Below, in pieces: positions 1 through 64,000 of a stretch of 64,000 nucleotides of DNA. Made by a program: the position numbers and the translations under genes. The stretch's first letter is position 1; each line of letters opens with the position of its first letter. The stretch spans positions 1,860,001-1,924,000 of the forward strand of contig NZ_FLKM01000009.1 of assembly GCF_900086585.1 (NCBI RefSeq). The letters run 5' to 3'. This DNA comes from Emergencia timonensis. Lineage in GTDB: Bacteria; Bacillota; Clostridia; Peptostreptococcales; Anaerovoracaceae. The notes under the pieces were generated by a model. It saw nothing but the letters and a program-made list of their open reading frames with translations, did no database searches and was not told the origin of the DNA.

Positions 1-779
1 GTATTCGTAAGGACGATTCTGTCACCCTGCTTTCTTGCCTCAAACCGCATGATTTTTCCGGTAAAGCAATATGCCACATCCCAGCCTCGTGTGTCAGGGT
101 TAAAAACGCGCAGTGTTGTTCCATATTCAAAACCGGGCAGGACGATCACATCCTGTATCGCCATCCCTTCCAGCACCCATGAAAAATGCCATTCGCCTTT
201 TCGCACAACGGAAGTGGTGTTGTCGATATAGTCGATTTTCCAGCTCCCGATCAGTTTCCCGAAAAAGTTGCATTCTTCGGGCAGTTCTTTATTCTTTCTT
301 TCGCTTGTCAATGCTTCGATAAAGTTCTTCTTAGATGCATTCCTCCTCATATACAAAAGCGGATATGGATTTCCCTGTTCATCCTTTTCCGTTCTTTTAT
401 ACACTTCAAACCCCATGTGTTCATAAAAGCCTTTTGCCAGGGGATTTTGTTCGTTCACCGCTAAATCGTCGATGGAATATTGCTCTATGCCGTATGTGAG
501 AAGCGCTCTGCCTAAGCCTCTGCCCCTCTCCTCGTCAGATAGGAACAGCATCTCCAGGTGCTGTTCTGCAATCCCCATAAAGCCCACAGGGACTTGGTCA
601 TCATTTTCTATGATAATCAAGTGAGGGATTTCACTTAGCGCCTGCGGCACATATTTTTTGATATCCTCGATTTCAGCCTCTGACAAAAACAAATGTGTCG
701 CCTTGACTGCGCTTTCCCACACACTTAACAGTTGTTCAATCAATGATGAATTTCTGTCCTTTACTTCAATTATCTTCAT
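1..779 (-). CDS. GNAT N-acetyltransferase fused to a DUF1579-like domain (3' end outside the window)
   Basis: The frame begins at an ATG at 779 behind a GGAGGATTGAAA ribosome site and stays open for 259 codons to the window edge, so the C-terminus is missing. Residues 1-150 are a GNAT acetyltransferase: the acetyl-CoA loop reads ERGRGLGRALL near residue 95, followed by NPLAKGFYEHMGFEVYKR, the usual beta6-7 signature. After a short linker (residues 150-165), the stretch beginning LIGSWKIDYIDN resembles DUF1579-type lipocalin-like proteins that open with a GxW motif and bind small ligands. The substrate cannot be told. A decayed diguanylate-cyclase tail overlaps its 5' end, so the promoter may have been supplied by that rearrangement or by the upstream toxin operon. 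GNAT is sure; the second domain is moderately sure. Confidence 0.82.
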   Translation of the reverse strand, partial: MKIIEVKDRNSSLIEQLLSVWESAVKATHLFLSEAEIEDIKKYVPQALSEIPHLIIIENDDQVPVGFMGIAEQHLEMLFLSDEERGRGLGRALLTYGIEQYSIDDLAVNEQNPLAKGFYEHMGFEVYKRTEKDEQGNPYPLLYMRRNASKKNFIEALTSERKNKELPEECNFFGKLIGSWKIDYIDNTTSVVRKGEWHFSWVLEGMAIQDVIVLPGFEYGTTLRVFNPDTRGWDVAYCFTGKIMRFEARKQGDRIVLTN

Positions 780-785
780 TTTCAA

Positions 786-886
786 TCCTCCATATCTTTT
801 TCACCAGGCCGGTTTTCTCCATGGCTTCAGCCTCATAAAGGGCATCGTCTGCGATTTTAAACAGCCGTTCCAGACGCTCATCAATC
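786..886 (-). pseudogene. GGDEF-domain tail remnant (duplicate of the neighbouring diguanylate cyclase)
   Basis: Read on the minus strand, this stretch encodes about 33 residues ending EAMEKTGLVKKI, clearly homologous to the last residues of the diguanylate cyclase at 1688-2791 (EAKAMGKNGLVKKI). The DNA is also very similar over the same interval (1700-1785). No start codon or upstream GGDEF sequence remains: the homology begins immediately after the toxin stop codon at 888-890. It is therefore a truncated copy, and its frame runs on into the GNAT gene before stopping near 762. Confidence 0.8.
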
Positions 887-887
887 C

Positions 888-1208
888 CTATACCATATTC
901 AGTTGTTCGCTTATATCACGTCCACTGTACATTATCATTACGATACGCACAATTTGTTCTTCCGTGTAAGGAATATATAAAGCAACATAGTTATCTATCG
1001 GGAAAATACGTATACCTCTGCTATACCACGGCTCTTTTTCATAACGACGATATCTTTCCGGCAGTTCATTAAGGGAATGAATTGCTGTCCACAAACGATT
1101 CACTTGTTTCTCTGCATTTTTAGAAGAACCTAAGTCAAGTGCAATATAGAGAAAAATATTTCTTAAATCTCTGTCCGCCCTTTCTGTCAATTCAATCTGA
1201 AATTTCAT
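888..1208 (-). CDS. RelE/ParE-family toxin of a type II toxin-antitoxin pair
   Basis: This 106-residue basic protein has the RelE/ParE fold pattern: the N-terminal strand-helix FQIELTERADRDLRNIFLYI, the central NRLWTAIHSLNELPERYRRY helix region, and a C-terminal run IRIFPIDNYVALYIPYTEEQIVRIVMIMYSGRD typical of this family. Members act either as ribosome-dependent mRNA endonucleases (RelE) or gyrase poisons (ParE); the sequence alone does not decide. Its ATG overlaps the antitoxin stop in an ATGA, so translation is coupled. The stop codon abuts a truncated GGDEF remnant, suggesting that the module marks a recombination boundary. Confidence 0.85.
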   Translation of the reverse strand: MKFQIELTERADRDLRNIFLYIALDLGSSKNAEKQVNRLWTAIHSLNELPERYRRYEKEPWYSRGIRIFPIDNYVALYIPYTEEQIVRIVMIMYSGRDISEQLNMV

Positions 1209-1510
1209 ATTTTAAAATCCTTACGCATTTCGGCAACAGCCTGCTCTAAGGGTTTCGTGCGTCCTGCCAAAATATCCGCATATCCCTTTTCAATTTCTTC
1301 ATTTAGTTCTTCCTCTGTAAGTGCAGCCATATTAAGCGGCATTTCATAAGGAAGTCTGACCTCAAAGGGCAGTCCTTTTTTCAATACAATCTGTTTAAAA
1401 AACATATCAATCGCATTAGAAGTCGGAATACCAAGAGCAGCCAAAATTGCTTCCGCCTGTTCTTTTAAGTCCGGATCAATCCTTGCGTATACGCTTGCTG
1501 ATTTTGCCAT
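1205..1510 (-). CDS. RelB/DinJ-family antitoxin
   Basis: The protein is 101 residues long. Residues 1-45 (AKSASVYARIDPDLKEQAEAILAALGI and following) form the ribbon-helix-helix DNA-binding fold of RelB/DinJ antitoxins. The acidic C-terminal half should wrap and neutralise the toxin. A longer frame opens at 1531, but the AAAGGAG ribosome site lies inside it, so the ATG at 1510 is the better start. The gene overlaps the toxin by 4 nt. Autoregulation is expected, because a perfect inverted repeat sits on the promoter upstream. Confidence 0.87.
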   Translation of the reverse strand: MAKSASVYARIDPDLKEQAEAILAALGIPTSNAIDMFFKQIVLKKGLPFEVRLPYEMPLNMAALTEEELNEEIEKGYADILAGRTKPLEQAVAEMRKDFKI

Positions 1511-1555
1511 ATAAATAACTCCTTTCACCAAAACACTTTTCTTCTTTCTGTGTTC

Positions 1556-1589
1556 ATTATACTATTTTGTATTGATATAAGCAATACAA
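1556..1589 (-). promoter_or_regulatory. Toxin-antitoxin promoter with autoregulatory operator
   Basis: Minus-strand -35 TTGCTT (1579-1584) and -10 TATAAT (1556-1561) are 17 bp apart. A perfect inverted repeat TTGTATTG-N7-CAATACAA (1567-1589) overlaps the -35 and spacer, where an RHH antitoxin would block RNA polymerase. Confidence 0.75.
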
Positions 1590-1633
1590 TCTTTCGTGTA
1601 TAATATTTTCACACATCTAATACCCATGAAAAC

Positions 1634-1663
1634 AAAGCACCCTGCGTTCCCACAAGGTGCTTT
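1634..1663 (-). terminator. Rho-independent terminator of the diguanylate cyclase gene
   Basis: An 8-bp stem AAAGCACC/GGTGCTTT is followed on the minus strand by TTTGTTTTC. It lies 25 bp beyond the stop codon at 1688. Confidence 0.7.
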
Positions 1664-1687
1664 CGCTCCATTATATGAATAATCCTC

Positions 1688-2791
1688 TTATTTATCTATT
1701 TTCTTTACCAGGCCGTTCTTCCCCATGGCTTTGGCCTCATAAAGGGCGTCGTCTGCAATTTTAAACAGCCGCTCCAGACTCTCATTCTTCTTTTTTGCGA
1801 TGACTGCGCCCATGCTGCAGGATATCTTAAAGTTCTCTTCGTCTAAGGTCAAACTCTCAAGCAGCTTTAAAATCTCCTCGCATTTTCGCTCAATGATTTC
1901 ATCGTCAAAGACGTTCTTCATCAGGACCACAAACTCATCGCCGCCAAAGCGGCCCACGATATCGTTGCCTCTAAAGGCCTCGTGCAAGATTTCTCCCACT
2001 TGATTTAACAAGCGGTCACCAACCTGGTGTCCGTACTTGTCGTTAACCTTCTTAAAATTATCCAAGTCGATAATCAGCAGCGCACAATGTGTGTTGTCAA
2101 TCCTGGTCAGCAGATAGCGGCCGATTTGCGTCAGTGCAGTGGATTTGTTCAGCACCCCTGTTAAAGAATCCGTCATGGATAAACGCCTGTACGTCAGCTT
2201 ATCGTAATTATCTTTACATCTCAATCTGAGAATGATGGCAGTCACCAGCATGCCAAAAGAGAGACCTGCTAACGAATAGAAAATATCTGCGGAAATAAGT
2301 ACAGAATCTTTCACCATAAAAAGTGCAATGATGTATTCCACCTCTACGAGTATCATCGTCAAATAGATTCGAAAAAGGCTCAATACGAACGCTGCCGGCG
2401 TCACTACAAACAAAAGCGGAATAAAGGAGCTCAAAGTTTCCGGTTCGTAGAATACGTCGATTTTGATGATACATGTTGCAATCAGCAGCATATATACCAT
2501 ACAGATGTTTGCCACCATTTTGTCGTTTTTGTAGTGTATCGATTTCAGCTTTGTCGCTAAAAATATAAAGCCCACATTGATAATCGCCACTTGGAAGTGC
2601 TCCTGCTTCAGCACCCACGTCGGCAAGAGAATTTTGGCAAAAATCAATAATGTAATCTCTATGACAATGGTAAAAATGCAGATCCATATCAGTAACTGTA
2701 AATTTGTATTTGAAATTTCCTCCTTTGCAGTTGAAAAATATTTCCTCCTGATTTCCTTATTTTCTCTCAACACACATAACATTTTATTCAT
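1688..2791 (-). CDS. Membrane-anchored diguanylate cyclase
   Basis: About 367 residues. The N-terminal 200 residues hold five or six hydrophobic helices, a membrane sensor of no recognised family. The C-terminal GGDEF domain has the active-site motif GRFGGDEFVVL near residue 270. An RGND sits five residues before it, fitting the RxxD inhibitory I-site, so the enzyme should make c-di-GMP from two GTP and be product-inhibited. Weak start context: TTG at 2797 and ATGs at 2791 and 2776 are all possible; 2791 is chosen. It follows the RlmD-like gene by about 25 bp and may be co-transcribed with it. A partial copy of its 3' end lies at 786-886. Confidence 0.9.
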   Translation of the reverse strand: MNKMLCVLRENKEIRRKYFSTAKEEISNTNLQLLIWICIFTIVIEITLLIFAKILLPTWVLKQEHFQVAIINVGFIFLATKLKSIHYKNDKMVANICMVYMLLIATCIIKIDVFYEPETLSSFIPLLFVVTPAAFVLSLFRIYLTMILVEVEYIIALFMVKDSVLISADIFYSLAGLSFGMLVTAIILRLRCKDNYDKLTYRRLSMTDSLTGVLNKSTALTQIGRYLLTRIDNTHCALLIIDLDNFKKVNDKYGHQVGDRLLNQVGEILHEAFRGNDIVGRFGGDEFVVLMKNVFDDEIIERKCEEILKLLESLTLDEENFKISCSMGAVIAKKKNESLERLFKIADDALYEAKAMGKNGLVKKIDK

Positions 2792-2818
2792 ACCCAATTT
2801 GTAACGATCAGATCCTTT

Positions 2819-5114
<2,296 letters not shown>

Positions 5115-5144
5115 CTATTCAAAATATTATTTTTGCAATAATTA

Positions 5145-5175
5145 ACGGTACGTCATCTTAACTTTGACGTACCGT
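5145..5175 (-). terminator. Perfect 11-bp hairpin after the HD-GYP gene
   Basis: Stem ACGGTACGTCA / TGACGTACCGT with a 9-nt loop (5156-5164), between the HD-GYP stop and the tgt start. On the minus strand it is followed only by TTAATTATT, so it is a weak terminator or a leader hairpin. Confidence 0.5.
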
Positions 5176-5213
5176 ATATCTGTCATAAATTATACAATTT
5201 TGAGTCTCTAAAG

Positions 5214-6467
5214 TCAATATACGCCCCGATGCTTTTCCAGCAAACCTTCATATTCCTGTTGCAGACCGTAATACGTATGCAGAATAGGGCTGCAGTTTGT
5301 CGCAACTTCTGCTAAAATCTCATCAAAGTGTTCTTCTAAAATGGAGACAATTTCTCTGTTGATTTTTCCCGTCTCTGCCTGCTCTTGTAAGATGGATAAG
5401 GTCTTATCTTTTGAATAGGCTTCCTTGTAGCTGCGCGTACCTAACAGTGCGCTGACGATATCGGCGATTGCCACCACCTGCTCCTCCATGGACAGTTCTT
5501 TTTCTGTAAGTCCTCTCGGATAGCCGCTGCCGTCCAGTTTTTCATGATGACGAACAGCAATCTTTGTGATATCTGGAGCAATGGTGCCGCCCAGTATGTC
5601 TTCTGTAATACTGACATGGGAGCGCATGATTTTCATCGCCTGGGGGCTTAGTTTTCCCGGAAACTCTAAAATCTCAACCGGGATACCGATTTTCCCTAAG
5701 TCGTGGAGCAATGCCCCATAATAAATGCGCTGCACCTGGTCGTCAGACATGCCTATGATACGAGCTGTATTGGTACTGATACTGGTCGTCGTAATAGTAT
5801 GGGTTACCGTATGCTGGCTGCGAAAATCAATCGCATAAATCATCATTTTCAAGTAATCTTCGCACTCTTGGCTGCTTAAATTTACCTGCGGCAGTATCGA
5901 TTTTGGGGCATATTCTTTATTCAGATTCTCGAGGATAGGGTCGTGCCGCTGTGTCTCTAAAAACAGTTCTACGATTTCTTCCCGAAAACGTCTGCCCCGA
6001 TTCCTTATCAGATAACTGTCAAGGGCCTCTTCGTCCGGTTGATAGAGCCAGAACATATCCACTCTGTCAGCTATATTTATAATCTGAGAAACTGTGGCAA
6101 TTTTCTCTTCCACACCTTTCAGGCTTATCGCCGAAACGTGATGATAGAGAATGGCCTGCGCCCAATCCTTTAGTGGAGAAAAATGATAGAGAAACAGATA
6201 TCCGTAAATGGAATGCTCCCAGATGTCCTGTGTCTCAAACTTTGCCATTTCGTTGATTTCTTCTGTCTTATAGGCTCCTACGTCGTGGAGCAGTGCAAGA
6301 AAGCAAATATCCTGCTTCTCTTTCTCTGTGAAAGTCCCATCTATATCCAGCATCCGTGAAACCAGATAAGCCACTCTTTTTCCATGGTCCACCAATCGGG
6401 GATCCACATGATTTAAGGTTCTCTGAATCAGTCCGCTTATATTATTGCTGTTTACCACTGAAGCCAT
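5214..6467 (-). CDS. Tandem HD-domain protein, HD-GYP-type (c-di-GMP phosphodiesterase-like)
   Basis: 417 residues with two HD modules. The first (residues 25-130) has FLALLHDVGAYKT, and a second histidine motif AILYHHVSAI. The second (about 215-370) is a full HD-GYP domain: GALLHDLGKIGIP, MRSHVSITEDILGG, VRHHEKLDGSGYPRGL and DIVSALLGTRSYKEAY. The GYP motif is the one associated with hydrolysis of c-di-GMP to pGpG or GMP. No membrane helix or receiver domain is present, so the N-terminal HD module may be the sensor. With two GGDEF proteins nearby, it suggests c-di-GMP turnover encoded in this neighbourhood. Confidence 0.88.
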   Translation of the reverse strand: MASVVNSNNISGLIQRTLNHVDPRLVDHGKRVAYLVSRMLDIDGTFTEKEKQDICFLALLHDVGAYKTEEINEMAKFETQDIWEHSIYGYLFLYHFSPLKDWAQAILYHHVSAISLKGVEEKIATVSQIINIADRVDMFWLYQPDEEALDSYLIRNRGRRFREEIVELFLETQRHDPILENLNKEYAPKSILPQVNLSSQECEDYLKMMIYAIDFRSQHTVTHTITTTSISTNTARIIGMSDDQVQRIYYGALLHDLGKIGIPVEILEFPGKLSPQAMKIMRSHVSITEDILGGTIAPDITKIAVRHHEKLDGSGYPRGLTEKELSMEEQVVAIADIVSALLGTRSYKEAYSKDKTLSILQEQAETGKINREIVSILEEHFDEILAEVATNCSPILHTYYGLQQEYEGLLEKHRGVY

Positions 6468-6634
6468 CTTACTTTTTGCCCTCGCTATCTACAATTTAGA
6501 CATATTTTATCATGCTAATTACAGTAAGTAAACAAAAACCTGCTCAAAGAGACCCGTATAAACTTTATATCATTCTTTTAAAAATCACTGAGATATCAAG
6601 ATGTCAGTTAGAAATATGCATCTCATTTACTGTT

Positions 6635-6666
6635 AAAAAACAGCATCTGCCTGAAGACAGATGCTG
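6635..6666 (-). terminator. Terminator of the ahpC/AhpF-like operon
   Basis: Stem CAGCATCTG/CAGATGCTG with an 8-nt loop is followed on the minus strand by TTTTTT. It lies 25 bp after the reductase stop. The rest of 6468-6691 holds the HD-GYP leader and nothing else recognisable. Confidence 0.85.
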
Positions 6667-6691
6667 CCTGTTATTCTGCAAAACATATTGT

Positions 6692-8332
6692 TTAATATTG
6701 ATCCATCGCCTCTAATAACTGGCGAATATTTTTCTTACCAAACATAGGCTCCCCGTCATTGATGACCAAACACGGTACACTCATGACCTGATATCGGTCC
6801 TTTAAATCTGGAAAATGATTCAGGTCATAAACTTCTGCCGCAACAAATTCACTTTCTGCAGCAATACGTTGAGCTGCCGTTACCAGTTCCGGACACATCG
6901 TACAGGATAAGGAAATCATGATTTTCAGGTTCATAGGTTTTTCAATGGCCTGAATCGCCTCTTCTACTTCCTGGTCCAGAGCCTGTCCTGGTCCTGCCGC
7001 ATTGTACAGTCCCAGCACAAAAGATGTGAATTCATGGCCGCCAGGTACGCCGTGGAAGGCGAGTCCGGTCTCCCTTCCGTCCTCCAGGCAGATTTTCACG
7101 AAAGGATAAGACGGATCTGTTCCCTGTTTTTCTATCTTTACAGAAAGTTTATCTGTCAAAGCAGAGAGAACCTCCATGTATTTTTGCAGTTCAGCAGAGA
7201 TCGGCCGGTTGTCCAGATACAGTTTCAAAATCAAAGATCGCTGCATCTTTTCAAAGACGGCATTGAGCTGCTTTAGCATATCAGCCGTAAACAAGCTTTC
7301 GCCATCAGATAAATGTACTTCTTCCGTATCACGTTCCTCTGGCATCTTAGAAATAGGCGGCTGTGGAGCAATCCCTGTCTTCTTTTGCATGGCTGTTGCA
7401 TAATGCTCCAGTTCTGTAGCTGCCAGGGCACCTTCACCAACTGCCGTTACCACCTGCCTCAGGCTTTTTACACAGATATCTCCGGCTGCGTAAAGGCCAT
7501 CAATATTCGTTTTCTGGCGTCCATCTGTGAGCACATAACCATGTTCATCCAGTTCTGCAAGACCGCGCACCAGTTCCGTTGCCGGCTCATATCCGGCAAA
7601 GACGAATAGACCAAAAGTTTCTCCTGCCGGCGGTCTATATTCTGTTACTTCATCAGTTTTAAGGCTTCGATACCGCAGATAACGAAGCACTGTATCGCCG
7701 GAAACTTCTTCTACTTCCACATTCGGCAAGATAGTAATCTTTTCATGATTACGAGCCATGTCTGCCGTCGCCTTGGCACATGTAAAGTCGTCGCTTCTCA
7801 TTAAAATGGTCACATGGCGTGCATATCTGGCTAAAAAAACACTTTCCTCTGCAGCCGCATACCCGCCGCCGATGACAAAGACTTCCTTGTCAGTAAAAAA
7901 TTCACCATCGCAGGTAGCACAGTAGGCGACGCCATGTCCGCGGAATGCCTCTTCCCCTGAAAATCCCGCCAGCCTTGGTTTTGCCCCAGCTGCTAGTAGG
8001 ACGCAGAAACAGGACAATTCTCCTCTGCTGGTCTTGACTGTCTTTATATCGCCGGAAAGTAATAATTCTTCTGCTTCGGCCATTAAGAATTCAACGCCAA
8101 AGTTATCTGCCTGCAGGCGCATGGTTTCTGTCAATTCCGGACCACTGGTCTTTTCTACCCCTGGATAATTGACAACATCTAAAGTCGTGGCAATTTGCCC
8201 GCCAAATTGTTCTTTTTCTACGACGATGACTCTGTGACGAGCTCTTGCTAAATAAAGGGCGGCGGTCAGTCCCGCAGGACCTCCGCCGATGATAACTACG
8301 TCATAGAAGTTTTCTTTCCTTTGATCGTTCAT
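6692..8332 (-). CDS. AhpF-like FAD disulfide reductase with C-terminal thioredoxin-fold domains
   Basis: 546 residues. Residues 1-310 are a thioredoxin-reductase-type flavoprotein: FAD motif VVIIGGGPAGLTAA, redox motif CATC (C138/C141), NAD(P) motif VFVIGGGYAAAEE and YAAGDI near residue 283. Residues 340-546 form two thioredoxin-like folds, the second with CTMC (C477/C480) and a cis-Pro region MSVPCLV. In enterobacterial AhpF the paired folds are N-terminal, so the order is swapped. It matches the clostridial AhpF-homologue family encoded beside ahpC where classical AhpF is absent. It should pass electrons from NAD(P)H through FAD and both CxxC centres to AhpC. It starts 4 bp after ahpC. Confidence 0.92.
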   Translation of the reverse strand: MNDQRKENFYDVVIIGGGPAGLTAALYLARARHRVIVVEKEQFGGQIATTLDVVNYPGVEKTSGPELTETMRLQADNFGVEFLMAEAEELLLSGDIKTVKTSRGELSCFCVLLAAGAKPRLAGFSGEEAFRGHGVAYCATCDGEFFTDKEVFVIGGGYAAAEESVFLARYARHVTILMRSDDFTCAKATADMARNHEKITILPNVEVEEVSGDTVLRYLRYRSLKTDEVTEYRPPAGETFGLFVFAGYEPATELVRGLAELDEHGYVLTDGRQKTNIDGLYAAGDICVKSLRQVVTAVGEGALAATELEHYATAMQKKTGIAPQPPISKMPEERDTEEVHLSDGESLFTADMLKQLNAVFEKMQRSLILKLYLDNRPISAELQKYMEVLSALTDKLSVKIEKQGTDPSYPFVKICLEDGRETGLAFHGVPGGHEFTSFVLGLYNAAGPGQALDQEVEEAIQAIEKPMNLKIMISLSCTMCPELVTAAQRIAAESEFVAAEVYDLNHFPDLKDRYQVMSVPCLVINDGEPMFGKKNIRQLLEAMDQY

Positions 8333-8336
8333 AAGC

Positions 8337-8900
8337 TTACAGCTGCCCCACCAGATCCAGGCTCGGCTTCAAAGTTTCCGCTCCTGGCTGCCATTTTGCC
8401 GGACAAACCTCATCCCCATGCTCGTGAACAAACTGGCTGGCTTGTACTCTGCGCAGCAGTTCGTCAGCATTACGTCCCACATTGCCTGCAGTAACTTCGT
8501 AGGCTACAATCTTACCCTCTGGATTGACGATAAAGCTGCCCCTTTCAGCCACACCGTCAGCTTCAATATATACTTCAAAATCTTTAGATAGGGCGTGAGT
8601 TGGATCCGCCAGCATCGGATATTGAATTTTTTTGATTTTTTCAGATACATCGTGCCACGCTTTGTGAACAAAATGCGTATCACAGGACACTGCATAAATC
8701 TCACAGCCGATGTTCTGAAACTCTGCATATTTATCTGCCAAATCTTCCAATTCTGTCGGACAGATAAAAGTGAAATCTGCCGGATAGAAGAAAAATACGC
8801 TCCATTTGCCTAAAATCTCTTCCTTTGTAACTGCTCTGAAATCACCATTTTGAAATGCTTGTACAGCAAAATCATTTATTTCTTTGTTAATCATTGACAT
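8337..8900 (-). CDS. ahpC: Alkyl hydroperoxide reductase C, typical 2-Cys peroxiredoxin
   Basis: 187 residues, the usual length. Peroxidatic Cys47 lies in FICPTE and resolving Cys166 in EVCPAKW, with the C-terminal YF-less tail ending LVGQL. It reduces H2O2 and organic peroxides in the cytoplasm and is re-reduced by the flavoprotein encoded 4 bp downstream. Start ATG 8900 follows AAGGGGATTTGATTT. The operon has its own perfect consensus promoter 65 bp upstream with a palindrome in the leader; no PerR-like box is visible. Confidence 0.97.
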   Translation of the reverse strand: MSMINKEINDFAVQAFQNGDFRAVTKEEILGKWSVFFFYPADFTFICPTELEDLADKYAEFQNIGCEIYAVSCDTHFVHKAWHDVSEKIKKIQYPMLADPTHALSKDFEVYIEADGVAERGSFIVNPEGKIVAYEVTAGNVGRNADELLRRVQASQFVHEHGDEVCPAKWQPGAETLKPSLDLVGQL

Positions 8901-8937
8901 AAATCAAATCCCCTTTTACTTTTTTTTAATCATCGAA

Positions 8938-8993
8938 GTTAGTATAACCTAACTCACGTATTTTATTATATTTTTTCAAGTCATTTTTGTCAA
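8938..8993 (-). promoter_or_regulatory. ahpC promoter and leader palindrome
   Basis: The minus strand shows TTGACA (8988-8993), 17 bp, then TATAAT (8965-8970), a perfect sigma-A promoter. A palindrome GTTAG-N6-CTAAC (8938-8953) begins about 12 bp past the -10, at or just after the expected transcription start, and is a candidate operator. Confidence 0.8.
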
Positions 8994-9126
8994 TATCATA
9001 TTCAGAAAAGGAAGAATTTACATAACGCTTTCTCTTCCACTCTAACAGCGCCGAATCGATAATGACTGCTACAGACACTGCATTATATCACAGCGCCCGA
9101 CTACTGGATTTAGAATCCTGATATTT

Positions 9127-9894
9127 CTATTTTTCCGCGTTGCGAAAGAATACCTTTGCTGCCCCTGAAAATTCTTCTGCATTTGTAAGCATTGCCGGAT
9201 GACCGCCTGTAGGAAATACTAATTGTTTTCCGCCAGGTATCTTTGTCTGCAGGTTTCCGTAAGTTTTTTTGATATCCATGACCCCTACAAATTCATCATC
9301 CTCCAAACTGACTGTTAATAATACTGGTATCTTCAATTGAGATAAATCCTGATGAAAAAAATGTTGAATCATCTGATGATGTCTGACGATGACATCGGTA
9401 TCGTTATCAACCACCTTTTCCCAATCTTCACCATGACAGTATTCCCATAACTGACGTACAAATTTTTTCTTCTTCGTTTCCTCCCGCGCATGGGCAATGT
9501 TTGTTGTCCAAGCCTCTAGGGACTTCTCCCCTTCAAAACTATCAGCTATCACGCTGCAGACCAAATCTGGACGTTCTAGTGCCACGTTCAAAGCTGCTAA
9601 AGCGCCTCCGCTGGTGCCGATGAGATTGACTCTGCCATAGCGGCAGCTGGTGAGCAGCTCAATAACCTGCATCGCCTGGTCATACCAAAAATCAGTTGGA
9701 AACTGTTCCAATCTGTCAGAGCGACCATGTCCTAAAAAATCAATGAGAATCACCTTATAGTCCTCCTTGTACAGGTCGATAATTCCTTGAAACATCTTTG
9801 ATGAAACGCTGTTACCATGTAGCAGCAGCAATGGGGTGCCTCTGCCGATTTCCTCGTAATAGATTTTTTTATCTGCATAATAAAAGTAAGCCAT
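9127..9894 (-). CDS. Alpha/beta hydrolase
   Basis: 255 residues from the ATG at 9894, which has GGAGGA 7 bp upstream; a 38-codon upstream extension runs through a terminator and is not credible. Oxyanion HGNSVSS near residue 25, nucleophile elbow GTSGGA (Ser about 99), acid in SLEDDEFV and catalytic His in PTGGHPAML make a complete triad. Related proteins hydrolyse esters or lactones; the substrate is unknown. It is a single-gene unit with a hairpin upstream. The 230 bp between it and ahpC hold the ahpC promoter and nothing else I recognise. Confidence 0.88.
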   Translation of the reverse strand: MAYFYYADKKIYYEEIGRGTPLLLLHGNSVSSKMFQGIIDLYKEDYKVILIDFLGHGRSDRLEQFPTDFWYDQAMQVIELLTSCRYGRVNLIGTSGGALAALNVALERPDLVCSVIADSFEGEKSLEAWTTNIAHAREETKKKKFVRQLWEYCHGEDWEKVVDNDTDVIVRHHQMIQHFFHQDLSQLKIPVLLTVSLEDDEFVGVMDIKKTYGNLQTKIPGGKQLVFPTGGHPAMLTNAEEFSGAAKVFFRNAEK

Positions 9895-9975
9895 TCTGAT
9901 TCCTCCTTTATCTTTGATAGAATTCATTATAACAGGAGACCCGCGGCTGCAATACCTCACCTTCTTTCTTACATT

Positions 9976-10005
9976 AAAAATGTGCCGTGAATCACGGCAC
10001 ATTTT
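9976..10005 (-). terminator. Terminator of the CD3324-like gene
   Basis: A 14-bp stem AAAATGTGCCGTGA/TCACGGCACATTTT with a one-base centre is followed by TTTTTAATG on the minus strand. It begins inside the stop codon of the gene at 10005. Confidence 0.85.
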
Positions 10006-10277
10006 CATTCTATTTTTCTTTTACGCAATATTCTCTGGATGCTTTTTTCCACCAAAAAATATTTATCGGATAACTGCTTTACGCTCATACCACTCTGGAA
10101 ATCCTGGCAAATCTGCGCGTTGCGGGCAGCTAAAATCCCTCTAGTATCTGTATTTTCACCCCAGCACTTTTTGCTTGACTTCTTTTTAGGAATGTAGATG
10201 ACTTCGCCCTCTACATATTCCTGTATCTGTTCTAAAAGCTCTGCAGGTAATGCATGAATCGATTTTCGACAGCTCAT
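10005..10277 (-). CDS. Small HTH protein, CD3324/Mor-like family
   Basis: A 90-residue protein whose N-terminal half (LPAELLEQIQEYVEGEVIYIPKK) and C-terminal helix-turn-helix (MSVKQLSDKYFLVEKSIQRILRKRK) match the short CD3324-type proteins of Clostridia, distantly related to the Mor/C activator family of phage Mu. A DNA-binding role is likely; targets are unknown. Start ATG 10277 has GGGAGG just upstream. It is a single gene with its own terminator. Confidence 0.75.
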   Translation of the reverse strand: MSCRKSIHALPAELLEQIQEYVEGEVIYIPKKKSSKKCWGENTDTRGILAARNAQICQDFQSGMSVKQLSDKYFLVEKSIQRILRKRKIE

Positions 10278-10574
10278 TATGCGCCTCCCAATTTTGTTTT
10301 ATTAGGATTAGCAAAGGCTATTTGGATTCATAATTTAAAGCGGCGCCTGCCTCCAATAGACGCAGAAGACAACCGACACTGTTATATCGTAGTTAAATTA
10401 TACTGCACAATCAGCCTTCGCTATGCACAATTTCTCATTCCCATACTAAGGCTCCTTTCACAATCTGATGACCCTATTATAGCATACTTTTCATATTTTG
10501 TATTTTAAATCAGGTTATTTCCCATTATACAGTTTATCTGCACTTCGGGCTTCTTGATCCGCCAGATCCTTCCT
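10278..10574. other. Intergenic leader of the CD3324-like gene
   Basis: 297 bp without a credible gene. On the minus strand a TATAAT (10474-10479) with no good -35 may start transcription. A GGAGCC-preceded 7-codon frame (MGMRNCA) and a second TATAAT-like box near 10396 follow. Nothing else is recognisable. Confidence 0.4.
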
Positions 10575-13500
10575 CTATAAATAATCATGAAGCGTTGAAA
10601 AAAGCTTTTCCGGCTCAATGGGTTTGGCCAGATGAGCGTTCATCCCAACTGCTAGGGCCGCCACTACGTCCTGTTCAAAGGCATTTGCAGTCATAGCGAT
10701 GATTGGAATATCCTTAGCATCAGGTCTGCTGTCTGCCCGGATAGTTTTGGCAGCCTCATATCCATCCATTTCCGGCATCTGAATATCCATCAGGATGGCA
10801 TCATAAGTCCCCGGAGCTGTGGATCGATATGCCTCTACAGTCAAGGCACCATCGCCTCTGACCACGACCTCAGCACCGCTCATTCGCAAAATTTCACAGA
10901 TGATTTCGGCATTGACCTGATTGTCTTCTGCCACCAAGAAACAGCGGCCTGCGAAAAGGGTTGCATCCATTTTGTCCATCGTCTGCTGCACAGGAGCTAC
11001 CCTCCGTTCATCGGCCGGAATGATCTCACCTTTCAGCTCAACCAGGAAGGTAGTGCCTTTTTTCAACTCACTATGTACCGTTATTTTTCCGCGCATAAGG
11101 TCTACTAATCCCTTGACTATGCTCAAGCCCAACCCTGATCCCTCTATACGGGATACCGCACGGCTGCGGACAAAGGGTTCAAAGAGATGCGCAAGTGTCT
11201 CTTCCGCCATTCCAATCCCTGTGTCGCTGACAGTGAAACGATAATATACATCTTTAGTATCTTTAGAAGGAAGTTCTTCTACCAAAAAACGAACCGTACC
11301 ACCTTGGGGTGTAAACTTAACTGCATTTCCTAAAATATTGATGAGGATCTGGCTGATACGTAAGGCATCACCATAGAAATAGGGATTTTGTATCTCACAG
11401 AGCAGAATCTCATATTGCAGACCTGCTTGGTCAGCCTGTGGAGCGATGATCTCGCCTACCTGCTTCACCAGGTCTGGAAGATAAACATGCTCCCTGTTCA
11501 GCATAATCTGGTCTCCCTCAATCCGATTCATATCCAAAATGTCATTAATAAGGCTCATTAGATGGCTTGACGAGGCAGATATTTTTTGCAGGCATTCCTG
11601 AATGCGGTCAGGATCGTCAATGTTCACTTTGGCAAGCGTGGTCATCCCCATGATGGCATTCATGGGCGTGCGTATATCATGGCTCATTGCAGAGAGAAAA
11701 TCGCTTTTTGCGCGACTGGCTTCTCTAGATATATCCAAGGCCCGTTCTATCTCTGCTTTTGCTGCCCGCTCTGTGGCCAGCATATCCGTCACATCGACCC
11801 GCACCAAGCAGACGGTTTTATGGTTCTGATCGCCCCACAAAACGTTGACTTGCTTGTATCGCAAAGCCTCTTCCGCCTGGTATGGCAGTACAAAATCAAA
11901 TCCGCCTGGCTTTTCGTTCAGTTGCTCTATTAGTGTTTCAAGGCGGAATAAATTTTTTGCCGCTTCTTGGTCCGTCGCCATCTCGTAATAGCCTGTTATG
12001 TTGTCCAAAACTGCAGTATAGCTTTTTGCAGTATGAGGGGGCAGATTTTCCAGAACCATCTGCCTGGTGTACATGACAAGACCTCCCGTGGCAGTATCAA
12101 TGAAGCAAGCTAACTCACAGGTATAGGCAACCACCCGAAGCAGCCGCTGCTGCTCCCGAATAGAATCGGTAATATCTGTTCTTGACAGACATATTCTGCC
12201 CAATCTCAAATCGATAGGTGAAACCGTTACATTTTTAGTTCGAACATCTCCCGCGTCATCAGTCATTGAAAAAGCAAAGGTATATACTCGACCCTGTTTC
12301 AGCCTCTCCAGCATTCGTTTAGAATCCAGATTATCCCGATATTGTTCCCGATCCCTGGGTACCACCCTCGATTCCAGCATTTGTGCCACCCTGCGTGAGT
12401 GGACACCTCGGTGCGGCGGAATACCGACAGCGTTCTCATCTTGAGACAGTATCGTATACGTGTCCCGTCTCAAGTCCACATCTACTACGAAATCATAACC
12501 GGTGACAGAGCGCTGATGGAGAATCCGATCTGCAACCACCTGTTCTGTGATATCTATGACCGTCAGGATTCCAGTGACATCGTCGCTGTCCGGTGTAGAC
12601 ACCATACTCATTTCAAATCTCACATACCTGCCAGTCTCTTCATCAGGAAACTGAACAAAGAAATCATTCATCTGCTTAGTCTCATCTCTCTCATAGGCTG
12701 CCAGCGCTGGAACTCGAAGATAAGTGCTGCAAAATATTTGCCGCTGTTTATCATCTACGATGAGAGTCGATAGACCAGTAAAAAATGCCTCGCGGACAGA
12801 TCCGAAGGTCTCCAAAAGTCCTGCGCCAGTCTGGTCACTGATCTGTATAATTCGGTCTTGTGTGATGTTGCAGTGACCCGTTACTAAGACGTTGGGATCA
12901 GTCCTCTGATGATGCTGCAAAAGTAAATCATTGTACTGCTGTCGCACACGGGCGCGTTCTTCCCGTTCTTTCGTCATATCGTTATAAACAGAATAAATCT
13001 TCCGTTCTCCGCCCTCGTGCTCGATGAGAGACAGGGTATTCTTGACCCATACATAATCCCCTGAGCCTTTTAAAAGCCGATACTCGATCTCCCAATGGCT
13101 TTTCCCGCTGACAAGATATTTGCTAAGCTCCTGACGGACACTTTCCAAATCGTCCGGATGGACACCAGTCAAAGCGTCTTTCTGATACAATTCCCACGCC
13201 TCTTCCAGCGGCATTTCGGTTGTCGCTGCAAAGCCTTCTGAAATATACTCTGGGATAATGCTGCCATCCTTCTCATAGCGAACTACCGCCACACCGCCTG
13301 GAAGATTTCTCAATGTGTTTTGAAAGTATTGTTCCAGCCTCCGCTGTTCTGTTACGTCGCTGTAGACAGCGTATAGGAGTTCACCTTCATCAGAATCTGC
13401 TCTTCGAGACCCTTCAATATGAATCCATCGATATTCCCCCAGCTCATCGTGAAAAATTCTGCAAGTGTGCCGCAATAAATGGCCGCCATGGAGCAGGACG

Positions 13501-13718
13501 GCTAAGTCTCTTTCTAAGGCGGTACGGTCATCCTCATGAACACCGATAAAGGTCACCTGCTCTTTAATCTGAGCGATATGTGTATTGGTATACCCCAGCA
13601 CCTCAAAGAAGGCGGGATTATGATACAGAGGATAAAGACGGCCCTGTTCTACACTGTAAACACACATGCCGCTGGGTATACTGTCAAGAACCGCTTTCAA
13701 TTCATTTGTCAGCGTCAT
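10575..13718 (-). CDS. Soluble multi-PAS hybrid histidine kinase with one receiver domain
   Basis: 1047 residues. Residues 1-265 hold two PAS/PAC modules, each ending in a DVTEQRR-like or DMTKERE-like coil. Residues 280-640 contain further PAS-like segments. HisKA follows near 690 with SHDIRTPMNA (phospho-His), then HATPase_c (N box FTPQGG region, DTGIGMAEE, GSGLGLSIVKGLVDLM). The C-terminal receiver (920-1040) has phospho-Asp in ILMDIQMPEMDG and Lys in HLAKPIEP. There is no membrane segment, so a cytoplasmic signal is sensed. The ATG at 13718 is chosen because AAAGGAGGTG ends 6 bp before it; a GTG at 13727 lies in that site. The start overlaps a small ORF by 17 nt. No separate output regulator is adjacent. 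Confidence 0.93.
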   Translation of the reverse strand: MTLTNELKAVLDSIPSGMCVYSVEQGRLYPLYHNPAFFEVLGYTNTHIAQIKEQVTFIGVHEDDRTALERDLAVLLHGGHLLRHTCRIFHDELGEYRWIHIEGSRRADSDEGELLYAVYSDVTEQRRLEQYFQNTLRNLPGGVAVVRYEKDGSIIPEYISEGFAATTEMPLEEAWELYQKDALTGVHPDDLESVRQELSKYLVSGKSHWEIEYRLLKGSGDYVWVKNTLSLIEHEGGERKIYSVYNDMTKEREERARVRQQYNDLLLQHHQRTDPNVLVTGHCNITQDRIIQISDQTGAGLLETFGSVREAFFTGLSTLIVDDKQRQIFCSTYLRVPALAAYERDETKQMNDFFVQFPDEETGRYVRFEMSMVSTPDSDDVTGILTVIDITEQVVADRILHQRSVTGYDFVVDVDLRRDTYTILSQDENAVGIPPHRGVHSRRVAQMLESRVVPRDREQYRDNLDSKRMLERLKQGRVYTFAFSMTDDAGDVRTKNVTVSPIDLRLGRICLSRTDITDSIREQQRLLRVVAYTCELACFIDTATGGLVMYTRQMVLENLPPHTAKSYTAVLDNITGYYEMATDQEAAKNLFRLETLIEQLNEKPGGFDFVLPYQAEEALRYKQVNVLWGDQNHKTVCLVRVDVTDMLATERAAKAEIERALDISREASRAKSDFLSAMSHDIRTPMNAIMGMTTLAKVNIDDPDRIQECLQKISASSSHLMSLINDILDMNRIEGDQIMLNREHVYLPDLVKQVGEIIAPQADQAGLQYEILLCEIQNPYFYGDALRISQILINILGNAVKFTPQGGTVRFLVEELPSKDTKDVYYRFTVSDTGIGMAEETLAHLFEPFVRSRAVSRIEGSGLGLSIVKGLVDLMRGKITVHSELKKGTTFLVELKGEIIPADERRVAPVQQTMDKMDATLFAGRCFLVAEDNQVNAEIICEILRMSGAEVVVRGDGALTVEAYRSTAPGTYDAILMDIQMPEMDGYEAAKTIRADSRPDAKDIPIIAMTANAFEQDVVAALAVGMNAHLAKPIEPEKLFSTLHDYL

Positions 13719-13875
13719 AAACGCCACCTCCTTTCAGTCGTCTTTGTAGATTCACAGTCCGTTGAAATTTTTTCTCAACAGGCCGGTAGAAGGCAGCGTA
13801 TTTCTCGCCCAAAAACAGGCACGCTTCTTCAAAGTTGTCAACGCAACCTGCAAAAACCATATTTAGATATGCCAT
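13702..13875 (-). CDS. Small coupled ORF between the two hybrid kinases (57 residues)
   Basis: An ATG at 13875 lies 3 bp after the stop of the upstream kinase and is preceded by GGAGGA embedded in that gene's last codons. The frame gives MAYLNMVFAGCVDNFEEACL at its start and ends 17 nt inside the downstream kinase. I recognise no family. It has two cysteines and a basic C-terminal half. Either it makes a small protein or its translation feeds ribosomes into the second kinase. The ribosome site and tight coupling favour translation; homologues would be needed to prove function. Confidence 0.6.
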   Translation of the reverse strand: MAYLNMVFAGCVDNFEEACLFLGEKYAAFYRPVEKKFQRTVNLQRRLKGGGVYDADK

Positions 13876-13878
13876 TTT

Positions 13879-16800
13879 CTATTCCTCCTCCCGGTCCAGG
13901 ATAAAATCGTATAGGACCTGGAACAGCCGCTCCGGCTCAATTGGCTTCGCCAGATGCGCGTTCATACCAGCCGCCTTGCTCTTTTCGATATCGTCGTCGA
14001 AAGCGTTAGCGGTCATAGCGATAATAGGAATCGTCTTGGCATCGGAGTTGGTCATATGCCGGATGTTATTGGCTGCTGTCAGTCCATCCATCTGCGGCAT
14101 CCGGATATCCATAAGAATCGCATCATACCAACCTGTTTCAGACTTACTGAACACCTCAATGGCTCGCAGACCGTTTTCCGCCGTATCCACGGCGAATCCC
14201 TTACTCTTAAGCAGCGCCACTGCCACTTCAGTGTTGATGACGTTGTCTTCTACTAAAAGTACACGGTGCCCGGCAAATTCAAAGCGGGGCTGCTTTCTCA
14301 GTGCTTCAATCTCATCTTTTTCACCCAGCGCTTTAGAGAAGGCTGAGACCAAGGACGTCTTGAACATGGGTTTGCTCATCAGCAGGTTAACACCGGCTAA
14401 CCTAGCCTCGTGCTCGATAGAAGCCCAATCGTATGCTGTCATGATGATGATGGTGACCTCCGGCCCTACGATAGCGCGGATACGCCTAGCGGTCTCGATT
14501 CCGTCGATATCGGGCATTTTCCAGTCGATAAGAATCATATCGTAATGTCTGCCTGCTCCACACAGCGCTTGTACTCGTTCGATGGCTTTACGGCCGCTGC
14601 CCACCCATTCGGCGGTGACGCCTATCTCCTTCAGTGTAGCTACCGCACTTTCACACACTGCTACATCATCGTCCACCACCAGAGTCTTCAGCGCTGAAAA
14701 GTTAGGAGATACTTTTTTTCTGTTGTGACGAGGTAATTCCTCCTCTGTAACACCCAACTGCACGTCCACCGTGAATTCTGACCCGATGCCCTTGATAGAT
14801 CGAACAGTGACGGTTCCGCCCATCATATCCACAATGTTCTTTGAGATGGCCAGACCCAGCCCGGTGCCGCCATACACGGCCGTGGTACCGATAGATTCCT
14901 GCGCAAAAGGTTCAAACATGTGCTCGATAAACTCTTCGCTAATACCGATACCTGTATCGTTGACGATAAAGCGAAGAGTGGCTCTGCCCTTGGCCTTTTT
15001 ATGCGCTGCGGTGGAGAAGGTGACCTTGCCGCCTTCTCCTGTGAACTTGATGGCGTTGGAGAGAATGTTGAGCAGAACCTGCTGCAGCTTCATGGCATCT
15101 CCAATATAGTAATCATCTAATGTATGATCCACAATGCACTCATACTCCACTTCCTTTGCTGCAGCCTGTCCATAACAGATGGCATTCAGTCCGTTTATAA
15201 ATTCCTCTGTGGGAATCTTCTCGTTTTTTAATAGCATTTTGCCGCTCTCTATCCGGCTCATGTCCAGGATGTCATTAATGAGGGAGAGCAGAAAGCGAGA
15301 GGAAATGCCAATCTTGGAGATACAGTCGGCGACTTGCTCCTCGTTGTCGATAGCTTGTGCAGCAATGGTACTCATACCGATGATAGCGTTCATAGGAGTG
15401 CGAATCTCATGGCTCATGCGAGAGAGGAAGTCCGTCTTAGCCGCATTTGCCTGCTCTGCAGCAGTCAAAGCAGTAGCCAGAGCTTCTTTTTGCCGCTGTT
15501 CCTGGCATAGGATGTCGGTCACGTCCGTGCGGGCGATACACACCCGACCCAACTCGCGGCTTATGTAAAAGACCTGGTACCGTTTGACTCGAGGATTTCC
15601 ATGTTCATCCCTTACCTCTGCTATGAAGTTGTAGCTGCCATGCTCTGCTAGCTCACGTTGCATAAAGGTAAAATCAAGCTTTGCAAGGTATTCTTCTCCA
15701 GCAGCAGCATCCATAGAAGTGGCTGCAATCTCTCTAGCCTCTGCCTGAAACCGCCCTTTTGCAGGCATCATCGTTTCAGTACCTGGATGAAAAGAGACTA
15801 CACGATAGGTATCGTGGCGGATATCGATATCAGATATCAGTTCGTAATCCAGTTTCGTTACTTTTCTCAGAAGCTGTTCTTGAATTTTTTGTTCTGTGAT
15901 ATCGATGGTATAAAAGAAGGCGATCACATCGCCACTCTCGGGATTTTGATGAAATCTGAAATTTGTCCTGCTCCAGAAATGATCCCCCTCGTTTCGTCTC
16001 CGCAGAAATTCAAAATGGAGTTCCGTTTTTCCTGAGGCAAAATCAGTCAGCACCTGTTCCTTATCCAGTGCAGTGCGGAGGTGATTCCCGTACTCAGTAT
16101 TTGCCGCAGAAGCTGCCAGTCTTTGAATGGCCTGCTCATAGGTATCTCCCACCTTCGCGATGGAACAGTCGGCCGTAGATTGGTAACTCTCAACCCTGCC
16201 TTGTGTGACATTGATTCGGCCCTGGATACTTCCCTCTGAGGAAGCTGCCTGTGCAAAATAGGCCAACTCCTTTTCGTAGAGCTCCCTTACCAGTTCCTGC
16301 GCCAGTTTCTCGTCTGTAATATCCACAAGAAATCCGTAGAAATATGGCTCGCCGTCATCTCCAGGCATCACTTGTGCTTTTAGTGAAATCCACTTGATAC
16401 TCCCATCTTTGCAGAGCAGTCGGTGTTCATTGCGTATGGTGTTCCCACAGCATTCGTTGGCTAACAACTTGTCCCGCACAGCGTTCAGGTCGCCTGGATA
16501 AATCACAGCCGCCATCTGGTTACCCAGCGCCCTGAATTCTTCTCTGGTATAGCCCAACAACTCGTATAATCCATCATTGGCATCTGCAACGGAAAAACAA
16601 TCGTCGTACTTGACCCGGAACACTGCGCCGGGGATGTTGTTGTAAAGGTGCATGATTTCAGCCTGGGCCTTTTTCTGTTCCGTAATATCGATACACACTG
16701 AGATAATAGCTGGTCTGCCATTTTCTGCCGTGACTTCACGTCCCAGGTCATGAACCCAGATATAGGATCCATCCTGTTTTTTCATGCGGTACTCGACGAT

Positions 16801-17469
16801 ATATTCTCCGCGCTCCGCTATTTGTCTGGTTACCTCACCATCTACCAAGGCCCTGTCGTCTGGATGCATACAATTAGAGACCATGCCGGCGATATCGGCA
16901 ACAAACTCCGCCTCGCTGGCGTAACCCAAGTACTTCAGCATTCGATTGTTGACAAAATAGAAAGGAAAACCGTCTTCAATATAACCGCCCATCATACCCC
17001 CAGGCAGAGAGTCGTTTAACAGTTCCTGCCGCTGCTGGACAAGCGTCTCCATCACCAAGGTTTGAGGATAATGCTCTTCGCCTCGCTGACTGCTGCTTGG
17101 TTCCGAAAACCACAATGTACGCAAGCGCCAATCCCCCAAACATCGTACCAGAGTAAAAAATCCCCTCAGACGCCACCGGTACTGTGTATTTTTTAGAATC
17201 ATTCCCACAGACAGGTTGCGTGTATCTTCGTCAATTATCTGCTCCTGAAAGAGTTCAAGCTCTACAGAGAAAGGCTCTGGGATTTCCTGGATGTCACGCA
17301 CCAAGTATTCCCGCATCTCCTGGGGGCTGTGAGCAAATTCATCCTCACCCGTACCTACAAAGCAGAATTCGTCACCTAAATAAGTGCAAACCTCCTCTGC
17401 GCAGCGACGTTCAAACCAGGCGCTGCAGAACGACCGAAAAGTCTCCCAAGCTGTCATTGTTTTCTTCAT
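13879..17469 (-). CDS. Soluble hybrid histidine kinase: NTF2-like sensor, PAS repeats, kinase core, two receivers
   Basis: 1196 residues. Residues 1-125 (beginning AWETFRSFCSAWFERRCAEE) look like a SnoaL/NTF2-like fold, unusual as the first domain of a kinase. PAS/PAC modules follow at about 155-270 and 275-390, then two more PAS-like segments to 660. HisKA has SHEIRTPMNAIIGMS near residue 700; HATPase_c shows NDTGIGISEE and GTGLGLAISKNIVDMM. There are two receivers: about 945-1065 (LIDWKMPDIDG) and 1080-1190 (LMDIRMPQMDG). No transmembrane helix is seen. It stands first in a three-gene unit with the small ORF and the second kinase, suggesting a shared phosphorelay. The facing HTH gene may be its partner. 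Confidence 0.93.
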   Translation of the reverse strand: MKKTMTAWETFRSFCSAWFERRCAEEVCTYLGDEFCFVGTGEDEFAHSPQEMREYLVRDIQEIPEPFSVELELFQEQIIDEDTRNLSVGMILKNTQYRWRLRGFFTLVRCLGDWRLRTLWFSEPSSSQRGEEHYPQTLVMETLVQQRQELLNDSLPGGMMGGYIEDGFPFYFVNNRMLKYLGYASEAEFVADIAGMVSNCMHPDDRALVDGEVTRQIAERGEYIVEYRMKKQDGSYIWVHDLGREVTAENGRPAIISVCIDITEQKKAQAEIMHLYNNIPGAVFRVKYDDCFSVADANDGLYELLGYTREEFRALGNQMAAVIYPGDLNAVRDKLLANECCGNTIRNEHRLLCKDGSIKWISLKAQVMPGDDGEPYFYGFLVDITDEKLAQELVRELYEKELAYFAQAASSEGSIQGRINVTQGRVESYQSTADCSIAKVGDTYEQAIQRLAASAANTEYGNHLRTALDKEQVLTDFASGKTELHFEFLRRRNEGDHFWSRTNFRFHQNPESGDVIAFFYTIDITEQKIQEQLLRKVTKLDYELISDIDIRHDTYRVVSFHPGTETMMPAKGRFQAEAREIAATSMDAAAGEEYLAKLDFTFMQRELAEHGSYNFIAEVRDEHGNPRVKRYQVFYISRELGRVCIARTDVTDILCQEQRQKEALATALTAAEQANAAKTDFLSRMSHEIRTPMNAIIGMSTIAAQAIDNEEQVADCISKIGISSRFLLSLINDILDMSRIESGKMLLKNEKIPTEEFINGLNAICYGQAAAKEVEYECIVDHTLDDYYIGDAMKLQQVLLNILSNAIKFTGEGGKVTFSTAAHKKAKGRATLRFIVNDTGIGISEEFIEHMFEPFAQESIGTTAVYGGTGLGLAISKNIVDMMGGTVTVRSIKGIGSEFTVDVQLGVTEEELPRHNRKKVSPNFSALKTLVVDDDVAVCESAVATLKEIGVTAEWVGSGRKAIERVQALCGAGRHYDMILIDWKMPDIDGIETARRIRAIVGPEVTIIIMTAYDWASIEHEARLAGVNLLMSKPMFKTSLVSAFSKALGEKDEIEALRKQPRFEFAGHRVLLVEDNVINTEVAVALLKSKGFAVDTAENGLRAIEVFSKSETGWYDAILMDIRMPQMDGLTAANNIRHMTNSDAKTIPIIAMTANAFDDDIEKSKAAGMNAHLAKPIEPERLFQVLYDFILDREEE

Positions 17470-17659
17470 ACTCTTCTCCTATTCATGGCCTGTACTCGTG
17501 ACGTTTAGTGTCTTGCGGCCGGCAATTTATATCAATATTTATGACAAAATACATCTAAAATAAGCGTTTAAATTTAGAATACTTGATTTAATGCAGGATT
17601 TCAAGTGTTCATATTGAAATGGCAATGACATAATATCATCATTTTTCATGACATTTTGA

Positions 17660-17688
17660 TTGAATAAATATTGAACTTAGACTATACT
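17660..17688 (+). promoter_or_regulatory. Promoter of the divergent HTH gene
   Basis: TTGAAT (17660-17665), 17 bp, TATACT (17683-17688), 24 bp before the start codon. The remaining divergent spacer to 17470 is AT-rich and serves the kinase unit on the other strand; no clear minus-strand promoter is seen. Confidence 0.65.
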
Positions 17689-17711
17689 AAAACAAAAAGG
17701 GGAATGAGATT

Positions 17712-19217
17712 ATGCAATTCTATGAAAAGTTAACATTTATAATGAATCTAACTCAAATATCAAATCGGGAGCTGGCTCAAGCGATTCACGTCGATCCCTC
17801 TGTCATAAGCCGCTTTCGCAACGGAAAAAGGGGGATACCGCGCAATCGGGAGCCTCTGCGCAATATGGCGTATTTTTTCGCTCTGCGCTGTGGTGGCGAA
17901 TATCAAAGGCGTGCCTTGTCTGAGATGGCAGGCGTCAAACGTATTATCACTGCCAAGAAGGATCAGTTATCTGAGTTTCTCTTTCATTGGCTCTGTGGCG
18001 ATAGCGATGAAGTGGATCGCTTTTTAAAAACCTTTGAATCCCTGACTATAGAAGGCATCGCGTCAGATGCCGCCGTGGATTCCAGCAATATTAGCCATAA
18101 GGGAAATTTTGTCTATTATGGAAATGAAGGAAAACGTGCGGCCGTTCGGGCTGCACATCAGCACCTGCTGGCCCAGAAAGAACCAGGTACAATCTATATC
18201 CTAGCAGATGAAACCGATGATTGGCTGATGGAGGACTATGGCTTTACTTCCAATATGCAGTCAGAATTATTGGCTTGCCTGCAGCGAGGCTTTCAAATCT
18301 GCCATATCATACCTTCGATCTATTCCAGCGACCAAATGTTGGAATCATTAACCAGGTGGATCCCCCTTTACATGACTGGCAGGGTAAGCGCTTACTTCTA
18401 TCCCCATATCCGCGATCGCCTTTACAGGCATTCCATTATAATGGTACCTGATCAAATTGCCCTCGCTTCACATTCTATGGCAGGCCGACGTTCCAGCTAT
18501 GCTACCATGCTGACTACGGACTCCAGGCTGGTCCAAGCCACAGAAGCCGAGTTTCAAGACTACTTATCCCTGTGCCTTCCTATGCTGAACACCTATTCTG
18601 AACCTCAGAAACTGTTTCAATGCTTTATGAGATTCCTCTCTCCTCATGGTTTCCGCATCCAGAAGTTGTCTTCCTTATCCGCTGTTACCGCGCCAATTGA
18701 GTTGATCCTTGACTCCATTGAACAAAGAAAGGATCCTGAGACAAAGCGGCTGGGCAGACTTTATCTTCAGGAGATGAAGAGGCTGGAGCAGGATCGGAAT
18801 CAATACAACCTGATCGATATCGTACAATTGCCTACCGCAGATCAAATCCGCGCCGGCACAGTACCTATAACTGCAACCTGCGGTTCAATCGGTACCCTTT
18901 ACTACACCCCGAAGACCTATGCCCAGCACTTAAAGAAGATTATCCGCATTCTGGAGACTCATGAGGATTATCATTTTGTTCCGCTGGAGGGGCAGAACGA
19001 TACAGAAAGCAGCCTGATGGTGAAAGGGAATCACAGAGCGCTTCTGGTGCACAATTCTAAACCCTTTACAGTCTTTGAAATTTCCCAGCCTGAAATCGTC
19101 GCACTGTATCGGGAATACCTGCTCCGACTTGCGGAAAAAGTCGGCTACACAGGGATACATCGCTTTAAAATCAAGTCTCGGCTGCGAGAATTAATTCGGG
19201 AATTAGAGGGACAGTAA
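17712..19217 (+). CDS. HTH-domain protein of unrecognised family, probable regulator
   Basis: 501 residues. Residues 10-60 form an XRE-like helix-turn-helix (LTQISNRELAQAIHVDPSVISRFRNGKRG). The remaining 440 residues are not a domain I know; they contain a segment near 165-260 (TIYILADETDDW and following) that reads like an alpha/beta sensor or enzyme-like fold. No membrane helix is seen. Start ATG 17712 follows AGGGGAATGAG. It is transcribed divergently from the two giant hybrid kinases, the usual position for a regulator of, or regulated by, that system. It ends at a bidirectional terminator shared with enolase. The regulatory role is inference. Confidence 0.7.
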   Translation: MQFYEKLTFIMNLTQISNRELAQAIHVDPSVISRFRNGKRGIPRNREPLRNMAYFFALRCGGEYQRRALSEMAGVKRIITAKKDQLSEFLFHWLCGDSDEVDRFLKTFESLTIEGIASDAAVDSSNISHKGNFVYYGNEGKRAAVRAAHQHLLAQKEPGTIYILADETDDWLMEDYGFTSNMQSELLACLQRGFQICHIIPSIYSSDQMLESLTRWIPLYMTGRVSAYFYPHIRDRLYRHSIIMVPDQIALASHSMAGRRSSYATMLTTDSRLVQATEAEFQDYLSLCLPMLNTYSEPQKLFQCFMRFLSPHGFRIQKLSSLSAVTAPIELILDSIEQRKDPETKRLGRLYLQEMKRLEQDRNQYNLIDIVQLPTADQIRAGTVPITATCGSIGTLYYTPKTYAQHLKKIIRILETHEDYHFVPLEGQNDTESSLMVKGNHRALLVHNSKPFTVFEISQPEIVALYREYLLRLAEKVGYTGIHRFKIKSRLRELIRELEGQ

Positions 19218-19219
19218 GT

Positions 19220-19260
19220 AAAAACGGACTAACAGTTTTTCAATCGGTTAGTCCGTTTTT
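19220..19260. terminator. Bidirectional terminator between the HTH gene and eno
   Basis: A 14-bp stem AAAAACGGACTAAC / GTTAGTCCGTTTTT with a 13-nt loop has A and T runs on opposite sides. It lies between two converging stop codons. Confidence 0.92.
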
Positions 19261-19264
19261 GATA

Positions 19265-20569
19265 TTATGAACAGCAAAATGACCGTTTTAATATACCCTG
19301 CCCGGGATAGATGCTGCCAGCGCCTAAATCTTCTTCAATGCGCAGCAGCTGATTGTATTTCGCGTTGCGTTCACTGCGGCTGGGTGCCCCTGTTTTGATT
19401 TGACCGGTATTCAGCGCAACGGCTAAATCCGCAATGGTCGTATCCTCTGTCTCTCCTGACCGATGAGAAGTGATTGCTGTGAAACCAGCTTTATGAGCCA
19501 TGTTTATGGCTTCCAACGTCTCTGAAATGGTTCCGATTTGGTTTAGCTTAATTAAAATAGAGTTGCCACAATGGTCCTTAATTCCTTTGCAGAGACGTTT
19601 CGTATTGGTGACGAAAAGGTCGTCGCCCACCAGCTGTATTTTGCCGCCCAGTTCCTCAGTCATCTGTTGCCAGCCCTGCCAGTCTTCTTCGTCTAAGCCG
19701 TCTTCAATAGAAAATATCGGATATTTTTCGCAGAGAGCCTTCCAATGGGCAATTAATCCATCTGCGGTAAAATGCAGACCACTCTTAGGCAGCAGATACT
19801 GTCCTCTCTTCTCACACTTCCATTCGCTGGCAGCTGCATCAATGGCAAGGACAAAATCTTCTCCCGCTCTATATCCGCACAGGTTGATTGCCTCCAGAAT
19901 ATAGTTGATAGCTTCTTCATCACTGGATAAATCCGGTGCAAAACCGCCTTCATCTCCTACAGCCGTAGCTAGGCCTTTGGACTTTAAGAGGGTTGCCAAG
20001 CCATGGAACACCTCGCTGCACTGGCGCAGGCCTTCACGAAAGCTTTTGGCTCCTACGGGCATAATCATAAATTCCTGCACGTCTACCGTATTGGCCGCAT
20101 GGGCGCCGCCGTTTAAGATATTCATCATCGGCACTGGCATCTGGTTTCCGTTGACGCCACCTAAAAAACGGTAAAGAGGCATTTGTAAAGCGCTTGCGGC
20201 GGCTCTGGCACAGGCGATAGATACCGCAAGGATGGCGTTTGCCCCCAAGCTCGACTTATCTTCTGTTCCGTCTGCCCTGATCATGGCCAAATCGATGGAG
20301 GAAAGATTATATGCATCCATACCAGTCAAGGTTTCACAAATTACGGTATCAATATTTTTTACTGCCTGCAGCACGCCTTTTCCGCCATACCTCTGCGGGT
20401 CGCCATCCCGTAGCTCCAGCGCCTCAAATTCACCTGTGGAAGCGCCGCTCGGCGCCGCACCTCTGCCCATGGTCCCATCTGACAGCCTCACCTGTGCTTC
20501 AACGGTTGGATTCCCCCTGGAATCTAAAATCTCGCGGCCTTTTACTGACTCTATCGTAACTCTATTCAT
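19265..20569 (-). CDS. eno: Enolase (phosphopyruvate hydratase)
   Basis: 434 residues, full length. It interconverts 2-phosphoglycerate and phosphoenolpyruvate in glycolysis. Seen: [14 protein letters not shown], the mobile loop [14 protein letters not shown], catalytic Glu in [11 protein letters not shown], metal ligands Asp ([10 protein letters not shown]), Glu ([12 protein letters not shown]) and Asp ([10 protein letters not shown]), catalytic Lys in LIKLNQIGT, and SHRSGETED. The C-terminus ends LKRSFCCS, a cysteine-rich tail not usual for the family. It is a single gene, not in a glycolytic operon, and is convergent with the HTH gene. Confidence 0.98.
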
Positions 20570-20701
20570 AATGTACTACTTCCCCTTTCAAATTTCCTAC
20601 AAGTTGTCTGTTTTTATTATATCCCCCTTGATCTCTGCTAAACCACTAGATGTAACGGAAGACACACCTTTGCATATACTATTTCATAGAGGAGGAAAAC
20701 T

Positions 20702-21271
20702 ATGAATACGCAATATCAATTAAGCGACGTCGCTAAAAATTACTTATCAGCATATCATTGCATCCTTGATGAAATGATCAAGGGTATGTCAATGGCTCCG
20801 CTGACTGACAGCATCTCGGGAAATTTTATCGTGCAGATGATTCCACACCACATGGCAGCCATCGAAATGTCACACAACATCCTCAAATATACGACCAATA
20901 TCCCCCTGCAGAATATCGCATTAAATATCATTACATCTCAGACGGAAAGCATTGAAAATCTGCGCCAAGCGCAGGGATCCTGCAGTGAACTGAAAAACTG
21001 CGAGTTGGATGTACGTCTCTATCAGCATAGGGTCAACCAGATTTTACAGACCATGTTTCAGGATATGAGCAACGCCCGCGATACAAATAGAATCAACTGT
21101 GATTTTATGTGGGAAATGATTCCACATCACAGAGGCGCTGTAGAAATGTCAAAAAATGCACTGCAGTTCGACATCTGCCCGCAGCTAAAACCGATACTGG
21201 ATGCAATCATTACCTCCCAGCAAAAGGGAATTCGGGAAATGCAGCATCTTTTAAAGTGCCTTGGCTGTTAA
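20702..21271 (+). CDS. Double DUF305 protein (ferritin-like helical repeat)
   Basis: 189 residues with two copies of the DUF305 signature: MIPHHMAAIEMS near residue 43 and MIPHHRGAVEMS near 139, each followed by a helix ending in IITSQ. The repeated HH pairs could bind metal; DUF305 proteins often accompany copper or other metal-resistance genes, though none lies here. There is no signal peptide, so it is probably cytoplasmic. Start ATG 20702 follows GGAGGAAAACT. It is a single gene with its own terminator. Confidence 0.85.
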   Translation: MNTQYQLSDVAKNYLSAYHCILDEMIKGMSMAPLTDSISGNFIVQMIPHHMAAIEMSHNILKYTTNIPLQNIALNIITSQTESIENLRQAQGSCSELKNCELDVRLYQHRVNQILQTMFQDMSNARDTNRINCDFMWEMIPHHRGAVEMSKNALQFDICPQLKPILDAIITSQQKGIREMQHLLKCLGC

Positions 21272-21298
21272 TCCGTCACAATCCAGCACTTGATCTAA

Positions 21299-21347
21299 AA
21301 AATCCCTTGTGTCTTTTTAATTAAATTGAAAAGTATCAAGGGATTTT
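21299..21347. terminator. Bidirectional terminator between the DUF305 and CFA synthase genes
   Basis: Stem AAAATCCCTTG / CAAGGGATTTT (11 bp) around a 27-nt AT-rich loop, between converging genes. Confidence 0.75.
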
Positions 21348-21362
21348 CTTATCGTCCTATTG

Positions 21363-22526
21363 TTAATACCACCGCACCATCGGCAGCTCATTATTAATTC
21401 CTTTTGTCATGAGAACTTGATGCAAGTCGATGACTCCATTGTGAAATGTTGCCGCACAGGATGCCAGATACAGTTCCCACATGCGCACAAAACGCTGATC
21501 AAACATGGCGGCAGCTTCGTCTGCGTGTTCTCTGAAGTTTCTCAGCCAGCAGAGCAGCGTTCGGTTGTAATGGAGTCTCAGATTCTCCACATCCTGGGTA
21601 TGAAACCCTTCCTCAGACGCATAGGCGAGAATTTCTCTGAGGCTGGGTACAACGCCGCCTGGGAAGATATATCTCTTGATCCATGGATCTCCGGCGTGCT
21701 CTTTTAAGGCGCTGATAAAATGCAGCAGGAAAAGTCCGCCTGGTTTCATGACTTTATTTACACAATCTATAAACAGCGGATAGTGATCACGCCCTACATG
21801 TTCTACCATGCCCACGCTGACGACCCGGTCAAAGGCCATACCACACTTCGGCAAGTCTCGATAGTCCATCAGTTTCACCGTCAGCAGATCTTCAAGTCCT
21901 TCCGCGGCAATCCTTCGGTTACATTCTTTGTATTGTTCTTCACTGAGCGTGATTCCTGTGCCGCGGATTCCATACTTCTTCGCAGCTGTAATTAAAAGGA
22001 ACCCCCAGCCGCAGCCGATATCTAATAGTGACATCCCCTTCTGCAGATGCAATTTCTCCAAAATATATTCAATCTTGTTCACTTGCGCTTGATAGAGGGT
22101 ATCGTCTGTATGTTTAAAGTATCCGCAAGAGTAACTCAAAGTCTCATCCAGCCACAACTTATAGAAATCGTTACCGATGTCATAGTGACTACGCACTTCC
22201 TTCTCCTGATTTCGTTTCGTTGCCGCAGTGAAAATCAACTTTTTCAGCGCACTTTGATCTGTAGAAAATTTGTTCATCTGACCGAGAAAATGGTCGAGAG
22301 CCTCGTAGAGATCCCCTTCTATCTCCAGTTCCTGATCCATGTAAGCTTCACCTAGAGCCAGAGAGGTACTTCTTATCAGTTCTGACAGAGGTATCGACTT
22401 TTGAAATTTAACGGTGAAGGCTGGTTCCCCCTCTCCAATCAGATATTCTCTGCCGTTTACTTTTACGACAAACGGATTTTCATCAAACTTCCTTAAAAAG
22501 GATATCAGCACATTTTCTTCTAGCAA
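21363..22526 (-). CDS. cfa: Cyclopropane-fatty-acyl-phospholipid synthase family methyltransferase
   Basis: About 387 residues. An N-terminal lipid-binding-like region (1-110) is followed by a SAM methyltransferase domain: LLDIGCGWGFLLITAA near residue 170, then VEHVGRDHYPLFIDCV and the C-terminal LHYNRTLLCWLRNF typical of CFA synthases. It methylenates cis double bonds of membrane phospholipids, stabilising the membrane under acid or solvent stress. Start choice: the frame opens at 22571, but a TATAAT at 22561-22566 would put those first ATGs at or before the transcript start. A TTG at 22526 with AAGGGAA upstream is preferred, not proven. Confidence 0.88.
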   Translation of the reverse strand: MLEENVLISFLRKFDENPFVVKVNGREYLIGEGEPAFTVKFQKSIPLSELIRSTSLALGEAYMDQELEIEGDLYEALDHFLGQMNKFSTDQSALKKLIFTAATKRNQEKEVRSHYDIGNDFYKLWLDETLSYSCGYFKHTDDTLYQAQVNKIEYILEKLHLQKGMSLLDIGCGWGFLLITAAKKYGIRGTGITLSEEQYKECNRRIAAEGLEDLLTVKLMDYRDLPKCGMAFDRVVSVGMVEHVGRDHYPLFIDCVNKVMKPGGLFLLHFISALKEHAGDPWIKRYIFPGGVVPSLREILAYASEEGFHTQDVENLRLHYNRTLLCWLRNFREHADEAAAMFDQRFVRMWELYLASCAATFHNGVIDLHQVLMTKGINNELPMVRWY

Positions 22527-22605
22527 TATAACTTCCCTTCTTTCTTCCATAATTGTGGTTATTATAACCATTTCTCAAAAATTCTATTATTTTCAGATAA
22601 TTCAC

Positions 22606-22640
22606 TTGACATTTTTAACTGTAACTTTTATAATTACAGT
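22606..22640 (+). promoter_or_regulatory. Consensus promoter with overlapping operator for the rhodanese operon
   Basis: TTGACA (22606-22611), 17 bp, TATAAT (22629-22634): a perfect sigma-A promoter. An inverted repeat ACTGTAA-N9-TTACAGT (22618-22640) spans the spacer and -10, a position suited to repression. Confidence 0.8.
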
Positions 22641-22721
22641 ATAAACTGTTACTTTGCAAATTACAGATCGTCGACGATACGATTTTCCATGAACAGGATT
22701 CATGGTCAAAGGAGGAAGAAA

Positions 22722-23165
22722 ATGAAACGATTATCCCTTATACTGGCTCTGGTGCTCTCCTGCGCCTTGCTGTTATCAGCCTGCGGCAACGGTACCTGTC
22801 CAATGGAGCGCAGAAACGCACAAAAAATGGAAAAGCAGGAAACCAGCAAAGCCTATCACAAGATTACTGCAGAAGAGGCAAAAGAAATGATGGATCAGGG
22901 CGATGTTACCATTGTCGATGTACGTACAGAAGAAGAATATGCCGAAAAGCATATTCCAGGCGCAGTTCTCGTGCCCAACGAGTCCATTGGAGAGGATGCG
23001 CTGGCAGAATTGCCAGATAAAAATGCCGTCCTCCTCCTTCACTGCCGTACCGGCATCAGGAGCAAAGAGGCGTCAGATAAATTAGTTTCCCTTGGATATA
23101 AGCATATTTATGACTTCGGAGGAATTGAAGACTGGCCTTATGACACAGAAAGTGAGCAAAGATAA
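22722..23165 (+). CDS. Rhodanese-domain lipoprotein
   Basis: 147 residues from ATG 22722, which has AAAGGAGGAAG upstream. A lipoprotein signal peptide (KRLSLILALVLSCALLLSAC) gives a lipidated Cys near residue 21, so the protein sits on the outer face of the membrane. The single rhodanese domain (45-140) ends in the active-site loop HCRTGIRS with the persulfide Cys. Family members transfer sulfane sulfur or act as redox relays. The stop overlaps the next gene's ATG by one base, so both are one operon driven by the consensus promoter at 22606-22634. Confidence 0.92.
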   Translation: MKRLSLILALVLSCALLLSACGNGTCPMERRNAQKMEKQETSKAYHKITAEEAKEMMDQGDVTIVDVRTEEEYAEKHIPGAVLVPNESIGEDALAELPDKNAVLLLHCRTGIRSKEASDKLVSLGYKHIYDFGGIEDWPYDTESEQR

Positions 23166-24694
23166 TGAATACGAGAGAACATGAAACCGTGAAAATGAGA
23201 GGAAGCGCCGATGTATCTTATCTTGGCCGCACCGTCGATGAGATGATTTGGGAATTTATGGAGCAAGAGGAAATCCCCGGTCTGACCCTGGCCATCGTCC
23301 AGGCACCCTATATTCCAAGAGTCGTAGGTTACGGCCTTTCCGACCCAAAGCAAAGGAGACTGGCCTCTGCTAATACCTTATGGCCTGCTGGCCCGATTTC
23401 CCAGGCTTTTGCTGCCGTGGCTGTCATGCAGTTGCACGAGGACGGAAAATTGCAGATGGACGACAAAGCCTCTCAATTTATTCCGCAGTTACCTGAAACT
23501 TGGCAGGAAATCACAATTCTGCAGCTGCTGCGCCACGCGTCGGGTCTTTCCGACTACAGGGCGTCAGAAGGCTTTGACCTTTTCAGACAGTGGTCTTTTC
23601 AAAATCTGGTCGATCTCGTCGCAGAAGAACCTCTGCAGTTTGTGCCAGGTTCTTCCGTCATACAGAGTGCAACGAACTTCCTGCTTCTGACAGAAGTCGT
23701 AGAAAGAGTCAGTGGAAAATCCTATCACGATTTTGTCACGGAACGCCAGATTGAATATCTCGGTCTTCGTCACACCGGCTTTTGCGAAGATCTGAAAGAC
23801 TTTGTCTATGAGGACGTTTCCCTGACAGAGAACATCCATCAGCTATTTAAAAAAGATGGAACGTACATAGACCCGACCGAGCCTGCCGCCAGTTACGATG
23901 AGCAGGGCGAACCAGTGCCTCGGATCCCATCGTCAGTCCTGCGTGGATTCTCTGATGTCTGGGCTTCTGCCATGGATATATCCACCTGGGATATCGCCCT
24001 CGCGGGCGCAGTGCTGATCCACGATCCCGAAAACCGCGCCCTAGTCTATGCGCCGTGGCAGCTGCCTGATGGTCGGGAATTTCCTGCCGTTGCGGGATGG
24101 CAGTTTTACAAACATCGCGGCCTGATGGACATCAAAGGTTCTATACCCGGCTATTCGATGTTTCTCAGCCGGTTTACCGACGCTGCGGAACTGGTCTGCG
24201 TCACCCTGATGGCAAATAAAGAGGACGTGGATTTCACCAATCTTGGCAGACGCATCGCGGGCGCCTTTGGCGACCTGCTCTCGACCAATTACGACGACAA
24301 TAAGCTCTACCTTCTGGAAGGACAGTTTTCCGTGGATGAAACAGTGCGCCAGCTGGAAGCGGAACTTGCAAAACGTGAAATCCCGGTGTTCGCCAAGTTC
24401 GACCACGCGCAGAACGCGGCAGATGCAGGTCTTGCATTGAGACCGACCACAGTCCTGGTCTTCGGTTCACCAAAGGTAGGCACGGGGCTGATGCAGGCAG
24501 ATCAAAGCATCTCTTTGGAGCTTCCTCTTAAAATCTCTGTGTGGGAAGATGAAGCTGGCAGCACCTGGTTAGCATTTCCGCGGATTGCTACCATGGCATC
24601 GGACTACGGTTTAGCACAACATCCGGCAGTATCTAAAATGGAACAGCTCATGGAAGAACTGGTGCAGACAGCAGGAAATGCATATGCCAAATAG
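23165..24694 (+). CDS. Class C beta-lactamase/PBP-fold protein with lost catalytic residues, fused to DUF302
   Basis: 509 residues. Residues 25-370 follow the serine-hydrolase fold closely (IPGLTLAIVQ, LRHASGLSDY, GSIPGYSMFLSRF). The SxxK motif, however, is replaced by P77-I-S-Q80 and the YxN motif by Q167-S-A169, so the acyl-enzyme chemistry should be absent. Residues about 385-505 are a DUF302 domain (FAKFDHAQNAADAGL, TVLVFGSPKVGTGLMQ, LPLKISVWED). No signal peptide is visible. It is translationally coupled to the rhodanese lipoprotein. A binding or scaffold role is inferred; the fusion is unusual. Confidence 0.85.
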   Translation: MNTREHETVKMRGSADVSYLGRTVDEMIWEFMEQEEIPGLTLAIVQAPYIPRVVGYGLSDPKQRRLASANTLWPAGPISQAFAAVAVMQLHEDGKLQMDDKASQFIPQLPETWQEITILQLLRHASGLSDYRASEGFDLFRQWSFQNLVDLVAEEPLQFVPGSSVIQSATNFLLLTEVVERVSGKSYHDFVTERQIEYLGLRHTGFCEDLKDFVYEDVSLTENIHQLFKKDGTYIDPTEPAASYDEQGEPVPRIPSSVLRGFSDVWASAMDISTWDIALAGAVLIHDPENRALVYAPWQLPDGREFPAVAGWQFYKHRGLMDIKGSIPGYSMFLSRFTDAAELVCVTLMANKEDVDFTNLGRRIAGAFGDLLSTNYDDNKLYLLEGQFSVDETVRQLEAELAKREIPVFAKFDHAQNAADAGLALRPTTVLVFGSPKVGTGLMQADQSISLELPLKISVWEDEAGSTWLAFPRIATMASDYGLAQHPAVSKMEQLMEELVQTAGNAYAK

Positions 24695-24730
24695 ATGGCA
24701 AAGTGCGTTCTTTGATACGTATGACAAAAA

Positions 24731-25199
24731 AGGGGCTGCGAAAAAACAATCCCTAAACGAAACTCCTGTTTTATGATCGTTGTATCATAAAACAGGGGTT
24801 TTCATATTGTATACAAAAACCTAACAAAAAGCATTAAAAAGCCTGAATTTCCAAGGTTCCGCAGGCTTTTAGTGGTAAAATGTAAGTATGAAAAACAATT
24901 TGACCACTCATATTGTAGACCAAAGCAAGGCAGAATGCCAATGTATATTTCAGATTTTCTGGATATTTGTGATCCCGTTTTAATATTTGACGAATTCATG
25001 GAGGGAATTGATTTAAAAAGGTATTTAAAGGATCTGCCCAGGCACGATACAGGCAGGAAAAGATACAATCCCGTCAATATGTTGAAAACGGTACTCTTCG
25101 AATTCATGACAAGAGGATATCTGTCACTAAGGCAACTTGAAGACAGCTGCAGGGCAAATATCAGGTTCATGTATCTGATGGACAATGATACGCCATCCT
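24731..25199 (+). mobile_element. IS1182-family insertion sequence, 5' part only
   Basis: It begins near GGGGCTGCGAAAAAAC, which resembles an IS1182-type terminal end. An 18-bp imperfect hairpin (24760-24777 / 24784-24801) precedes a transposase head. In-frame residues from MPMYISDFLDICD at 24940 on (VLIFDEFMEG, YNPVNMLKTVLFEF, RGYLSLRQLEDSCR, FMYLMDND) match the N-terminal third of IS1182 transposases. Homology stops abruptly near 25199, where an unrelated recombinase fragment begins; the catalytic domain and right end are missing, so the element is dead. Confidence 0.82.
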
Positions 25200-25388
25200 A
25201 CAGGAGCCATCCGGGATGAACGGTTGGCACGAATCACCGAGCTTTGCGATTTTCTCAGAGAGCAGCCCAGCGAGATTACCGTGTTCGATGAAAGCCTTGT
25301 CCGTAGGTTGCTACAGAAAATCACTGTATTTGAAAACCACTTTACGGTGGAATTCAAATCTGGCGTAAGTGTTGATATTGAAGGATAA
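25200..25388 (+). pseudogene. Serine site-specific recombinase, C-terminal fragment
   Basis: About 60 residues (AIRDERLARITELCDFL, then FDESLVRRLLQKITVFENHF and FTVEFKSGVSVDIEG) match the extreme C-terminus of large serine recombinases carried by clostridial integrative elements. The resolvase domain and start are missing; the fragment is joined directly to the IS1182 head. It marks the scar of a lost integrative element at the island edge. Confidence 0.78.
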
Positions 25389-25400
25389 CCCACATAAACA

Positions 25401-25443
25401 AAGGCTCCTCACCACTGGAATATAACCGGTGATGGGGAGCCTT
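25401..25443. terminator. Hairpin terminator at the island edge
   Basis: Stem AAGGCTCC / GGAGCCTT, extended by an inner CACCACTGG/ACCGGTG pairing, lies between the recombinase fragment and the 125-residue membrane protein gene. It can serve either strand. Confidence 0.65.
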
Positions 25444-25447
25444 ATTG

Positions 25448-25825
25448 TTAATCATCATTTGATAAATACCAGCCATGCTCACGATGAATGCTCGGCGCAC
25501 ATGGGATTTCGTCTCCCCAAGCTCTTCTCAACTCTTTATCAAATTTTCCAAGCAGGTTCTGTAAACTGCAAGCAGCTTTGAAATCATCTCCAGATGCGCA
25601 ATAATCAAGTCTTACTTTTTCTCGTGCTGCATTAAGCTCTGCATCAGTTGCCTTTTCAAACCATCTGCTACTGTAGAGATTTGCTTTTTCGACTTCATCC
25701 TTCAGATTGTCCAGTAGTTCCATCATTGCATCTTTGTTTTTCAGACCCAGCACAATGGCAATAAGTGTAGGGATGCTTATTCCAATAAGAATGAGCTGTT
25801 TTTTATGTGCTTTTATCCAATCCAT
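25448..25825 (-). CDS. Small membrane-anchored hypothetical protein (125 residues)
   Basis: One N-terminal hydrophobic helix (residues 9-29, QLILIGISIPTLIAIVLGL) is followed by a charged helical domain, so it is probably inner-face or outer-face anchored with most of the mass soluble. No family is recognised. Its ATG has only a weak AAAAAGG site. It lies 9 bp after a 17-codon micro-ORF and downstream of the DUF4238 gene on the same strand, suggesting one transcript. Genes of this kind are common cargo of integrative elements. Confidence 0.6.
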   Translation of the reverse strand: MDWIKAHKKQLILIGISIPTLIAIVLGLKNKDAMMELLDNLKDEVEKANLYSSRWFEKATDAELNAAREKVRLDYCASGDDFKAACSLQNLLGKFDKELRRAWGDEIPCAPSIHREHGWYLSNDD

Positions 25826-25834
25826 AATGCCTTT

Positions 25835-25888
25835 TTAGTCTTCGGTAACCCCTGGTACATCCTGTTTGTTTTGATTTTCTTTTTCCAT
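25835..25888 (-). CDS. Micro-ORF (17 residues) with a strong ribosome site
   Basis: GGAGGAATGTATAATG precedes a frame reading MEKENQNKQDVPGVTED and a TAA stop, 9 bp before the ATG of the 125-residue protein, whose own ribosome site is poor. The layout suggests a leader peptide that couples translation to the downstream gene, or simply a very small protein. Confidence 0.45.
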   Translation of the reverse strand: MEKENQNKQDVPGVTED

Positions 25889-25937
25889 TATACATTCCTC
25901 CTTCCGTTCTATAACAGTGCTTGTAAATTTTGCGATT

Positions 25938-27071
25938 TTATAAGGAATCACTTAATCTCTTTGACACAGCAATGATGGTCTCATTTTTGTGACGAGCAAT
26001 AATTCTATTAAAATAGCAAATTGTATCATTATTTGCAAAACGATGGTCTACAATATTAATTCCATCTGACCCTTTTGCAATAAAAAGCAGGTACTTAGGC
26101 GATAGGGGAAATAACATTCCATTTGAATTTTTGTTTTCTACAGCACTTTTGTTTTCAAATGCTGGATTATCTGAAGTGATAAAAGCACCTGTGTCATCAT
26201 ATGTCTCAAACAAAATCATCTGGCACCCATTCAATGCTGCAGTCACAACATTATGATAAAATCCACCAGCCTTTTTGAAGAATATTTTATATAATTCAGA
26301 ATACCATATTCCCGTCATTAACTCATCTACATAACCTTTTCCTTCTATAATTTCATCTTCAGAAGGGACGCCTTCATCAGTTGCGTGACACATTGATGAA
26401 AAGACCGGATATAATAAATTTTCTTTGATTTTTGTATATACCCCCATCGCATCAAATATAGGGTTTCTACACAGCATTATAAAAAATGAGCAAAGCATTT
26501 CATTTGCAATTTCAATAGGAATACATCTTTCGCTTTGGCCTATTGCAACTGGAGTCCCATTATGAACTGCATTCACAAAATTGTTATATGTATTTTCCCA
26601 GTTCTTTTCTAAGTAATTATCAAAAGCATCTTCAATGATATAACAATTCAATGCCTCTATTTGATTTTTTATAGCTGTTTTTTTTGCAACATTCCCATCA
26701 TCATAATAGAATTCCCAATCATCAATTTCAAAAAAATGTTTATTTATACTCTTTTTGGTTTTAATTATACTGTATCCAATTTTTCCATATGCTGGTTTAG
26801 CAAAGCCTGTTCTCAGTAAATCATAAATCATAGAAACGAATTCATTTTTTACTTTTGAACACGACTTACAAATATAAGAATAGGAAAAATTTATTGTATA
26901 AAGATGAGGTTTCCAAAGAACTGAATTTCTGTTAGCACCTTCTCCAATATCAGAGCCATTAAATACATAAACTCCATCAAATTTCTTGTCCGGTTCTTTT
27001 GATGTTTCTACTTTGGTTTCCCATGCTTTCATATATACACGAGGAACAAAGTGTTGTCTCTTTGTAGGCAT
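25938..27071 (-). CDS. DUF4238 protein
   Basis: 377 residues. The N-terminal motif KRQHFVPRVYMKAW is the hallmark of DUF4238. Two cysteines (CKSCSK, about residue 66) and a C-terminal segment with ITSDNPAFENKS and MLFPLSPKYLLFIA also fit the family. DUF4238 proteins are of unknown function, often found on genomic islands; an antiphage role has been suggested by context only. Start ATG 27071 follows AGGAGGG. It is strongly AT-rich compared with the backbone genes, consistent with transfer. Confidence 0.82.
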   Translation of the reverse strand: MPTKRQHFVPRVYMKAWETKVETSKEPDKKFDGVYVFNGSDIGEGANRNSVLWKPHLYTINFSYSYICKSCSKVKNEFVSMIYDLLRTGFAKPAYGKIGYSIIKTKKSINKHFFEIDDWEFYYDDGNVAKKTAIKNQIEALNCYIIEDAFDNYLEKNWENTYNNFVNAVHNGTPVAIGQSERCIPIEIANEMLCSFFIMLCRNPIFDAMGVYTKIKENLLYPVFSSMCHATDEGVPSEDEIIEGKGYVDELMTGIWYSELYKIFFKKAGGFYHNVVTAALNGCQMILFETYDDTGAFITSDNPAFENKSAVENKNSNGMLFPLSPKYLLFIAKGSDGINIVDHRFANNDTICYFNRIIARHKNETIIAVSKRLSDSL

Positions 27072-27557
27072 CTTTAAAATCCCTCCTTTTCATAATATCC
27101 AATCCACTACTTAAACTCTCTCTGACATCTAAATCACTGCTTCAATATCCGACATCTAAATTGGCACCTAAACTATACACACTTTTCCTTCTAGGGCAGT
27201 GTTGCCCTGTTTCTGCAAAGCATTATGTTTAGACCTCGGATTGAATGTTTTCATACTCCCGATAGCAAAAAAGACCTGAAATCATGCCTTTTTTACAGCT
27301 ATTTACATGGCCTTAGACATCAGAACAACCGTCTCAACATGGCTTGATACCATGATTATGATGTCCGGTTATCGCGGTAGTAGCTGCTTGTTTACGGTAA
27401 CTTACTCGAGGCAATTTTTCGTTTGCGAAAACATATCTATCTGCACTGCTTGTATCTATATTTATGTTCCTGAAAAAGAGTCTTCGTCGCCACCGTCTCA
27501 ACTGCCATTTTCATCGTCTCAACTTGAACCATCCGGAAATTCGGGACAGTTGCTCCA
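27072..27557. other. Decayed intergenic DNA of the island
   Basis: 486 bp with no credible gene on either strand. It holds two copies of GACATCTAAAT (27126-27136 and 27154-27164), a short hairpin AGGGCA-GTGT-TGCCCT near 27195, and stop-riddled minus-strand sequence that continues the chimeric pseudogene. It looks like debris from successive deletions. Confidence 0.4.
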
Positions 27558-27890
27558 TCATTCAAATTTCTTGAATGATCCACTAACCATTCTTGTTGAA
27601 CCACTCCTTTTCAGAACCCCCTCATCCTGTGATTGTCTCATAGCATATCGAACACCACTATATGATAATCCAACTTTGCCCGCCAGCGCTGTTGCCCATG
27701 AAGAAGTGTCTTTTCCATAATCATCGGTATATTGCCAAATCTTTTGACTGGCCATATAACTGCAAACCGCAAGTTCAGGAAGCACAACAAAATCTGGTCT
27801 GTCAAGTTTCGCTATCAAGTCCTCTATGTAAATCTTGCGCTGGGCAATTCCTTTTATGTCATTATTCAGTTCAAGTGTAAAGATTCGCAT
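27558..27890 (-). pseudogene. Chimeric remnant: carbon-nitrogen hydrolase head joined to a winged-helix tail
   Basis: From ATG 27890 (AGGTGAG ribosome site) the first 68 residues (MRIFTLELNNDIKGIAQRK, then PDFVVLPELAVCSYMASQK with the catalytic Glu region) are the start of a nitrilase-superfamily hydrolase. From about residue 69 the sequence switches to ALAGKVGLSYSGVRYAMRQS and EGVLKRSGSTRM, which reads like the winged-helix tail of Fic- or AlbA-type helicase-like proteins. The nitrilase Lys and Cys are missing, so the product cannot be an active amidase. Confidence 0.65.
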
Positions 27891-27952
27891 GATTCTCACC
27901 TGCCATTTACTATCTATAAAACGCCTCTCTTCTGTTTTTTATCTCAATGGGT

Positions 27953-28426
27953 TCACCAAGGTTTATTTTCACACAGATTGTTCCAATGATAAACGATTTT
28001 ATCACAATCAAGTGTGATTTGACATTCTATGTGGAAAGGTGAGTGATTCATCCATATCCAGCATTGATACAGTACATCCCTATCGCTGTGATATTCATTG
28101 ATGAATTCCAATTCCCACTTTCCACAGTTGATATTAGCCATTAATTGTTCAACGCTTAGGGATACTCTGTTTGTGCTTACCAATCGCCGGAAAATACGGT
28201 GCTCTTTGAAAATGTAAATGTCTGACACATCAAAATGAACAATCTGTACTTCTGATTTATCTGTTCTTACTGTATTTTTCAAAGGATTTCGTTCATCGTC
28301 GGAAGAAATCCAAAATCCGTCGTCAAAGATAAAAAGCAAATCACTCTTACGAATAGCCATAGCTGTAGCTCTGCAGTCATGTAACGATATCAAATCATTC
28401 TTATTTTCGTCTGAATTTCTCCACAT
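27953..28426 (-). CDS. Hypothetical protein, immunity-like
   Basis: 157 residues, acidic and Trp-rich (LISLHDCRATAMAIRKSDLL, IFDDGFWISSDDERN). It has no signal or membrane helix. The small, acidic, beta-rich type resembles immunity proteins of polymorphic toxin systems, but I cannot name a family. The in-frame sequence upstream of ATG 28426 (REIGWWDT) looks protein-like, so translation may begin earlier, at a non-ATG codon. It lies 55 bp downstream of the DUF6434 gene. Confidence 0.55.
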   Translation of the reverse strand: MWRNSDENKNDLISLHDCRATAMAIRKSDLLFIFDDGFWISSDDERNPLKNTVRTDKSEVQIVHFDVSDIYIFKEHRIFRRLVSTNRVSLSVEQLMANINCGKWELEFINEYHSDRDVLYQCWIWMNHSPFHIECQITLDCDKIVYHWNNLCENKPW

Positions 28427-28481
28427 TGTATCCCACCATCCGATTTCTCTTCTGTTCAGCTCCCCAGCAAACTGGGATTGA

Positions 28482-29057
28482 TCAATCCAAAGCTACAAGG
28501 TCAGACTGTTCATAACCGTTATGCCCTTGCAATTGTTTTTTATATTTCCAACACTTAATTGCATCCTCTAAAGTTTTCCCTCGGTTGTCCGCAAAAAAAG
28601 CTCGGATATAGGTGTTATACTCAAATTGTTTATCAATTTGTGTCTTTCCTTTTTTCTTCTCTTCAAGGATTTGATCATAAGCTGCGATAGCTTCCTTATA
28701 AGTTTTTCCGGCATTGTTTTTCAACCATTTTTGAAAAGCCACATTAAATGAAAAGCTGCTTCCGATATGTTCTTTAAAAAATGCCCGATGCTTTTCCGAA
28801 CAAATAAAATCAACTTCGATTATCGTATCTTCGCTAATATCGGATACTGTCATTACTTTTCGCTTTGCTTTTGAAGGTGCTTGAATTTCGCCGGTATCAA
28901 GAAAACAAGCAATTCTATCTGTTATTTGCAGCTTTCCACCAGAAACAGGCAGACCGTTTTTCCTGCAAAAGTCTACTAATTCTTCTTTCAAATAATAGAA
29001 ATCACGAAATGTTTTGCTATCTAAATTTTTATCTAAAACAGGTCTTTCAGTCATCAT
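28482..29057 (-). CDS. SAP-like/DUF6434 domain protein
   Basis: 191 residues. Residues 12-55 (FRDFYYLKEELVDFCRKNGL, ITDRIACFLDTG) form a SAP-like helix pair that may bind nucleic acid. Residues about 70-130 match DUF6434 (VDFICSEKHRAFFKEHIG, FNVAFQKWLKNNAGKTYKEA), and the C-terminal helix repeats the pattern (FEYNTYIRAFFADN, KTLEDAIKCWKYKK). Members are common orphan proteins in Firmicutes. Start ATG 29057 with GGGGAAC upstream. Confidence 0.7.
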   Translation of the reverse strand: MMTERPVLDKNLDSKTFRDFYYLKEELVDFCRKNGLPVSGGKLQITDRIACFLDTGEIQAPSKAKRKVMTVSDISEDTIIEVDFICSEKHRAFFKEHIGSSFSFNVAFQKWLKNNAGKTYKEAIAAYDQILEEKKKGKTQIDKQFEYNTYIRAFFADNRGKTLEDAIKCWKYKKQLQGHNGYEQSDLVALD

Positions 29058-29156
29058 GTTCCCCTTTTCAAATTCTAAGTTAACAAGTATATATTACGTA
29101 TCAGCACTGAAACATGTACTATTTCTTGGGATATCTTAAATATCCTGTTTTCTTTT

Positions 29157-29666
29157 TTGATCCAGCATCTTTATACTTTCCAAATAATCCTTTTCCACAC
29201 TGCTCAGCGTCTTTGCCTTATACTTTTTATACTCGGTCTGAGCCTTTTACATGGCCTGCAAATAACTGACCGTACCCTTTCCGGTGAGAAGATTTTCTCC
29301 TGTGGAAGTCAAAATCCCATCCAGATAACTCTTTGCAATCTTTGCTTCTCGCAGTGTCGGTTGTTTCCTTGAAAATGACATCAATCCCATGAAGTCTTTT
29401 TCCGCATCCGCACGATGATAAATTACCTCTTGATATGTTTATTCATCAGAAGCAGTATAGGCAAATTTTGCCCACACTGAATTTTTCTCCAATTCGCCTT
29501 CTTTGAATATATTTCTCACATGTTTTCCGATAACGCTTTTGTCCCTCTGAAATAATTCAGCCATCTGATCAATAGACAGCCACACTGTTTCATCATACAT
29601 ATTGACATCTATTTTGGTCAAACCATCTTCAGTCAGATAAATCAGCATTTTTCCATAATTGTCCAC
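29157..29666 (-). pseudogene. RhuM-family gene remnant, copy A
   Basis: From ATG 29666 the frame gives a RhuM N-terminus (TKIDVNMYDETVWLSIDQMA) and reaches a TAA near 29440. The same frame continues with later RhuM sequence (EVIYHRADAEKDFMGLMSF, then TLREAKIAKSYLDG) and a further in-frame stop before KAQTEYKKYKAKTLSSVEKD. Two internal deletions and two stops make it a pseudogene. Its 3' 150 bp are a direct repeat of 33536-33685. Confidence 0.8.
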
Positions 29667-29716
29667 TGCGGTATCCCCCTAATTTTATCGTTTTACAGCA
29701 GCAATAAGCATTTGTA

Positions 29717-30763
29717 TCATTCGGATTGATTTTTTGCCTGTTCTTCCAGCTCCAGCAAAAACTTATCATAATCAGACATGAATAATCGGTCTTGCACAAT
29801 ACGATACTTTTCGAACTCAGTTTCTGCATGAAGTTTTGCCTGCTCTGCACTGATCTTACCAGCGTCTGTCAGTATCTCGTTACCGTTAAATTCAAGAAAG
29901 CCGTCCAGCCGTTTTGCCCAGTCTTCCATGCTCATGGGAATCTGTCGTTCAGCCTGTAACTCCGCATAATCAAGGTACAAGTTTACAATTCTTTCCATAT
30001 AGGACATTTCCTTATCACTCAAATAGTTCTTCGCAATTGACACATCTGTCTTGACAATTTTCCCATCTGGAGCAGCCTCCCAAGTAGTCAACCCCATATG
30101 TTTTTTCTCTGTATCGGCACGCTCCACAATCAACTCTGCTGCTGTGTGCCTGTGAACCGCCCAGTGCATTTTGTTCTGCACTGTCTGGAAAAACTGCCTA
30201 GTTGTCTTCGCATCCTTATCGTAATCAAAGGCTGTGGCATAGAGGTCTGTGATTTTTTGATAAAATTTACGCTCAGAAAGACGAATTTCACGGATATTCT
30301 GCAGCTGACGCTCAAAATATTCATCTGTGAACATATGCCCCTTTTTCAGCCGTTCCTTGTCCATCGTCCATCCCTGAATGGTGTAATCTTTGACGATTTG
30401 CCCTGACCACTTACGGAAACGGACAGCACGGTCATTATTGACCTTGAAGCCGACTGCAATAATCATCTGGAGATTATAATGCTTTGTACTATACTGTTTT
30501 CCATCGGCAGCAGTTATAAAGTATTTCTTTACAACTGCCTCTTCTATCAGTTCGTCATCATCAAATATCTTCTTAATATGCTGCCCGACGTTCTGCACTG
30601 ACACATCATAAAGTTGCGCCATCATCTTTTGTGTCAGCCATATATTTTCATCTTCGTAGCGCATTTCCATACTGTCAGAACGATCTCCAACTGCCGCAAC
30701 ATAGGTCAAATATTCAGCCGCAGAGCTGTGTATCGTTATTTCCTCTTTTTTCTTTTTGGGCAT
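29717..30763 (-). CDS. rhuM: RhuM-family protein, intact
   Basis: 348 residues from ATG 30763, which has GGAGGACAGCC upstream. An N-terminal helix-turn-helix-like part (ENIWLTQKMMAQLYDVSVQNVGQHIKKIF) is followed by the conserved KYFITAADGKQYSTKHYNLQMIIAVGFKVN and FRKWSGQIVKDYTIQGW. The C-terminal MEDWAKRLDGFLEFNGNEIL region ends the family. RhuM was named in a Salmonella pathogenicity island; relatives are mobile-element cargo and some resemble toxin-like death-on-curing proteins, but the activity is unknown. It is the only complete one of three RhuM copies here. Confidence 0.88.
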   Translation of the reverse strand: MPKKKKEEITIHSSAAEYLTYVAAVGDRSDSMEMRYEDENIWLTQKMMAQLYDVSVQNVGQHIKKIFDDDELIEEAVVKKYFITAADGKQYSTKHYNLQMIIAVGFKVNNDRAVRFRKWSGQIVKDYTIQGWTMDKERLKKGHMFTDEYFERQLQNIREIRLSERKFYQKITDLYATAFDYDKDAKTTRQFFQTVQNKMHWAVHRHTAAELIVERADTEKKHMGLTTWEAAPDGKIVKTDVSIAKNYLSDKEMSYMERIVNLYLDYAELQAERQIPMSMEDWAKRLDGFLEFNGNEILTDAGKISAEQAKLHAETEFEKYRIVQDRLFMSDYDKFLLELEEQAKNQSE

Positions 30764-30820
30764 GGCTGTCCTCCAATTCATCATCTTTTCTTTTCATAAA
30801 TAATCTTGTCAACTGAAAAA

Positions 30821-31573
30821 TCACTTGAACACCTTGTCCAACTCCTCAATCATTAATTCCGGCTGAAATATCGAAGTCTCACAATGTGCTTTTCCCGCGA
30901 AACATTTTATAACTGTATCCGGGTAGTTTTTCAGCATGAATTTTGCAGACTTCTTTGCCAACATTTCATTTGCGGCTGTTCCATGATAGAAATATATTTT
31001 CGTATTTGGTGTATCTATATTACTTGATAATTTGAAAACTGCAACGCTATTAATACAGTTTGAAATAGTAGTATCCGTCATATTGTCGAGCACCTGCAAA
31101 AAGTCAGCAAGATGTTCTTTGAAAATGATGTTATTGACCGCTTGCTTCAGCGTTTTCTTATCTCTTTTCTGCATTTTATGAGTGATATTCAGATAGAAAC
31201 TAGTCATCATCTTTCTGACGACAGTGGGAAAAGATATAAGGGGCGTCCCATCAAAAAGTACATTTTCAATACTTAGTCTTTGATTCTGCCACAATGTCGC
31301 TGCTAGTACACCGCCCATAGACATACCGTAGATAGCATATACCTTTTCATCATAATGAGAAATATAGTAATCTTCAAGTACTCTAGCTTCCTCGGAAAAC
31401 GAAATAAAATCTTCCTTGCAGTTTGGATTGTGCCCGGACATGATTGGAACGATGATGTGAAAGTCCTTTTTATAGTGTTCAATATACGGATTCCATATTT
31501 GATAAGGAGATTGAAACCCATGTATCAGGATGATTTTTCTGTTACATGGATCTCCGAATTCTAATATTTCCAT
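30821..31573 (-). CDS. Alpha/beta hydrolase (esterase-like)
   Basis: 250 residues. Oxyanion motif IHGFQSP near residue 18, nucleophile elbow YGMSMGGVLAA (Ser about 88), and a late His in FAGKAHCETSIF complete a plausible triad. The substrate is unknown; proteins of this shape are carboxylesterases or lactonases. Start ATG 31573 follows AAGGAGGTG. It lies within the AT-rich island and is unrelated to the hydrolase at 9127. Confidence 0.82.
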   Translation of the reverse strand: MEILEFGDPCNRKIILIHGFQSPYQIWNPYIEHYKKDFHIIVPIMSGHNPNCKEDFISFSEEARVLEDYYISHYDEKVYAIYGMSMGGVLAATLWQNQRLSIENVLFDGTPLISFPTVVRKMMTSFYLNITHKMQKRDKKTLKQAVNNIIFKEHLADFLQVLDNMTDTTISNCINSVAVFKLSSNIDTPNTKIYFYHGTAANEMLAKKSAKFMLKNYPDTVIKCFAGKAHCETSIFQPELMIEELDKVFK

Positions 31574-31599
31574 TCAGTTACACCTCCTTATATTCTAAC

Positions 31600-31708
31600 T
31601 TTATGAACAAGTATATTTTTCTTTCTGCCGCTTCATAAATGTTTCCAATCCATACTGACGAACAAACTCGCCTTTGATGCAGTCTTTGATCTTGCATTTA
31701 CGGCAATG
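31600..31708 (-). pseudogene. DUF3795 remnant, internally deleted duplicate
   Basis: The minus strand reads CRKCKIKDCIK joined directly to GEFVRQYGLETFMKRQKEKY. These are two separate parts of the neighbouring DUF3795 gene (ICRKCEIKDCIRD and SEFVRQYGLEAFMEQQKEKY) with the middle missing. It is a partial tandem duplicate downstream of the larger copy. Confidence 0.7.
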
Positions 31709-32450
31709 CTATCGTTCTGACATATATTTTTGTATTTCATCTGGAGTCAGTTTCCGTATCTGCGTATTTTCATATTCTCTGTATTCTCGAGTAATGAAAA
31801 CAGGGACCATACTTTCACACGTTTTTCCTTTATTCTTTTTCAGATATAACTGCAATTCCTCGTTGTCCGCAAAGATTTTATACGATAGTCTGCCATTGTC
31901 ACCTTTTATCTCGTAAATACCACATGGCTTTTTCATACTGTAATCAGCAGCACGCAAATACAATTTTGCAATTGCTAGTGACTTAAAAGGGAAATTCCAC
32001 CGCTGCAATCCTCTCCTAGGATCATGTTCAATACAAATACACCTCCCACAGGTTCCGCATATGTACTGAGTATGATTTTCCAAGCAATCCATCGGATTCA
32101 ACAATGGAGTTATTCTATTTTTATCAGCATAACATTCTATACACATATTTTCCTGGCACTCGCTGCGTTCCCTGTCATGAATGGAAATAATACCGCAGCA
32201 TTTTGAACAGGCATATTTTTCTTTCTGCTGTTCCATAAACGCTTCTAACCCGTATTGACGAACAAACTCACTATTTTCATAAGGCTTGCCTGATATCTCT
32301 TGTTATAGCTTTTTTCAAGATTCTTTATCAGCTTACACGAATAGTCAGAACACTCGAAGCAATAGGACAGACCGTTGTCTCTAATGCAGTCTTTGATCTC
32401 GCATTTGCGGCAGATTATCCCTTCGCTATTTAACTCTCCGATAAACTGGA
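31709..32450 (-). pseudogene. DUF3795-type zinc-cysteine protein, frameshifted
   Basis: Two frames together give one protein. An N-terminal DUF3795 domain (IICRKCEIKDC, then YCFECSDYSCKLIKNL) lies at 32300-32450 and lacks an ATG (ATA stands where a start is expected). After one frameshift near 32270-32300, the second frame carries ENSEFVRQYGLEAF, the zinc-ribbon YACSKCCGIISIHDRERSEC and a 130-residue C-terminal domain to the stop at 31709. The downstream part alone could be translated from ATG 32236 (175 residues). The Cys pairs suggest zinc or metal binding. Confidence 0.7.
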
Positions 32451-32456
32451 ATTTTA

Positions 32457-32945
32457 TTATATCTTCAAATTTCCATATACATGAATGAAATGCACAATTT
32501 CAAATATGATACTTGTTCCAAGTAATACCCAATTTTCTCTCCATAGACCGATACCAGCATAATATAACGGTGGTAATGCAACAAGGAAGAACATTATTAC
32601 TCCAAATGACTGATGTCCGTTAAAATATAATCCCCAGCCAAAGAAATTAAGTAATAAAGAAATTATCATAATATAGAACCCGATTTTAGTAATCCCTTTT
32701 CCTATGCTTACCAAATCTCTGTTTTCTTGAACGAGGAAAATCATTATTGCTATGCACAAAGATCCCAGTATCTTTTCCGCAATATCTAAAATTGCCGATG
32801 ATTCCTGCATATTCATAACTGGATTGCTTTCGAGCTTAAACAAAGGCATTGCCATATAAGGAACCTCCTGCAATGCAAAGAGGAGAAGTCCAAATATCCA
32901 AAATCCGAAATATTGATTTCCGCCGATTTTTATCCATTTAATCAT
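32457..32945 (-). CDS. Integral membrane hypothetical protein
   Basis: 162 residues from ATG 32945, preceded by GTGAGGAT. Four or five hydrophobic helices (FWIFGLLLFALQEV, ILGSLCIAIMIFLV, GFYIMIISLLLNFFGW, GVIMFFLVALPPLYYAGIGLW, VLLGTSIIFEIVHFI) span nearly the whole chain. I recognise no family. A longer frame to 32987 has no ribosome site. Confidence 0.6.
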   Translation of the reverse strand: MIKWIKIGGNQYFGFWIFGLLLFALQEVPYMAMPLFKLESNPVMNMQESSAILDIAEKILGSLCIAIMIFLVQENRDLVSIGKGITKIGFYIMIISLLLNFFGWGLYFNGHQSFGVIMFFLVALPPLYYAGIGLWRENWVLLGTSIIFEIVHFIHVYGNLKI

Positions 32946-33022
32946 TTTACTTTTATCCTCACAAATTCTAATTTCACGCTCTAACAACTTTTCGCAAAAC
33001 TGGAAGTTGTAGAGTTTTTACC

Positions 33023-33433
33023 CTATGTTTCACTTGTACTTCCAATTTCAAGTAAATTCCCCTCTGGATCAGCTACATAAAAGTTGCGAATACCGAAAGG
33101 ATATGTGATGGGTGCTCCTGTGGGAAGCTGCACACCCAACTTTAGCAGACTCTCATACTCCAAATCTACCTCGGCAAAATTGGATAGCCAAAGGGCGATT
33201 TCAAATGTCTGATTGATACCCTTTGGAAGTACATAATCTTCTCCTATCGCCTTTACAAATTCTTCCCTGCTATACATAAACAAGGACAATTCGCCACTTG
33301 CAGTTTCAAATTCTGCAAAAGGTCCGCCATTCCATTGAGTTTGAAAACCTAGTGTATCCCTATAAAATCGAACCATGTTTTCCATATCACCGACCAGCAG
33401 GCTTACACCTACACGTACATCTTTTCCATTCAT
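33023..33433 (-). CDS. VOC-family (glyoxalase/bleomycin-resistance fold) protein
   Basis: 136 residues. The fold motifs VGVSLLVGDMENMVRFYRDTLGFQ and the C-terminal NFYVADPEGNLLEIGS define a vicinal-oxygen-chelate protein; the terminal Glu of LLEIG is the usual metal ligand. Members include lyases, dioxygenases and drug-sequestering proteins, so the substrate is open. ATG 33433 has GAGGAGG 8 bp upstream and is preferred over a TTG two codons earlier. Confidence 0.85.
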   Translation of the reverse strand: MNGKDVRVGVSLLVGDMENMVRFYRDTLGFQTQWNGGPFAEFETASGELSLFMYSREEFVKAIGEDYVLPKGINQTFEIALWLSNFAEVDLEYESLLKLGVQLPTGAPITYPFGIRNFYVADPEGNLLEIGSTSET

Positions 33434-33524
33434 TATCAAATCCTCCTCTACAAAATGCGATTTGTGAAAATCGCATTCCGACTATAAGGATTTTATTTTC
33501 CCGTTTAGTACCCTCACTTCTTCT

Positions 33525-34168
33525 TGCCTTTTTGTTCCAGCATCTTTAAACTTTCCAGATAATCCTTTTTACACTGCTCAGTGTTTTAGCCTTATACTTT
33601 TTATACTCGGTCTGAGCTTTCTCCATAACCTGCAAATGACTGACCATACCATTTCTCGTGAGAAGGTTTTCTTCGGTGGACGTCAAAATCCTGTCCAGAT
33701 GCTTTGCCCAATCTTCCATTGTCATAGGAATTTCCGCCTCCGCCCAGTTCCTTTAGGCGGTCATCGTCCATCGCAAAACTTTTTTTGATATATTCTTTTA
33801 AGACATTCGTTGCCCAGATACGAAACCGTACACCACGCTGTGATTTCACACGGTATCCTACAGAGATTACGACATCAAGATTATATAATAGTCTATCGCT
33901 TATTCAACCTGTCTGCCGCCCTCTTTTTGAACTGTTGCAAATTTTGCAACAGTTGACTCTCGAGTCAGTTCGCCTTCTTCAAAAATTTTACTTGTCTTGA
34001 AATTGTGGATTTAGCTCCTGTAAATAATTCCGACATTTGATCAAGAGACAACCGCACCGTTTCATCCTGCATGCTAACATCTATTTTTGTCAAACCTTCT
34101 TCGGTCTGATAGATCAGCATTTCTCCATGATGATCCACTGTAACGTCCTCTTGATCTTCCCACCTCAC
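33525..34168 (-). pseudogene. RhuM-family gene remnant, copy B
   Basis: From ATG 34168 a RhuM N-terminus (GLTKIDVSMQDETVRLSLDQ) is read, then a stop. The sequence resumes in another frame with YRVKSQRGVRFRIWATNVLKEYIKK, shifts again after RLKELGG, and ends with the same C-terminal DNA as copy A. Multiple shifts and a large deletion make it non-functional. It lies directly downstream of queA and marks the other border of the RhuM-rich part of the island. Confidence 0.8.
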
Positions 34169-34198
34169 AGCGGTCCCTTATCCCCTCAAAATTTTCAC

Positions 34199-35242
34199 TC
34201 ACTGAATCAGCATCGCATCCCCATAGCTGAAAAAACGATACTTCTCATCCACAGCCGTCTGATAGGCTTCCAGGATTTTTTCTCTATCGTAAAGAGCAGA
34301 GATCAGCATCAGAAGTGTGGACTTGGGCAGATGGAAGTTGGTGATCAGGGCATCCACCACTTTGTATTCATATCCCGGATAGATGAAGATTCCGGTGCTC
34401 CCCTCTCCTGCCCGAATCAGATTCTTACCAGAAGCTTCGTCGTGATAGGCCGCACTCTCCAAAGTCCTGGTGGACGTTGTCCCCACGGAGATGATTCTGT
34501 CCCCCGCAAGAATCGTCTCGTTGATGGTCTTTGCTGTTTCCTCATCGACAAAATATTCTTCAAAGTGCATATGATGGTCTTCCACGTTTTCGCATTTGAC
34601 CGGACGGAACGTGCCGATTCCAACATGGAGCGTCACATAAGCCAGGCGCACGCCCTTGTCCTTGGCCTTCTGCAGCAGTTCTTCCGTAAAGTGGAGCCCC
34701 GCCGTCGGCGCTGCCACAGAACCTTCCTCTTTGCAGTAAACCGTCTGATACATATCCTTATCTTCTAAGGTGCTTTCCCGTTCGATATATGGCGGCAGAG
34801 GCATTTTGCCCAGTTCCTCCAGACGTTCCATGAAGATACCGTCGTAGTGGAACTCCGCAATCCTGGTGCCGTCCGGGCCGTAATCTAAGATCTCTGCCCG
34901 GAAATTGTCGCTGAAAGCAACGGAGTCCCCCGGTTTCAGACGTTTGCCCGGTTTGACCATGGTCTCCCATCGGTCCCCCTCCATTCTCTTAATCAGCAGA
35001 AACTCTACCTTTGCCCCGGTGCCTTCCTTCTCTCCGAAGAGCCTTGCCGGCAGTACCTTGGAATTGTTCAATACCAGGCAATCTCCTGGATTCAAATAGT
35101 CGATCACGTCGTAAAAGTGCTTATGTTCAATTGTCCCGTCCTGCCTGTCCAGAACCATCATGCGGCAGACGTCCCGCCTTTCCGATGGTTTCTGCGCAAT
35201 CAGTTCCTTGGGCAGTTCGTAATCAAATTCATCGATCTTCAT
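34199..35242 (-). CDS. queA: S-adenosylmethionine:tRNA ribosyltransferase-isomerase
   Basis: 347 residues, family-typical. It transfers and isomerises the ribosyl moiety of SAM onto preQ1-34 of tRNA, giving epoxyqueuosine. Seen: [23 protein letters not shown], the [16 protein letters not shown] motif, [10 protein letters not shown], and [36 protein letters not shown]. It follows ruvB by 21 bp in the ruvC-ruvA-ruvB-queA operon. In many Clostridia tgt comes next; here the operon runs into decayed RhuM sequence instead. Confidence 0.98.
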
Positions 35243-35263
35243 TCTATATGCTCCATTCTAATA

Positions 35264-36316
35264 TCAAAATAGTTTTTCCTGGACAGCGTCTTCCTCTGGC
35301 TCAGCTTCGTCTTCTGTCCCAGGGAAGTCAAGTCCCATGTGCCTATAGCCGAGCTGGGACACCATCCTTCCCTTCTGGGTGCGGTACAAAAGCCCGGACT
35401 GAATCAAGTAAGGCTCGTAAGCATCCTCGATGGTGACCCGTTCTTCCCCAATCGATGCCGCAATCGTGTCGATTCCCACAGGACCGCCATTGAAGCGTTC
35501 AATAATCGTGGTCAAAATCTCCCGGTCGAGCCGTTCCAAACCCAGCTCATCTACGCCCAGCGCGGCCAGCCCCTTTTTCGTGATTTCTGCGTCTATAACA
35601 CCGCTTCCGCGAACCTGTGAAAAGTCTCTGATCCGCTTCAGCAGCCTGTTGGCTACACGAGGCGTTCCGCGAGAACATTTTGCCATCTCATAAAGGGAGT
35701 CCGCGTCCGTCTCTATGTTGAGGAGTCCTGCAGACCGTCTGATGATTTCGGCCAGTTCCTCGTTGTCGTACAGTTCAAATTTGCTGATGACGCCAAAACG
35801 ATCGCGCAGCGGTGCCGACAGGCTGCCCGCCCTGGTGGTCGCTCCGATCAAAGTGAATTTGGCGATGTCCAGTCGAATCGATCTGGCCGAAGGTCCTTTG
35901 CCGATGATGATGTCCAGGGCAAAATCCTCCATAGCGGAATAGAGCACCTCTTCTACAGAACGGTTCAGCCTGTGAATCTCGTCGATAAAGAGCACGTCAT
36001 TCTCGTTGAGGTTGGTCAAAATCGCTGCCAAGTCCCCTGCTCTCTCGATTGCCGGACCGGAGGTGATTTTGATATCGACCCCCAGCTCGTTGGCGATGAT
36101 ACCCGCCAGGGTAGTCTTGCCCAGCCCCGGCGGTCCGTAAAAGAGCACATGGTCAAGGGGCTCTCCTCGCAGCTTCGCCGCCTCGATAAAGATCTTCAAA
36201 TTCTCTTTGGCCGTCTTCTGTCCGATAAAATCCTCCAAATGCTGCGGTCTCAGTGTCGTCTCCTGTTTCTCCTCCATAGGCGCAGCGCTGGACTGTGTAA
36301 TTCTCTCTTCACTCAT
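35264..36316 (-). CDS. ruvB: Holliday junction branch-migration ATPase RuvB
   Basis: 350 residues. AAA+ motor that drives branch migration with RuvA. Walker [13 protein letters not shown] near residue 61, Walker [13 protein letters not shown], sensor 1 GATTRAG, the beta-hairpin contacting RuvA, and the C-terminal winged helix ([28 protein letters not shown]). The acidic tail [10 protein letters not shown] is species-specific. It is preceded by ruvA (10 bp gap) and followed by queA. Confidence 0.98.
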
Positions 36317-36326
36317 AGTCTATCCC

Positions 36327-36920
36327 CTAAAATAAGTTTTTCAGTGCGTTTTTGATGTATTCTTCACAGGTCAGGTCTTCTTTCTTGACTTTTCCCACTG
36401 CGTCGGCAGCCTCGTTCTTGGTGTATCCTAAAGCGATGAGGGCTGCAACGGCTTCGCTTCGTTCGTCGCTGGCAGGGACGAATACATCGCTTTCGGCCAA
36501 GATGTCGTCATCAAAACTTCCCACCTTGTCTTTCAGCTCCAATATGACCCTCTCAGCAGTTTTTTTACCCACGCCGTTAGCGGCGGAAATTGCTTTCGCA
36601 TCTCCCATGGCGATGGCCCGCTTCAGTTCCGATGGCGGCAGGGCACTCATGATGGACATACCTGCCTTGGCGCCGATACCGTTGACCGTGATCAGCAGTT
36701 CAAAAAGTTCCAGGTTCTCTTTGTCGGAAAATCCGTAGAGGCTGACGTCGTCCTCCCGCACGATCATGGAGGTGTACACCTTGACCTCTTCGCCTTCCAG
36801 ATTCTTGTAAAGACTGGAATTGGCAGGGATGTTCACTTCGAAACCCATCCCTGACGCTGTCTCTATGATGACGGAACCGGAAAGTCCCGGATGAAAAATA
36901 CCTTTGATAAATCTAATCAT
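36327..36920 (-). CDS. ruvA: Holliday junction DNA helicase subunit RuvA
   Basis: 197 residues. An N-terminal OB fold (MIRFIKGIF, GMGFEVNIPANSS), two helix-hairpin-helix motifs (LITVNGIGAKAGMSIM and ANGVGKKTAERVILELKDK), and the C-terminal RuvB-binding domain (AVAALIALGYTKNEAADAV). It forms the tetramer that clamps the four-way junction. It lies 17 bp after ruvC. Confidence 0.97.
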   Translation of the reverse strand: MIRFIKGIFHPGLSGSVIIETASGMGFEVNIPANSSLYKNLEGEEVKVYTSMIVREDDVSLYGFSDKENLELFELLITVNGIGAKAGMSIMSALPPSELKRAIAMGDAKAISAANGVGKKTAERVILELKDKVGSFDDDILAESDVFVPASDERSEAVAALIALGYTKNEAADAVGKVKKEDLTCEEYIKNALKNLF

Positions 36921-36937
36921 ATGTTTCCTCTTAATCT

Positions 36938-37438
36938 TTACTTGACTTTCAATAACTTCCTTACTCGATTGCCCGCGGAATGGCCGTGACAGATGGCTGC
37001 CGCCACTGCATCCGCCGTATCGTCCGGCTTTGGCACTTCGCTCAGGTTGAGGACGGCTTTGACCATGGCCTGCACCTGCTTCTTGTCCGCCCGTCCGTAG
37101 CCCACCAGTGCCTGCTTGATCTGCAGGGGCGTGTATTCGCTGATCTCAAGTCCGCCGTTGACACACGCTAAAACAGCAACGCCTCTGGCTTGTCCGACCA
37201 TGATGGCCGTCTTGGCATTGTTGTTAAAGAATAGCTCTTCTATGGCAGCCTCTTCTGGCTGATACTGTTCTATGATGGCCGTGAGCTGTGTATATAAATG
37301 CTGCAGTCTCACCGGCATCTCCATCTTGGCATCGGTGGTCACAGCGCCGTAGTCAACTACAGAAAAATGGTTCCCCTTCATGTCCAAAATACCCCATCCT
37401 AAAATGGCGTATCCCGGGTCAATTCCTAATATACGCAT
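36938..37438 (-). CDS. ruvC: Crossover junction endodeoxyribonuclease RuvC
   Basis: 166 residues from ATG 37438, which has AGAAAGGATCAG upstream; a longer frame to 37483 crosses the promoter. RNase-H-like resolvase: first catalytic Asp in [14 protein letters not shown], Glu in [14 protein letters not shown], and the C-terminal [15 protein letters not shown] Asp pair. It cuts Holliday junctions symmetrically. First gene of ruvC-ruvA-ruvB-queA. Confidence 0.97.
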
Positions 37439-37473
37439 TCTGATCCTTTCTAACTGTAATGAAATTAAGTTAT

Positions 37474-37482
37474 AGTATACCA
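37474..37482 (-). promoter_or_regulatory. Extended -10 promoter of the ruv-queA operon
   Basis: TGG-TATACT on the minus strand, 36 bp before the ruvC ATG, without a good -35. The adjoining 37483-37660 is AT-rich divergent spacer holding no gene. Confidence 0.5.
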
Positions 37483-37666
37483 CAAGAACGTGTGTTTGTC
37501 CACAAAAGGCAGTATCCCAGAATTAATTTGGAATTATTTTACATACAATTATACATCATATGCAGAGGTAATGACAATTGTTAAAAAATAGCATAAAAAA
37601 CAGCTATACGTCTGAATACTAGGCTTTTTGTATCCGCCATATAATATTTATTCTTTCTTTTTGATG

Positions 37667-37682
37667 TATACCATGGTATAAT
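37667..37682 (+). promoter_or_regulatory. argR -10 box on a perfect palindrome
   Basis: TATACCATGGTATA (37667-37680) is a perfect 14-bp palindrome whose right arm supplies the -10 TATAAT (37677-37682), 45 bp before the argR start. No clear -35 is seen, so an activator or autorepressor may act here. It does not look like a classical ARG box. Confidence 0.55.
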
Positions 37683-37727
37683 CATACATGAATTTAGGAT
37701 TTGATTATACGGTTAAAGGAGAACATC

Positions 37728-38195
37728 ATGCGCTATTCAAGACAAAACAAGATATTGGAACTTATAGCAAACAATGAGATAGAAACACAGGATAAACTGG
37801 CCGCTATGCTGAAGGCCGAAGGATTCGAAGTGACCCAGGCGACCATTTCCAGAGATATCAAGGAACTGCAGCTGATCAAGGTATTATCTTCTACTGGCAA
37901 ATACAAATATGCCGTCAGCGCCAGGCAGGATGCCCCGATTTCTGACAGGTTCGTCAAGATTTTCAGAGAGACGATCACGTCCTTTGCATCCGCCCAAAAT
38001 TTAATTGTAATCAAGACATTATCTGGCTGCGGCCCGGCTGCAGGCGAGGCGGTAGACTGCATCGGACTGCCCCATGTGGTAGGCTCTGTGGCAGGAGACA
38101 ATACGCTGCTCCTCATCATCGACAAAGAGGAACACGTAGAAGAAATTATGGCTATCTTTAACGACATGTTAATCATGAGGTCAAAAGGACAATGA
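37728..38195 (+). CDS. argR: Arginine repressor ArgR
   Basis: 155 residues from ATG 37728 (AAAGGAGAACATC upstream); nine upstream codons are ignored for lack of a ribosome site. N-terminal winged helix (NEIETQDKLAAMLKAEGFEVTQATISRDIKELQLIKV) and C-terminal arginine-binding hexamerisation domain (TLSGCGPAAGEAV, GSVAGDNTLLLII). Arginine-bound hexamers repress biosynthesis and activate catabolism genes. It overlaps recN in an ATGA, a pairing common in Gram-positive genomes. Confidence 0.96.
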   Translation: MRYSRQNKILELIANNEIETQDKLAAMLKAEGFEVTQATISRDIKELQLIKVLSSTGKYKYAVSARQDAPISDRFVKIFRETITSFASAQNLIVIKTLSGCGPAAGEAVDCIGLPHVVGSVAGDNTLLLIIDKEEHVEEIMAIFNDMLIMRSKGQ

Positions 38196-39829
38196 TCAAT
38201 CATATCAGTATTAACAATTTTGCTATTATTGAGAATACAGAAATCGATTTTGAAGATGGACTGAATATCATTACTGGTGAAACCGGCAGCGGAAAGTCCA
38301 TCGTCATCGAAGCCATTAGCCTTGCTCTGGGGAGCAGGGCTGATTCTGCTTTTGTCCGTCACGGCGCAAGCAAAGCGGTAGTGCAGCTGGCAGGCGAGCT
38401 GAACGGAGAAGATATCGTCATCACTAGAGAGGTCTCTGCCGCCGGCAAGAATCTCTGCAGGCTTAACGGCCAACTGGTCACCTTGGGTGAACTGTCAGAG
38501 ACTTGTCACAAGCTGGCCGACATCCATGGTCAGTACGACAACCAATCCCTTCTCAATGCGGAAAATCACATCCGCCTGGTGGACAGCTATCACGGGGATC
38601 AGATCAAACCTCTTCGCAGCGCCTTTGACGATGCTTACCAGAAGTATCACGAAGTAAAGTCAAAACTCAACAAGCTGCTGAACATGGAAGCTGATAATCT
38701 GAAAAAGATGGACTTCTACCGTTTTGAGAAAAGCGAGATCGACAAGGCGGACTTGACGCCCGGTGAAGACGAGGAACTGGCGGAGCGGATTTCCCTGCTG
38801 CAGAACAGCGAGAAGATCTTTGCCGGTATTGAAACGGCCTACGGCCTGCTCAACGAAGGTGAAGCCAGCGCCATGTCAGCATTAGGCGGCAGTTTGCGCG
38901 CATTACAGGGAATTGCCGAGTATTCCAAAGAGGTCTCCGCACTATCGGAAGAATTTGCCGATATGTATTATCGCATGGAAGACATCTCTTCTGCCCTGCG
39001 TGATATCAGGGAAAAGATCACCTTCACGCCAGAGGAGCTGGATCAGGCTATTTCCAGACTTGATCTCATCGAAAATCTGAAAAAGAAATATGGCAGCAAT
39101 GTAGAAGAGATTTTGGCTTATCGGGACCGCATCAGTGAAGAACTGAATCAGATAGAGAACTTTGACGAGGTAAAAGCTTCTCTCGAAAAGGAAACATCTG
39201 CATGTTATGACAGTCTGAAGAAGCAGGCTGACCTGCTGACTGCCGCACGGCAAAGGAGTGCAGCTCAGTTGGAAAAGTCCATCGAGAAGGAACTCCACGA
39301 CCTCAACTTTGGAGAAGCAAAGCTCGCCATAGATTTCCAAAAACCTGACGTGATCGGTCCTGACGGAAACGATCTTGTGGAGATTTTGATCACTACCAAT
39401 AAGGGCGAACCCCTCAAACCTCTTGTCAAAATCGCCTCCGGCGGTGAAATTTCAAGAATCATGCTTGCCATCAAAAATATCACCGGCACTTACGATAATA
39501 TACCGACCATGATCTTTGACGAGATCGACGCCGGAATCAGCGGTATCACCGCCAGTATCGTCGGACGCAAGCTCAGGGAGATTTCAAAGAACCACCAGAT
39601 CATCTGCATCACCCATCTGCCCCAGATTGCAGCCAACGGTGACGCCAATTACCGCATTCACAAGGAATCCGATGAAAACAGCACCTACACCCATGTGGAC
39701 AGGCTGCCGGAGGAGGAAGTGGTCGATGAGATTGCAAGGCTCCTGGGCGGCGAAAACATCACCGAGACGACCAGAGCCAGCGCGCGGGAACTCATTGCCT
39801 CCGCCCTGAAAAAGGGAGCCGCAAAGTAA
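38192..39829 (+). CDS. recN: DNA repair protein RecN
   Basis: 545 residues, SMC-like ATPase of double-strand-break repair. Walker A GETGSGKSIVIEA near residue 30, Q-loop HGQYDNQSLL, a two-part coiled coil (about 150-345), the ABC signature LVKIASGGEISRIMLAIK, and Walker B PTMIFDEIDAGISG with the His-switch ITHLPQIAA. It is somewhat shorter than Bacillus RecN. ATG overlaps the argR stop by 4 nt. Confidence 0.97.
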   Translation: MINHISINNFAIIENTEIDFEDGLNIITGETGSGKSIVIEAISLALGSRADSAFVRHGASKAVVQLAGELNGEDIVITREVSAAGKNLCRLNGQLVTLGELSETCHKLADIHGQYDNQSLLNAENHIRLVDSYHGDQIKPLRSAFDDAYQKYHEVKSKLNKLLNMEADNLKKMDFYRFEKSEIDKADLTPGEDEELAERISLLQNSEKIFAGIETAYGLLNEGEASAMSALGGSLRALQGIAEYSKEVSALSEEFADMYYRMEDISSALRDIREKITFTPEELDQAISRLDLIENLKKKYGSNVEEILAYRDRISEELNQIENFDEVKASLEKETSACYDSLKKQADLLTAARQRSAAQLEKSIEKELHDLNFGEAKLAIDFQKPDVIGPDGNDLVEILITTNKGEPLKPLVKIASGGEISRIMLAIKNITGTYDNIPTMIFDEIDAGISGITASIVGRKLREISKNHQIICITHLPQIAANGDANYRIHKESDENSTYTHVDRLPEEEVVDEIARLLGGENITETTRASARELIASALKKGAAK

Positions 39830-39845
39830 ACATAAGCTTTATCAA

Positions 39846-39887
39846 AAAATTCTCATACTCTTTCCCAGGAAAGAGTATGAGAATTTT
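39846..39887. terminator. Strong bidirectional terminator after recN
   Basis: 20-bp perfect stem AAAATTCTCATACTCTTTCC (39846-39865) paired with 39868-39887, flanked by A and T runs, between converging recN and the membrane-protein operon. Confidence 0.93.
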
Positions 39888-39896
39888 AGATTTATG

Positions 39897-40334
39897 CTAA
39901 CTCGTTTCTGGCTTCACCCTGAAAAAGTTGATCCAGAACAAAATTCCTGCCAATGCCAGTGCGCAGCCAAGTCCTGTGTAGAAAAAGCCGATAAACAATC
40001 CCGGCGCCAGGCCTGATGAACGAAGCCAGATACCCCCGCCCATCATGAAACACATGATGCAGTAAGACTTCAAGTCAAAAAAATGCCAGAGTGGCCGCTT
40101 CTCCTGTTCATAACCGAGGATTCGTCTGGAATGTTTGACGGACATCCTGTAAAACATCATGCCAAAGATGCAGAATACCGCCATGGACAGCAAAATATGG
40201 ATCCAAGTAATTTGATACTGCATATAAGATAAAATGCCAAGCCTGGCTACATTGATGCCTGCTGCCAGCCAGACACATCCCGCAATACACAGCAGGGTTT
40301 TCTTTTTGACGTGAAATAAAGGGTATTTATCCAT
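39897..40334 (-). CDS. Four-helix membrane protein of unknown function
   Basis: 145 residues with four hydrophobic helices (LLCIAGCVWLAAGINVARLG, IHILLSMAVFCIFGMMFY, SYCIMCFMMGGGIWLRSSG, GLGCALALAGILFWINFF). No family recognised. It lies 8 bp after the DUF2871 gene and is surely co-transcribed with it, under the TetR-type operator at 40780. A joint transport or envelope role is inference. Confidence 0.7.
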   Translation of the reverse strand: MDKYPLFHVKKKTLLCIAGCVWLAAGINVARLGILSYMQYQITWIHILLSMAVFCIFGMMFYRMSVKHSRRILGYEQEKRPLWHFFDLKSYCIMCFMMGGGIWLRSSGLAPGLFIGFFYTGLGCALALAGILFWINFFRVKPETS

Positions 40335-40342
40335 GATTCCTC

Positions 40343-40756
40343 CTAATTCTTTGCTAATCTCTTTAATGACAAGATGAACAGAATCAGTCCGGCTCCGGTA
40401 AAAATATGGCCGATTCCTGCAATCCCTGATATCGCTGCGTCTGCCCCTGAAGTAAGTGTCAGCCCCAGCACCTGCGTAATTCCCCGAACCGTCAGCATCA
40501 CCGCCGTCAAGGGCAAGCCTACATTATACACTTTGAGAAATATACGGAACAGCTTCTGTTCCTTCAGATCCGTGTGAGATGCAAACAGCGCTGCGATCAA
40601 AAAAAGCACCATACCCAGCAGAAACAAATGTGTATGTACCTTTCCCAAAGCGGTAACGCCCGTGTATCCATTCCACTTGGTAAATTCTCTGTAAAAAACG
40701 CCTCCCGCCATGGCTGCGATGGCATAAACCAACGATAGATTCAAACATTTCTTCAT
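40343..40756 (-). CDS. DUF2871 membrane protein
   Basis: 137 residues, four transmembrane helices. The N-terminal AAMAGGVFYREFTKWNGYTG and HTHLFLLGMVLFLIAALF match DUF2871, small membrane proteins seen in Firmicutes; the conserved His residues could bind metal or heme, but no function is established. ATG 40756 follows GGAAAGGAAGT. Operator ATGAAC-N3-GTTCAT lies 24 bp upstream, shared with the neighbouring tetR. Confidence 0.8.
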   Translation of the reverse strand: MKKCLNLSLVYAIAAMAGGVFYREFTKWNGYTGVTALGKVHTHLFLLGMVLFLIAALFASHTDLKEQKLFRIFLKVYNVGLPLTAVMLTVRGITQVLGLTLTSGADAAISGIAGIGHIFTGAGLILFILSLKRLAKN

Positions 40757-40779
40757 CTTGTTACTTCCTTTCCGCCAAC

Positions 40780-40794
40780 ATGAACATGGTTCAT
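40780..40794. promoter_or_regulatory. TetR-type operator, site 1 (DUF2871 operon)
   Basis: ATGAAC-ATG-GTTCAT, identical in both half-sites to the operator over the tetR promoter (41407-41421). It lies between the tetR hairpin and the DUF2871 start. Confidence 0.82.
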
Positions 40795-40810
40795 ATTGAA
40801 CCCTTTGAAA

Positions 40811-40828
40811 GCCCGCCTGCTGGCGGGC
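40811..40828 (-). terminator. GC-rich hairpin after tetR
   Basis: Stem GCCCGCC/GGCGGGC with a TGCT loop, 8 bp past the tetR stop. No U-tract follows, so partial read-through into the DUF2871 operon is possible. Confidence 0.6.
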
Positions 40829-40835
40829 ATTTACT

Positions 40836-41390
40836 TCAGTATATGCTTCGGCGAATCATTTCGGTTAACACAGAACAGTCCTTCTGTTCTGCGAGAGCGG
40901 ATAATAAACTCCTCTGTACAAAGTCAGCGAAATCAGACCTTGTGAAAGTGTCAGAAAATGCATCTCGCCGGACATTCTTATCGTCTTCCAGAACCTGAAG
41001 CAATCCTGCCCTCATATGAGAAAAATACTGTTCCATCATTCTCTTTGCTCGGCTTATGCCATTGCTGGCAAAGCTGATGGAATGGGCTGTAAAGAAATTA
41101 GGATATTGCTCAGTCCCTTTTTTTACACTTTTATAAATCCAATTCACATAGTCAGGAAAAGGCATGTCCGTCCTGCACTTGCCCTCTGTATGAAAAATAT
41201 CCCGCCACACGCTTTCGATCGTCGACGTAACCAGTTCTTCTTTAGAGGAGAAATAATTATATAGCGACCCCAGAGCCACATCGCACCGTCTTGCGACTGC
41301 GCGCATGTTGATTGCCTGGATACCTTCCTCTGATACCATTTGTCTGCAGGTCTGCAGAATGGCCTCCTCTGAAGTTACTACCTTGTTAAT
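40836..41390 (-). CDS. TetR/AcrR-family repressor, probable ATT start
   Basis: About 184 residues. N-terminal HTH (MRAVARRCDVALGSLYNYFSSKEELV) is classic TetR; the ligand domain is divergent. The first ATG (41414) lies at the expected transcription start, inside the operator and without a ribosome site. GGAGGTGG is instead placed 5-12 bp before an ATT (41390) that begins INKVVTSEEAIL, where related proteins begin MNKVVTS. An ATT start is therefore likely. Two matching operators imply that it represses itself and the DUF2871 operon. Confidence 0.85.
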   Translation of the reverse strand: MNKVVTSEEAILQTCRQMVSEEGIQAINMRAVARRCDVALGSLYNYFSSKEELVTSTIESVWRDIFHTEGKCRTDMPFPDYVNWIYKSVKKGTEQYPNFFTAHSISFASNGISRAKRMMEQYFSHMRAGLLQVLEDDKNVRRDAFSDTFTRSDFADFVQRSLLSALAEQKDCSVLTEMIRRSIY

Positions 41391-41406
41391 GGAAACCACC
41401 TCCAAT

Positions 41407-41448
41407 ATGAACATCGTTCATTATAACACTTGAAAATATATCTGTCAA
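41407..41448 (-). promoter_or_regulatory. tetR promoter with operator site 2
   Basis: Minus-strand TTGACA (41443-41448), 17 bp, TATAAT (41420-41425), a perfect sigma-A promoter. The operator ATGAAC-ATC-GTTCAT (41407-41421) overlaps the -10 end and the start point. Confidence 0.9.
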
Positions 41449-41487
41449 TGGTGGCTGCCGCAGTTTCATTAGTACCCAAGGTCAGCA

Positions 41488-42312
41488 CTATTTCTGACAG
41501 CTTGGACAATATGTACTGCTGCGTCCAGCCACCATCACACGACAGAGAGGTTCACCGCAGGCAGGACAAGGTTGCCCTTTTTTGCCATAAACCTGAAAGA
41601 AAGGTGTGCTACGGTATCCCTGTCCCTTCTCTTTCAGATATTCTTCAGGTGATATGCGATTTTGCTCAATGGCCCGCAGCAGCACCTGCGGTATCAATTC
41701 AGACAATCGCTGGCACTCTTTGGCTGACAGACTCGAAGCCGGTCTTTGGGGATGAATTTTTGATGCGAACAAAATCTCGTCACTATAGATATTGCCGATG
41801 CCTGTGACGATATGTTGGTCGAGCAGGCAGTCTTTAATCGCCCGGCTCTTGTTGCTCAAGGCATCTTGCAGATAGCTTCCGTTAAATTCTGCTGCGAAGG
41901 GCTCTGGTCCCAGCTTCTTGACACCAGAAAAAGAATCCTCTTCATCCTTTCCCAATAGCCACATGCGCCCAAAGCGGCGCATGTCGACAAAGCGCAGTTC
42001 CCTATCTCCTTCAAGCTTTAGAACTATATGAGTATGTTTCTCCAGGGGAAAATCTGGCGGTGCTACATACAGGCTGCCTGTCATACGCAAATGGATGACA
42101 ATATAGTCTCCACTTTCCAGGTTCATGAGCAGAAATTTCCCTTTTCTGTCTATCCCTTGCACCCTCTGTCCTCTCAGCGCATCGCAAAAAGCATCAGCTC
42201 CCGGATGTGCAATTACCTGTGTGTGCAGTGCGATTCCCTCTAAAATATGCCGCCCCACAATTTGCGGCGCAAGCAGACGCTTTACGGTTTCTACTTCTGG
42301 CAATTCCGGCAT
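41488..42312 (-). CDS. mutM: Formamidopyrimidine-DNA glycosylase
   Basis: 274 residues. Catalytic N-terminal PELPEVET (Pro1 nucleophile, Glu2), the Lys region GKFLLMNL, H2TH region (DCLLDQHIVTGIGNIYSDEILFASKIHP), and a C-terminal zinc finger CPACGEPLCRVMVAGRSSTYCPSC. It excises 8-oxoguanine and nicks the abasic site. GGAGGACAGGATC precedes the ATG. Single gene. Confidence 0.97.
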   Translation of the reverse strand: MPELPEVETVKRLLAPQIVGRHILEGIALHTQVIAHPGADAFCDALRGQRVQGIDRKGKFLLMNLESGDYIVIHLRMTGSLYVAPPDFPLEKHTHIVLKLEGDRELRFVDMRRFGRMWLLGKDEEDSFSGVKKLGPEPFAAEFNGSYLQDALSNKSRAIKDCLLDQHIVTGIGNIYSDEILFASKIHPQRPASSLSAKECQRLSELIPQVLLRAIEQNRISPEEYLKEKGQGYRSTPFFQVYGKKGQPCPACGEPLCRVMVAGRSSTYCPSCQK

Positions 42313-42396
42313 GATCCTGTCCTCCTGTCTTTTTAATGAATGTAGCAGATTCTCACCAAAAAATCAAGAGGGATCGGCCTAATTTCGATTTACCAA

Positions 42397-43233
42397 TTAT
42401 TGAATCGGCTTGCTTTCACCCAGCTCCCTATATAGCTGTGGCAGGAAGCTTGCCAGATGAGAAAACTCTTCTACGTTGTGCAGTGCCAACCCCATCGGCA
42501 CGAATTCAGGCACCTTGGCGCCTTCTGGCAGAACACAGACCGGCTGGCCTTTGATGATGCGGTATCCCAGCCAGAATCTGGTCCGCGATTCGATGCCGTC
42601 TTCTGTCTCTCTGTAATAATGCATCATGATGGCAGGCGTTTTCCCTGTCGGTCGGGCGCGGTTTTCCGTCAGCCCATACCCGCCTATGATGTAGGCATGC
42701 TGCGCTGCCAGAGCTTCTTTAGAAAACCCTAGTTCTTCTGTTGGACGGAAGTGAATCACCACGTCCTCCATTCCGCCGCCGATATCCTCCATGACAAAAT
42801 GGACAACATCTGCAATCTTGTTTTCCACCGGAATATCTGGATTTAAAATTTTTTCACGGTCCTGATCTGAGACGGCTACAGACTGATGGCAGTATGGGTT
42901 CCAGATCCGATATCTTGCCTGTTCCAAGGGATGCCATGCAAACCACCATTTAATCATATCTAAAGTAACACTGGGAAATTTATTGTTGACAGCCAGATAG
43001 CCAGCGCCGTTTTCCATGATGCAGTAGCCTGTTTCCCCTTCCATATATCCCGGCTCCAGCAGCTTTGCCGCCTCCTGCGGATAGATGGCAAGGCCAGCGT
43101 CCATCGGTCCTTTTAACAGCTTTGCCATCTGCTCCGGGTTTGGCTTTGCCATTTGCCCTGTATAGTATTTAGCATAAGCCTTCTTGTTCTCTATTTCATT
43201 CAAAGGCATTGCCGTTTTTTCTTTCATTTCCAT
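42397..43233 (-). CDS. DAPG/phloretin hydrolase-like protein
   Basis: 278 residues. The segment YCIMENGAGYLAVNNKFPSV, WWFAWHPLEQARYRIWNP and the C-terminal ALHNVEEFSHLASFLP match the 2,4-diacetylphloroglucinol hydrolase (PhlG)/phloretin hydrolase family, which cleaves a C-C bond next to an aromatic ring using zinc. Likely metal ligands are H116, E149, H252 and E256 (HxxxE), placed like those of PhlG; this mapping is my inference. Start ATG 43233 overlaps the flavoprotein stop by one base. In an operon with ferredoxin and AprA-like flavoprotein, it may finish an anaerobic polyphenol or 1,3-diketone pathway. Confidence 0.82.
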   Translation of the reverse strand: MEMKEKTAMPLNEIENKKAYAKYYTGQMAKPNPEQMAKLLKGPMDAGLAIYPQEAAKLLEPGYMEGETGYCIMENGAGYLAVNNKFPSVTLDMIKWWFAWHPLEQARYRIWNPYCHQSVAVSDQDREKILNPDIPVENKIADVVHFVMEDIGGGMEDVVIHFRPTEELGFSKEALAAQHAYIIGGYGLTENRARPTGKTPAIMMHYYRETEDGIESRTRFWLGYRIIKGQPVCVLPEGAKVPEFVPMGLALHNVEEFSHLASFLPQLYRELGESKPIQ

Positions 43234-44966
43234 TATTCTGCCTCCTTATTTGGATATCTGTCTATCGGAAGTTTCATAGGCGCTACGACAAAGTCTGTGC
43301 CTTCCCCTGTCGGCGTCGCCGTGTACCATGTCAGCTCTTTACTGTGATCCGGATAGTCCTCTCTGAGGAACCACCCTCTGGATTCTTTTCTGTGAAGAGA
43401 GGTCGTAAAGAACAACTTCGCACAGAGCAGCATAGACTGAATTTCATTACAGCCAAAGAGGTCGTGGGCGGATTCTGCCTTCAGCGTCTCAAGTTCTGCC
43501 TGCAGCTTTTCGATTTCCGTCAAAGCGGCCTGCAGGCGTTCTTCTTTTCTATATAAACTGTTTTCCAGCGGCTGCATCACTCTATGAATCTTTGGCAAAA
43601 ATTCCATCACTTTGACACTGCCGCCCTGCTTCATCGGCTTCATAAATCTTTCGTCGATTTTTGCCACGTCGCCTTCGTCAAAGGTGCATACCGGCGCATT
43701 CTTCACGTAGTCCGAAACGCTTCTGCCAGCGATACAGCCGGAATTCTGTGCAAATGCCAGTCCGCTTCCTCTGACTCTTCCCGGCGGCGGAGGCACTGCT
43801 CCCGCTGCGGCGCTGCCGCCGTAACAGATATCACCTGCCGCAAAGAGTCCATCGAGGGTCGTTTTCATATCCTTATCCACCATCAGGCCGGAAAACTCTC
43901 CAATCAGTCCCGGTACGATTTCGTCACTGGTCTGCTGGGAATAAGCGTTGAAGAAGAGGCTGCCCCAGAAAGTGTCTGCAAAAGGTCTGTGGAAATAATC
44001 ATCGCAAGCCAAGGTGGTCATCAAATATGGCATCAGCGGATTTTCCTGCTGTCTGTAGTGCATAGGGCCGTTGCCCGCTACCGTCTGCTTATACCACTCC
44101 GCCAGAGAGTTCTGATCCACGTCCGGGTGCTCCCCTTGCGTATGTGCGAGTCCTACATTTTCACCTTTGTCGTTATAAAGGGCAAACTCTACGCCCATGC
44201 TGGATTCAAAATTCTGTAAGCTGATCCAGTTGTAGAAGGAACCGAATTCACAGTTTCGAAACTTTGCACCTGCTCTGAAAGCTGCCGCGAGCCCCTCTCC
44301 CCTTCCTGGAGACCACATCGGCATGATGCGGTAATTCTGAGAGCCCGTAGCAAGGACGACTGCTTTTGCCTGGAAAACCGTTTGACTGCCGTCATCAATA
44401 TTGTATGCGACTGCGCCACTGATTTTCCCCTCTGCAAGCAGCAGATCCACGACACCGGTTCTATCGACAAACCTGATGCCAGCCTTCTGCGCGTACTTCC
44501 TCACATTGACCATGAAATCAAGGTCGATGGCAACCAATGTCCATGGGAAATGATCCGGCTCATCAAAAATGAACTGCCCGTTCTCGTCCTTTCCCTGCAC
44601 CTGGGCCAGCCATTTCAACGTTTTAAAAGAACCGTCTTCTTTTTTGTCGATTTTCCCTCCTGACCATTTATCAAGCAATTCTACACCCCGATTGAGGTTT
44701 TCCGCATACTGCAGCTGCGCTTCCTGATCGTTGAGATAATCACCTATGTATTTGGTATGATAAGCCACATAGTCCTCTGGTTTCGCATCTCCCAGCATGG
44801 TCATAATGCCGGCGCCTCTGTTCGCCTTACCCGCATATCCCGCGGTATATTTTTCTACAACCGTAACTTCTGTCTCAGGATCTGCTTCTTTTGCCGTAAT
44901 CGCTGCCGCCATTCCTGCCAAACTGCCGCCGATTACCAAAATATCTGTGTTGATTCTTTCAGCCAT
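43233..44966 (-). CDS. AprA-like FAD-dependent oxidoreductase (fumarate reductase/APS reductase superfamily)
   Basis: 577 residues. FAD motif DILVIGGSLAGMAAAITAKEAD, then NRGAGIMTML and GLFAAGDICYGGSAAAGAVPPPPGRVRGSG near residue 390. The C-terminal helical domain has RKESRGWFLREDYPD, the superfamily's arginine-rich motif. The overall layout, with a 4Fe-4S partner encoded upstream and overlapping by 8 nt, is that of AprBA, but no sulfate-reduction gene is present and the chain is shorter than AprA. It likely reduces or oxidises an unsaturated or aromatic substrate; which one is unknown. Confidence 0.85.
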   Translation of the reverse strand: MAERINTDILVIGGSLAGMAAAITAKEADPETEVTVVEKYTAGYAGKANRGAGIMTMLGDAKPEDYVAYHTKYIGDYLNDQEAQLQYAENLNRGVELLDKWSGGKIDKKEDGSFKTLKWLAQVQGKDENGQFIFDEPDHFPWTLVAIDLDFMVNVRKYAQKAGIRFVDRTGVVDLLLAEGKISGAVAYNIDDGSQTVFQAKAVVLATGSQNYRIMPMWSPGRGEGLAAAFRAGAKFRNCEFGSFYNWISLQNFESSMGVEFALYNDKGENVGLAHTQGEHPDVDQNSLAEWYKQTVAGNGPMHYRQQENPLMPYLMTTLACDDYFHRPFADTFWGSLFFNAYSQQTSDEIVPGLIGEFSGLMVDKDMKTTLDGLFAAGDICYGGSAAAGAVPPPPGRVRGSGLAFAQNSGCIAGRSVSDYVKNAPVCTFDEGDVAKIDERFMKPMKQGGSVKVMEFLPKIHRVMQPLENSLYRKEERLQAALTEIEKLQAELETLKAESAHDLFGCNEIQSMLLCAKLFFTTSLHRKESRGWFLREDYPDHSKELTWYTATPTGEGTDFVVAPMKLPIDRYPNKEAE

Positions 44967-45216
44967 TGGTTTTTTCCTCCCTGTTCATTCTGCAGATATA
45001 TTCCCTTGGGAACAGATAACTGTCGTAATCCGGTTCTACCTTGATCGCCCGTTTCGGACAGTTCAATTCACAGAACATACACTGCACACATTCTTCCGGA
45101 TATTTGATGATAGGCCTCTTTGCAGCTTCATCCCATTTGATGACGTCGATAAAACACGCTTTGAAGCAAATCTTACAGCCGATGCATTGTTCTTTATTCA
45201 CGATAATGGTATTCAT
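44959..45216 (-). CDS. Dicluster ferredoxin, AprB-like
   Basis: 85 residues from ATG 45216 with GGAGGAAGTCT upstream. Two 4Fe-4S motifs: CIGCKICFKAC and CVQCMFCELNCP. A C-terminal tail of about 30 residues (DYDSYLFPREYICRMNREE) resembles the extended tail by which AprB wraps its flavoprotein. It overlaps the flavoprotein gene by 8 nt, so a stable complex is likely. First gene of the three-gene operon. Confidence 0.92.
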   Translation of the reverse strand: MNTIIVNKEQCIGCKICFKACFIDVIKWDEAAKRPIIKYPEECVQCMFCELNCPKRAIKVEPDYDSYLFPREYICRMNREEKTNG

Positions 45217-45325
45217 AGACTTCCTCCTTTTTTTGTTTTTTACATTCCCTGTCTTCATTATATTGCTTCGAAGAATCCGCTTCATTTACAAAACATACAA
45301 TTTTCAGAAAAATTCAGCTCTTTCT

Positions 45326-45343
45326 ATTGTAACATTCTACAAT
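45326..45343. promoter_or_regulatory. Inverted repeat in the divergent pucR/ferredoxin spacer
   Basis: ATTGTA-N6-TACAAT lies between the two divergent starts (45216 and 45374), next to a TATAGT box reading toward pucR. It is a candidate operator for the PucR-type protein. Confidence 0.5.
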
Positions 45344-45373
45344 ATAGTGTACAGTAAACCTGGAGGTGAACCG

Positions 45374-46906
45374 ATGAAAATAACGATGGATTTGATTTTT
45401 ACCAGGCTGTTCATGGAGCAACCCCAGATGCGCTTTGATATATCCGCTTTAGATAAAGAAAAAGGCCTGACTGGCGTCAGACTGCTGCCAGTTGAGAAAA
45501 TACATTTAAAATACGACTGTCTATACGTCTGTGATAATACCCACCCCATTATAGGCGATGGAATTCCCGAAGAACTCTATATTGTCTGTATTGATCCAAG
45601 TACAAAATCCACGATACAAAACAGCCGTCATATCTTTCTATGCAGTGAGATTGAAGTCGCACTCTTTTTAAACATCCTACAAGAGATTTATGTCTCATTC
45701 AAAGATTGGCATTCCCGATTAGAACGAATGGTCATAGAAAATGCCTCGGTACAGGAGATGCTGTCCGCATCGGAAGCGATGATTCAGGCTCCCATGCTGA
45801 TTTACGACCCCAGCCTGAAAATCATCGGCGCAACAGAAAGCATTGAAATTAAGGACAAGATTTTCAATGAGGTTATCAGGCAGGGATATCTGCCCAATGA
45901 ATACATCAAATTTTTTGAACAGGAAAAAGTATTTCTCAATTTAAATCGTCAAGGCGCTGCAGAATCTGCGCCTAAAGACTTGCGCCAACACAGGGATTAC
46001 ATCAGAATCATACAGACAAAGTCAGAAGTCTTGGGACACGGTGTGCTTTTGCTGCTAGATTCTGCCAACAGAAACTATCAGATCTATCTGTTTCAAGCGC
46101 TCTGTGACCTCATCCTGGACAATCTGAACCTGCATAACGCGCAAAATGCCGTATACGACTACCTTCTAACTGATATCTTAAATGGCGCGCTCAGAGATGA
46201 GACGGCCATCGCTGACAGAATCAAATATGTGGGCTTGTCCCTGCATGCTGACTATGTGCTGATGATGCTGAGATTTGAGGATAGTAACTCCGTTCCTGTG
46301 CGCTTCATCATCAACTCATTGGCAATGCTCCTTCCTTCGGCGAAAGTTTTTTCCTACGAAGGCGATATTCTCGCGCTGCTTCAACTTCACGACCTGTCTA
46401 AGGAAAAATATAGAGACCAGATAGACGGATTCTGGTCGATCATCAGAGAGGAATTGACGCAAAGACGTCTGCGCTGCAGCGTAAGTAAAAGTTTTGACCG
46501 CATTACAAAAATTACGACTGCATACCAGCAGTGCCAGGCAGCCTACGAACTAGAAACGGATCAGAAGGCGCAGCTGATACTATATGAAGATTACTGGCTT
46601 TCACATCTTTTTGAAACCTGTAGCAAGATAATCCCTTTAGAAAACTTCTGTAATCCTGTAATCAAACAGATCGCCGCAAAAAATCAGACGGGAGCGGCTT
46701 CTCCTCTGGAAATTCTGACGGCATACCTGGAGAGTGGCAGACAGTTAACCAGAGCGGCAGAAATTCTCCATATGCACAGAAACAACGTGCTCTATCACAT
46801 CACCAGATTGGAAAAAGAATATAACTTGGAAATGGACGACAGCGACAAACGGCTGCATTTGCAGATTTCGCTAAAGATCTGGCAATATCTCAATGACTGC
46901 AAATAA
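45374..46906 (+). CDS. PucR/CdaR-type transcriptional regulator
   Basis: 510 residues from ATG 45374 (GGAGGTG upstream). The N-terminal half is an unassigned sensor (MKITMDLIFTRLFMEQPQM on). The C-terminal PucR helix-turn-helix (LEILTAYLESGRQLTRAAEILHMHRNNVLYHITRLEKEY) is typical of activators of purine, sugar-diacid and aromatic catabolism. It is divergent from the ferredoxin-flavoprotein-hydrolase operon and is probably its substrate-responsive activator. Confidence 0.88.
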   Translation: MKITMDLIFTRLFMEQPQMRFDISALDKEKGLTGVRLLPVEKIHLKYDCLYVCDNTHPIIGDGIPEELYIVCIDPSTKSTIQNSRHIFLCSEIEVALFLNILQEIYVSFKDWHSRLERMVIENASVQEMLSASEAMIQAPMLIYDPSLKIIGATESIEIKDKIFNEVIRQGYLPNEYIKFFEQEKVFLNLNRQGAAESAPKDLRQHRDYIRIIQTKSEVLGHGVLLLLDSANRNYQIYLFQALCDLILDNLNLHNAQNAVYDYLLTDILNGALRDETAIADRIKYVGLSLHADYVLMMLRFEDSNSVPVRFIINSLAMLLPSAKVFSYEGDILALLQLHDLSKEKYRDQIDGFWSIIREELTQRRLRCSVSKSFDRITKITTAYQQCQAAYELETDQKAQLILYEDYWLSHLFETCSKIIPLENFCNPVIKQIAAKNQTGAASPLEILTAYLESGRQLTRAAEILHMHRNNVLYHITRLEKEYNLEMDDSDKRLHLQISLKIWQYLNDCK

Positions 46907-46936
46907 AAAGAAGGTATCCTTGCGATACCTTCTTTT
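46906..46936. terminator. Bidirectional terminator between pucR and hydA
   Basis: 13-bp stem AAAAGAAGGTATC / GATACCTTCTTTT with a 5-nt loop between two converging genes. Confidence 0.92.
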
Positions 46937-46955
46937 CTGTATTCCCGTTATTTGA

Positions 46956-48689
46956 TTACAGCTTCATCTCCAAATCCCAGTTCTCTAAATTTGTATGTAA
47001 GAGCTCATGCGCTCTATGGGAGTTCGGTTTCTCCAAAAACTCGTCATACGTCATCTGTACTGCCGTGTTTTCGTGGGAGAATCTGAGCCCGGAGAATTTA
47101 TCCAGACCGTAGAGGATTTCCCCCCTCGGAGAGGCATATTCACAGCCGTCATGTACCGGCTGACCGCCTCCGCCCACGCATCCGCCAGGACATGCCATAA
47201 TTTCAACAAAGTCGTACTGGACTTCTCCTTTTTTGATTGCTTCCATCAGTCTTCTGGTATTGCCAAGACCACTAGCCACAGCCACCCTGACCTGGAGACC
47301 TTTGATTTCAAAAGTAGCCTCTTTCCAGCCCTTCATACCGCGCACACTTTTAAAGCTGTCTGGTTCCGGATTCTCGCCTGTAATTAAGAAGTAGGCGCTT
47401 CTCAGCGCAGCCTCCATTACACCGCCTGTCGCGCCGAAAATGACTCCTGCACCTGAACCTTCACCGAAGATCGGATCGAAGGATTCTTCTTTCAAATCGT
47501 CCGGCTGAATATTGTCCGCTCTGATCAAACGGTCCAGTTCTCTGGTCGTAAGTACCAGATCCACGTCTTTTCCGTGACCAGCATCGTCAACCTGATCAAC
47601 ATTGTGCTCGTATTTCTTTGACAAGCAAGGCATGATGGAAACAGAGAAAATCTTATCTGCATCGATGCCTAATTTCTGTGCGATAAAGGTCTTTGCCATT
47701 GCCCCGAACATCTGCTGCGGCGATTTTGCCGTCGACAGATTCTTCACATAATCTGGGTATTGTGTCTTGACAAATCTGACCCAGCCGGGACAGCAGGAAG
47801 TAAACATGGGCCAGCTATAGTCCTCTTTATGGGTAAATCGCTCGATAAACTCGCTGCCTTCTTCCATGATAGTCAGGTCTGCCGTATATGTAGTATCAAA
47901 GATATAATCGAAACCGATTCTGCGCAGAGCGCTTACCAGCTTGCCAGTGGTCGCCTCAGTCTTCGATATATCGATGCCTTCAGCCCACGCTGTTCTGATA
48001 GCGGGTGCAATTTGTACCATTGTTATCTTATCGGGATCTGCCAGAGCATCTCTGAGAAGACCGATATCGTCTCGTTCCCTAAGAGCGCCAACCGGGCAGT
48101 GCGTGATACACTGGCCGCAAAGAGCACAGTCAGCATTGGTAATCTTTTTATTATTGCCCACGCCGACAGAGGCCCGATAGCCGGAACCTGTGATATCCCA
48201 GATATTCAATCCTTGAATCTTATCGCAGATTTGAACACATCGCAGACATTTTACACATTTTGATGCCTCTCTGATAATAGGAAGGTCAAAATCCCAACGA
48301 TTTACTTCATGAATATTCTTATATGGCTGTTCAATAATACCCAGGTCATTGGAAATTCTCTGCAAGGTGCAGTTTCCACTCTTGACACACTGCACACACT
48401 TACAGTCGTGATCTGACAGGATCAGTTCCACGTTGATGCGCCGCACTTCTCTGACCCTCGGACTGTTGGTGAGAATCTCCACCCCTTCTTCGACTTCTGT
48501 ATTACATGCAGTGACCAGTTTTTCCATGCCTACTTTCTCTACAAGACATACCCTGCATGCCGCAATTTCATTGATATCCTTTAAATAACAAAGGTGTGGG
48601 ATTTTGATGCCTACCTTCTCTGCCGCCTCTAAAATTGTAGTTCCGGCAGGAACGGATATCTTCTGCCCATCTATCTTTAAATTTACCAT
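46956..48689 (-). CDS. hydA: [FeFe]-hydrogenase catalytic subunit (HydA-like)
   Basis: 577 residues from ATG 48689. N-terminal 2Fe-2S ferredoxin (C34, C45, C48, C62), a His-Cys3 4Fe-4S site (HDCKCVQCVKSGNC, about 94-107), two 4Fe-4S motifs (CVKCLRCVQIC and CALCGQCITHC), then the H-cluster motifs L1 TSCCPGW near 297, L2 MPCLSKKYE near 353 and L3 EIMACPGGCVGGGGQ near 505. A C-terminal small-subunit segment follows. It reduces protons or oxidises H2. The gene overlaps the upstream flavoprotein by 7 nt. H-cluster maturases HydEFG are not in this window. Confidence 0.96.
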   Translation of the reverse strand: MVNLKIDGQKISVPAGTTILEAAEKVGIKIPHLCYLKDINEIAACRVCLVEKVGMEKLVTACNTEVEEGVEILTNSPRVREVRRINVELILSDHDCKCVQCVKSGNCTLQRISNDLGIIEQPYKNIHEVNRWDFDLPIIREASKCVKCLRCVQICDKIQGLNIWDITGSGYRASVGVGNNKKITNADCALCGQCITHCPVGALRERDDIGLLRDALADPDKITMVQIAPAIRTAWAEGIDISKTEATTGKLVSALRRIGFDYIFDTTYTADLTIMEEGSEFIERFTHKEDYSWPMFTSCCPGWVRFVKTQYPDYVKNLSTAKSPQQMFGAMAKTFIAQKLGIDADKIFSVSIMPCLSKKYEHNVDQVDDAGHGKDVDLVLTTRELDRLIRADNIQPDDLKEESFDPIFGEGSGAGVIFGATGGVMEAALRSAYFLITGENPEPDSFKSVRGMKGWKEATFEIKGLQVRVAVASGLGNTRRLMEAIKKGEVQYDFVEIMACPGGCVGGGGQPVHDGCEYASPRGEILYGLDKFSGLRFSHENTAVQMTYDEFLEKPNSHRAHELLHTNLENWDLEMKL

Positions 48690-50536
48690 TTTTGCTCTCT
48701 GCCTCCTCTGAATGATCCATAGCCGCAAGTATCACATCTGAGACATCTTGCACACTCTGTCGATGATTCTTCTCTCGTCATTGGAAGTTCAACTTCACCA
48801 AAGTCCCCGCCACGTTCAGACGCATATCGCTCTTTCAGTTCAATTCTGCCTCTGGCCTTCTTATCCTGAATGAGAGGTGTTGGAATTTCTATATCCACCT
48901 CGATCTGATGATTATAGCCCAGATAAGTATCGATGTTAGCAGCCGCCACCTTGCCGGCTGCGATTGCGTTAATTACGGTAGAAGGACCGGTTACACAGTC
49001 TCCTCCTGCATAAATGCCCTGTACCTTGTCTACCACGTTAGACTTCTCCGTTTTGATGTTGCCTCTGAATACTGGAATACCATAGTTTTCAAAGAATTCC
49101 AGATCTGTAGCTTGGCCAATTGCAGAAATAACGATATCACAGAGAATTTTCTCTCTCGGCTGATCTGCATCCACCGGCCTTGGTCTGCCGGATTTATCTG
49201 CCTCTCCAGCAATCTGCGGCTGTACGTAGAGGCCTTTGACCTTCCCGTTTTTGTCCACGATGATTTCTGAAGGAGCCTTCAGCTGGAACAACTGACAGCC
49301 TTCCGCAATCGCTCCGTTTATCTCATCTGGCAAAGCGGTCATGTCATCTCTTCTTCTTCTGTATACGATACAGACTTCTGATGCGCCCAGCCGCTTTGCT
49401 GTTCTGGCTACATCCATCGCCACATTGCCGCCTCCGATGACTGCAACAGATCTGCCGTTGAAGTTCGGCATTGCATCGTCGCCGATCCCCCGAAGCATCT
49501 CTACGGCAGGAATAACACCCTTGGCATATTCGCCTGGGATGCCGATATCTTTGTGATTGTGGGAACCGATGGAAATATAGATTGCATCGTGATTCTCCTT
49601 GATCTTGTGAATCGTTTCTTCCGACTGCACATCATAGTCTGTCTTGAATTCCACGCCCGCAGCAGCAATGGCGTCGATATCCCACTGCAATCTTTCTCTC
49701 GGCAGTCTGTAGCTAGGAATACCGTATCTCAGCATGCCTCCTAGCTGAGTCCTCTTCTCATATACAGTGACCTGATGTCCCATGATGGATAGGAAATAGG
49801 CGGCTGACAATCCCGATGGACCGCCGCCAATCACTGCGATCCTTTTCCCGGTGTCATCCATTTTCTTTGGTACAGGAACGATTTCTGCGCAATTATCTAC
49901 TGCATATCGCTTGATGCCTCTGATATTCAGCGGTGCGTCTATGATATTTCTTCTGCACTTTTCTTCACATGGATGTTCGCAGATCAAAGCACATACCGTC
50001 GGGAATGGATTATCCTTTCGAATCAGTCTGATAGCGTCATCATATCTGCCAGCATGGACAAGTGATATGTATCCCGGTACATCCACGCCGGCAGGACAGG
50101 CGCCTACACATGGAACAGACTGTCTCTGATTGATTACATTATCCGCACAGCAATGATTCAGAATATGAGATTCATAGTCCTCGCGGAATCCAGAAAGCCC
50201 TTTCAAAACCATGGTTGCCGCCTCTACACCGATGGCGCAGTCAGAAGACACCTGAATCGCTTTAGCTGTTTTTTCTAACTTCTTTAAGATTTTTAAATCA
50301 GTATTAGTGTCCATGGACAGGATTTCTTCAATCATGATTTGAAGCTGTCCTAAACCTACTCTGCAGGGAACACATTTACCACAACTCTGTGCATGGCACA
50401 TTCTGAGAAAAGCTGATGCCATATCCACAGGACATTGACCTGCGGGACTGGAAATAATTCTTCTCTCCAGGTCTCTATAGAGACCCTCAACTGCCATCTG
50501 CGCACTGTCTTTCGACTTCATGTACAGTCTTTCCAT
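48683..50536 (-). CDS. NuoF-tail/GltD-like iron-sulfur flavoprotein of the hydrogenase operon
   Basis: 617 residues. Residues 1-125 match only the C-terminal 4Fe-4S domain of NuoF (CHAQSCGKCVPCRVGLGQLQ). Residues 125-560 are a GltD/NfnB-like domain: CPAGVDVPGY, CEHPCEEKCRR, FAD motif AVIGGGPSGLSAAY, NAD(P) motif AVIGGGNVAMDVARTAKRL, and QGIYAGGDCVTGPSTVINAIAAG. The tail has CARCLRCDTC. There is no FMN/NADH domain. It probably passes electrons between NAD(P)H and the hydrogenase. ATG 50536 has GGAGG 11 bp upstream. Confidence 0.9.
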   Translation of the reverse strand: MERLYMKSKDSAQMAVEGLYRDLERRIISSPAGQCPVDMASAFLRMCHAQSCGKCVPCRVGLGQLQIMIEEILSMDTNTDLKILKKLEKTAKAIQVSSDCAIGVEAATMVLKGLSGFREDYESHILNHCCADNVINQRQSVPCVGACPAGVDVPGYISLVHAGRYDDAIRLIRKDNPFPTVCALICEHPCEEKCRRNIIDAPLNIRGIKRYAVDNCAEIVPVPKKMDDTGKRIAVIGGGPSGLSAAYFLSIMGHQVTVYEKRTQLGGMLRYGIPSYRLPRERLQWDIDAIAAAGVEFKTDYDVQSEETIHKIKENHDAIYISIGSHNHKDIGIPGEYAKGVIPAVEMLRGIGDDAMPNFNGRSVAVIGGGNVAMDVARTAKRLGASEVCIVYRRRRDDMTALPDEINGAIAEGCQLFQLKAPSEIIVDKNGKVKGLYVQPQIAGEADKSGRPRPVDADQPREKILCDIVISAIGQATDLEFFENYGIPVFRGNIKTEKSNVVDKVQGIYAGGDCVTGPSTVINAIAAGKVAAANIDTYLGYNHQIEVDIEIPTPLIQDKKARGRIELKERYASERGGDFGEVELPMTREESSTECARCLRCDTCGYGSFRGGREQKW

Positions 50537-50684
50537 TCTTTAATAAACCTCCAATCACAGCGGCACGTCGCCGCTCATAAAAACTATTTTTTCAGTATAG
50601 CATAATTCACCAAAATTTTGCACTTTTTGACAAAAATACAATGTATACTTTTAGTCCATCATACCATGACAAAACTTCCAAAAA

Positions 50685-50831
50685 AATGAACGCTTCCTTG
50701 TCAGCAATCTTGATTAAGATTGTGCGTTTATTATACCATGACGATTCCTTTGATTTTTTAATCGCAAGTCATGATTCAATGAACGCTTCCTTGTCTGCAA
50801 TCTTGATTAAGATTGTGCGTTTATTATACCA
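50685..50831 (-). repeat. Tandem 54-bp repeats carrying promoter and operator elements
   Basis: Copies at 50685-50738 and 50778-50831 differ at one base and are spaced 93 bp apart. Read on the minus strand each begins with a perfect extended -10 (TGG-TATAAT; 50730-50738 and 50823-50831), followed 8-10 bp later by CAATCTT-N4-AAGATTG and enclosed by AACGC/GCGTT. A degenerate TGGTATGAT lies near 50660. They are upstream of the hydrogenase operon. Confidence 0.75.
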
Positions 50832-50969
50832 AAAAGTTCAGAATATTAAAATTCTTACTTTTTTCATACTGAGTAACCACGAAGTAATAGACAAAAACAA
50901 CTTAAATTCAGAAATTTCTTTTTTTGGAATGGCCGATTTTTTGTTTCCTTGTCTAATCTTGTCGCCTCT

Positions 50970-51144
50970 TTTTCCACATCAAAACTTTCCCTAAATTTAG
51001 CGTTTTCCACATCTTATGCACAATTATTTCCAAATTGTATACAATTTTTATCACAGGCCTATGTGGATAATTAAAATCGCTGTACTTAAGATATTACAAG
51101 GGTTACACGTTTTATCAGGCTTGTCAAGATGGAAGTTATCCACA
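50970..51144. promoter_or_regulatory. DnaA-box cluster
   Basis: Two perfect DnaA boxes in opposite orientation, TGTGGATAA (51062-51070) and TTATCCACA (51136-51144), plus one-mismatch boxes TTTTCCACA (50970-50978, 51003-51011) and TTATGCACA (51014-51022), in AT-rich DNA. No dnaA or dnaN is nearby. Confidence 0.55.
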
Positions 51145-51171
51145 ATTTTATTCAAGTATTTCCAGAGAAGT

Positions 51172-51888
51172 TCACAATGTGATTTTTTTCAAGCTGTAGG
51201 CGACAATTCTATAGAAAATATTACGATTTACTGCAGTAAACCTCCCTTTTTCGTAATAATCGGCAAACTCATTTTGAAAAATATGCAGCAATGTTCGCAG
51301 AGTCAAACAAGTTCCTATGTCATGTTCGCAAAATCTGTCCATATCGGTTCTGCAAATCATATTTCTGACCGTCTTTCCATCATAGTTAAAGGTCACTGTA
51401 TGTCGTGCGCCGTCTTTTATTAAGGCCTGTCCCCTGCCATCAATCAGGGAAAGAAACTCCACCTGCTCCTCTTGAAAGCAGTGCAAGCCGTATCTTAATG
51501 CTTCTTCTGAGGCGAAGTCACAATACCCCAATTCCTCCAAAAGAAGATCGAATCCTATCTCATGTTCTACATTCAATTCTCTGTCCGGCGGAGATACCCA
51601 GGATCTGAACTGCTCAAAGGGAATCGCTTCTTGATCAAAACAAAACACGTAGGGACCGTAACTATAATAAGTGCCATGTACTTCAAATAAAATCTTTTTA
51701 AGAATTCTATTATACCGATCTCTGTCAAATTCGTTCGCTTCTGACACCTCTCGCACCTGTCCTGGTTTTTTCCACATCTTTCCTTCTACGTAAACTACGT
51801 CTTCCGGCGACAAGTCGTGTTGATCGTCAAAATACGTATATAGGCGGTTCACACCTTCAAAAGCAACTTTTACCTTCTTTGGAATCAT
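51172..51888 (-). CDS. Hypothetical protein, unrecognised
   Basis: 238 residues from ATG 51888 (GGAGG 9 bp upstream); an in-frame ATG at 51897 sits against the ribosome site. The first 50 residues (KVKVAFEGVNRLYTYFDDQH, DVVYVEGKMWKKPGQVREV) read like a small beta-barrel domain. The rest is mixed alpha/beta with several cysteines and no known motif. There is no signal or membrane segment. It lies alone, between the DnaA-box region and a diguanylate cyclase. Confidence 0.65.
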   Translation of the reverse strand: MIPKKVKVAFEGVNRLYTYFDDQHDLSPEDVVYVEGKMWKKPGQVREVSEANEFDRDRYNRILKKILFEVHGTYYSYGPYVFCFDQEAIPFEQFRSWVSPPDRELNVEHEIGFDLLLEELGYCDFASEEALRYGLHCFQEEQVEFLSLIDGRGQALIKDGARHTVTFNYDGKTVRNMICRTDMDRFCEHDIGTCLTLRTLLHIFQNEFADYYEKGRFTAVNRNIFYRIVAYSLKKITL

Positions 51889-51971
51889 GTATGTCATCCT
51901 CCAAATCATCTATCGTGAGCAGTTATTCGGATATTTCATTACTAAAAATTATAATTATTTTATTATTGCAT

Positions 51972-52008
51972 AAAAAAAGGCTATAGTAAAGCAAATTATC
52001 CTATAGCC
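51972..52008 (-). terminator. Terminator of the PAS-GGDEF gene
   Basis: Stem GGCTATAG/CTATAGCC with a 14-nt loop, followed on the minus strand by seven T, 10 bp past the stop. Confidence 0.85.
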
Positions 52009-52018
52009 ACTTATTCTC

Positions 52019-52936
52019 TTAAAGATAATATCCGTTCTTTCCTTGCTGTTTTACCTGATACATGGCTGCATCTGCTGCCTCATACAGTTCTTCATATGTA
52101 CTGCCGTCCTTTGGATAGCAAGCGATTCCAATGCTGGCTGACAATGTTGCCTTTTCCCATTTTGCTATTCGCGATAATAACTGCTCCGCCTTATGGCGTG
52201 CTGCCTGCTCACTGTCGGTATCAGTCATAAACACGATAAATTCGTCACCCCCTACTCGTCCAATCAAATCTTCGCTGCGAAAATTGTTCTTAATTTCAGA
52301 TGTAAAGTGTATAAGAGCCTCATCTCCTGCAGCATGGCCGAGAGTATCATTGAGCGCTTTAAAATTATCTATGTCGATCATAAAGAGAAATCCATTTTTA
52401 GCAGAGACAAGACGATCCGCAATTTGATGATCCACCGCTTTTCTATTTAAGATTCCCGTCATAGAATCAATAGACGCTTTTTCAATCAAACGCTGCTCCT
52501 TTAGCCGCTGTTCCTGGATATCAGACAGCTTGCCTACAATTTTCCGGGCTTTCCCTTGCTCTTTTTCCAAGAGCTGTATTTGACAAAGCATCCAGCAATA
52601 TGACCCGTTCTTGTCGACAAAACGGAGGTTGACACTGTGTATTTGACCAGTTGGCATCGCCTTGGCCTCCTTCAGCAGCTTTCGAAGCAGCACAGCGTCG
52701 TCTGGGTGAATCATCTCCATCGGTTCTTGTGGATTTAAAATCTGAAAAGCCCTATTCCCCTTACTGTGAAAGCGCTTTGTTATGTTAGATGTAAAAATCA
52801 ATATATTTGAATCGCAGTCATACTCGAATAAGATGGTATCTGAAAAATAGGAAAGGAGATTGTAGTCAGCTGACCGATGTGATAGTCTACGTTTTTGTCG
52901 TTTTAATTTTTTCTGGTTTCTGTATATATGTTTCAT
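52019..52936 (-). CDS. PAS-GGDEF diguanylate cyclase
   Basis: 305 residues. A PAS domain with PAC tail (residues 25-145; NGSYCWMLCQIQLLEKEQGK) precedes a GGDEF domain with GRVGGDEFIVFM near residue 225 and an RSED I-site five residues before it. It has no membrane helix, so it makes c-di-GMP in response to a cytoplasmic cue and is product-inhibited. Its promoter overlaps operator-like repeats next to the XRE gene, suggesting repression by that protein. Confidence 0.92.
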   Translation of the reverse strand: MKHIYRNQKKLKRQKRRLSHRSADYNLLSYFSDTILFEYDCDSNILIFTSNITKRFHSKGNRAFQILNPQEPMEMIHPDDAVLLRKLLKEAKAMPTGQIHSVNLRFVDKNGSYCWMLCQIQLLEKEQGKARKIVGKLSDIQEQRLKEQRLIEKASIDSMTGILNRKAVDHQIADRLVSAKNGFLFMIDIDNFKALNDTLGHAAGDEALIHFTSEIKNNFRSEDLIGRVGGDEFIVFMTDTDSEQAARHKAEQLLSRIAKWEKATLSASIGIACYPKDGSTYEELYEAADAAMYQVKQQGKNGYYL

Positions 52937-52983
52937 TCTGCGTCCTCATCCTGCTCAACTAAAATCATGGTTTGTTGGTTAAC

Positions 52984-53021
52984 ATTATACTACTATAGAC
53001 GATTTTTAGCAACTATAGACG
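52984..53021 (-). promoter_or_regulatory. Diguanylate cyclase promoter with CTATAGACG operators
   Basis: Minus-strand TTGCTA (53007-53012), 17 bp, TATAAT (52984-52989). Direct repeats CTATAGACG at 52993-53001 and 53013-53021 are exactly two helical turns apart and flank the -35. A third CTATAG (53056-53061) lies just before the XRE ribosome site. Confidence 0.75.
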
Positions 53022-53077
53022 CTTAATAATTCGTGCCATAGCGGATAAAATACTCCTATAGCATGGAGGAAAAAGTT

Positions 53078-53401
53078 ATGGACAACCTATTGGCCCAAAT
53101 GGGATCACGAATCCTGAAAAGAAGAAAACAGCTTAGAATGACGCAGGAAGAGTTAGCTGAAAAAGCAGGCGTCATGCCGCAGACTATTTCAACTGCAGAG
53201 CTAGGTAAGAAAGCCCTGCGCCCAGAAAACATCGTCCGCATCTGCACTGCTCTCGATATCAGCACTGATTATCTATTGATGGGAAAAATCAGCGAAGCAT
53301 CACTGACTTTATTAGAAAAGAAAATATCTCAGTTGCCGCCGGAAAAGATCTGTCATTTAGAAGATATCATTGATAGTTTCATCGCGGCCGTTATAGAATA
53401 A
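53078..53401 (+). CDS. XRE-family transcriptional regulator
   Basis: 107 residues from ATG 53078, with GGAGGAAAAAGTT directly upstream; an ATG at 53063 precedes that site and is rejected. HTH residues 12-65 (LKRRKQLRMTQEELAEKAGVMPQTISTAELGKKALRPENI) followed by a short oligomerisation helix. It likely binds the CTATAGACG repeats and controls itself and the divergent diguanylate cyclase. Confidence 0.88.
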   Translation: MDNLLAQMGSRILKRRKQLRMTQEELAEKAGVMPQTISTAELGKKALRPENIVRICTALDISTDYLLMGKISEASLTLLEKKISQLPPEKICHLEDIIDSFIAAVIE

Positions 53402-53421
53402 CAGTGATTTGCTGCAAAGAA

Positions 53422-53448
53422 AAAGCCACGCATAAAATGCGTGGCTTT
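53422..53448. terminator. Bidirectional terminator after the XRE gene
   Basis: 11-bp stem AAAGCCACGCA/TGCGTGGCTTT with a TAAAA loop between converging genes. Confidence 0.88.
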
Positions 53449-53486
53449 ACTAATCGTCATAAAAAGCTTGTAATCATTGAGGGTGA

Positions 53487-56400
53487 TTAGCGTGTTGCTG
53501 GTACAACTTCCGGTAATCTTTCGCTCATCATGTTCATCAGGGCATCGGTGCAAGGCAGTTCCTCTACCATCTTTGCATCCTTTGCGACTGCGAACTTCGG
53601 CTCTACCGGTGTCAGAACACCGCCGAGAACCTCACCGATTTCAGCGTATTTGTAAAGTGGCAGGGTATCGTCCATTTCCCAAGAAATGTCCACCTCATCT
53701 TCAAAACCGAATTCCTCTTCAAATACGTGAGCAAGTTCTGCTGCGATCTCCCAGTTACTGAAATCAACGTCTTCGTCAATGACAGCTTCGACTGGAAGCA
53801 GTCTTCTCTCTGTATTGGTATATGTACCGTCTGTACTTGCAAATCCAGTGCCTGGCAGGAATACATCAGCCTTCTTTGCAGTCTCTGTCAAATAGATGTC
53901 AGAAACAGCCAAGAATTCTAATCCTGACAGATCAACGTCCTTTGGATCTTCACCGAAGATCATCAGACCTTTGACGCCCTCCATAGCTTCTGCTCCAGCG
54001 TGGATGCCCATGTCTACAAGACCCTGGGAGTTGTTCTTTGCTTTTACTTCCAGGATACCGTCTCTAGGCTTGCCGATGTGGCCGGACAGCAGTGCAATAT
54101 CGGCAATCAGCGCCGCAGCTTCTTCTGAAACCACATTCTGCTGGAATACAAACATTGCCTTCTTCGCGCCTGCATAGAGTTCAGCGACAGCCTTGATTTC
54201 CTCGCAGACTTCAGCGTCAGCAACGGAAGCAGCGAAAGCATCGAAGCCTTCCACATTGGAAGTCTTGCCCATGTCGATCAGAGCCTTTGCCATTCCCTTA
54301 AGGAAGACTGTACTGTTATCTGTATCGATGACTTTTTCTGCAAATTCAAAAGCAGTCTGTGCTTCTGGCGTATTGATGGCAACAACCTTGACTCCTGCTT
54401 CTGCAGCCTGTTTAATCTTGTTCCATACGACAGCGTTTCTATTCTTAATGTAACCTGGTACGATGATGACGTCTGTACGCAGTAATTCATCAATCGTATT
54501 CGGTGATGCGTTTACTCCCAGCACATCAGAAAGTGCGTTGTGTCTTGCATTGAAGCAGAACGTTTTCGCACCGATTGTCTGGGCAAATTTCTTCATCGCA
54601 TACGCTTCTTCGTTGGTATATCTGTCGGAAATTGCAACAGCGATAGCGCTATTACCGTGTCTCACTCTGACAGCTTCCATCTTCTTTGCAGCCATGACGA
54701 TGGCTTCGTGATAATCAGTCATTCTGAAACCGTCACCGTCTTTGATCATCGGATCTACTGCTTTGCCCTCAAGGAGTGCTGCATCAAAGCCCCACTTCCC
54801 TTTGCCGCAGCAGATTCCTGCATTGACGACGCCTTCCTTGGAAGGATTTGCCTTGATCAGCATATCTCCATAGGATTCCAGATCCAGAGTACAGCCGACA
54901 GAACAGTAGGAGCAAGTCGTCTCCGTGATTTCTGTTTCAAGAGGCACTTCCTTCTGGATGGTCAGTCTCTCCTGCAGTGCGCCAGTCGGGCAGACGCTTA
55001 CGCACTGTCCGCAGGATTCACAGCCTGACTCGCAGAGGGATTTTTCCATATTCGGTTTTACGACTGTGTCAAAACCTCTGTCAACAAGACCAAGAGCGCC
55101 GACCCCCATAACCTCGTCACAGACTCTTACACAAAGGCCGCAGAGGATACATTTGTTCGGATCTCTGACGATGAACGGATGGTCGTCTTCGAATTCGATC
55201 ATGTTCTTATCGCCGGCAAGTCTCTCCGGTTTTACATCGTATTGATTTGCAAAGTCAATCAGCTTGCACTCGTAGTAATCGTGACATCCGCATTCCAGAC
55301 ATCTGGAAGCTTCAGCAACAGCCTGATCTTCTGTCAGCCCATCGTATACCACTTCGGAGAAGTTGTCTTTTCTCTCTGCAGCAGATAACTGATCAGCTTT
55401 CTCTCTGCAAAGTCTTTCTCTGTCTTCGAAGGTTTTCTCTGTTACATCGTCTCTTTCAACAACAAACGGCTTTTCGTAGCTGACAGCTTCACCGTTTAAG
55501 TAGGAGTCGATGACGATTGCCGCTTTGTTGGCATCTGCAATGGCCTCAATCGCGATGGAAATCTTGTCATTACCACAGTCTCCGCCTGCAAATACGCCTG
55601 GGATGCTGGTCATGAAGGTATCAGAATCGTAAGCTACAGCATTCTTTCTCGTCTTATCTACGTCAAATGGAGTCGCATCGACTGCCTGACCGATGGCCAG
55701 GATCATGGTATCCACATCGATGGTCTCTGTCTTTCCTTCTACTGGAACTGGTCTTCTTCTGCCTGAAGCATCCGGTTCACCCAGTTCCATCACCTGCAGT
55801 ACCACTTGTTTTACGTGACCGTTTTCATCTTTAACGATTTCCAGAGGATTGGTCAGGTTCTTAAAGATTACGCCTTCTTCTTCACCTTCTTCGATTTCCA
55901 GTCTGTCAGCAGGCATCTCGTCTTTGGTTCTTCTATAGATGTTATAGACTTCTTTCGCGCCTAATCTGACTGCAGTTCTGCAGGCATCCATAGCAGTGTT
56001 TCCGCCGCCGACGATGGCAACCTTCTCGCCGAAGTCGATGTGCTCGTTTCTGACAACCTTTCTCAGGAAGTCGATACCGCCGATCACGCCTTCTGCATCT
56101 TCACCAGGGCAGCCGACACCTGTGGAAACCCATGCACCGATACCCAGCAGTACCGCATCAAAGTCATTCTGGATGGTTTCAAACGGCATATCTTCGCCAA
56201 TCTTTGTGTTTGGCACGATTTCTACGCCCATAGAAGCGATGATGTCGATCTCGTCGTCGAGGACTTCTTTTGGCAGTCTGTACTCAGGAATACCATATCT
56301 CAGCATGCCGCCCAGTTTTGGCATCGCATCAAAGATGGTGACATCGTGTCCCTTCTGTCTCAGGAAATAAGCAGCGGAAAGTCCCATCGGGCCGCCACCG

Positions 56401-56996
56401 ATGATAGCCACTGATTTTCCAGTCGGCTCATCGATTTCTGGAACAAAAGCGTCTTCGCTCATCATATCGTAGTCAGCAGCGAATCTCTTGAGGGATGCGA
56501 TGCTGATCGGTTCATCGATCAAAGCTCTTCTGCAGTTGTCCTCACAAGGATGCGGACAGACTCTTCCGATGGAAGCTGGAAGTGGAATTTTGTCCTTGAT
56601 CAATTCCTGTGCTGCTTCGAACTCTCCGTTGGCGATGAGGCCTACATAACCCTGACAGTCCGTTCCTGCCGGGCAGTTCAAAGAACATGGAGCCTTACAA
56701 TCGCCGTTGTGGTTGGAAATCAACAGTTCCAGGTTGGTCTTTCTGGATTCGACAACACGGTCTGTGTTGGTCATGACTACCATACCATCAGAAACGGTCG
56801 TCGCACATGCCTTACAGAGTTTTGGGTTGCCTTCTACTTCTACTACGCAAAGTCCGCATGCGCCGTAGATGGTCGTTCTCTCATCAAAGCAAAGAGTGGG
56901 AATGAAAATGTCATTTTCTCTCGCCACTTCCAAGATCGTCTGTCCAGGAAGGCCGAATACTTCTTTGCCGTCTATATTCATTCTGAATTTATTCAT
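53487..56996 (-). CDS. Giant NuoG/GltD-like fusion of a NAD(P)H-linked redox complex
   Basis: 1169 residues. Domains in order: 2Fe-2S ferredoxin (C36, C47, C50, C64); cysteine-rich linker (93-125); GltD/NfnB-like flavoprotein (130-560) with FAD motif AIIGGGPMGLSAAYF and NAD(P) motif AIVGGGNTAMDACRTA; two 4Fe-4S motifs (CILCGLCVRVC, CESCGQCVSVC); then a molybdopterin-oxidoreductase-like domain starting CSYCSVGC. Where formate dehydrogenases have catalytic Cys/Sec (ARxUH), this protein reads FNARHNALSD, and the C-terminal dinucleotide-binding domain is short. It therefore resembles NuoG rather than an active FDH. It sits 15 bp after the NuoF-like gene. ATG 56996, GGAGGAAATACA. Confidence 0.9.
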   Translation of the reverse strand: MNKFRMNIDGKEVFGLPGQTILEVARENDIFIPTLCFDERTTIYGACGLCVVEVEGNPKLCKACATTVSDGMVVMTNTDRVVESRKTNLELLISNHNGDCKAPCSLNCPAGTDCQGYVGLIANGEFEAAQELIKDKIPLPASIGRVCPHPCEDNCRRALIDEPISIASLKRFAADYDMMSEDAFVPEIDEPTGKSVAIIGGGPMGLSAAYFLRQKGHDVTIFDAMPKLGGMLRYGIPEYRLPKEVLDDEIDIIASMGVEIVPNTKIGEDMPFETIQNDFDAVLLGIGAWVSTGVGCPGEDAEGVIGGIDFLRKVVRNEHIDFGEKVAIVGGGNTAMDACRTAVRLGAKEVYNIYRRTKDEMPADRLEIEEGEEEGVIFKNLTNPLEIVKDENGHVKQVVLQVMELGEPDASGRRRPVPVEGKTETIDVDTMILAIGQAVDATPFDVDKTRKNAVAYDSDTFMTSIPGVFAGGDCGNDKISIAIEAIADANKAAIVIDSYLNGEAVSYEKPFVVERDDVTEKTFEDRERLCREKADQLSAAERKDNFSEVVYDGLTEDQAVAEASRCLECGCHDYYECKLIDFANQYDVKPERLAGDKNMIEFEDDHPFIVRDPNKCILCGLCVRVCDEVMGVGALGLVDRGFDTVVKPNMEKSLCESGCESCGQCVSVCPTGALQERLTIQKEVPLETEITETTCSYCSVGCTLDLESYGDMLIKANPSKEGVVNAGICCGKGKWGFDAALLEGKAVDPMIKDGDGFRMTDYHEAIVMAAKKMEAVRVRHGNSAIAVAISDRYTNEEAYAMKKFAQTIGAKTFCFNARHNALSDVLGVNASPNTIDELLRTDVIIVPGYIKNRNAVVWNKIKQAAEAGVKVVAINTPEAQTAFEFAEKVIDTDNSTVFLKGMAKALIDMGKTSNVEGFDAFAASVADAEVCEEIKAVAELYAGAKKAMFVFQQNVVSEEAAALIADIALLSGHIGKPRDGILEVKAKNNSQGLVDMGIHAGAEAMEGVKGLMIFGEDPKDVDLSGLEFLAVSDIYLTETAKKADVFLPGTGFASTDGTYTNTERRLLPVEAVIDEDVDFSNWEIAAELAHVFEEEFGFEDEVDISWEMDDTLPLYKYAEIGEVLGGVLTPVEPKFAVAKDAKMVEELPCTDALMNMMSERLPEVVPATR

Positions 56997-57011
56997 TGTA
57001 TTTCCTCCTCC

Positions 57012-58760
57012 CTACTTGATCTCAACAGCGCCAAATTTGCAGTTCTCTGCACACTTGCCGCACTTGATACATTTGTCCTGATCGATAACGTGCTTGCCCT
57101 TGACTTCGCCAGTGATGGCTTCTACAGGACATCTCTTCGCACAGAGCGTACATCCCTTACATGCGTCAGTGATTTCGTAAGTGATCAGTGCCTTACAGGA
57201 TTTTGCTGTACATTTATGATTATAAATATGATCTTCATATTCGTTTCTGAAATATTTGATCGTCGTCAATACAGGGTTTGGCGCTGTCTGTCCCAGACCG
57301 CACATCGCACCGTCTTTGATCTTGGCAGCCAATTCCTGCAGCAGTTCGATATCGCCGTCTTTGCCTTCGCCGCGAGTGATTCTCTCGAGGATTTCCAGCA
57401 TTCTCTTGGTACCGATTCTGCAGTAGTTACATTTTCCACAGGACTCTTTCTTCGTAAAGTCGAGGAAGTATCTCGCCATATCTACCATACAGGTGTTTTC
57501 GTCCATGACGATCATACCGCCGGAACCGACGATGGCGCCTGTCTTGTTGATATCTTCATAAGTTACCGGGGTATCGATCAAGGAAGCCGGAATACATCCG
57601 CCGGACGGTCCGCCCATCTGTACTGCCTTGAATTCCTTATCCTGCTTGATGCCGCCGCCGATACCGAAGATGACATCTTTGAGTGGCAGTCCCATCGGTA
57701 CTTCTACCAGACCGCCTTTTTTGATCTTGCCGGCCAGCGCGAATACTTTGGTACCCTTGGACTGTTCTGTACCCATGGCGCCAAAAGCAGCTCCGCCGTT
57801 ATCGATGATCCAGGAAACGTTGGCAAAAGTTTCTACGTTGTTAATATTTGTCGGCTGCTGCCAGTATCCCTTCGCTGCCGGGAATGGCGGTTTCAGTCTC
57901 GGCATTCCTCTTTCACCTTCGAGAGAAGCGATCAGAGCCGTTTCTTCACCGCATACAAATGCGCCTGCGCCCGCTTTGATTCTCAAATCAAAGTCATAGC
58001 CGCTATCAAAGATGTTTTTGCCCAGGAAGCCTTTTTCTCTGGCCTGCTCCATGGCGATCTCTAATCTCTTGATTGCCAGCGGATATTCAGCACGGCAGTA
58101 GATGATACCTTCTGTTGCGCCCATGGCAAAGCCGCCGATGATCATACCTTCGATCAGTGAGTGCGGATCGCCCTCTAACACGGATCTATCCATGAACGCG
58201 CCCGGATCTCCTTCGTCGGCATTACATACTATGTATTTATTCTTTCCCGGATTTCCCTTAGCGGCATTCCATTTGAACCAAGTCGGGAATCCCGCGCCGC
58301 CTCTGCCTCTGAGGCCGGAAGTTTTGATCTCCGCGATGACTTCGTCCTGGGTCATGGAAGTGACGACCTTCTTGGTCGCTTCGTATCCGCCTACAGCCAA
58401 ATACTCCTCAATCTTCTCCGGGTTAATCAAACCGCAGTGTCTCAGTACAACTCTCTGCTGTTTTCCGATAAATTCCTTATCTTCTTCTGATATGGCGTAT
58501 TCTTCAACAGGCTTTCCGCCTTTCAGATGTTCTTCTACTATTTTTTCTACCTTATCTGGCTGTACCTTGACATATCTCGTCATTTTTCCGTCGTCTTCAT
58601 AGACATCGACGATTGGTTCCAGATAACAGGTTCCGACACAGCCTGTAAAATCGATTTCTACATTTACGGCCTGTTTTTTGATCTGTTCTTCAAATGCGAC
58701 CTGGGTTTTCTTCGCACCGGTAGCGATACCGCAGCTTCCCTGTCCTATAATTACTTTCAT
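57012..58760 (-). CDS. hydB: NuoF/HydB-type NADH-binding flavoprotein subunit
   Basis: 582 residues. N-terminal thioredoxin-like 2Fe-2S domain (1-95; CGIATGAKK, GCVGTCYLEP), the FMN/NADH core (GRGGAGFPTWFKWN, NADEGDPGAFMDR, AGAGAFVCGEETALIASLEG), the 4Fe-4S motif ESCGKCNYCRIGTKRMLEIL near 465, and a C-terminal dicluster ferredoxin (CKGCTLCAKRCP, CIKCGKCAENC). It matches the NADH-oxidising subunit of HydABC-type bifurcating complexes. Gap of 11 bp to nuoE-like. Confidence 0.95.
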   Translation of the reverse strand: MKVIIGQGSCGIATGAKKTQVAFEEQIKKQAVNVEIDFTGCVGTCYLEPIVDVYEDDGKMTRYVKVQPDKVEKIVEEHLKGGKPVEEYAISEEDKEFIGKQQRVVLRHCGLINPEKIEEYLAVGGYEATKKVVTSMTQDEVIAEIKTSGLRGRGGAGFPTWFKWNAAKGNPGKNKYIVCNADEGDPGAFMDRSVLEGDPHSLIEGMIIGGFAMGATEGIIYCRAEYPLAIKRLEIAMEQAREKGFLGKNIFDSGYDFDLRIKAGAGAFVCGEETALIASLEGERGMPRLKPPFPAAKGYWQQPTNINNVETFANVSWIIDNGGAAFGAMGTEQSKGTKVFALAGKIKKGGLVEVPMGLPLKDVIFGIGGGIKQDKEFKAVQMGGPSGGCIPASLIDTPVTYEDINKTGAIVGSGGMIVMDENTCMVDMARYFLDFTKKESCGKCNYCRIGTKRMLEILERITRGEGKDGDIELLQELAAKIKDGAMCGLGQTAPNPVLTTIKYFRNEYEDHIYNHKCTAKSCKALITYEITDACKGCTLCAKRCPVEAITGEVKGKHVIDQDKCIKCGKCAENCKFGAVEIK

Positions 58761-58771
58761 CTTCGCACCTC

Positions 58772-59281
58772 CTAAGCTCTTTCTCTGATTTCAGCCAGGA
58801 TCTGCACTACTTTATCTTTTGTTAGATTTCCGTAGGTCTCATCTCCATCGGCACTCTGAACCATCATGACAGGTGCAAGGGAACAGCATCCAAGACATGC
58901 AACGTTGTTCAGCGTAAATACGCCGTCTTCTGTCGTCTCGCCATCCTGAATACCAAGATATTCACAGACTGCCTCTTCGATCATCTCTGACCCGTTTACA
59001 TGACAGGCAGTACCCTGACAAAGCATAATCAGATTCTTGCCGATCGGCTGCAATCTGAACTGGGCGTAGAAAGTGGCCACTCCGTAAATCTTAGCTGGTT
59101 TAATTCCTGTAGCTTCTGAAATATGGTTGATTGTGTCTATAGATAAGTATCCATAGATATCCTGCGCCTTCTGTAAAATTGTAATCAGACTGCCAGGAAC
59201 TTTTGCGTACTTGTCCAGAACGGGCTGCAGTTCTTTGAACTGATCATTCTGGCATCCGCCACAGCAACATTTTTCACTCAT
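58772..59281 (-). CDS. hydC: NuoE/HydC-type 2Fe-2S subunit
   Basis: 169 residues, thioredoxin-like 2Fe-2S protein. Ligands lie in LCQGTACHVNG (near residue 90) and NVACLGCCSLAPVM (near 130). An N-terminal cysteine cluster CCCGGCQND is extra. It is the first gene of the nuoE-nuoF-fusion operon. GGAGGAAACATTA precedes the ATG. Confidence 0.95.
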   Translation of the reverse strand: MSEKCCCGGCQNDQFKELQPVLDKYAKVPGSLITILQKAQDIYGYLSIDTINHISEATGIKPAKIYGVATFYAQFRLQPIGKNLIMLCQGTACHVNGSEMIEEAVCEYLGIQDGETTEDGVFTLNNVACLGCCSLAPVMMVQSADGDETYGNLTKDKVVQILAEIRERA

Positions 59282-59350
59282 TAATGTTTCCTCCTGCTTG
59301 CTATATTTTTCACTCCATAGAAACCATTCCGTCTCCGAAACTTACCTTCC

Positions 59351-59379
59351 ATTATACTTACTTTCGTGAATAAAATCAA
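59351..59379 (-). promoter_or_regulatory. Promoter of the nuoEF-like operon
   Basis: Minus-strand TTGATT (59374-59379), 17 bp, TATAAT (59351-59356), leaving a leader of about 65 nt. Confidence 0.7.
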
Positions 59380-59466
59380 TTGTTTTGTATAGTTATTTAT
59401 TTGTCAAAGTCAGAGTTTCTGCGAATCTTTCATCAGGCGGAACCGCAGCCCAGTTTCCTGTACATT

Positions 59467-59501
59467 AAAAAGCCGGCAGCTTTCCATAAAGTGCCGGTTT
59501 T
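59467..59501 (-). terminator. Terminator of the amidohydrolase operon
   Basis: Stem AAAACCGGCA / TGCCGGCTTTT followed by T-rich sequence on the minus strand, 20 bp past the stop. Confidence 0.88.
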
Positions 59502-59521
59502 GATTGAAATTTCCAGGATAG

Positions 59522-60718
59522 TTACCGCTCCCCTCCGCAAAGAGCAAGTGCAGTCATGACAAAAATCCTGATACCATAAGAAAGTGATTTTTCATTGATA
59601 TTCAGGTTGGCGCTGTGCAGGGTTCCCGTCACTGTCTCCTCTTGACCGCAGCCCAGCATGAACATGACCCCTGGCACTTCTTCCTGATAGTAAGCGAAGT
59701 CTTCCGAACCCATATGGGGCCGTTCAATGATATAAATATCATCCTCACTATCCAGTACGGCCTTAGCGGCTTCTATGGTGATCTTCGTCAGAGCCGGATC
59801 GTTGTTGACAGAAGGAAAACCAGGGATAAATTCGACCTCACAGTCTCCTCCCAAAGCCAAAGCAGTATGCTGCGCTATTTGATTCATCCTCTCCCGAATT
59901 CTTTCTTTGTCAGCTTTTTCAATACATCTGAGCATTCCCTTCATTTCCACACTGTCGGGAATTACATTGATTGCATCGCCTCCGCTGATCTGGCAGATGG
60001 ATAGAGCTGCCACATCAAAAGGATTGACGTTATGACTCAGAATGGAATCCATAGCTGTTATGATATGAGAAGCGATGACGATGGCATTGACTCCGCTTTC
60101 AGGTTCTGAGGAATGAGCTCCTTTTCCGCGTACCCGAATGACAAACTCGTCGTCCGTCGCTGATAAGTACCCTGCCTTGATGCCGATGGTTCCGGCGGGA
60201 AGTTCTGGAATCATGTGGAGACCAAAGATTCCCTCGACAGGCGGATTCTTTAGGGCGCCGTCATGGATAACACATTTAGCGCCTCCATTGGCCTCTTCCC
60301 CCGGCTGAAAGATAAATTTAATGGTACCGCAATACGCATCTTTTAGCTGAGCGGCAAGTTGTGCTGTTCCAAGGAGAATAGCCATATGCCCATCGTGACC
60401 GCAGGCGTGCATGATGCCGGCCCGCTCCGACTCAAAAGGCAGTCCCGTCTCTTCCAAAATCGGCAGAGCATCCATATCAGCCCGAAAGGCAATGGCAGGT
60501 CCCGGTTTTCCGCTTTCTAAAGCAGCCGTTACACCTGTGCCGCCGACGTTACGCTTCACTTCATACCCCATAGCCGTCAGCTTTTCTGCGATAAAGTCCG
60601 CAGTGTCAAACTCCTCAAAACTCAGCTCCGGACAGCGGTGGAGATGACGTCTCCACTGCACCACCTCTGGCATATTTTCTTCTGTCAGTTTCTTCACTTT
60701 CTCTCTCATATCCATCAT
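59522..60718 (-). CDS. M20-family amidohydrolase (hippurate/N-acyl-amino-acid type)
   Basis: 398 residues. Metal-binding motifs HACGHDGHMA (near residue 105), FQPGEEANGGAKCV (Glu near 142), LHMIPELPAGTIG and the late His in PHMGSEDFAYY fit di-metal M20D amidases. They hydrolyse N-acyl or N-aroyl amino acids. The gene follows the isochorismatase-family gene by 26 bp and shares its sigma-54 promoter, so both likely act on the same amide or carbamoyl substrate. The substrate is inferred, not known. Confidence 0.92.
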   Translation of the reverse strand: MMDMREKVKKLTEENMPEVVQWRRHLHRCPELSFEEFDTADFIAEKLTAMGYEVKRNVGGTGVTAALESGKPGPAIAFRADMDALPILEETGLPFESERAGIMHACGHDGHMAILLGTAQLAAQLKDAYCGTIKFIFQPGEEANGGAKCVIHDGALKNPPVEGIFGLHMIPELPAGTIGIKAGYLSATDDEFVIRVRGKGAHSSEPESGVNAIVIASHIITAMDSILSHNVNPFDVAALSICQISGGDAINVIPDSVEMKGMLRCIEKADKERIRERMNQIAQHTALALGGDCEVEFIPGFPSVNNDPALTKITIEAAKAVLDSEDDIYIIERPHMGSEDFAYYQEEVPGVMFMLGCGQEETVTGTLHSANLNINEKSLSYGIRIFVMTALALCGGER

Positions 60719-60744
60719 ATAAACATTTCCTTTTTCGGTACCGA

Positions 60745-61455
60745 CTATAGTGTTTCAAGTCTTGCCAGCAGGCTCTCTGTGTTTTCACAATTGGCATAGA
60801 TAAATTTAATTCCCTGCAAAGCTCTGTCATGACGTTCCTGACTCATGGCATTCATGGCGTCTTCAATCATATCCACTTCGTATCCCAAATCGGATAAGTC
60901 TCTGATCGAAGTGCTGACACACTGGTCGGTATAAAAGCCGACTACAATGGTCTTTTTGATGTGCAGATTTCTTAAAATACGGTCGATGGGCGTGCCGACA
61001 CAGATGCCGGAGCAGGTTTTGTTGAGTATGATTTCTCCCTCCAGCGGTTTTGCTTCATCGCAGAACTGAGAAGCCAAACCTCCCGGCGGATAAAACATGC
61101 CGGCAGACGCGTGCAGTCTTCCCGTATCTCCTGCATCAGGCAGCAAGGACTGAATCCGTACGTGAATCGGTCTGATACCCTTTTCTCTGCATTTAAGGAG
61201 AATCTTCTCGATGTTCTTTAAGGATTTGTCCGTATTTTCTTCCAGTTGATTCAGAACCGGCAGCAGCGGTTCTACTTCAACGCCCATGGCCTTGTAACCC
61301 TCGACAAAATATTCCTTTGTTACACACTTCTGCGCGTCGATAATCACCAATGCAGTATCCTCTGCGCCAACTTCCATCGGTTTGTTGTAAACACCTGATG
61401 CCAACTGCTGATAATACTGTGCCGTAAACTCGTTTAATGCCTTGTTGTAGTCCAT
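60745..61455 (-). CDS. Isochorismatase-family cysteine hydrolase
   Basis: 236 residues. Catalytic triad Asp40 (VIIDAQ), Lys146 (ILNKTCSG) and Cys179 (GFYTDQCVST) is complete. The family includes nicotinamidases and N-carbamoylsarcosine amidohydrolase. First gene of the sigma-54-controlled operon. ATG 61455, AGGAGGATACAA upstream. Pairing with an M20 amidase suggests use of a nitrogen-rich amide. Confidence 0.9.
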   Translation of the reverse strand: MDYNKALNEFTAQYYQQLASGVYNKPMEVGAEDTALVIIDAQKCVTKEYFVEGYKAMGVEVEPLLPVLNQLEENTDKSLKNIEKILLKCREKGIRPIHVRIQSLLPDAGDTGRLHASAGMFYPPGGLASQFCDEAKPLEGEIILNKTCSGICVGTPIDRILRNLHIKKTIVVGFYTDQCVSTSIRDLSDLGYEVDMIEDAMNAMSQERHDRALQGIKFIYANCENTESLLARLETL

Positions 61456-61519
61456 TTGTATCCTCCTGTAATTGTACCTTTCTCTGAAAGAATAAATTTA
61501 TTTGATATATATAAAGGAT

Positions 61520-61535
61520 AGCAAATAACGTGCCA
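61520..61535 (-). promoter_or_regulatory. Sigma-54 promoter
   Basis: On the minus strand TGGCACG-TTAT-TTGCT, a match to the -24/-12 consensus TGGCACG-N4-TTGCW, 65 bp before the isochorismatase-family start. Confidence 0.9.
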
Positions 61536-61587
61536 AAGATTTTTCCAGGTGTTTCAGGTATTTGCAGCTATGGGCATTATCATTGAT

Positions 61588-61633
61588 TGCAATATATTGC
61601 AGCAAGTTCTTGCATTATTGCAAGAACTTGCAA
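61588..61633. promoter_or_regulatory. Upstream activator palindromes
   Basis: Three palindromes sharing TGCAA half-sites: TGCAATATATTGCA (61588-61601), GCAAGTTCTTGC (61602-61613), and TTGCAAGAACTTGCAA (61618-61633). The last two also form one 13-bp stem and may end the activator transcript. They lie 53-114 bp upstream of the -24 box, the normal place for an enhancer-binding protein. Confidence 0.82.
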
Positions 61634-61635
61634 AT

Positions 61636-62904
61636 CTAAATATTTAACTTTTTACACTTGTAGTACAAGGTGCGCAGTGGAATGCCTAAATCGTTTGCAG
61701 CTTTGTTCTTATCTCCCTTATGGCGTGAAATAGCTTCTTCTATGCAGCGGGATTCTACCATTTCCAACGCTTCTTTCAAATTGTTAGGAAAGGTAAAGTT
61801 GGATTCTTTTTCTTGTGCTGTTTTTTTCCCGTTTCTCACATTTTCCCCACTGAGAGCGGACGCTATTTCAGCCTTCGTCAGAACGACGTCTTTCTCTTCC
61901 ATATTAATCAAAGCACGGGACAGCACATTTTCCAGTTCCCGTACATTTCCATACCATTCTCTCTGCTGCAGCAAGTCGATTCCGTCAGGTTCAATTTCAG
62001 ATATATTTCTGTTATAAAACTCGTTATATTGATTCAAAAGATATTCCGTAATCAGTCCGATGTCCTCTCTTCGCTCTCTAAGCGGCGGAATAAACAGAGG
62101 AAACACATTCAGTCTGTAATAAAGGTCTTCTCGAAAAGCTCCTTCTTCAATCATTTCCTCTAAAGGTTTGTTGGTAGCGCAGATTATTCTGACATCAACC
62201 GGGACGGTTTCAGTCGATCCCACTGGCATCACTTCTTTTTCCTGCAGCACGCGCAGAAGCTTGACCTGCATCCGGGAGGAAATGTCTCCGATCTCATCGA
62301 GAAACAAGGTTCCTCTGTCAGCTTCCTGAAACAGTCCTCGCTTTCCTCCTCTGCGCGCACCGGTAAACGCCCCTTCTTTATATCCAAAGAGTTCGCTTTC
62401 CAGCAGTTCCTCCGGCAAGGAGGAGCAGTTGATTTTGATAAACTTTTCGTTTCTTCTTGGGCTGTTGTTATGTATAGCATTGGCAAAGATTTCCTTACCG
62501 GTGCCGCTCTCTCCGCGAATCATGATAGTCGCCGGTGTCATTGCTGCAATCTTTGCTGTATTGACGACTTTCAGCAGTTCTTTATTTTTTCCGATGATGT
62601 CTTTAAAGCTGTACTTTACCTGGACTTTGCGCAGTTTCTGATTTAAACGATCCAGCTCCCTTTTCAGTCGGTTGATTTCAGAAAGATCGTGGTATACTAC
62701 GATTTTTCCCGCCTGTCTATCATTGTGATATATGTACCGCTCGTCTTCCACAAGCTCTCTATTGCCTCGTTTGATCATCTTTTCGTAGTAAGGATTTCTG
62801 TATATGATTTCTCCCTCCACATTTTGTATACAGATGGCATCTGACGCAGCGTCAAAGAGAGGTTTCACATCTAATATGATTTCTTCAATCCTGTTCCAAG
62901 ACAT
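61636..62904 (-). CDS. Sigma-54-dependent activator (PAS-AAA+-Fis)
   Basis: 422 residues from ATG 62904 (AAAGGAGTCATTT upstream); a 13-codon extension to 62943 lacks a site. A PAS-like domain (1-100) senses the signal. AAA+ domain: Walker A RGESGTGKE near 145, the sigma-54 contact loop GAFTGARRGG, Walker B GTLFLDEIGDIS, and R-finger region FREDLYYRLNVFP. The C-terminal Fis HTH (RHKGDKNKAANDLGIPLRTLYYK) should bind the palindromes just downstream of its gene. Confidence 0.96.
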   Translation of the reverse strand: MSWNRIEEIILDVKPLFDAASDAICIQNVEGEIIYRNPYYEKMIKRGNRELVEDERYIYHNDRQAGKIVVYHDLSEINRLKRELDRLNQKLRKVQVKYSFKDIIGKNKELLKVVNTAKIAAMTPATIMIRGESGTGKEIFANAIHNNSPRRNEKFIKINCSSLPEELLESELFGYKEGAFTGARRGGKRGLFQEADRGTLFLDEIGDISSRMQVKLLRVLQEKEVMPVGSTETVPVDVRIICATNKPLEEMIEEGAFREDLYYRLNVFPLFIPPLRERREDIGLITEYLLNQYNEFYNRNISEIEPDGIDLLQQREWYGNVRELENVLSRALINMEEKDVVLTKAEIASALSGENVRNGKKTAQEKESNFTFPNNLKEALEMVESRCIEEAISRHKGDKNKAANDLGIPLRTLYYKCKKLNI

Positions 62905-62947
62905 AAATGACTCCTTTGCAACTTTTTGCATTGTCTTTTCCAAAAGA

Positions 62948-62973
62948 AAGGAGTTATCTCCTTATAACTCCTT
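62948..62973 (-). terminator. Terminator of the EamA transporter gene
   Basis: 10-bp stem AAGGAGTTAT/ATAACTCCTT, followed by TCTTTTG on the minus strand. Confidence 0.75.
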
Positions 62974-62986
62974 ATAAAAACCGTTT

Positions 62987-63940
62987 TCAAGATGATTGTT
63001 CTTCCGTTTCAACTGGTAAGGCGGCAGTTTCCTTTTCTGCCAGCGGCTCTGCTTCCTTTTTTTTACTAGACTTTTTAAAATCGATTTCCGTCACAAATAA
63101 CGCCGAAATCATGATGACTGCTCCCAGATAGGATTTCACAGTCAAAACTTCACCTGCAAAGAAAAAGGCCACAACGCCTGCAAACACAGGCTCTAATGTG
63201 AAAATAATGCCGACATGGGCGGCTGTCGTATATTGCTGTGCGATTGCCTGCACGATGAAGGCCAGTCCTGTACAAAAGATTGAGAGAAAGGCTACGCTGA
63301 GGAAGATGTGCGGCGAAGTCGGAAGATGTGGCTGCTCGAAGAGAAACGCAAGCACCAACATATACGCGCCCGTTACGCCCAACTGAAAAACCCCTAGTTG
63401 GAAGGCGTTTACCTTCTCATGGGACACCGCTTTTTCTGTTAAAATCAAATCGACAGCATAAGCAATTGCACCCACAATGCAAAAAAAATCACCTTTTAGA
63501 TTACCCATATTAAAAGAAAAGTCATCTTTTAATGTCAGAAGCATAATTCCCACCAGACTCATGGTCACAGCGATGATGATTTTTCTATGAGGCTTCTTTC
63601 TAAATAGGATCATTTCTAACAGAGGTACAAAGATGACCGTCAAAGCGCATAAAAACCCCGAGTTCGACAATGTCGTATACTTTACGCCAAAAGTCGCACC
63701 CGAATAGACGAAAATCAGAACCGTGCCAATTAGAAAACTGTATTTCAGCGTCGTCTTGTTGACAGTTTTCAGTTTTTTATAGGCTAAAATGCCTGCCACG
63801 AAGAATGCGCCTAAAAATCGGTGGGCATTGAGGGTAAAGGAATCCATATCTGCTAAAGATACGTCAATCAGATAGTAGGAAATCCCCCAGCAAAGGGTTA
63901 CCACGATCAGCATCAAATCTGCTCTTAGCTGTGTCTTCAT
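62987..63940 (-). CDS. EamA/DMT-family transporter
   Basis: 317 residues with ten hydrophobic helices in two EamA repeats; motifs NAHRFLGAFFVAG and LEPVFAGVVAFFFAGEVLTVKSYLGAVIM are typical of drug/metabolite exporters. The charged 40-residue C-terminal tail is cytoplasmic. Substrate unknown. AAAGGAACA precedes ATG 63940. The remaining 60 bp to the window edge hold its leader. Confidence 0.92.
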   Translation of the reverse strand: MKTQLRADLMLIVVTLCWGISYYLIDVSLADMDSFTLNAHRFLGAFFVAGILAYKKLKTVNKTTLKYSFLIGTVLIFVYSGATFGVKYTTLSNSGFLCALTVIFVPLLEMILFRKKPHRKIIIAVTMSLVGIMLLTLKDDFSFNMGNLKGDFFCIVGAIAYAVDLILTEKAVSHEKVNAFQLGVFQLGVTGAYMLVLAFLFEQPHLPTSPHIFLSVAFLSIFCTGLAFIVQAIAQQYTTAAHVGIIFTLEPVFAGVVAFFFAGEVLTVKSYLGAVIMISALFVTEIDFKKSSKKKEAEPLAEKETAALPVETEEQSS

Positions 63941-64000
63941 ATTGTTCCTTTCGTTTCTATCTCAAATACTTGCAATAAACATTTCCAAGGCCAACTGACC

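Follow-up and report, generated by a model that had tools for sequence, protein, structure and literature searches.

The window (the whole stretch of 64,000 nucleotides of Emergencia timonensis DNA that was analysed) carries three genes on the minus strand, in the order FDX–FLA–HYD, and a divergent regulator gene. The set is opened by FDX (44959..45216), encoding a dicluster ferredoxin of 85 aa with eight Cys (Fer4/Fer4_7 in Pfam), which is followed by FLA (43233..44966), encoding a FAD flavoprotein of 577 aa from the AprA/FrdA superfamily (FAD_binding_2 and Succ_DH_flav_C) that is a putative organic-substrate reductase, and by HYD (42397..43233), encoding a C-C hydrolase of the PhlG/phloretin-hydrolase type (278 aa; PF18089 DAPG_hydrolase, 8e-67). 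The gene for a PucR-type regulator (45374..46906, plus strand; HTH_30 and GGDEF_2) is separated from them by 157 bp (45217..45373), a presumed promoter/operator region with a 10-nt arm pair (45256-45265/45340-45349). The FDX start used here is an ATG preceded by GGAGG (the mechanical list of open reading frames instead has 45285), and that of the regulator is an ATG preceded by GGAGGTG, giving 510 aa. Promoter and terminator scans yielded no matches exceeding shuffles, promoter-like matches in 45217..45373 being likewise at shuffle level. FDX and FLA overlap by 8 nt, and FLA and HYD by 1 nt (TAATG), which makes translational coupling plausible, as claimed in an earlier note on this DNA, whose three-gene operon and PucR regulator agree with the reading frames and Pfam families seen here. 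In line with its claim that sulfur-metabolism genes are missing, no sulfate-activation or sulfite-reduction families were matched among the 39 window proteins scanned. An FeFe hydrogenase gene lies beyond the regulator, and a search for FLA across 72,556 plasmid records gave zero matches at 1e-40.

HYD scores 225.4 bits against PF18089 and passes its gathering score of 22.7. Its sequence relatives among solved structures are 5xe5 (phloretin hydrolase) and 3hwp (PhlG), and the top Foldseek matches of its model (pLDDT 89.9) are 5xey_A (9.4e-21) and 5xe5, both phloretin hydrolase, and 3hwp_A (4.0e-20; PhlG); as modelled, HYD has the phloretin-hydrolase fold. The likeness extends to length and to four zinc-ligand positions (H116, E149, H252 and E256), which align, as counted on the sequence alignment, with H129, E160, H270 and E274 of PhlG, which we take to be its His, Glu, His and Glu zinc ligands; the zinc that the earlier note expected is, by sequence, provided for. 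HYD differs from these enzymes, however, in identity (33% to the Mycobacterium abscessus phloretin hydrolase 5xe5/5xey and 28% to PhlG 3hwp) and in being accompanied by, and in some genomes fused to, a redox partner. It was not filed as PhlG itself because it fails the 2,4-diacetylphloroglucinol hydrolase equivalog NF047887 by far (125.6 bits for a cut-off of 600).

As for the redox pair, the eight Cys of FDX, where Pfam finds Fer4 in two stretches, are invariant across seven aligned sequences, and FLA contains a motif block (GAVPxPPGRxRGSG) that is nearly invariant in 13 rows. The best solved relative of FLA is the AprA-like PAPS reductase alpha 8a8o from Methanothermococcus, the succinate dehydrogenase 7d6v scores nearly equal to AprA, and many of the solved relatives are fumarate/succinate enzymes acting on carboxylates. 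Its best matches in NCBIfam, all below cut-off, are to models of fumarate reductase and of APS reductase, with 154.3 vs 587 for PRK08275, 124.2 vs 567.3 for TIGR01812 and 57.2 vs 641.75 for the aprA model TIGR02061; the aprB model TIGR02060 also failed (27.7 vs 135.65). In E. coli FrdA, we take the covalent-flavin residue to be His44 and the other relevant ones to be the catalytic His232 and His355, and Arg390. As we read the alignment, FLA has Gly and no His at the first of these places, Y245 at the second and I355 near the third, so that the catalytic His are not kept, and it retains an Arg (R397) at the last. The middle region of FLA aligns neither to FrdA nor to AprA, and its model (pLDDT 51.8, from an alignment of four rows) is too poor for active-site reading or a fold search. 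On the curated cut-offs and these residues, FLA was rejected as a plain fumarate or APS reductase, the former being an outcome that the earlier note had raised and that is unlikely here. The label 'AprA-like' of that note is apt for the superfamily and the nearest solved relatives and fails at the aprA cut-off. AprBA also has a dicluster ferredoxin subunit, and its FAD subunit, like 8a8o, belongs to the superfamily of FLA, but the window pair lies far under the aprA/aprB cut-offs and has a C-C hydrolase for a partner.

The co-conservation of the three genes, which the earlier note had put forward for scrutiny, is clear: the set was found, in two gene orders, in 14 genomes (G000, G062, G161, G189, G395, G403, G464, G512, G560, G752, G775, G776, G777 and G779) that form a non-random sample of scattered anaerobic bacteria, including an Acidobacteriota MAG. 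FLA and HYD are a single fused protein in G395 (812 aa) and G512 (813 aa), each adjoined by FDX, and intergenic gaps are of at most 40 nt in the 12 unfused loci with the starts chosen in this analysis. All four zinc-ligand positions are retained in 12 of the 14 HYDs; that of G752 has Asn at one of them, and the G777 HYD adjoining FDX–FLA has lost three, an intact-looking HYD following after the next gene (a contig ends 100 bp away from the G560 HYD, whose start is uncertain). In a survey of 57 HYD rows above 40 bits, of which two were taken as repeats (L051 equals L041, with the same coordinates, and L052 probably equals L042) and 22 have a flank shorter than 3 kb on one side or both, 16 have a strong FLA gene within 3 kb and eight (six distinct) a weak FAD_binding_2 relative only; FLA genes near HYD are always on the same strand as their HYD. 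Among 391 genomes sampled from the class, HYD (E<=1e-10) occurs in eight and FLA (E<=1e-60) in six, the latter with a profile of seven rows that leans to the set, four being set members, and with three candidates scored per genome, so that an FLA could be missed; the overlap has a hypergeometric probability of 7.5e-10, kinship ignored (G464 and G560 are of one genus). Strong FLA (E<=1e-160) occurs in five of the 391, and HYD is adjacent or fused in 5/5. On recurrence and fusions, FLA and HYD were rejected as chance neighbours.

The unit is not indivisible. Five set-less HYDs (L038, L039, L108, L101 and L104) are interspersed among set HYDs in the HYD tree, on which the set must have been gained or lost at least four times; the unit has therefore been broken or re-formed. 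OYE and FMN_red genes follow each of the nearest set-less HYDs outside the clade of the window's HYD (L039 and L108), and the sister group of this clade is a pair of HYDs from a single Clostridium intestinale genome, both with genes of these two families behind them. These are families that fit Fcr and FLR of the FLR–Fcr–Phy flavonoid-degradation genes described in Clostridium butyricum (PMC11868195) and in C. ljungdahlii and Flavonifractor plautii (PMC7862272), in which FLR is a flavodoxin-family protein (PMC11868195, PMC7862272). The window resembles those systems in being from an anaerobe with a reductase system adjoining a phloretin-hydrolase-type enzyme, but its reductase, an AprA/FrdA-superfamily FAD protein with a dicluster ferredoxin, sets it apart by family, and neither an OYE-type Fcr nor a flavodoxin-type FLR is present beside HYD among the neighbours scanned (39.9 to 50.5 kb). 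FLR relatives are strong in 3/14 set genomes and weak in four more, and OYE relatives occur in 12/14, so that FDX–FLA may not be needed as a substitute; the own-genome matches are weak for FLR (28%, 2e-25) and 32-33% identical for OYE. A NMO/FabK-like gene adjoining the set at L036, L037 and L095 was rejected as the Flavonifractor flavone reductase because the L036 protein has FabK/NMO as its relatives among solved structures, whereas FLR is of the flavodoxin family (PMC11868195, PMC7862272).

A second known system is the anaerobic phloroglucinol pathway of Clostridium scatologenes (PGR, DPGC, TfD and TAL; PMC10470551), for which flavone reductase, chalcone isomerase, enoate reductase and phloretin hydrolase are named as upstream steps (PMC10470551); the FDX–FLA pair is absent from those named in the excerpted text of that paper. 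Genes of matching families, named here by family and company without comparison to the C. scatologenes proteins, adjoin the set in G062 and G161 (DPGC-type cyclase, SDR, 3HCDH and BKACE) and lie about 4-5 kb from it in G189. The genome of the window has them, their families confirmed, in one cluster on another contig (L142), with SDR (PGR), cyclase (DPGC) and BKACE (TAL) 52%, 68% and 56% identical to L113/L115 proteins, and 3HCDH (TfD). DPGC, the key enzyme, is found in 10/14 set genomes (at 1e-20, the ten best matches all being better than 1e-140) vs 9/391 class-sample genomes (at 1e-80), and within that sample in 3/5 set genomes (hypergeometric 8e-5, kinship ignored). At 1e-20, it was not matched in G395, G403, G512 and G752, the assemblies of G395 and G403 being about 80% complete.

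These neighbourhoods fit an anaerobe that breaks down plant polyphenols, as first suggested, and point to phloroglucinol and acylphloroglucinol, the 1,3-diketone or dearomatised-ring product of the earlier note finding no specific support; its interpretation as a whole is partly supported. With phloroglucinol as the product suggested by context, the HYD substrate would be an acylphloroglucinol such as a dihydrochalcone. We see roughly an even chance that FDX–FLA is a ferredoxin-linked reductase making an acylphloroglucinol for HYD, the three proteins being one catabolic unit of anaerobes, and the best reading is that the pair fills the role of Fcr/FLR without being homologous to them. We infer the electron donor, direction, substrate and reaction order as follows: a donor of low potential (ferredoxin, which FeFe hydrogenase possibly supplies) would pass electrons into the two 4Fe-4S clusters of FDX and on to a non-covalent FAD in FLA, which would reduce an enone or flavanone bearing a phloroglucinol ring to a saturated acylphloroglucinol of the dihydrochalcone type. 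HYD, as a zinc enzyme, would then hydrolyse the C-C bond that joins the ring to the carbonyl, releasing a phenylpropionate-type acid and phloroglucinol for the PGR–DPGC–TfD–TAL route, ring reduction and opening being left to separate PGR/DPGC-type genes. FDX–FLA would thus take the place that an OYE-type Fcr (with FLR) has in FLR–Fcr–Phy operons. Counted against this reading were the four set genomes without a DPGC match, the PKS setting of G752, the ligand losses in the G752 and G777 HYDs, the breaking or re-forming of the unit, the FLR and OYE relatives in set genomes, and an identity of HYD to a characterised phloretin hydrolase of only 33%.

More tentatively, FDX–FLA might be a new kind of flavonoid reductase, of AprBA fold and ferredoxin-driven, that opens flavanones reductively or saturates chalcones/flavones and delivers what it makes straight to HYD, either coupled or fused; it may be driven by H2, which is proposed because FeFe hydrogenase genes lie 6 nt downstream of FDX–FLA relatives at L045 and beyond PucR in the window. 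The route is probably one for the breakdown of flavonoid-like plant compounds, and it may be new, no description of the gene set appearing among the matches listed in open-licence PMC literature (titles and abstract starts). Few anaerobic enzymes opening or cutting flavonoids are named in the literature as excerpted (FLR, Fcr, CHI and Phy), and surveys seeking their relatives (e.g. PMC8398226) would miss the reductase of degraders using another family. If true, there would be two reductase types, the second of them linked to ferredoxin; more bacteria would then count as polyphenol degraders, flavonoid breakdown would be connected with the metabolism of hydrogen and ferredoxin, and the FLA–HYD fusion would be a natural two-step enzyme that is directly testable.

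Of the other explanations, the one that fares best, which we consider unlikely, is that the enzymes act, as the earlier note proposed, on other beta-dicarbonyl or dearomatised compounds instead of acylphloroglucinols. The four PF18089-type copies in the window's own genome and up to nine matches in others, which imply that the family must have several substrates, favour it, as does the low equivalog score of HYD, but in three genomes phloroglucinol-type clusters are physically linked to the set, whose carriers frequently have DPGC. We give rather little credence to FLA acting after HYD, which would cleave an unsaturated substrate (chalcone or similar), the freed cinnamate-type acid being reduced by FLA as an electron sink: fusion and gene order leave the reaction order unfixed and the fumarate/succinate relatives do work on carboxylates, yet the alignable carboxylate-site residues of fumarate reductase are not kept, and channelling with HYD would seem superfluous for a free acid, whereas fusions exist. 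It is quite improbable that the set serves polyketide tailoring or self-resistance, its real role being visible in G752, where it lies within a polyketide-synthase operon, flanked by a gene of AMP-binding/ACP type and by KS-AT genes of the same strand, and where FLA is 68% identical to that of the window. The PhlG gene sits in the gene cluster of a DAPG producer, which speaks for such a role, but there are zero polyketide synthases among the 39 window proteins scanned, none were seen adjoining other set loci, as judged by N-terminal letters only, and the G752 HYD, which is short of one zinc-ligand residue, may be a derived case. That FLA should be simply a fumarate or APS reductase with a hydrolase neighbour by chance is hardly credible, given that the best NCBIfam matches and the near tie of 7d6v with AprA are outweighed by scores far under curated cut-offs, a covalent-flavin place without His, and a recurrent pairing with HYD that includes two fusions.

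The regulator does not follow the set. BLAST relatives of the PucR-type protein were found at 3/15 loci searched (L036, L038 and L039), of which only L036 has the set, with a 28% identical relative carrying HTH_30 at the same position. Among the set loci whose regulators were scanned, LysR adjoins the set at L111 and L144, and sigma-54/PAS at L114 and L115. PucR was rejected as a member of the conserved core on these counts; the regulator reported in the earlier note, present in the window and at L036, with other types at the other set loci scanned, is a local feature.

Three tightly packed genes lie on the reverse strand, in the order dicluster ferredoxin (FDX, 44959-45216), AprA/FrdA-superfamily FAD flavoprotein (FLA, 43233-44966) and PhlG/phloretin-hydrolase-type C-C hydrolase (HYD, 42397-43233). 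FLA overlaps FDX by 8 nt and HYD overlaps FLA by 1 nt, and each of the three is preceded by a GGAGG-type site. A divergent gene for a PucR-type regulator lies on the forward strand (45374-46906), with 157 bp between it and FDX. The earlier note's description of the locus is correct. Downstream of HYD is a formamidopyrimidine-DNA glycosylase gene, and beyond PucR are genes for an NAD(P)-binding protein and an FeFe hydrogenase (760.1 bits with the NCBIfam group A6 model, slightly below the cut-off of 765). Elsewhere in the window, the stretch 26000-34000 has lower G+C (0.35-0.39), and genes for a RhuM-family protein and a DUF4238 protein lie in it; it resembles an accessory or mobile island.

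HYD matches PF18089 at 8e-67, scores below the strict PhlG equivalog cut-off and has as its solved relatives by sequence phloretin hydrolase (5xe5/5xey) and PhlG (3hwp). These are again the top Foldseek matches of its AlphaFold model (pLDDT 89.9), with TM scores (query) of 0.79, 0.79 and 0.78, followed by plant ABA-receptor and PR-10 folds at only ~1e-5 and weaker. H116, E149, H252 and E256 stand at the four zinc-ligand positions of PhlG, and all four are retained in 12/14 HYDs of the group formed by FDX, FLA and HYD genes together (hereafter the set). There are two exceptions. The HYD of L109 (genome G752) has Asn in place of one His, while at L095 the first of two HYDs has lost 3/4 positions; the second PF18089 gene of L095, placed after an NMO-like gene that follows FLA, has its ligands intact.

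The best solved match of the FLA profile is PAPS reductase alpha (8a8o, 1.3e-50), followed by AprA (1jnr, 3.3e-40), succinate dehydrogenase (1.2e-39) and fumarate reductases (~1e-36), and FLA is far under the cut-off of the best-scoring curated models, including those for aprA and fumarate reductase. In the alignment with FrdA, Gly replaces the covalent-flavin His, Y245 replaces His232, I355 lies near His355 and Arg is kept, as R397, at the place of Arg390; the stretch that separates the two aligned blocks stays unaligned to FrdA, and the FLA family has a nearly invariant block of its own (GAVPxPPGRxRGSG). All eight Cys of FDX are invariant in seven sequences. From these sequence features, FDX–FLA would appear to be an FAD reductase that is supplied by ferredoxin and whose substrate site is altered.

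The set was found in 14 genomes, as FDX–FLA–HYD or HYD–FDX–FLA, with separate genes in 12 and a FLA–HYD fusion in two (G395, 812 aa; G512, 813 aa). Set genomes include a Eubacterium sp. MAG recovered from the jejunum of roe deer (L036), a Lachnospiraceae MAG (L037), the sheep-duodenum Lachnospiraceae MAG G777, which also holds L038, and a Holophagaceae (Acidobacteriota) MAG (L040). Across 393 genomes of the window's order, HYD was present at 1e-10 in 12, and the set at 6/16 HYD matches; in a class sample of 391 genomes, HYD was present in eight and FLA (1e-60) in six. HYD is adjacent or fused to all five strong FLA of that sample (E<=1e-160), and the sixth (4e-61, with an internal stop) has no HYD within its 1.5-kb flanks. 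FLA is patchy: of two families in which it occurs, one has it in 2/41 genomes and the other in 2/6. Three loci (L043, L044 and L045) have FDX and FLA side by side without an adjacent full-length HYD.

In the FLA tree, one clade unites the window, L036, L037 and L109, a second holds nine other sets (L095, L111-L115, L144, L146 and L147), and L040 is separate. The HYD tree recovers the first clade, but with the set-less L038 inside, and its second clade holds seven sets, with both fusions outside; at least four changes of the set label are required on it. FLA and HYD have therefore travelled together often, not always.

In G062 and G161, the set directly adjoins, on the same strand, genes for a DPGC-type cyclase (PF04199), an SDR (the family of PGR), a 3HCDH (TfD) and a BKACE (TAL), the BKACE of G161 being assigned by N-terminal likeness. 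In G189, genes of these types, preceded by CoA-transferase genes, lie on the opposite strand, the group starting ~4 to 5 kb from the set. Assigned by family, these neighbours match the gene complement of the Clostridium scatologenes phloroglucinol pathway (PMC10470551). DPGC is present in 10/14 set genomes and in 9/391 class-sample genomes, including 3/5 set genomes there, and a cluster resembling the phloroglucinol type also lies on contig C8 of the window's own genome. A second cluster of that genome (L143 2224-9817; C8 about 2.038-2.046 Mb), with TAL-like (56%), DPGC-like (37%) and TfD-like (46%) genes, could be a sister pathway that opens the ring of a different substrate.

Our reading is that the set is a putative reductase–hydrolase unit supplying phloroglucinol, presumably from a flavonoid or acylphloroglucinol. 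Most likely, FLA would produce a saturated ketone that is then cut by HYD, the FLA–HYD fusions being the reason for supposing that the product is passed on. That the substrates are other beta-dicarbonyls is unlikely, and that FLA works after HYD, on cinnamates, is more doubtful still. A polyketide role, for which the main evidence is the position of the set within a PKS operon in G752, is very unlikely. There, FDX–FLA–HYD lies inside an AMP-binding/PKS operon (L109 2850-13999, with L116/L117; C1 of G752, about 3.215-3.24 Mb), and these proteins are possible polyketide tailoring enzymes.

Among known pathways, Clostridium butyricum has the genes for FLR, Fcr and Phy (phloretin hydrolase) in succession, FLR having been classed in the flavodoxin family and Fcr as an FAD-dependent oxidoreductase with an alpha/beta barrel (PMC11868195). 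FLR relatives are strong in 3/14 set genomes (G775, G776 and G777), weak in four more, including the window's own, and were not found at 1e-15 in 7/14; relatives of OYE, a broad and non-discriminating family, are present in 12/14 (1e-60). In the HYD tree, the window's clade has as its sister group the two HYDs found in a single Clostridium intestinale genome (L039 and L108), each with an OYE and an FMN_red gene after it. At six other distinct HYD loci, a less closely related protein of FAD_binding_2 type is encoded no more than 3 kb away (L041 being the one Pfam-confirmed), and at L043 FDX–FLA adjoins a PF18089 protein that is short and divergent (24.6 bits against a cut-off of 22.7). Since FrdA-superfamily flavoproteins recur beside PF18089 hydrolases in more than one architecture, a functional link between them is favoured. 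No description of the set was found by title or abstract opening among the matches listed from the open-licence PMC literature. We place FDX–FLA–HYD with the known pairing of a reductase and a phloretin-hydrolase-type enzyme, as a putative further version of it.

Other gene combinations were seen. At L041, L042 and L110, HYD is followed by FMN_red (FLR-like), an FAD_binding_2 flavoprotein and a 2Fe-2S/GltD-like protein (on a Pfam basis for L041 only), which is another reductase set beside the HYD family. A FabK/NMO-like FMN protein (mutual identity 45-78%) adjoins the cassette at L036 (6871-7836), L037 (2-739) and L095 (8259-9233) and is absent next to the window's set. At L044 (240-6480), the genes next to an FDX–FLA pair encode a Peptidase_S15/PepX_C-type hydrolase and an OYE-type protein, so that the pair may also partner an unrelated hydrolase.

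PF18089 itself is expanded in G776, G777 and the Holophagaceae MAG G779, with seven to nine matches per genome, which suggests specialist phenolic degraders. The window's own genome has two further PF18089-type paralogues, one followed by a BKACE gene (L049 8442-10253, contig C8) and one ~24 kb before the window (L047 9411-10322, contig C9). Finally, at L038 (5998-11495) and L098 (2732-8493) a PhlG-type gene adjoins thiolase-like, PTA_PTB acyl-phosphotransferase and acetokinase-family genes, company which suggests that the acyl group of acylphenols is recovered as ATP.
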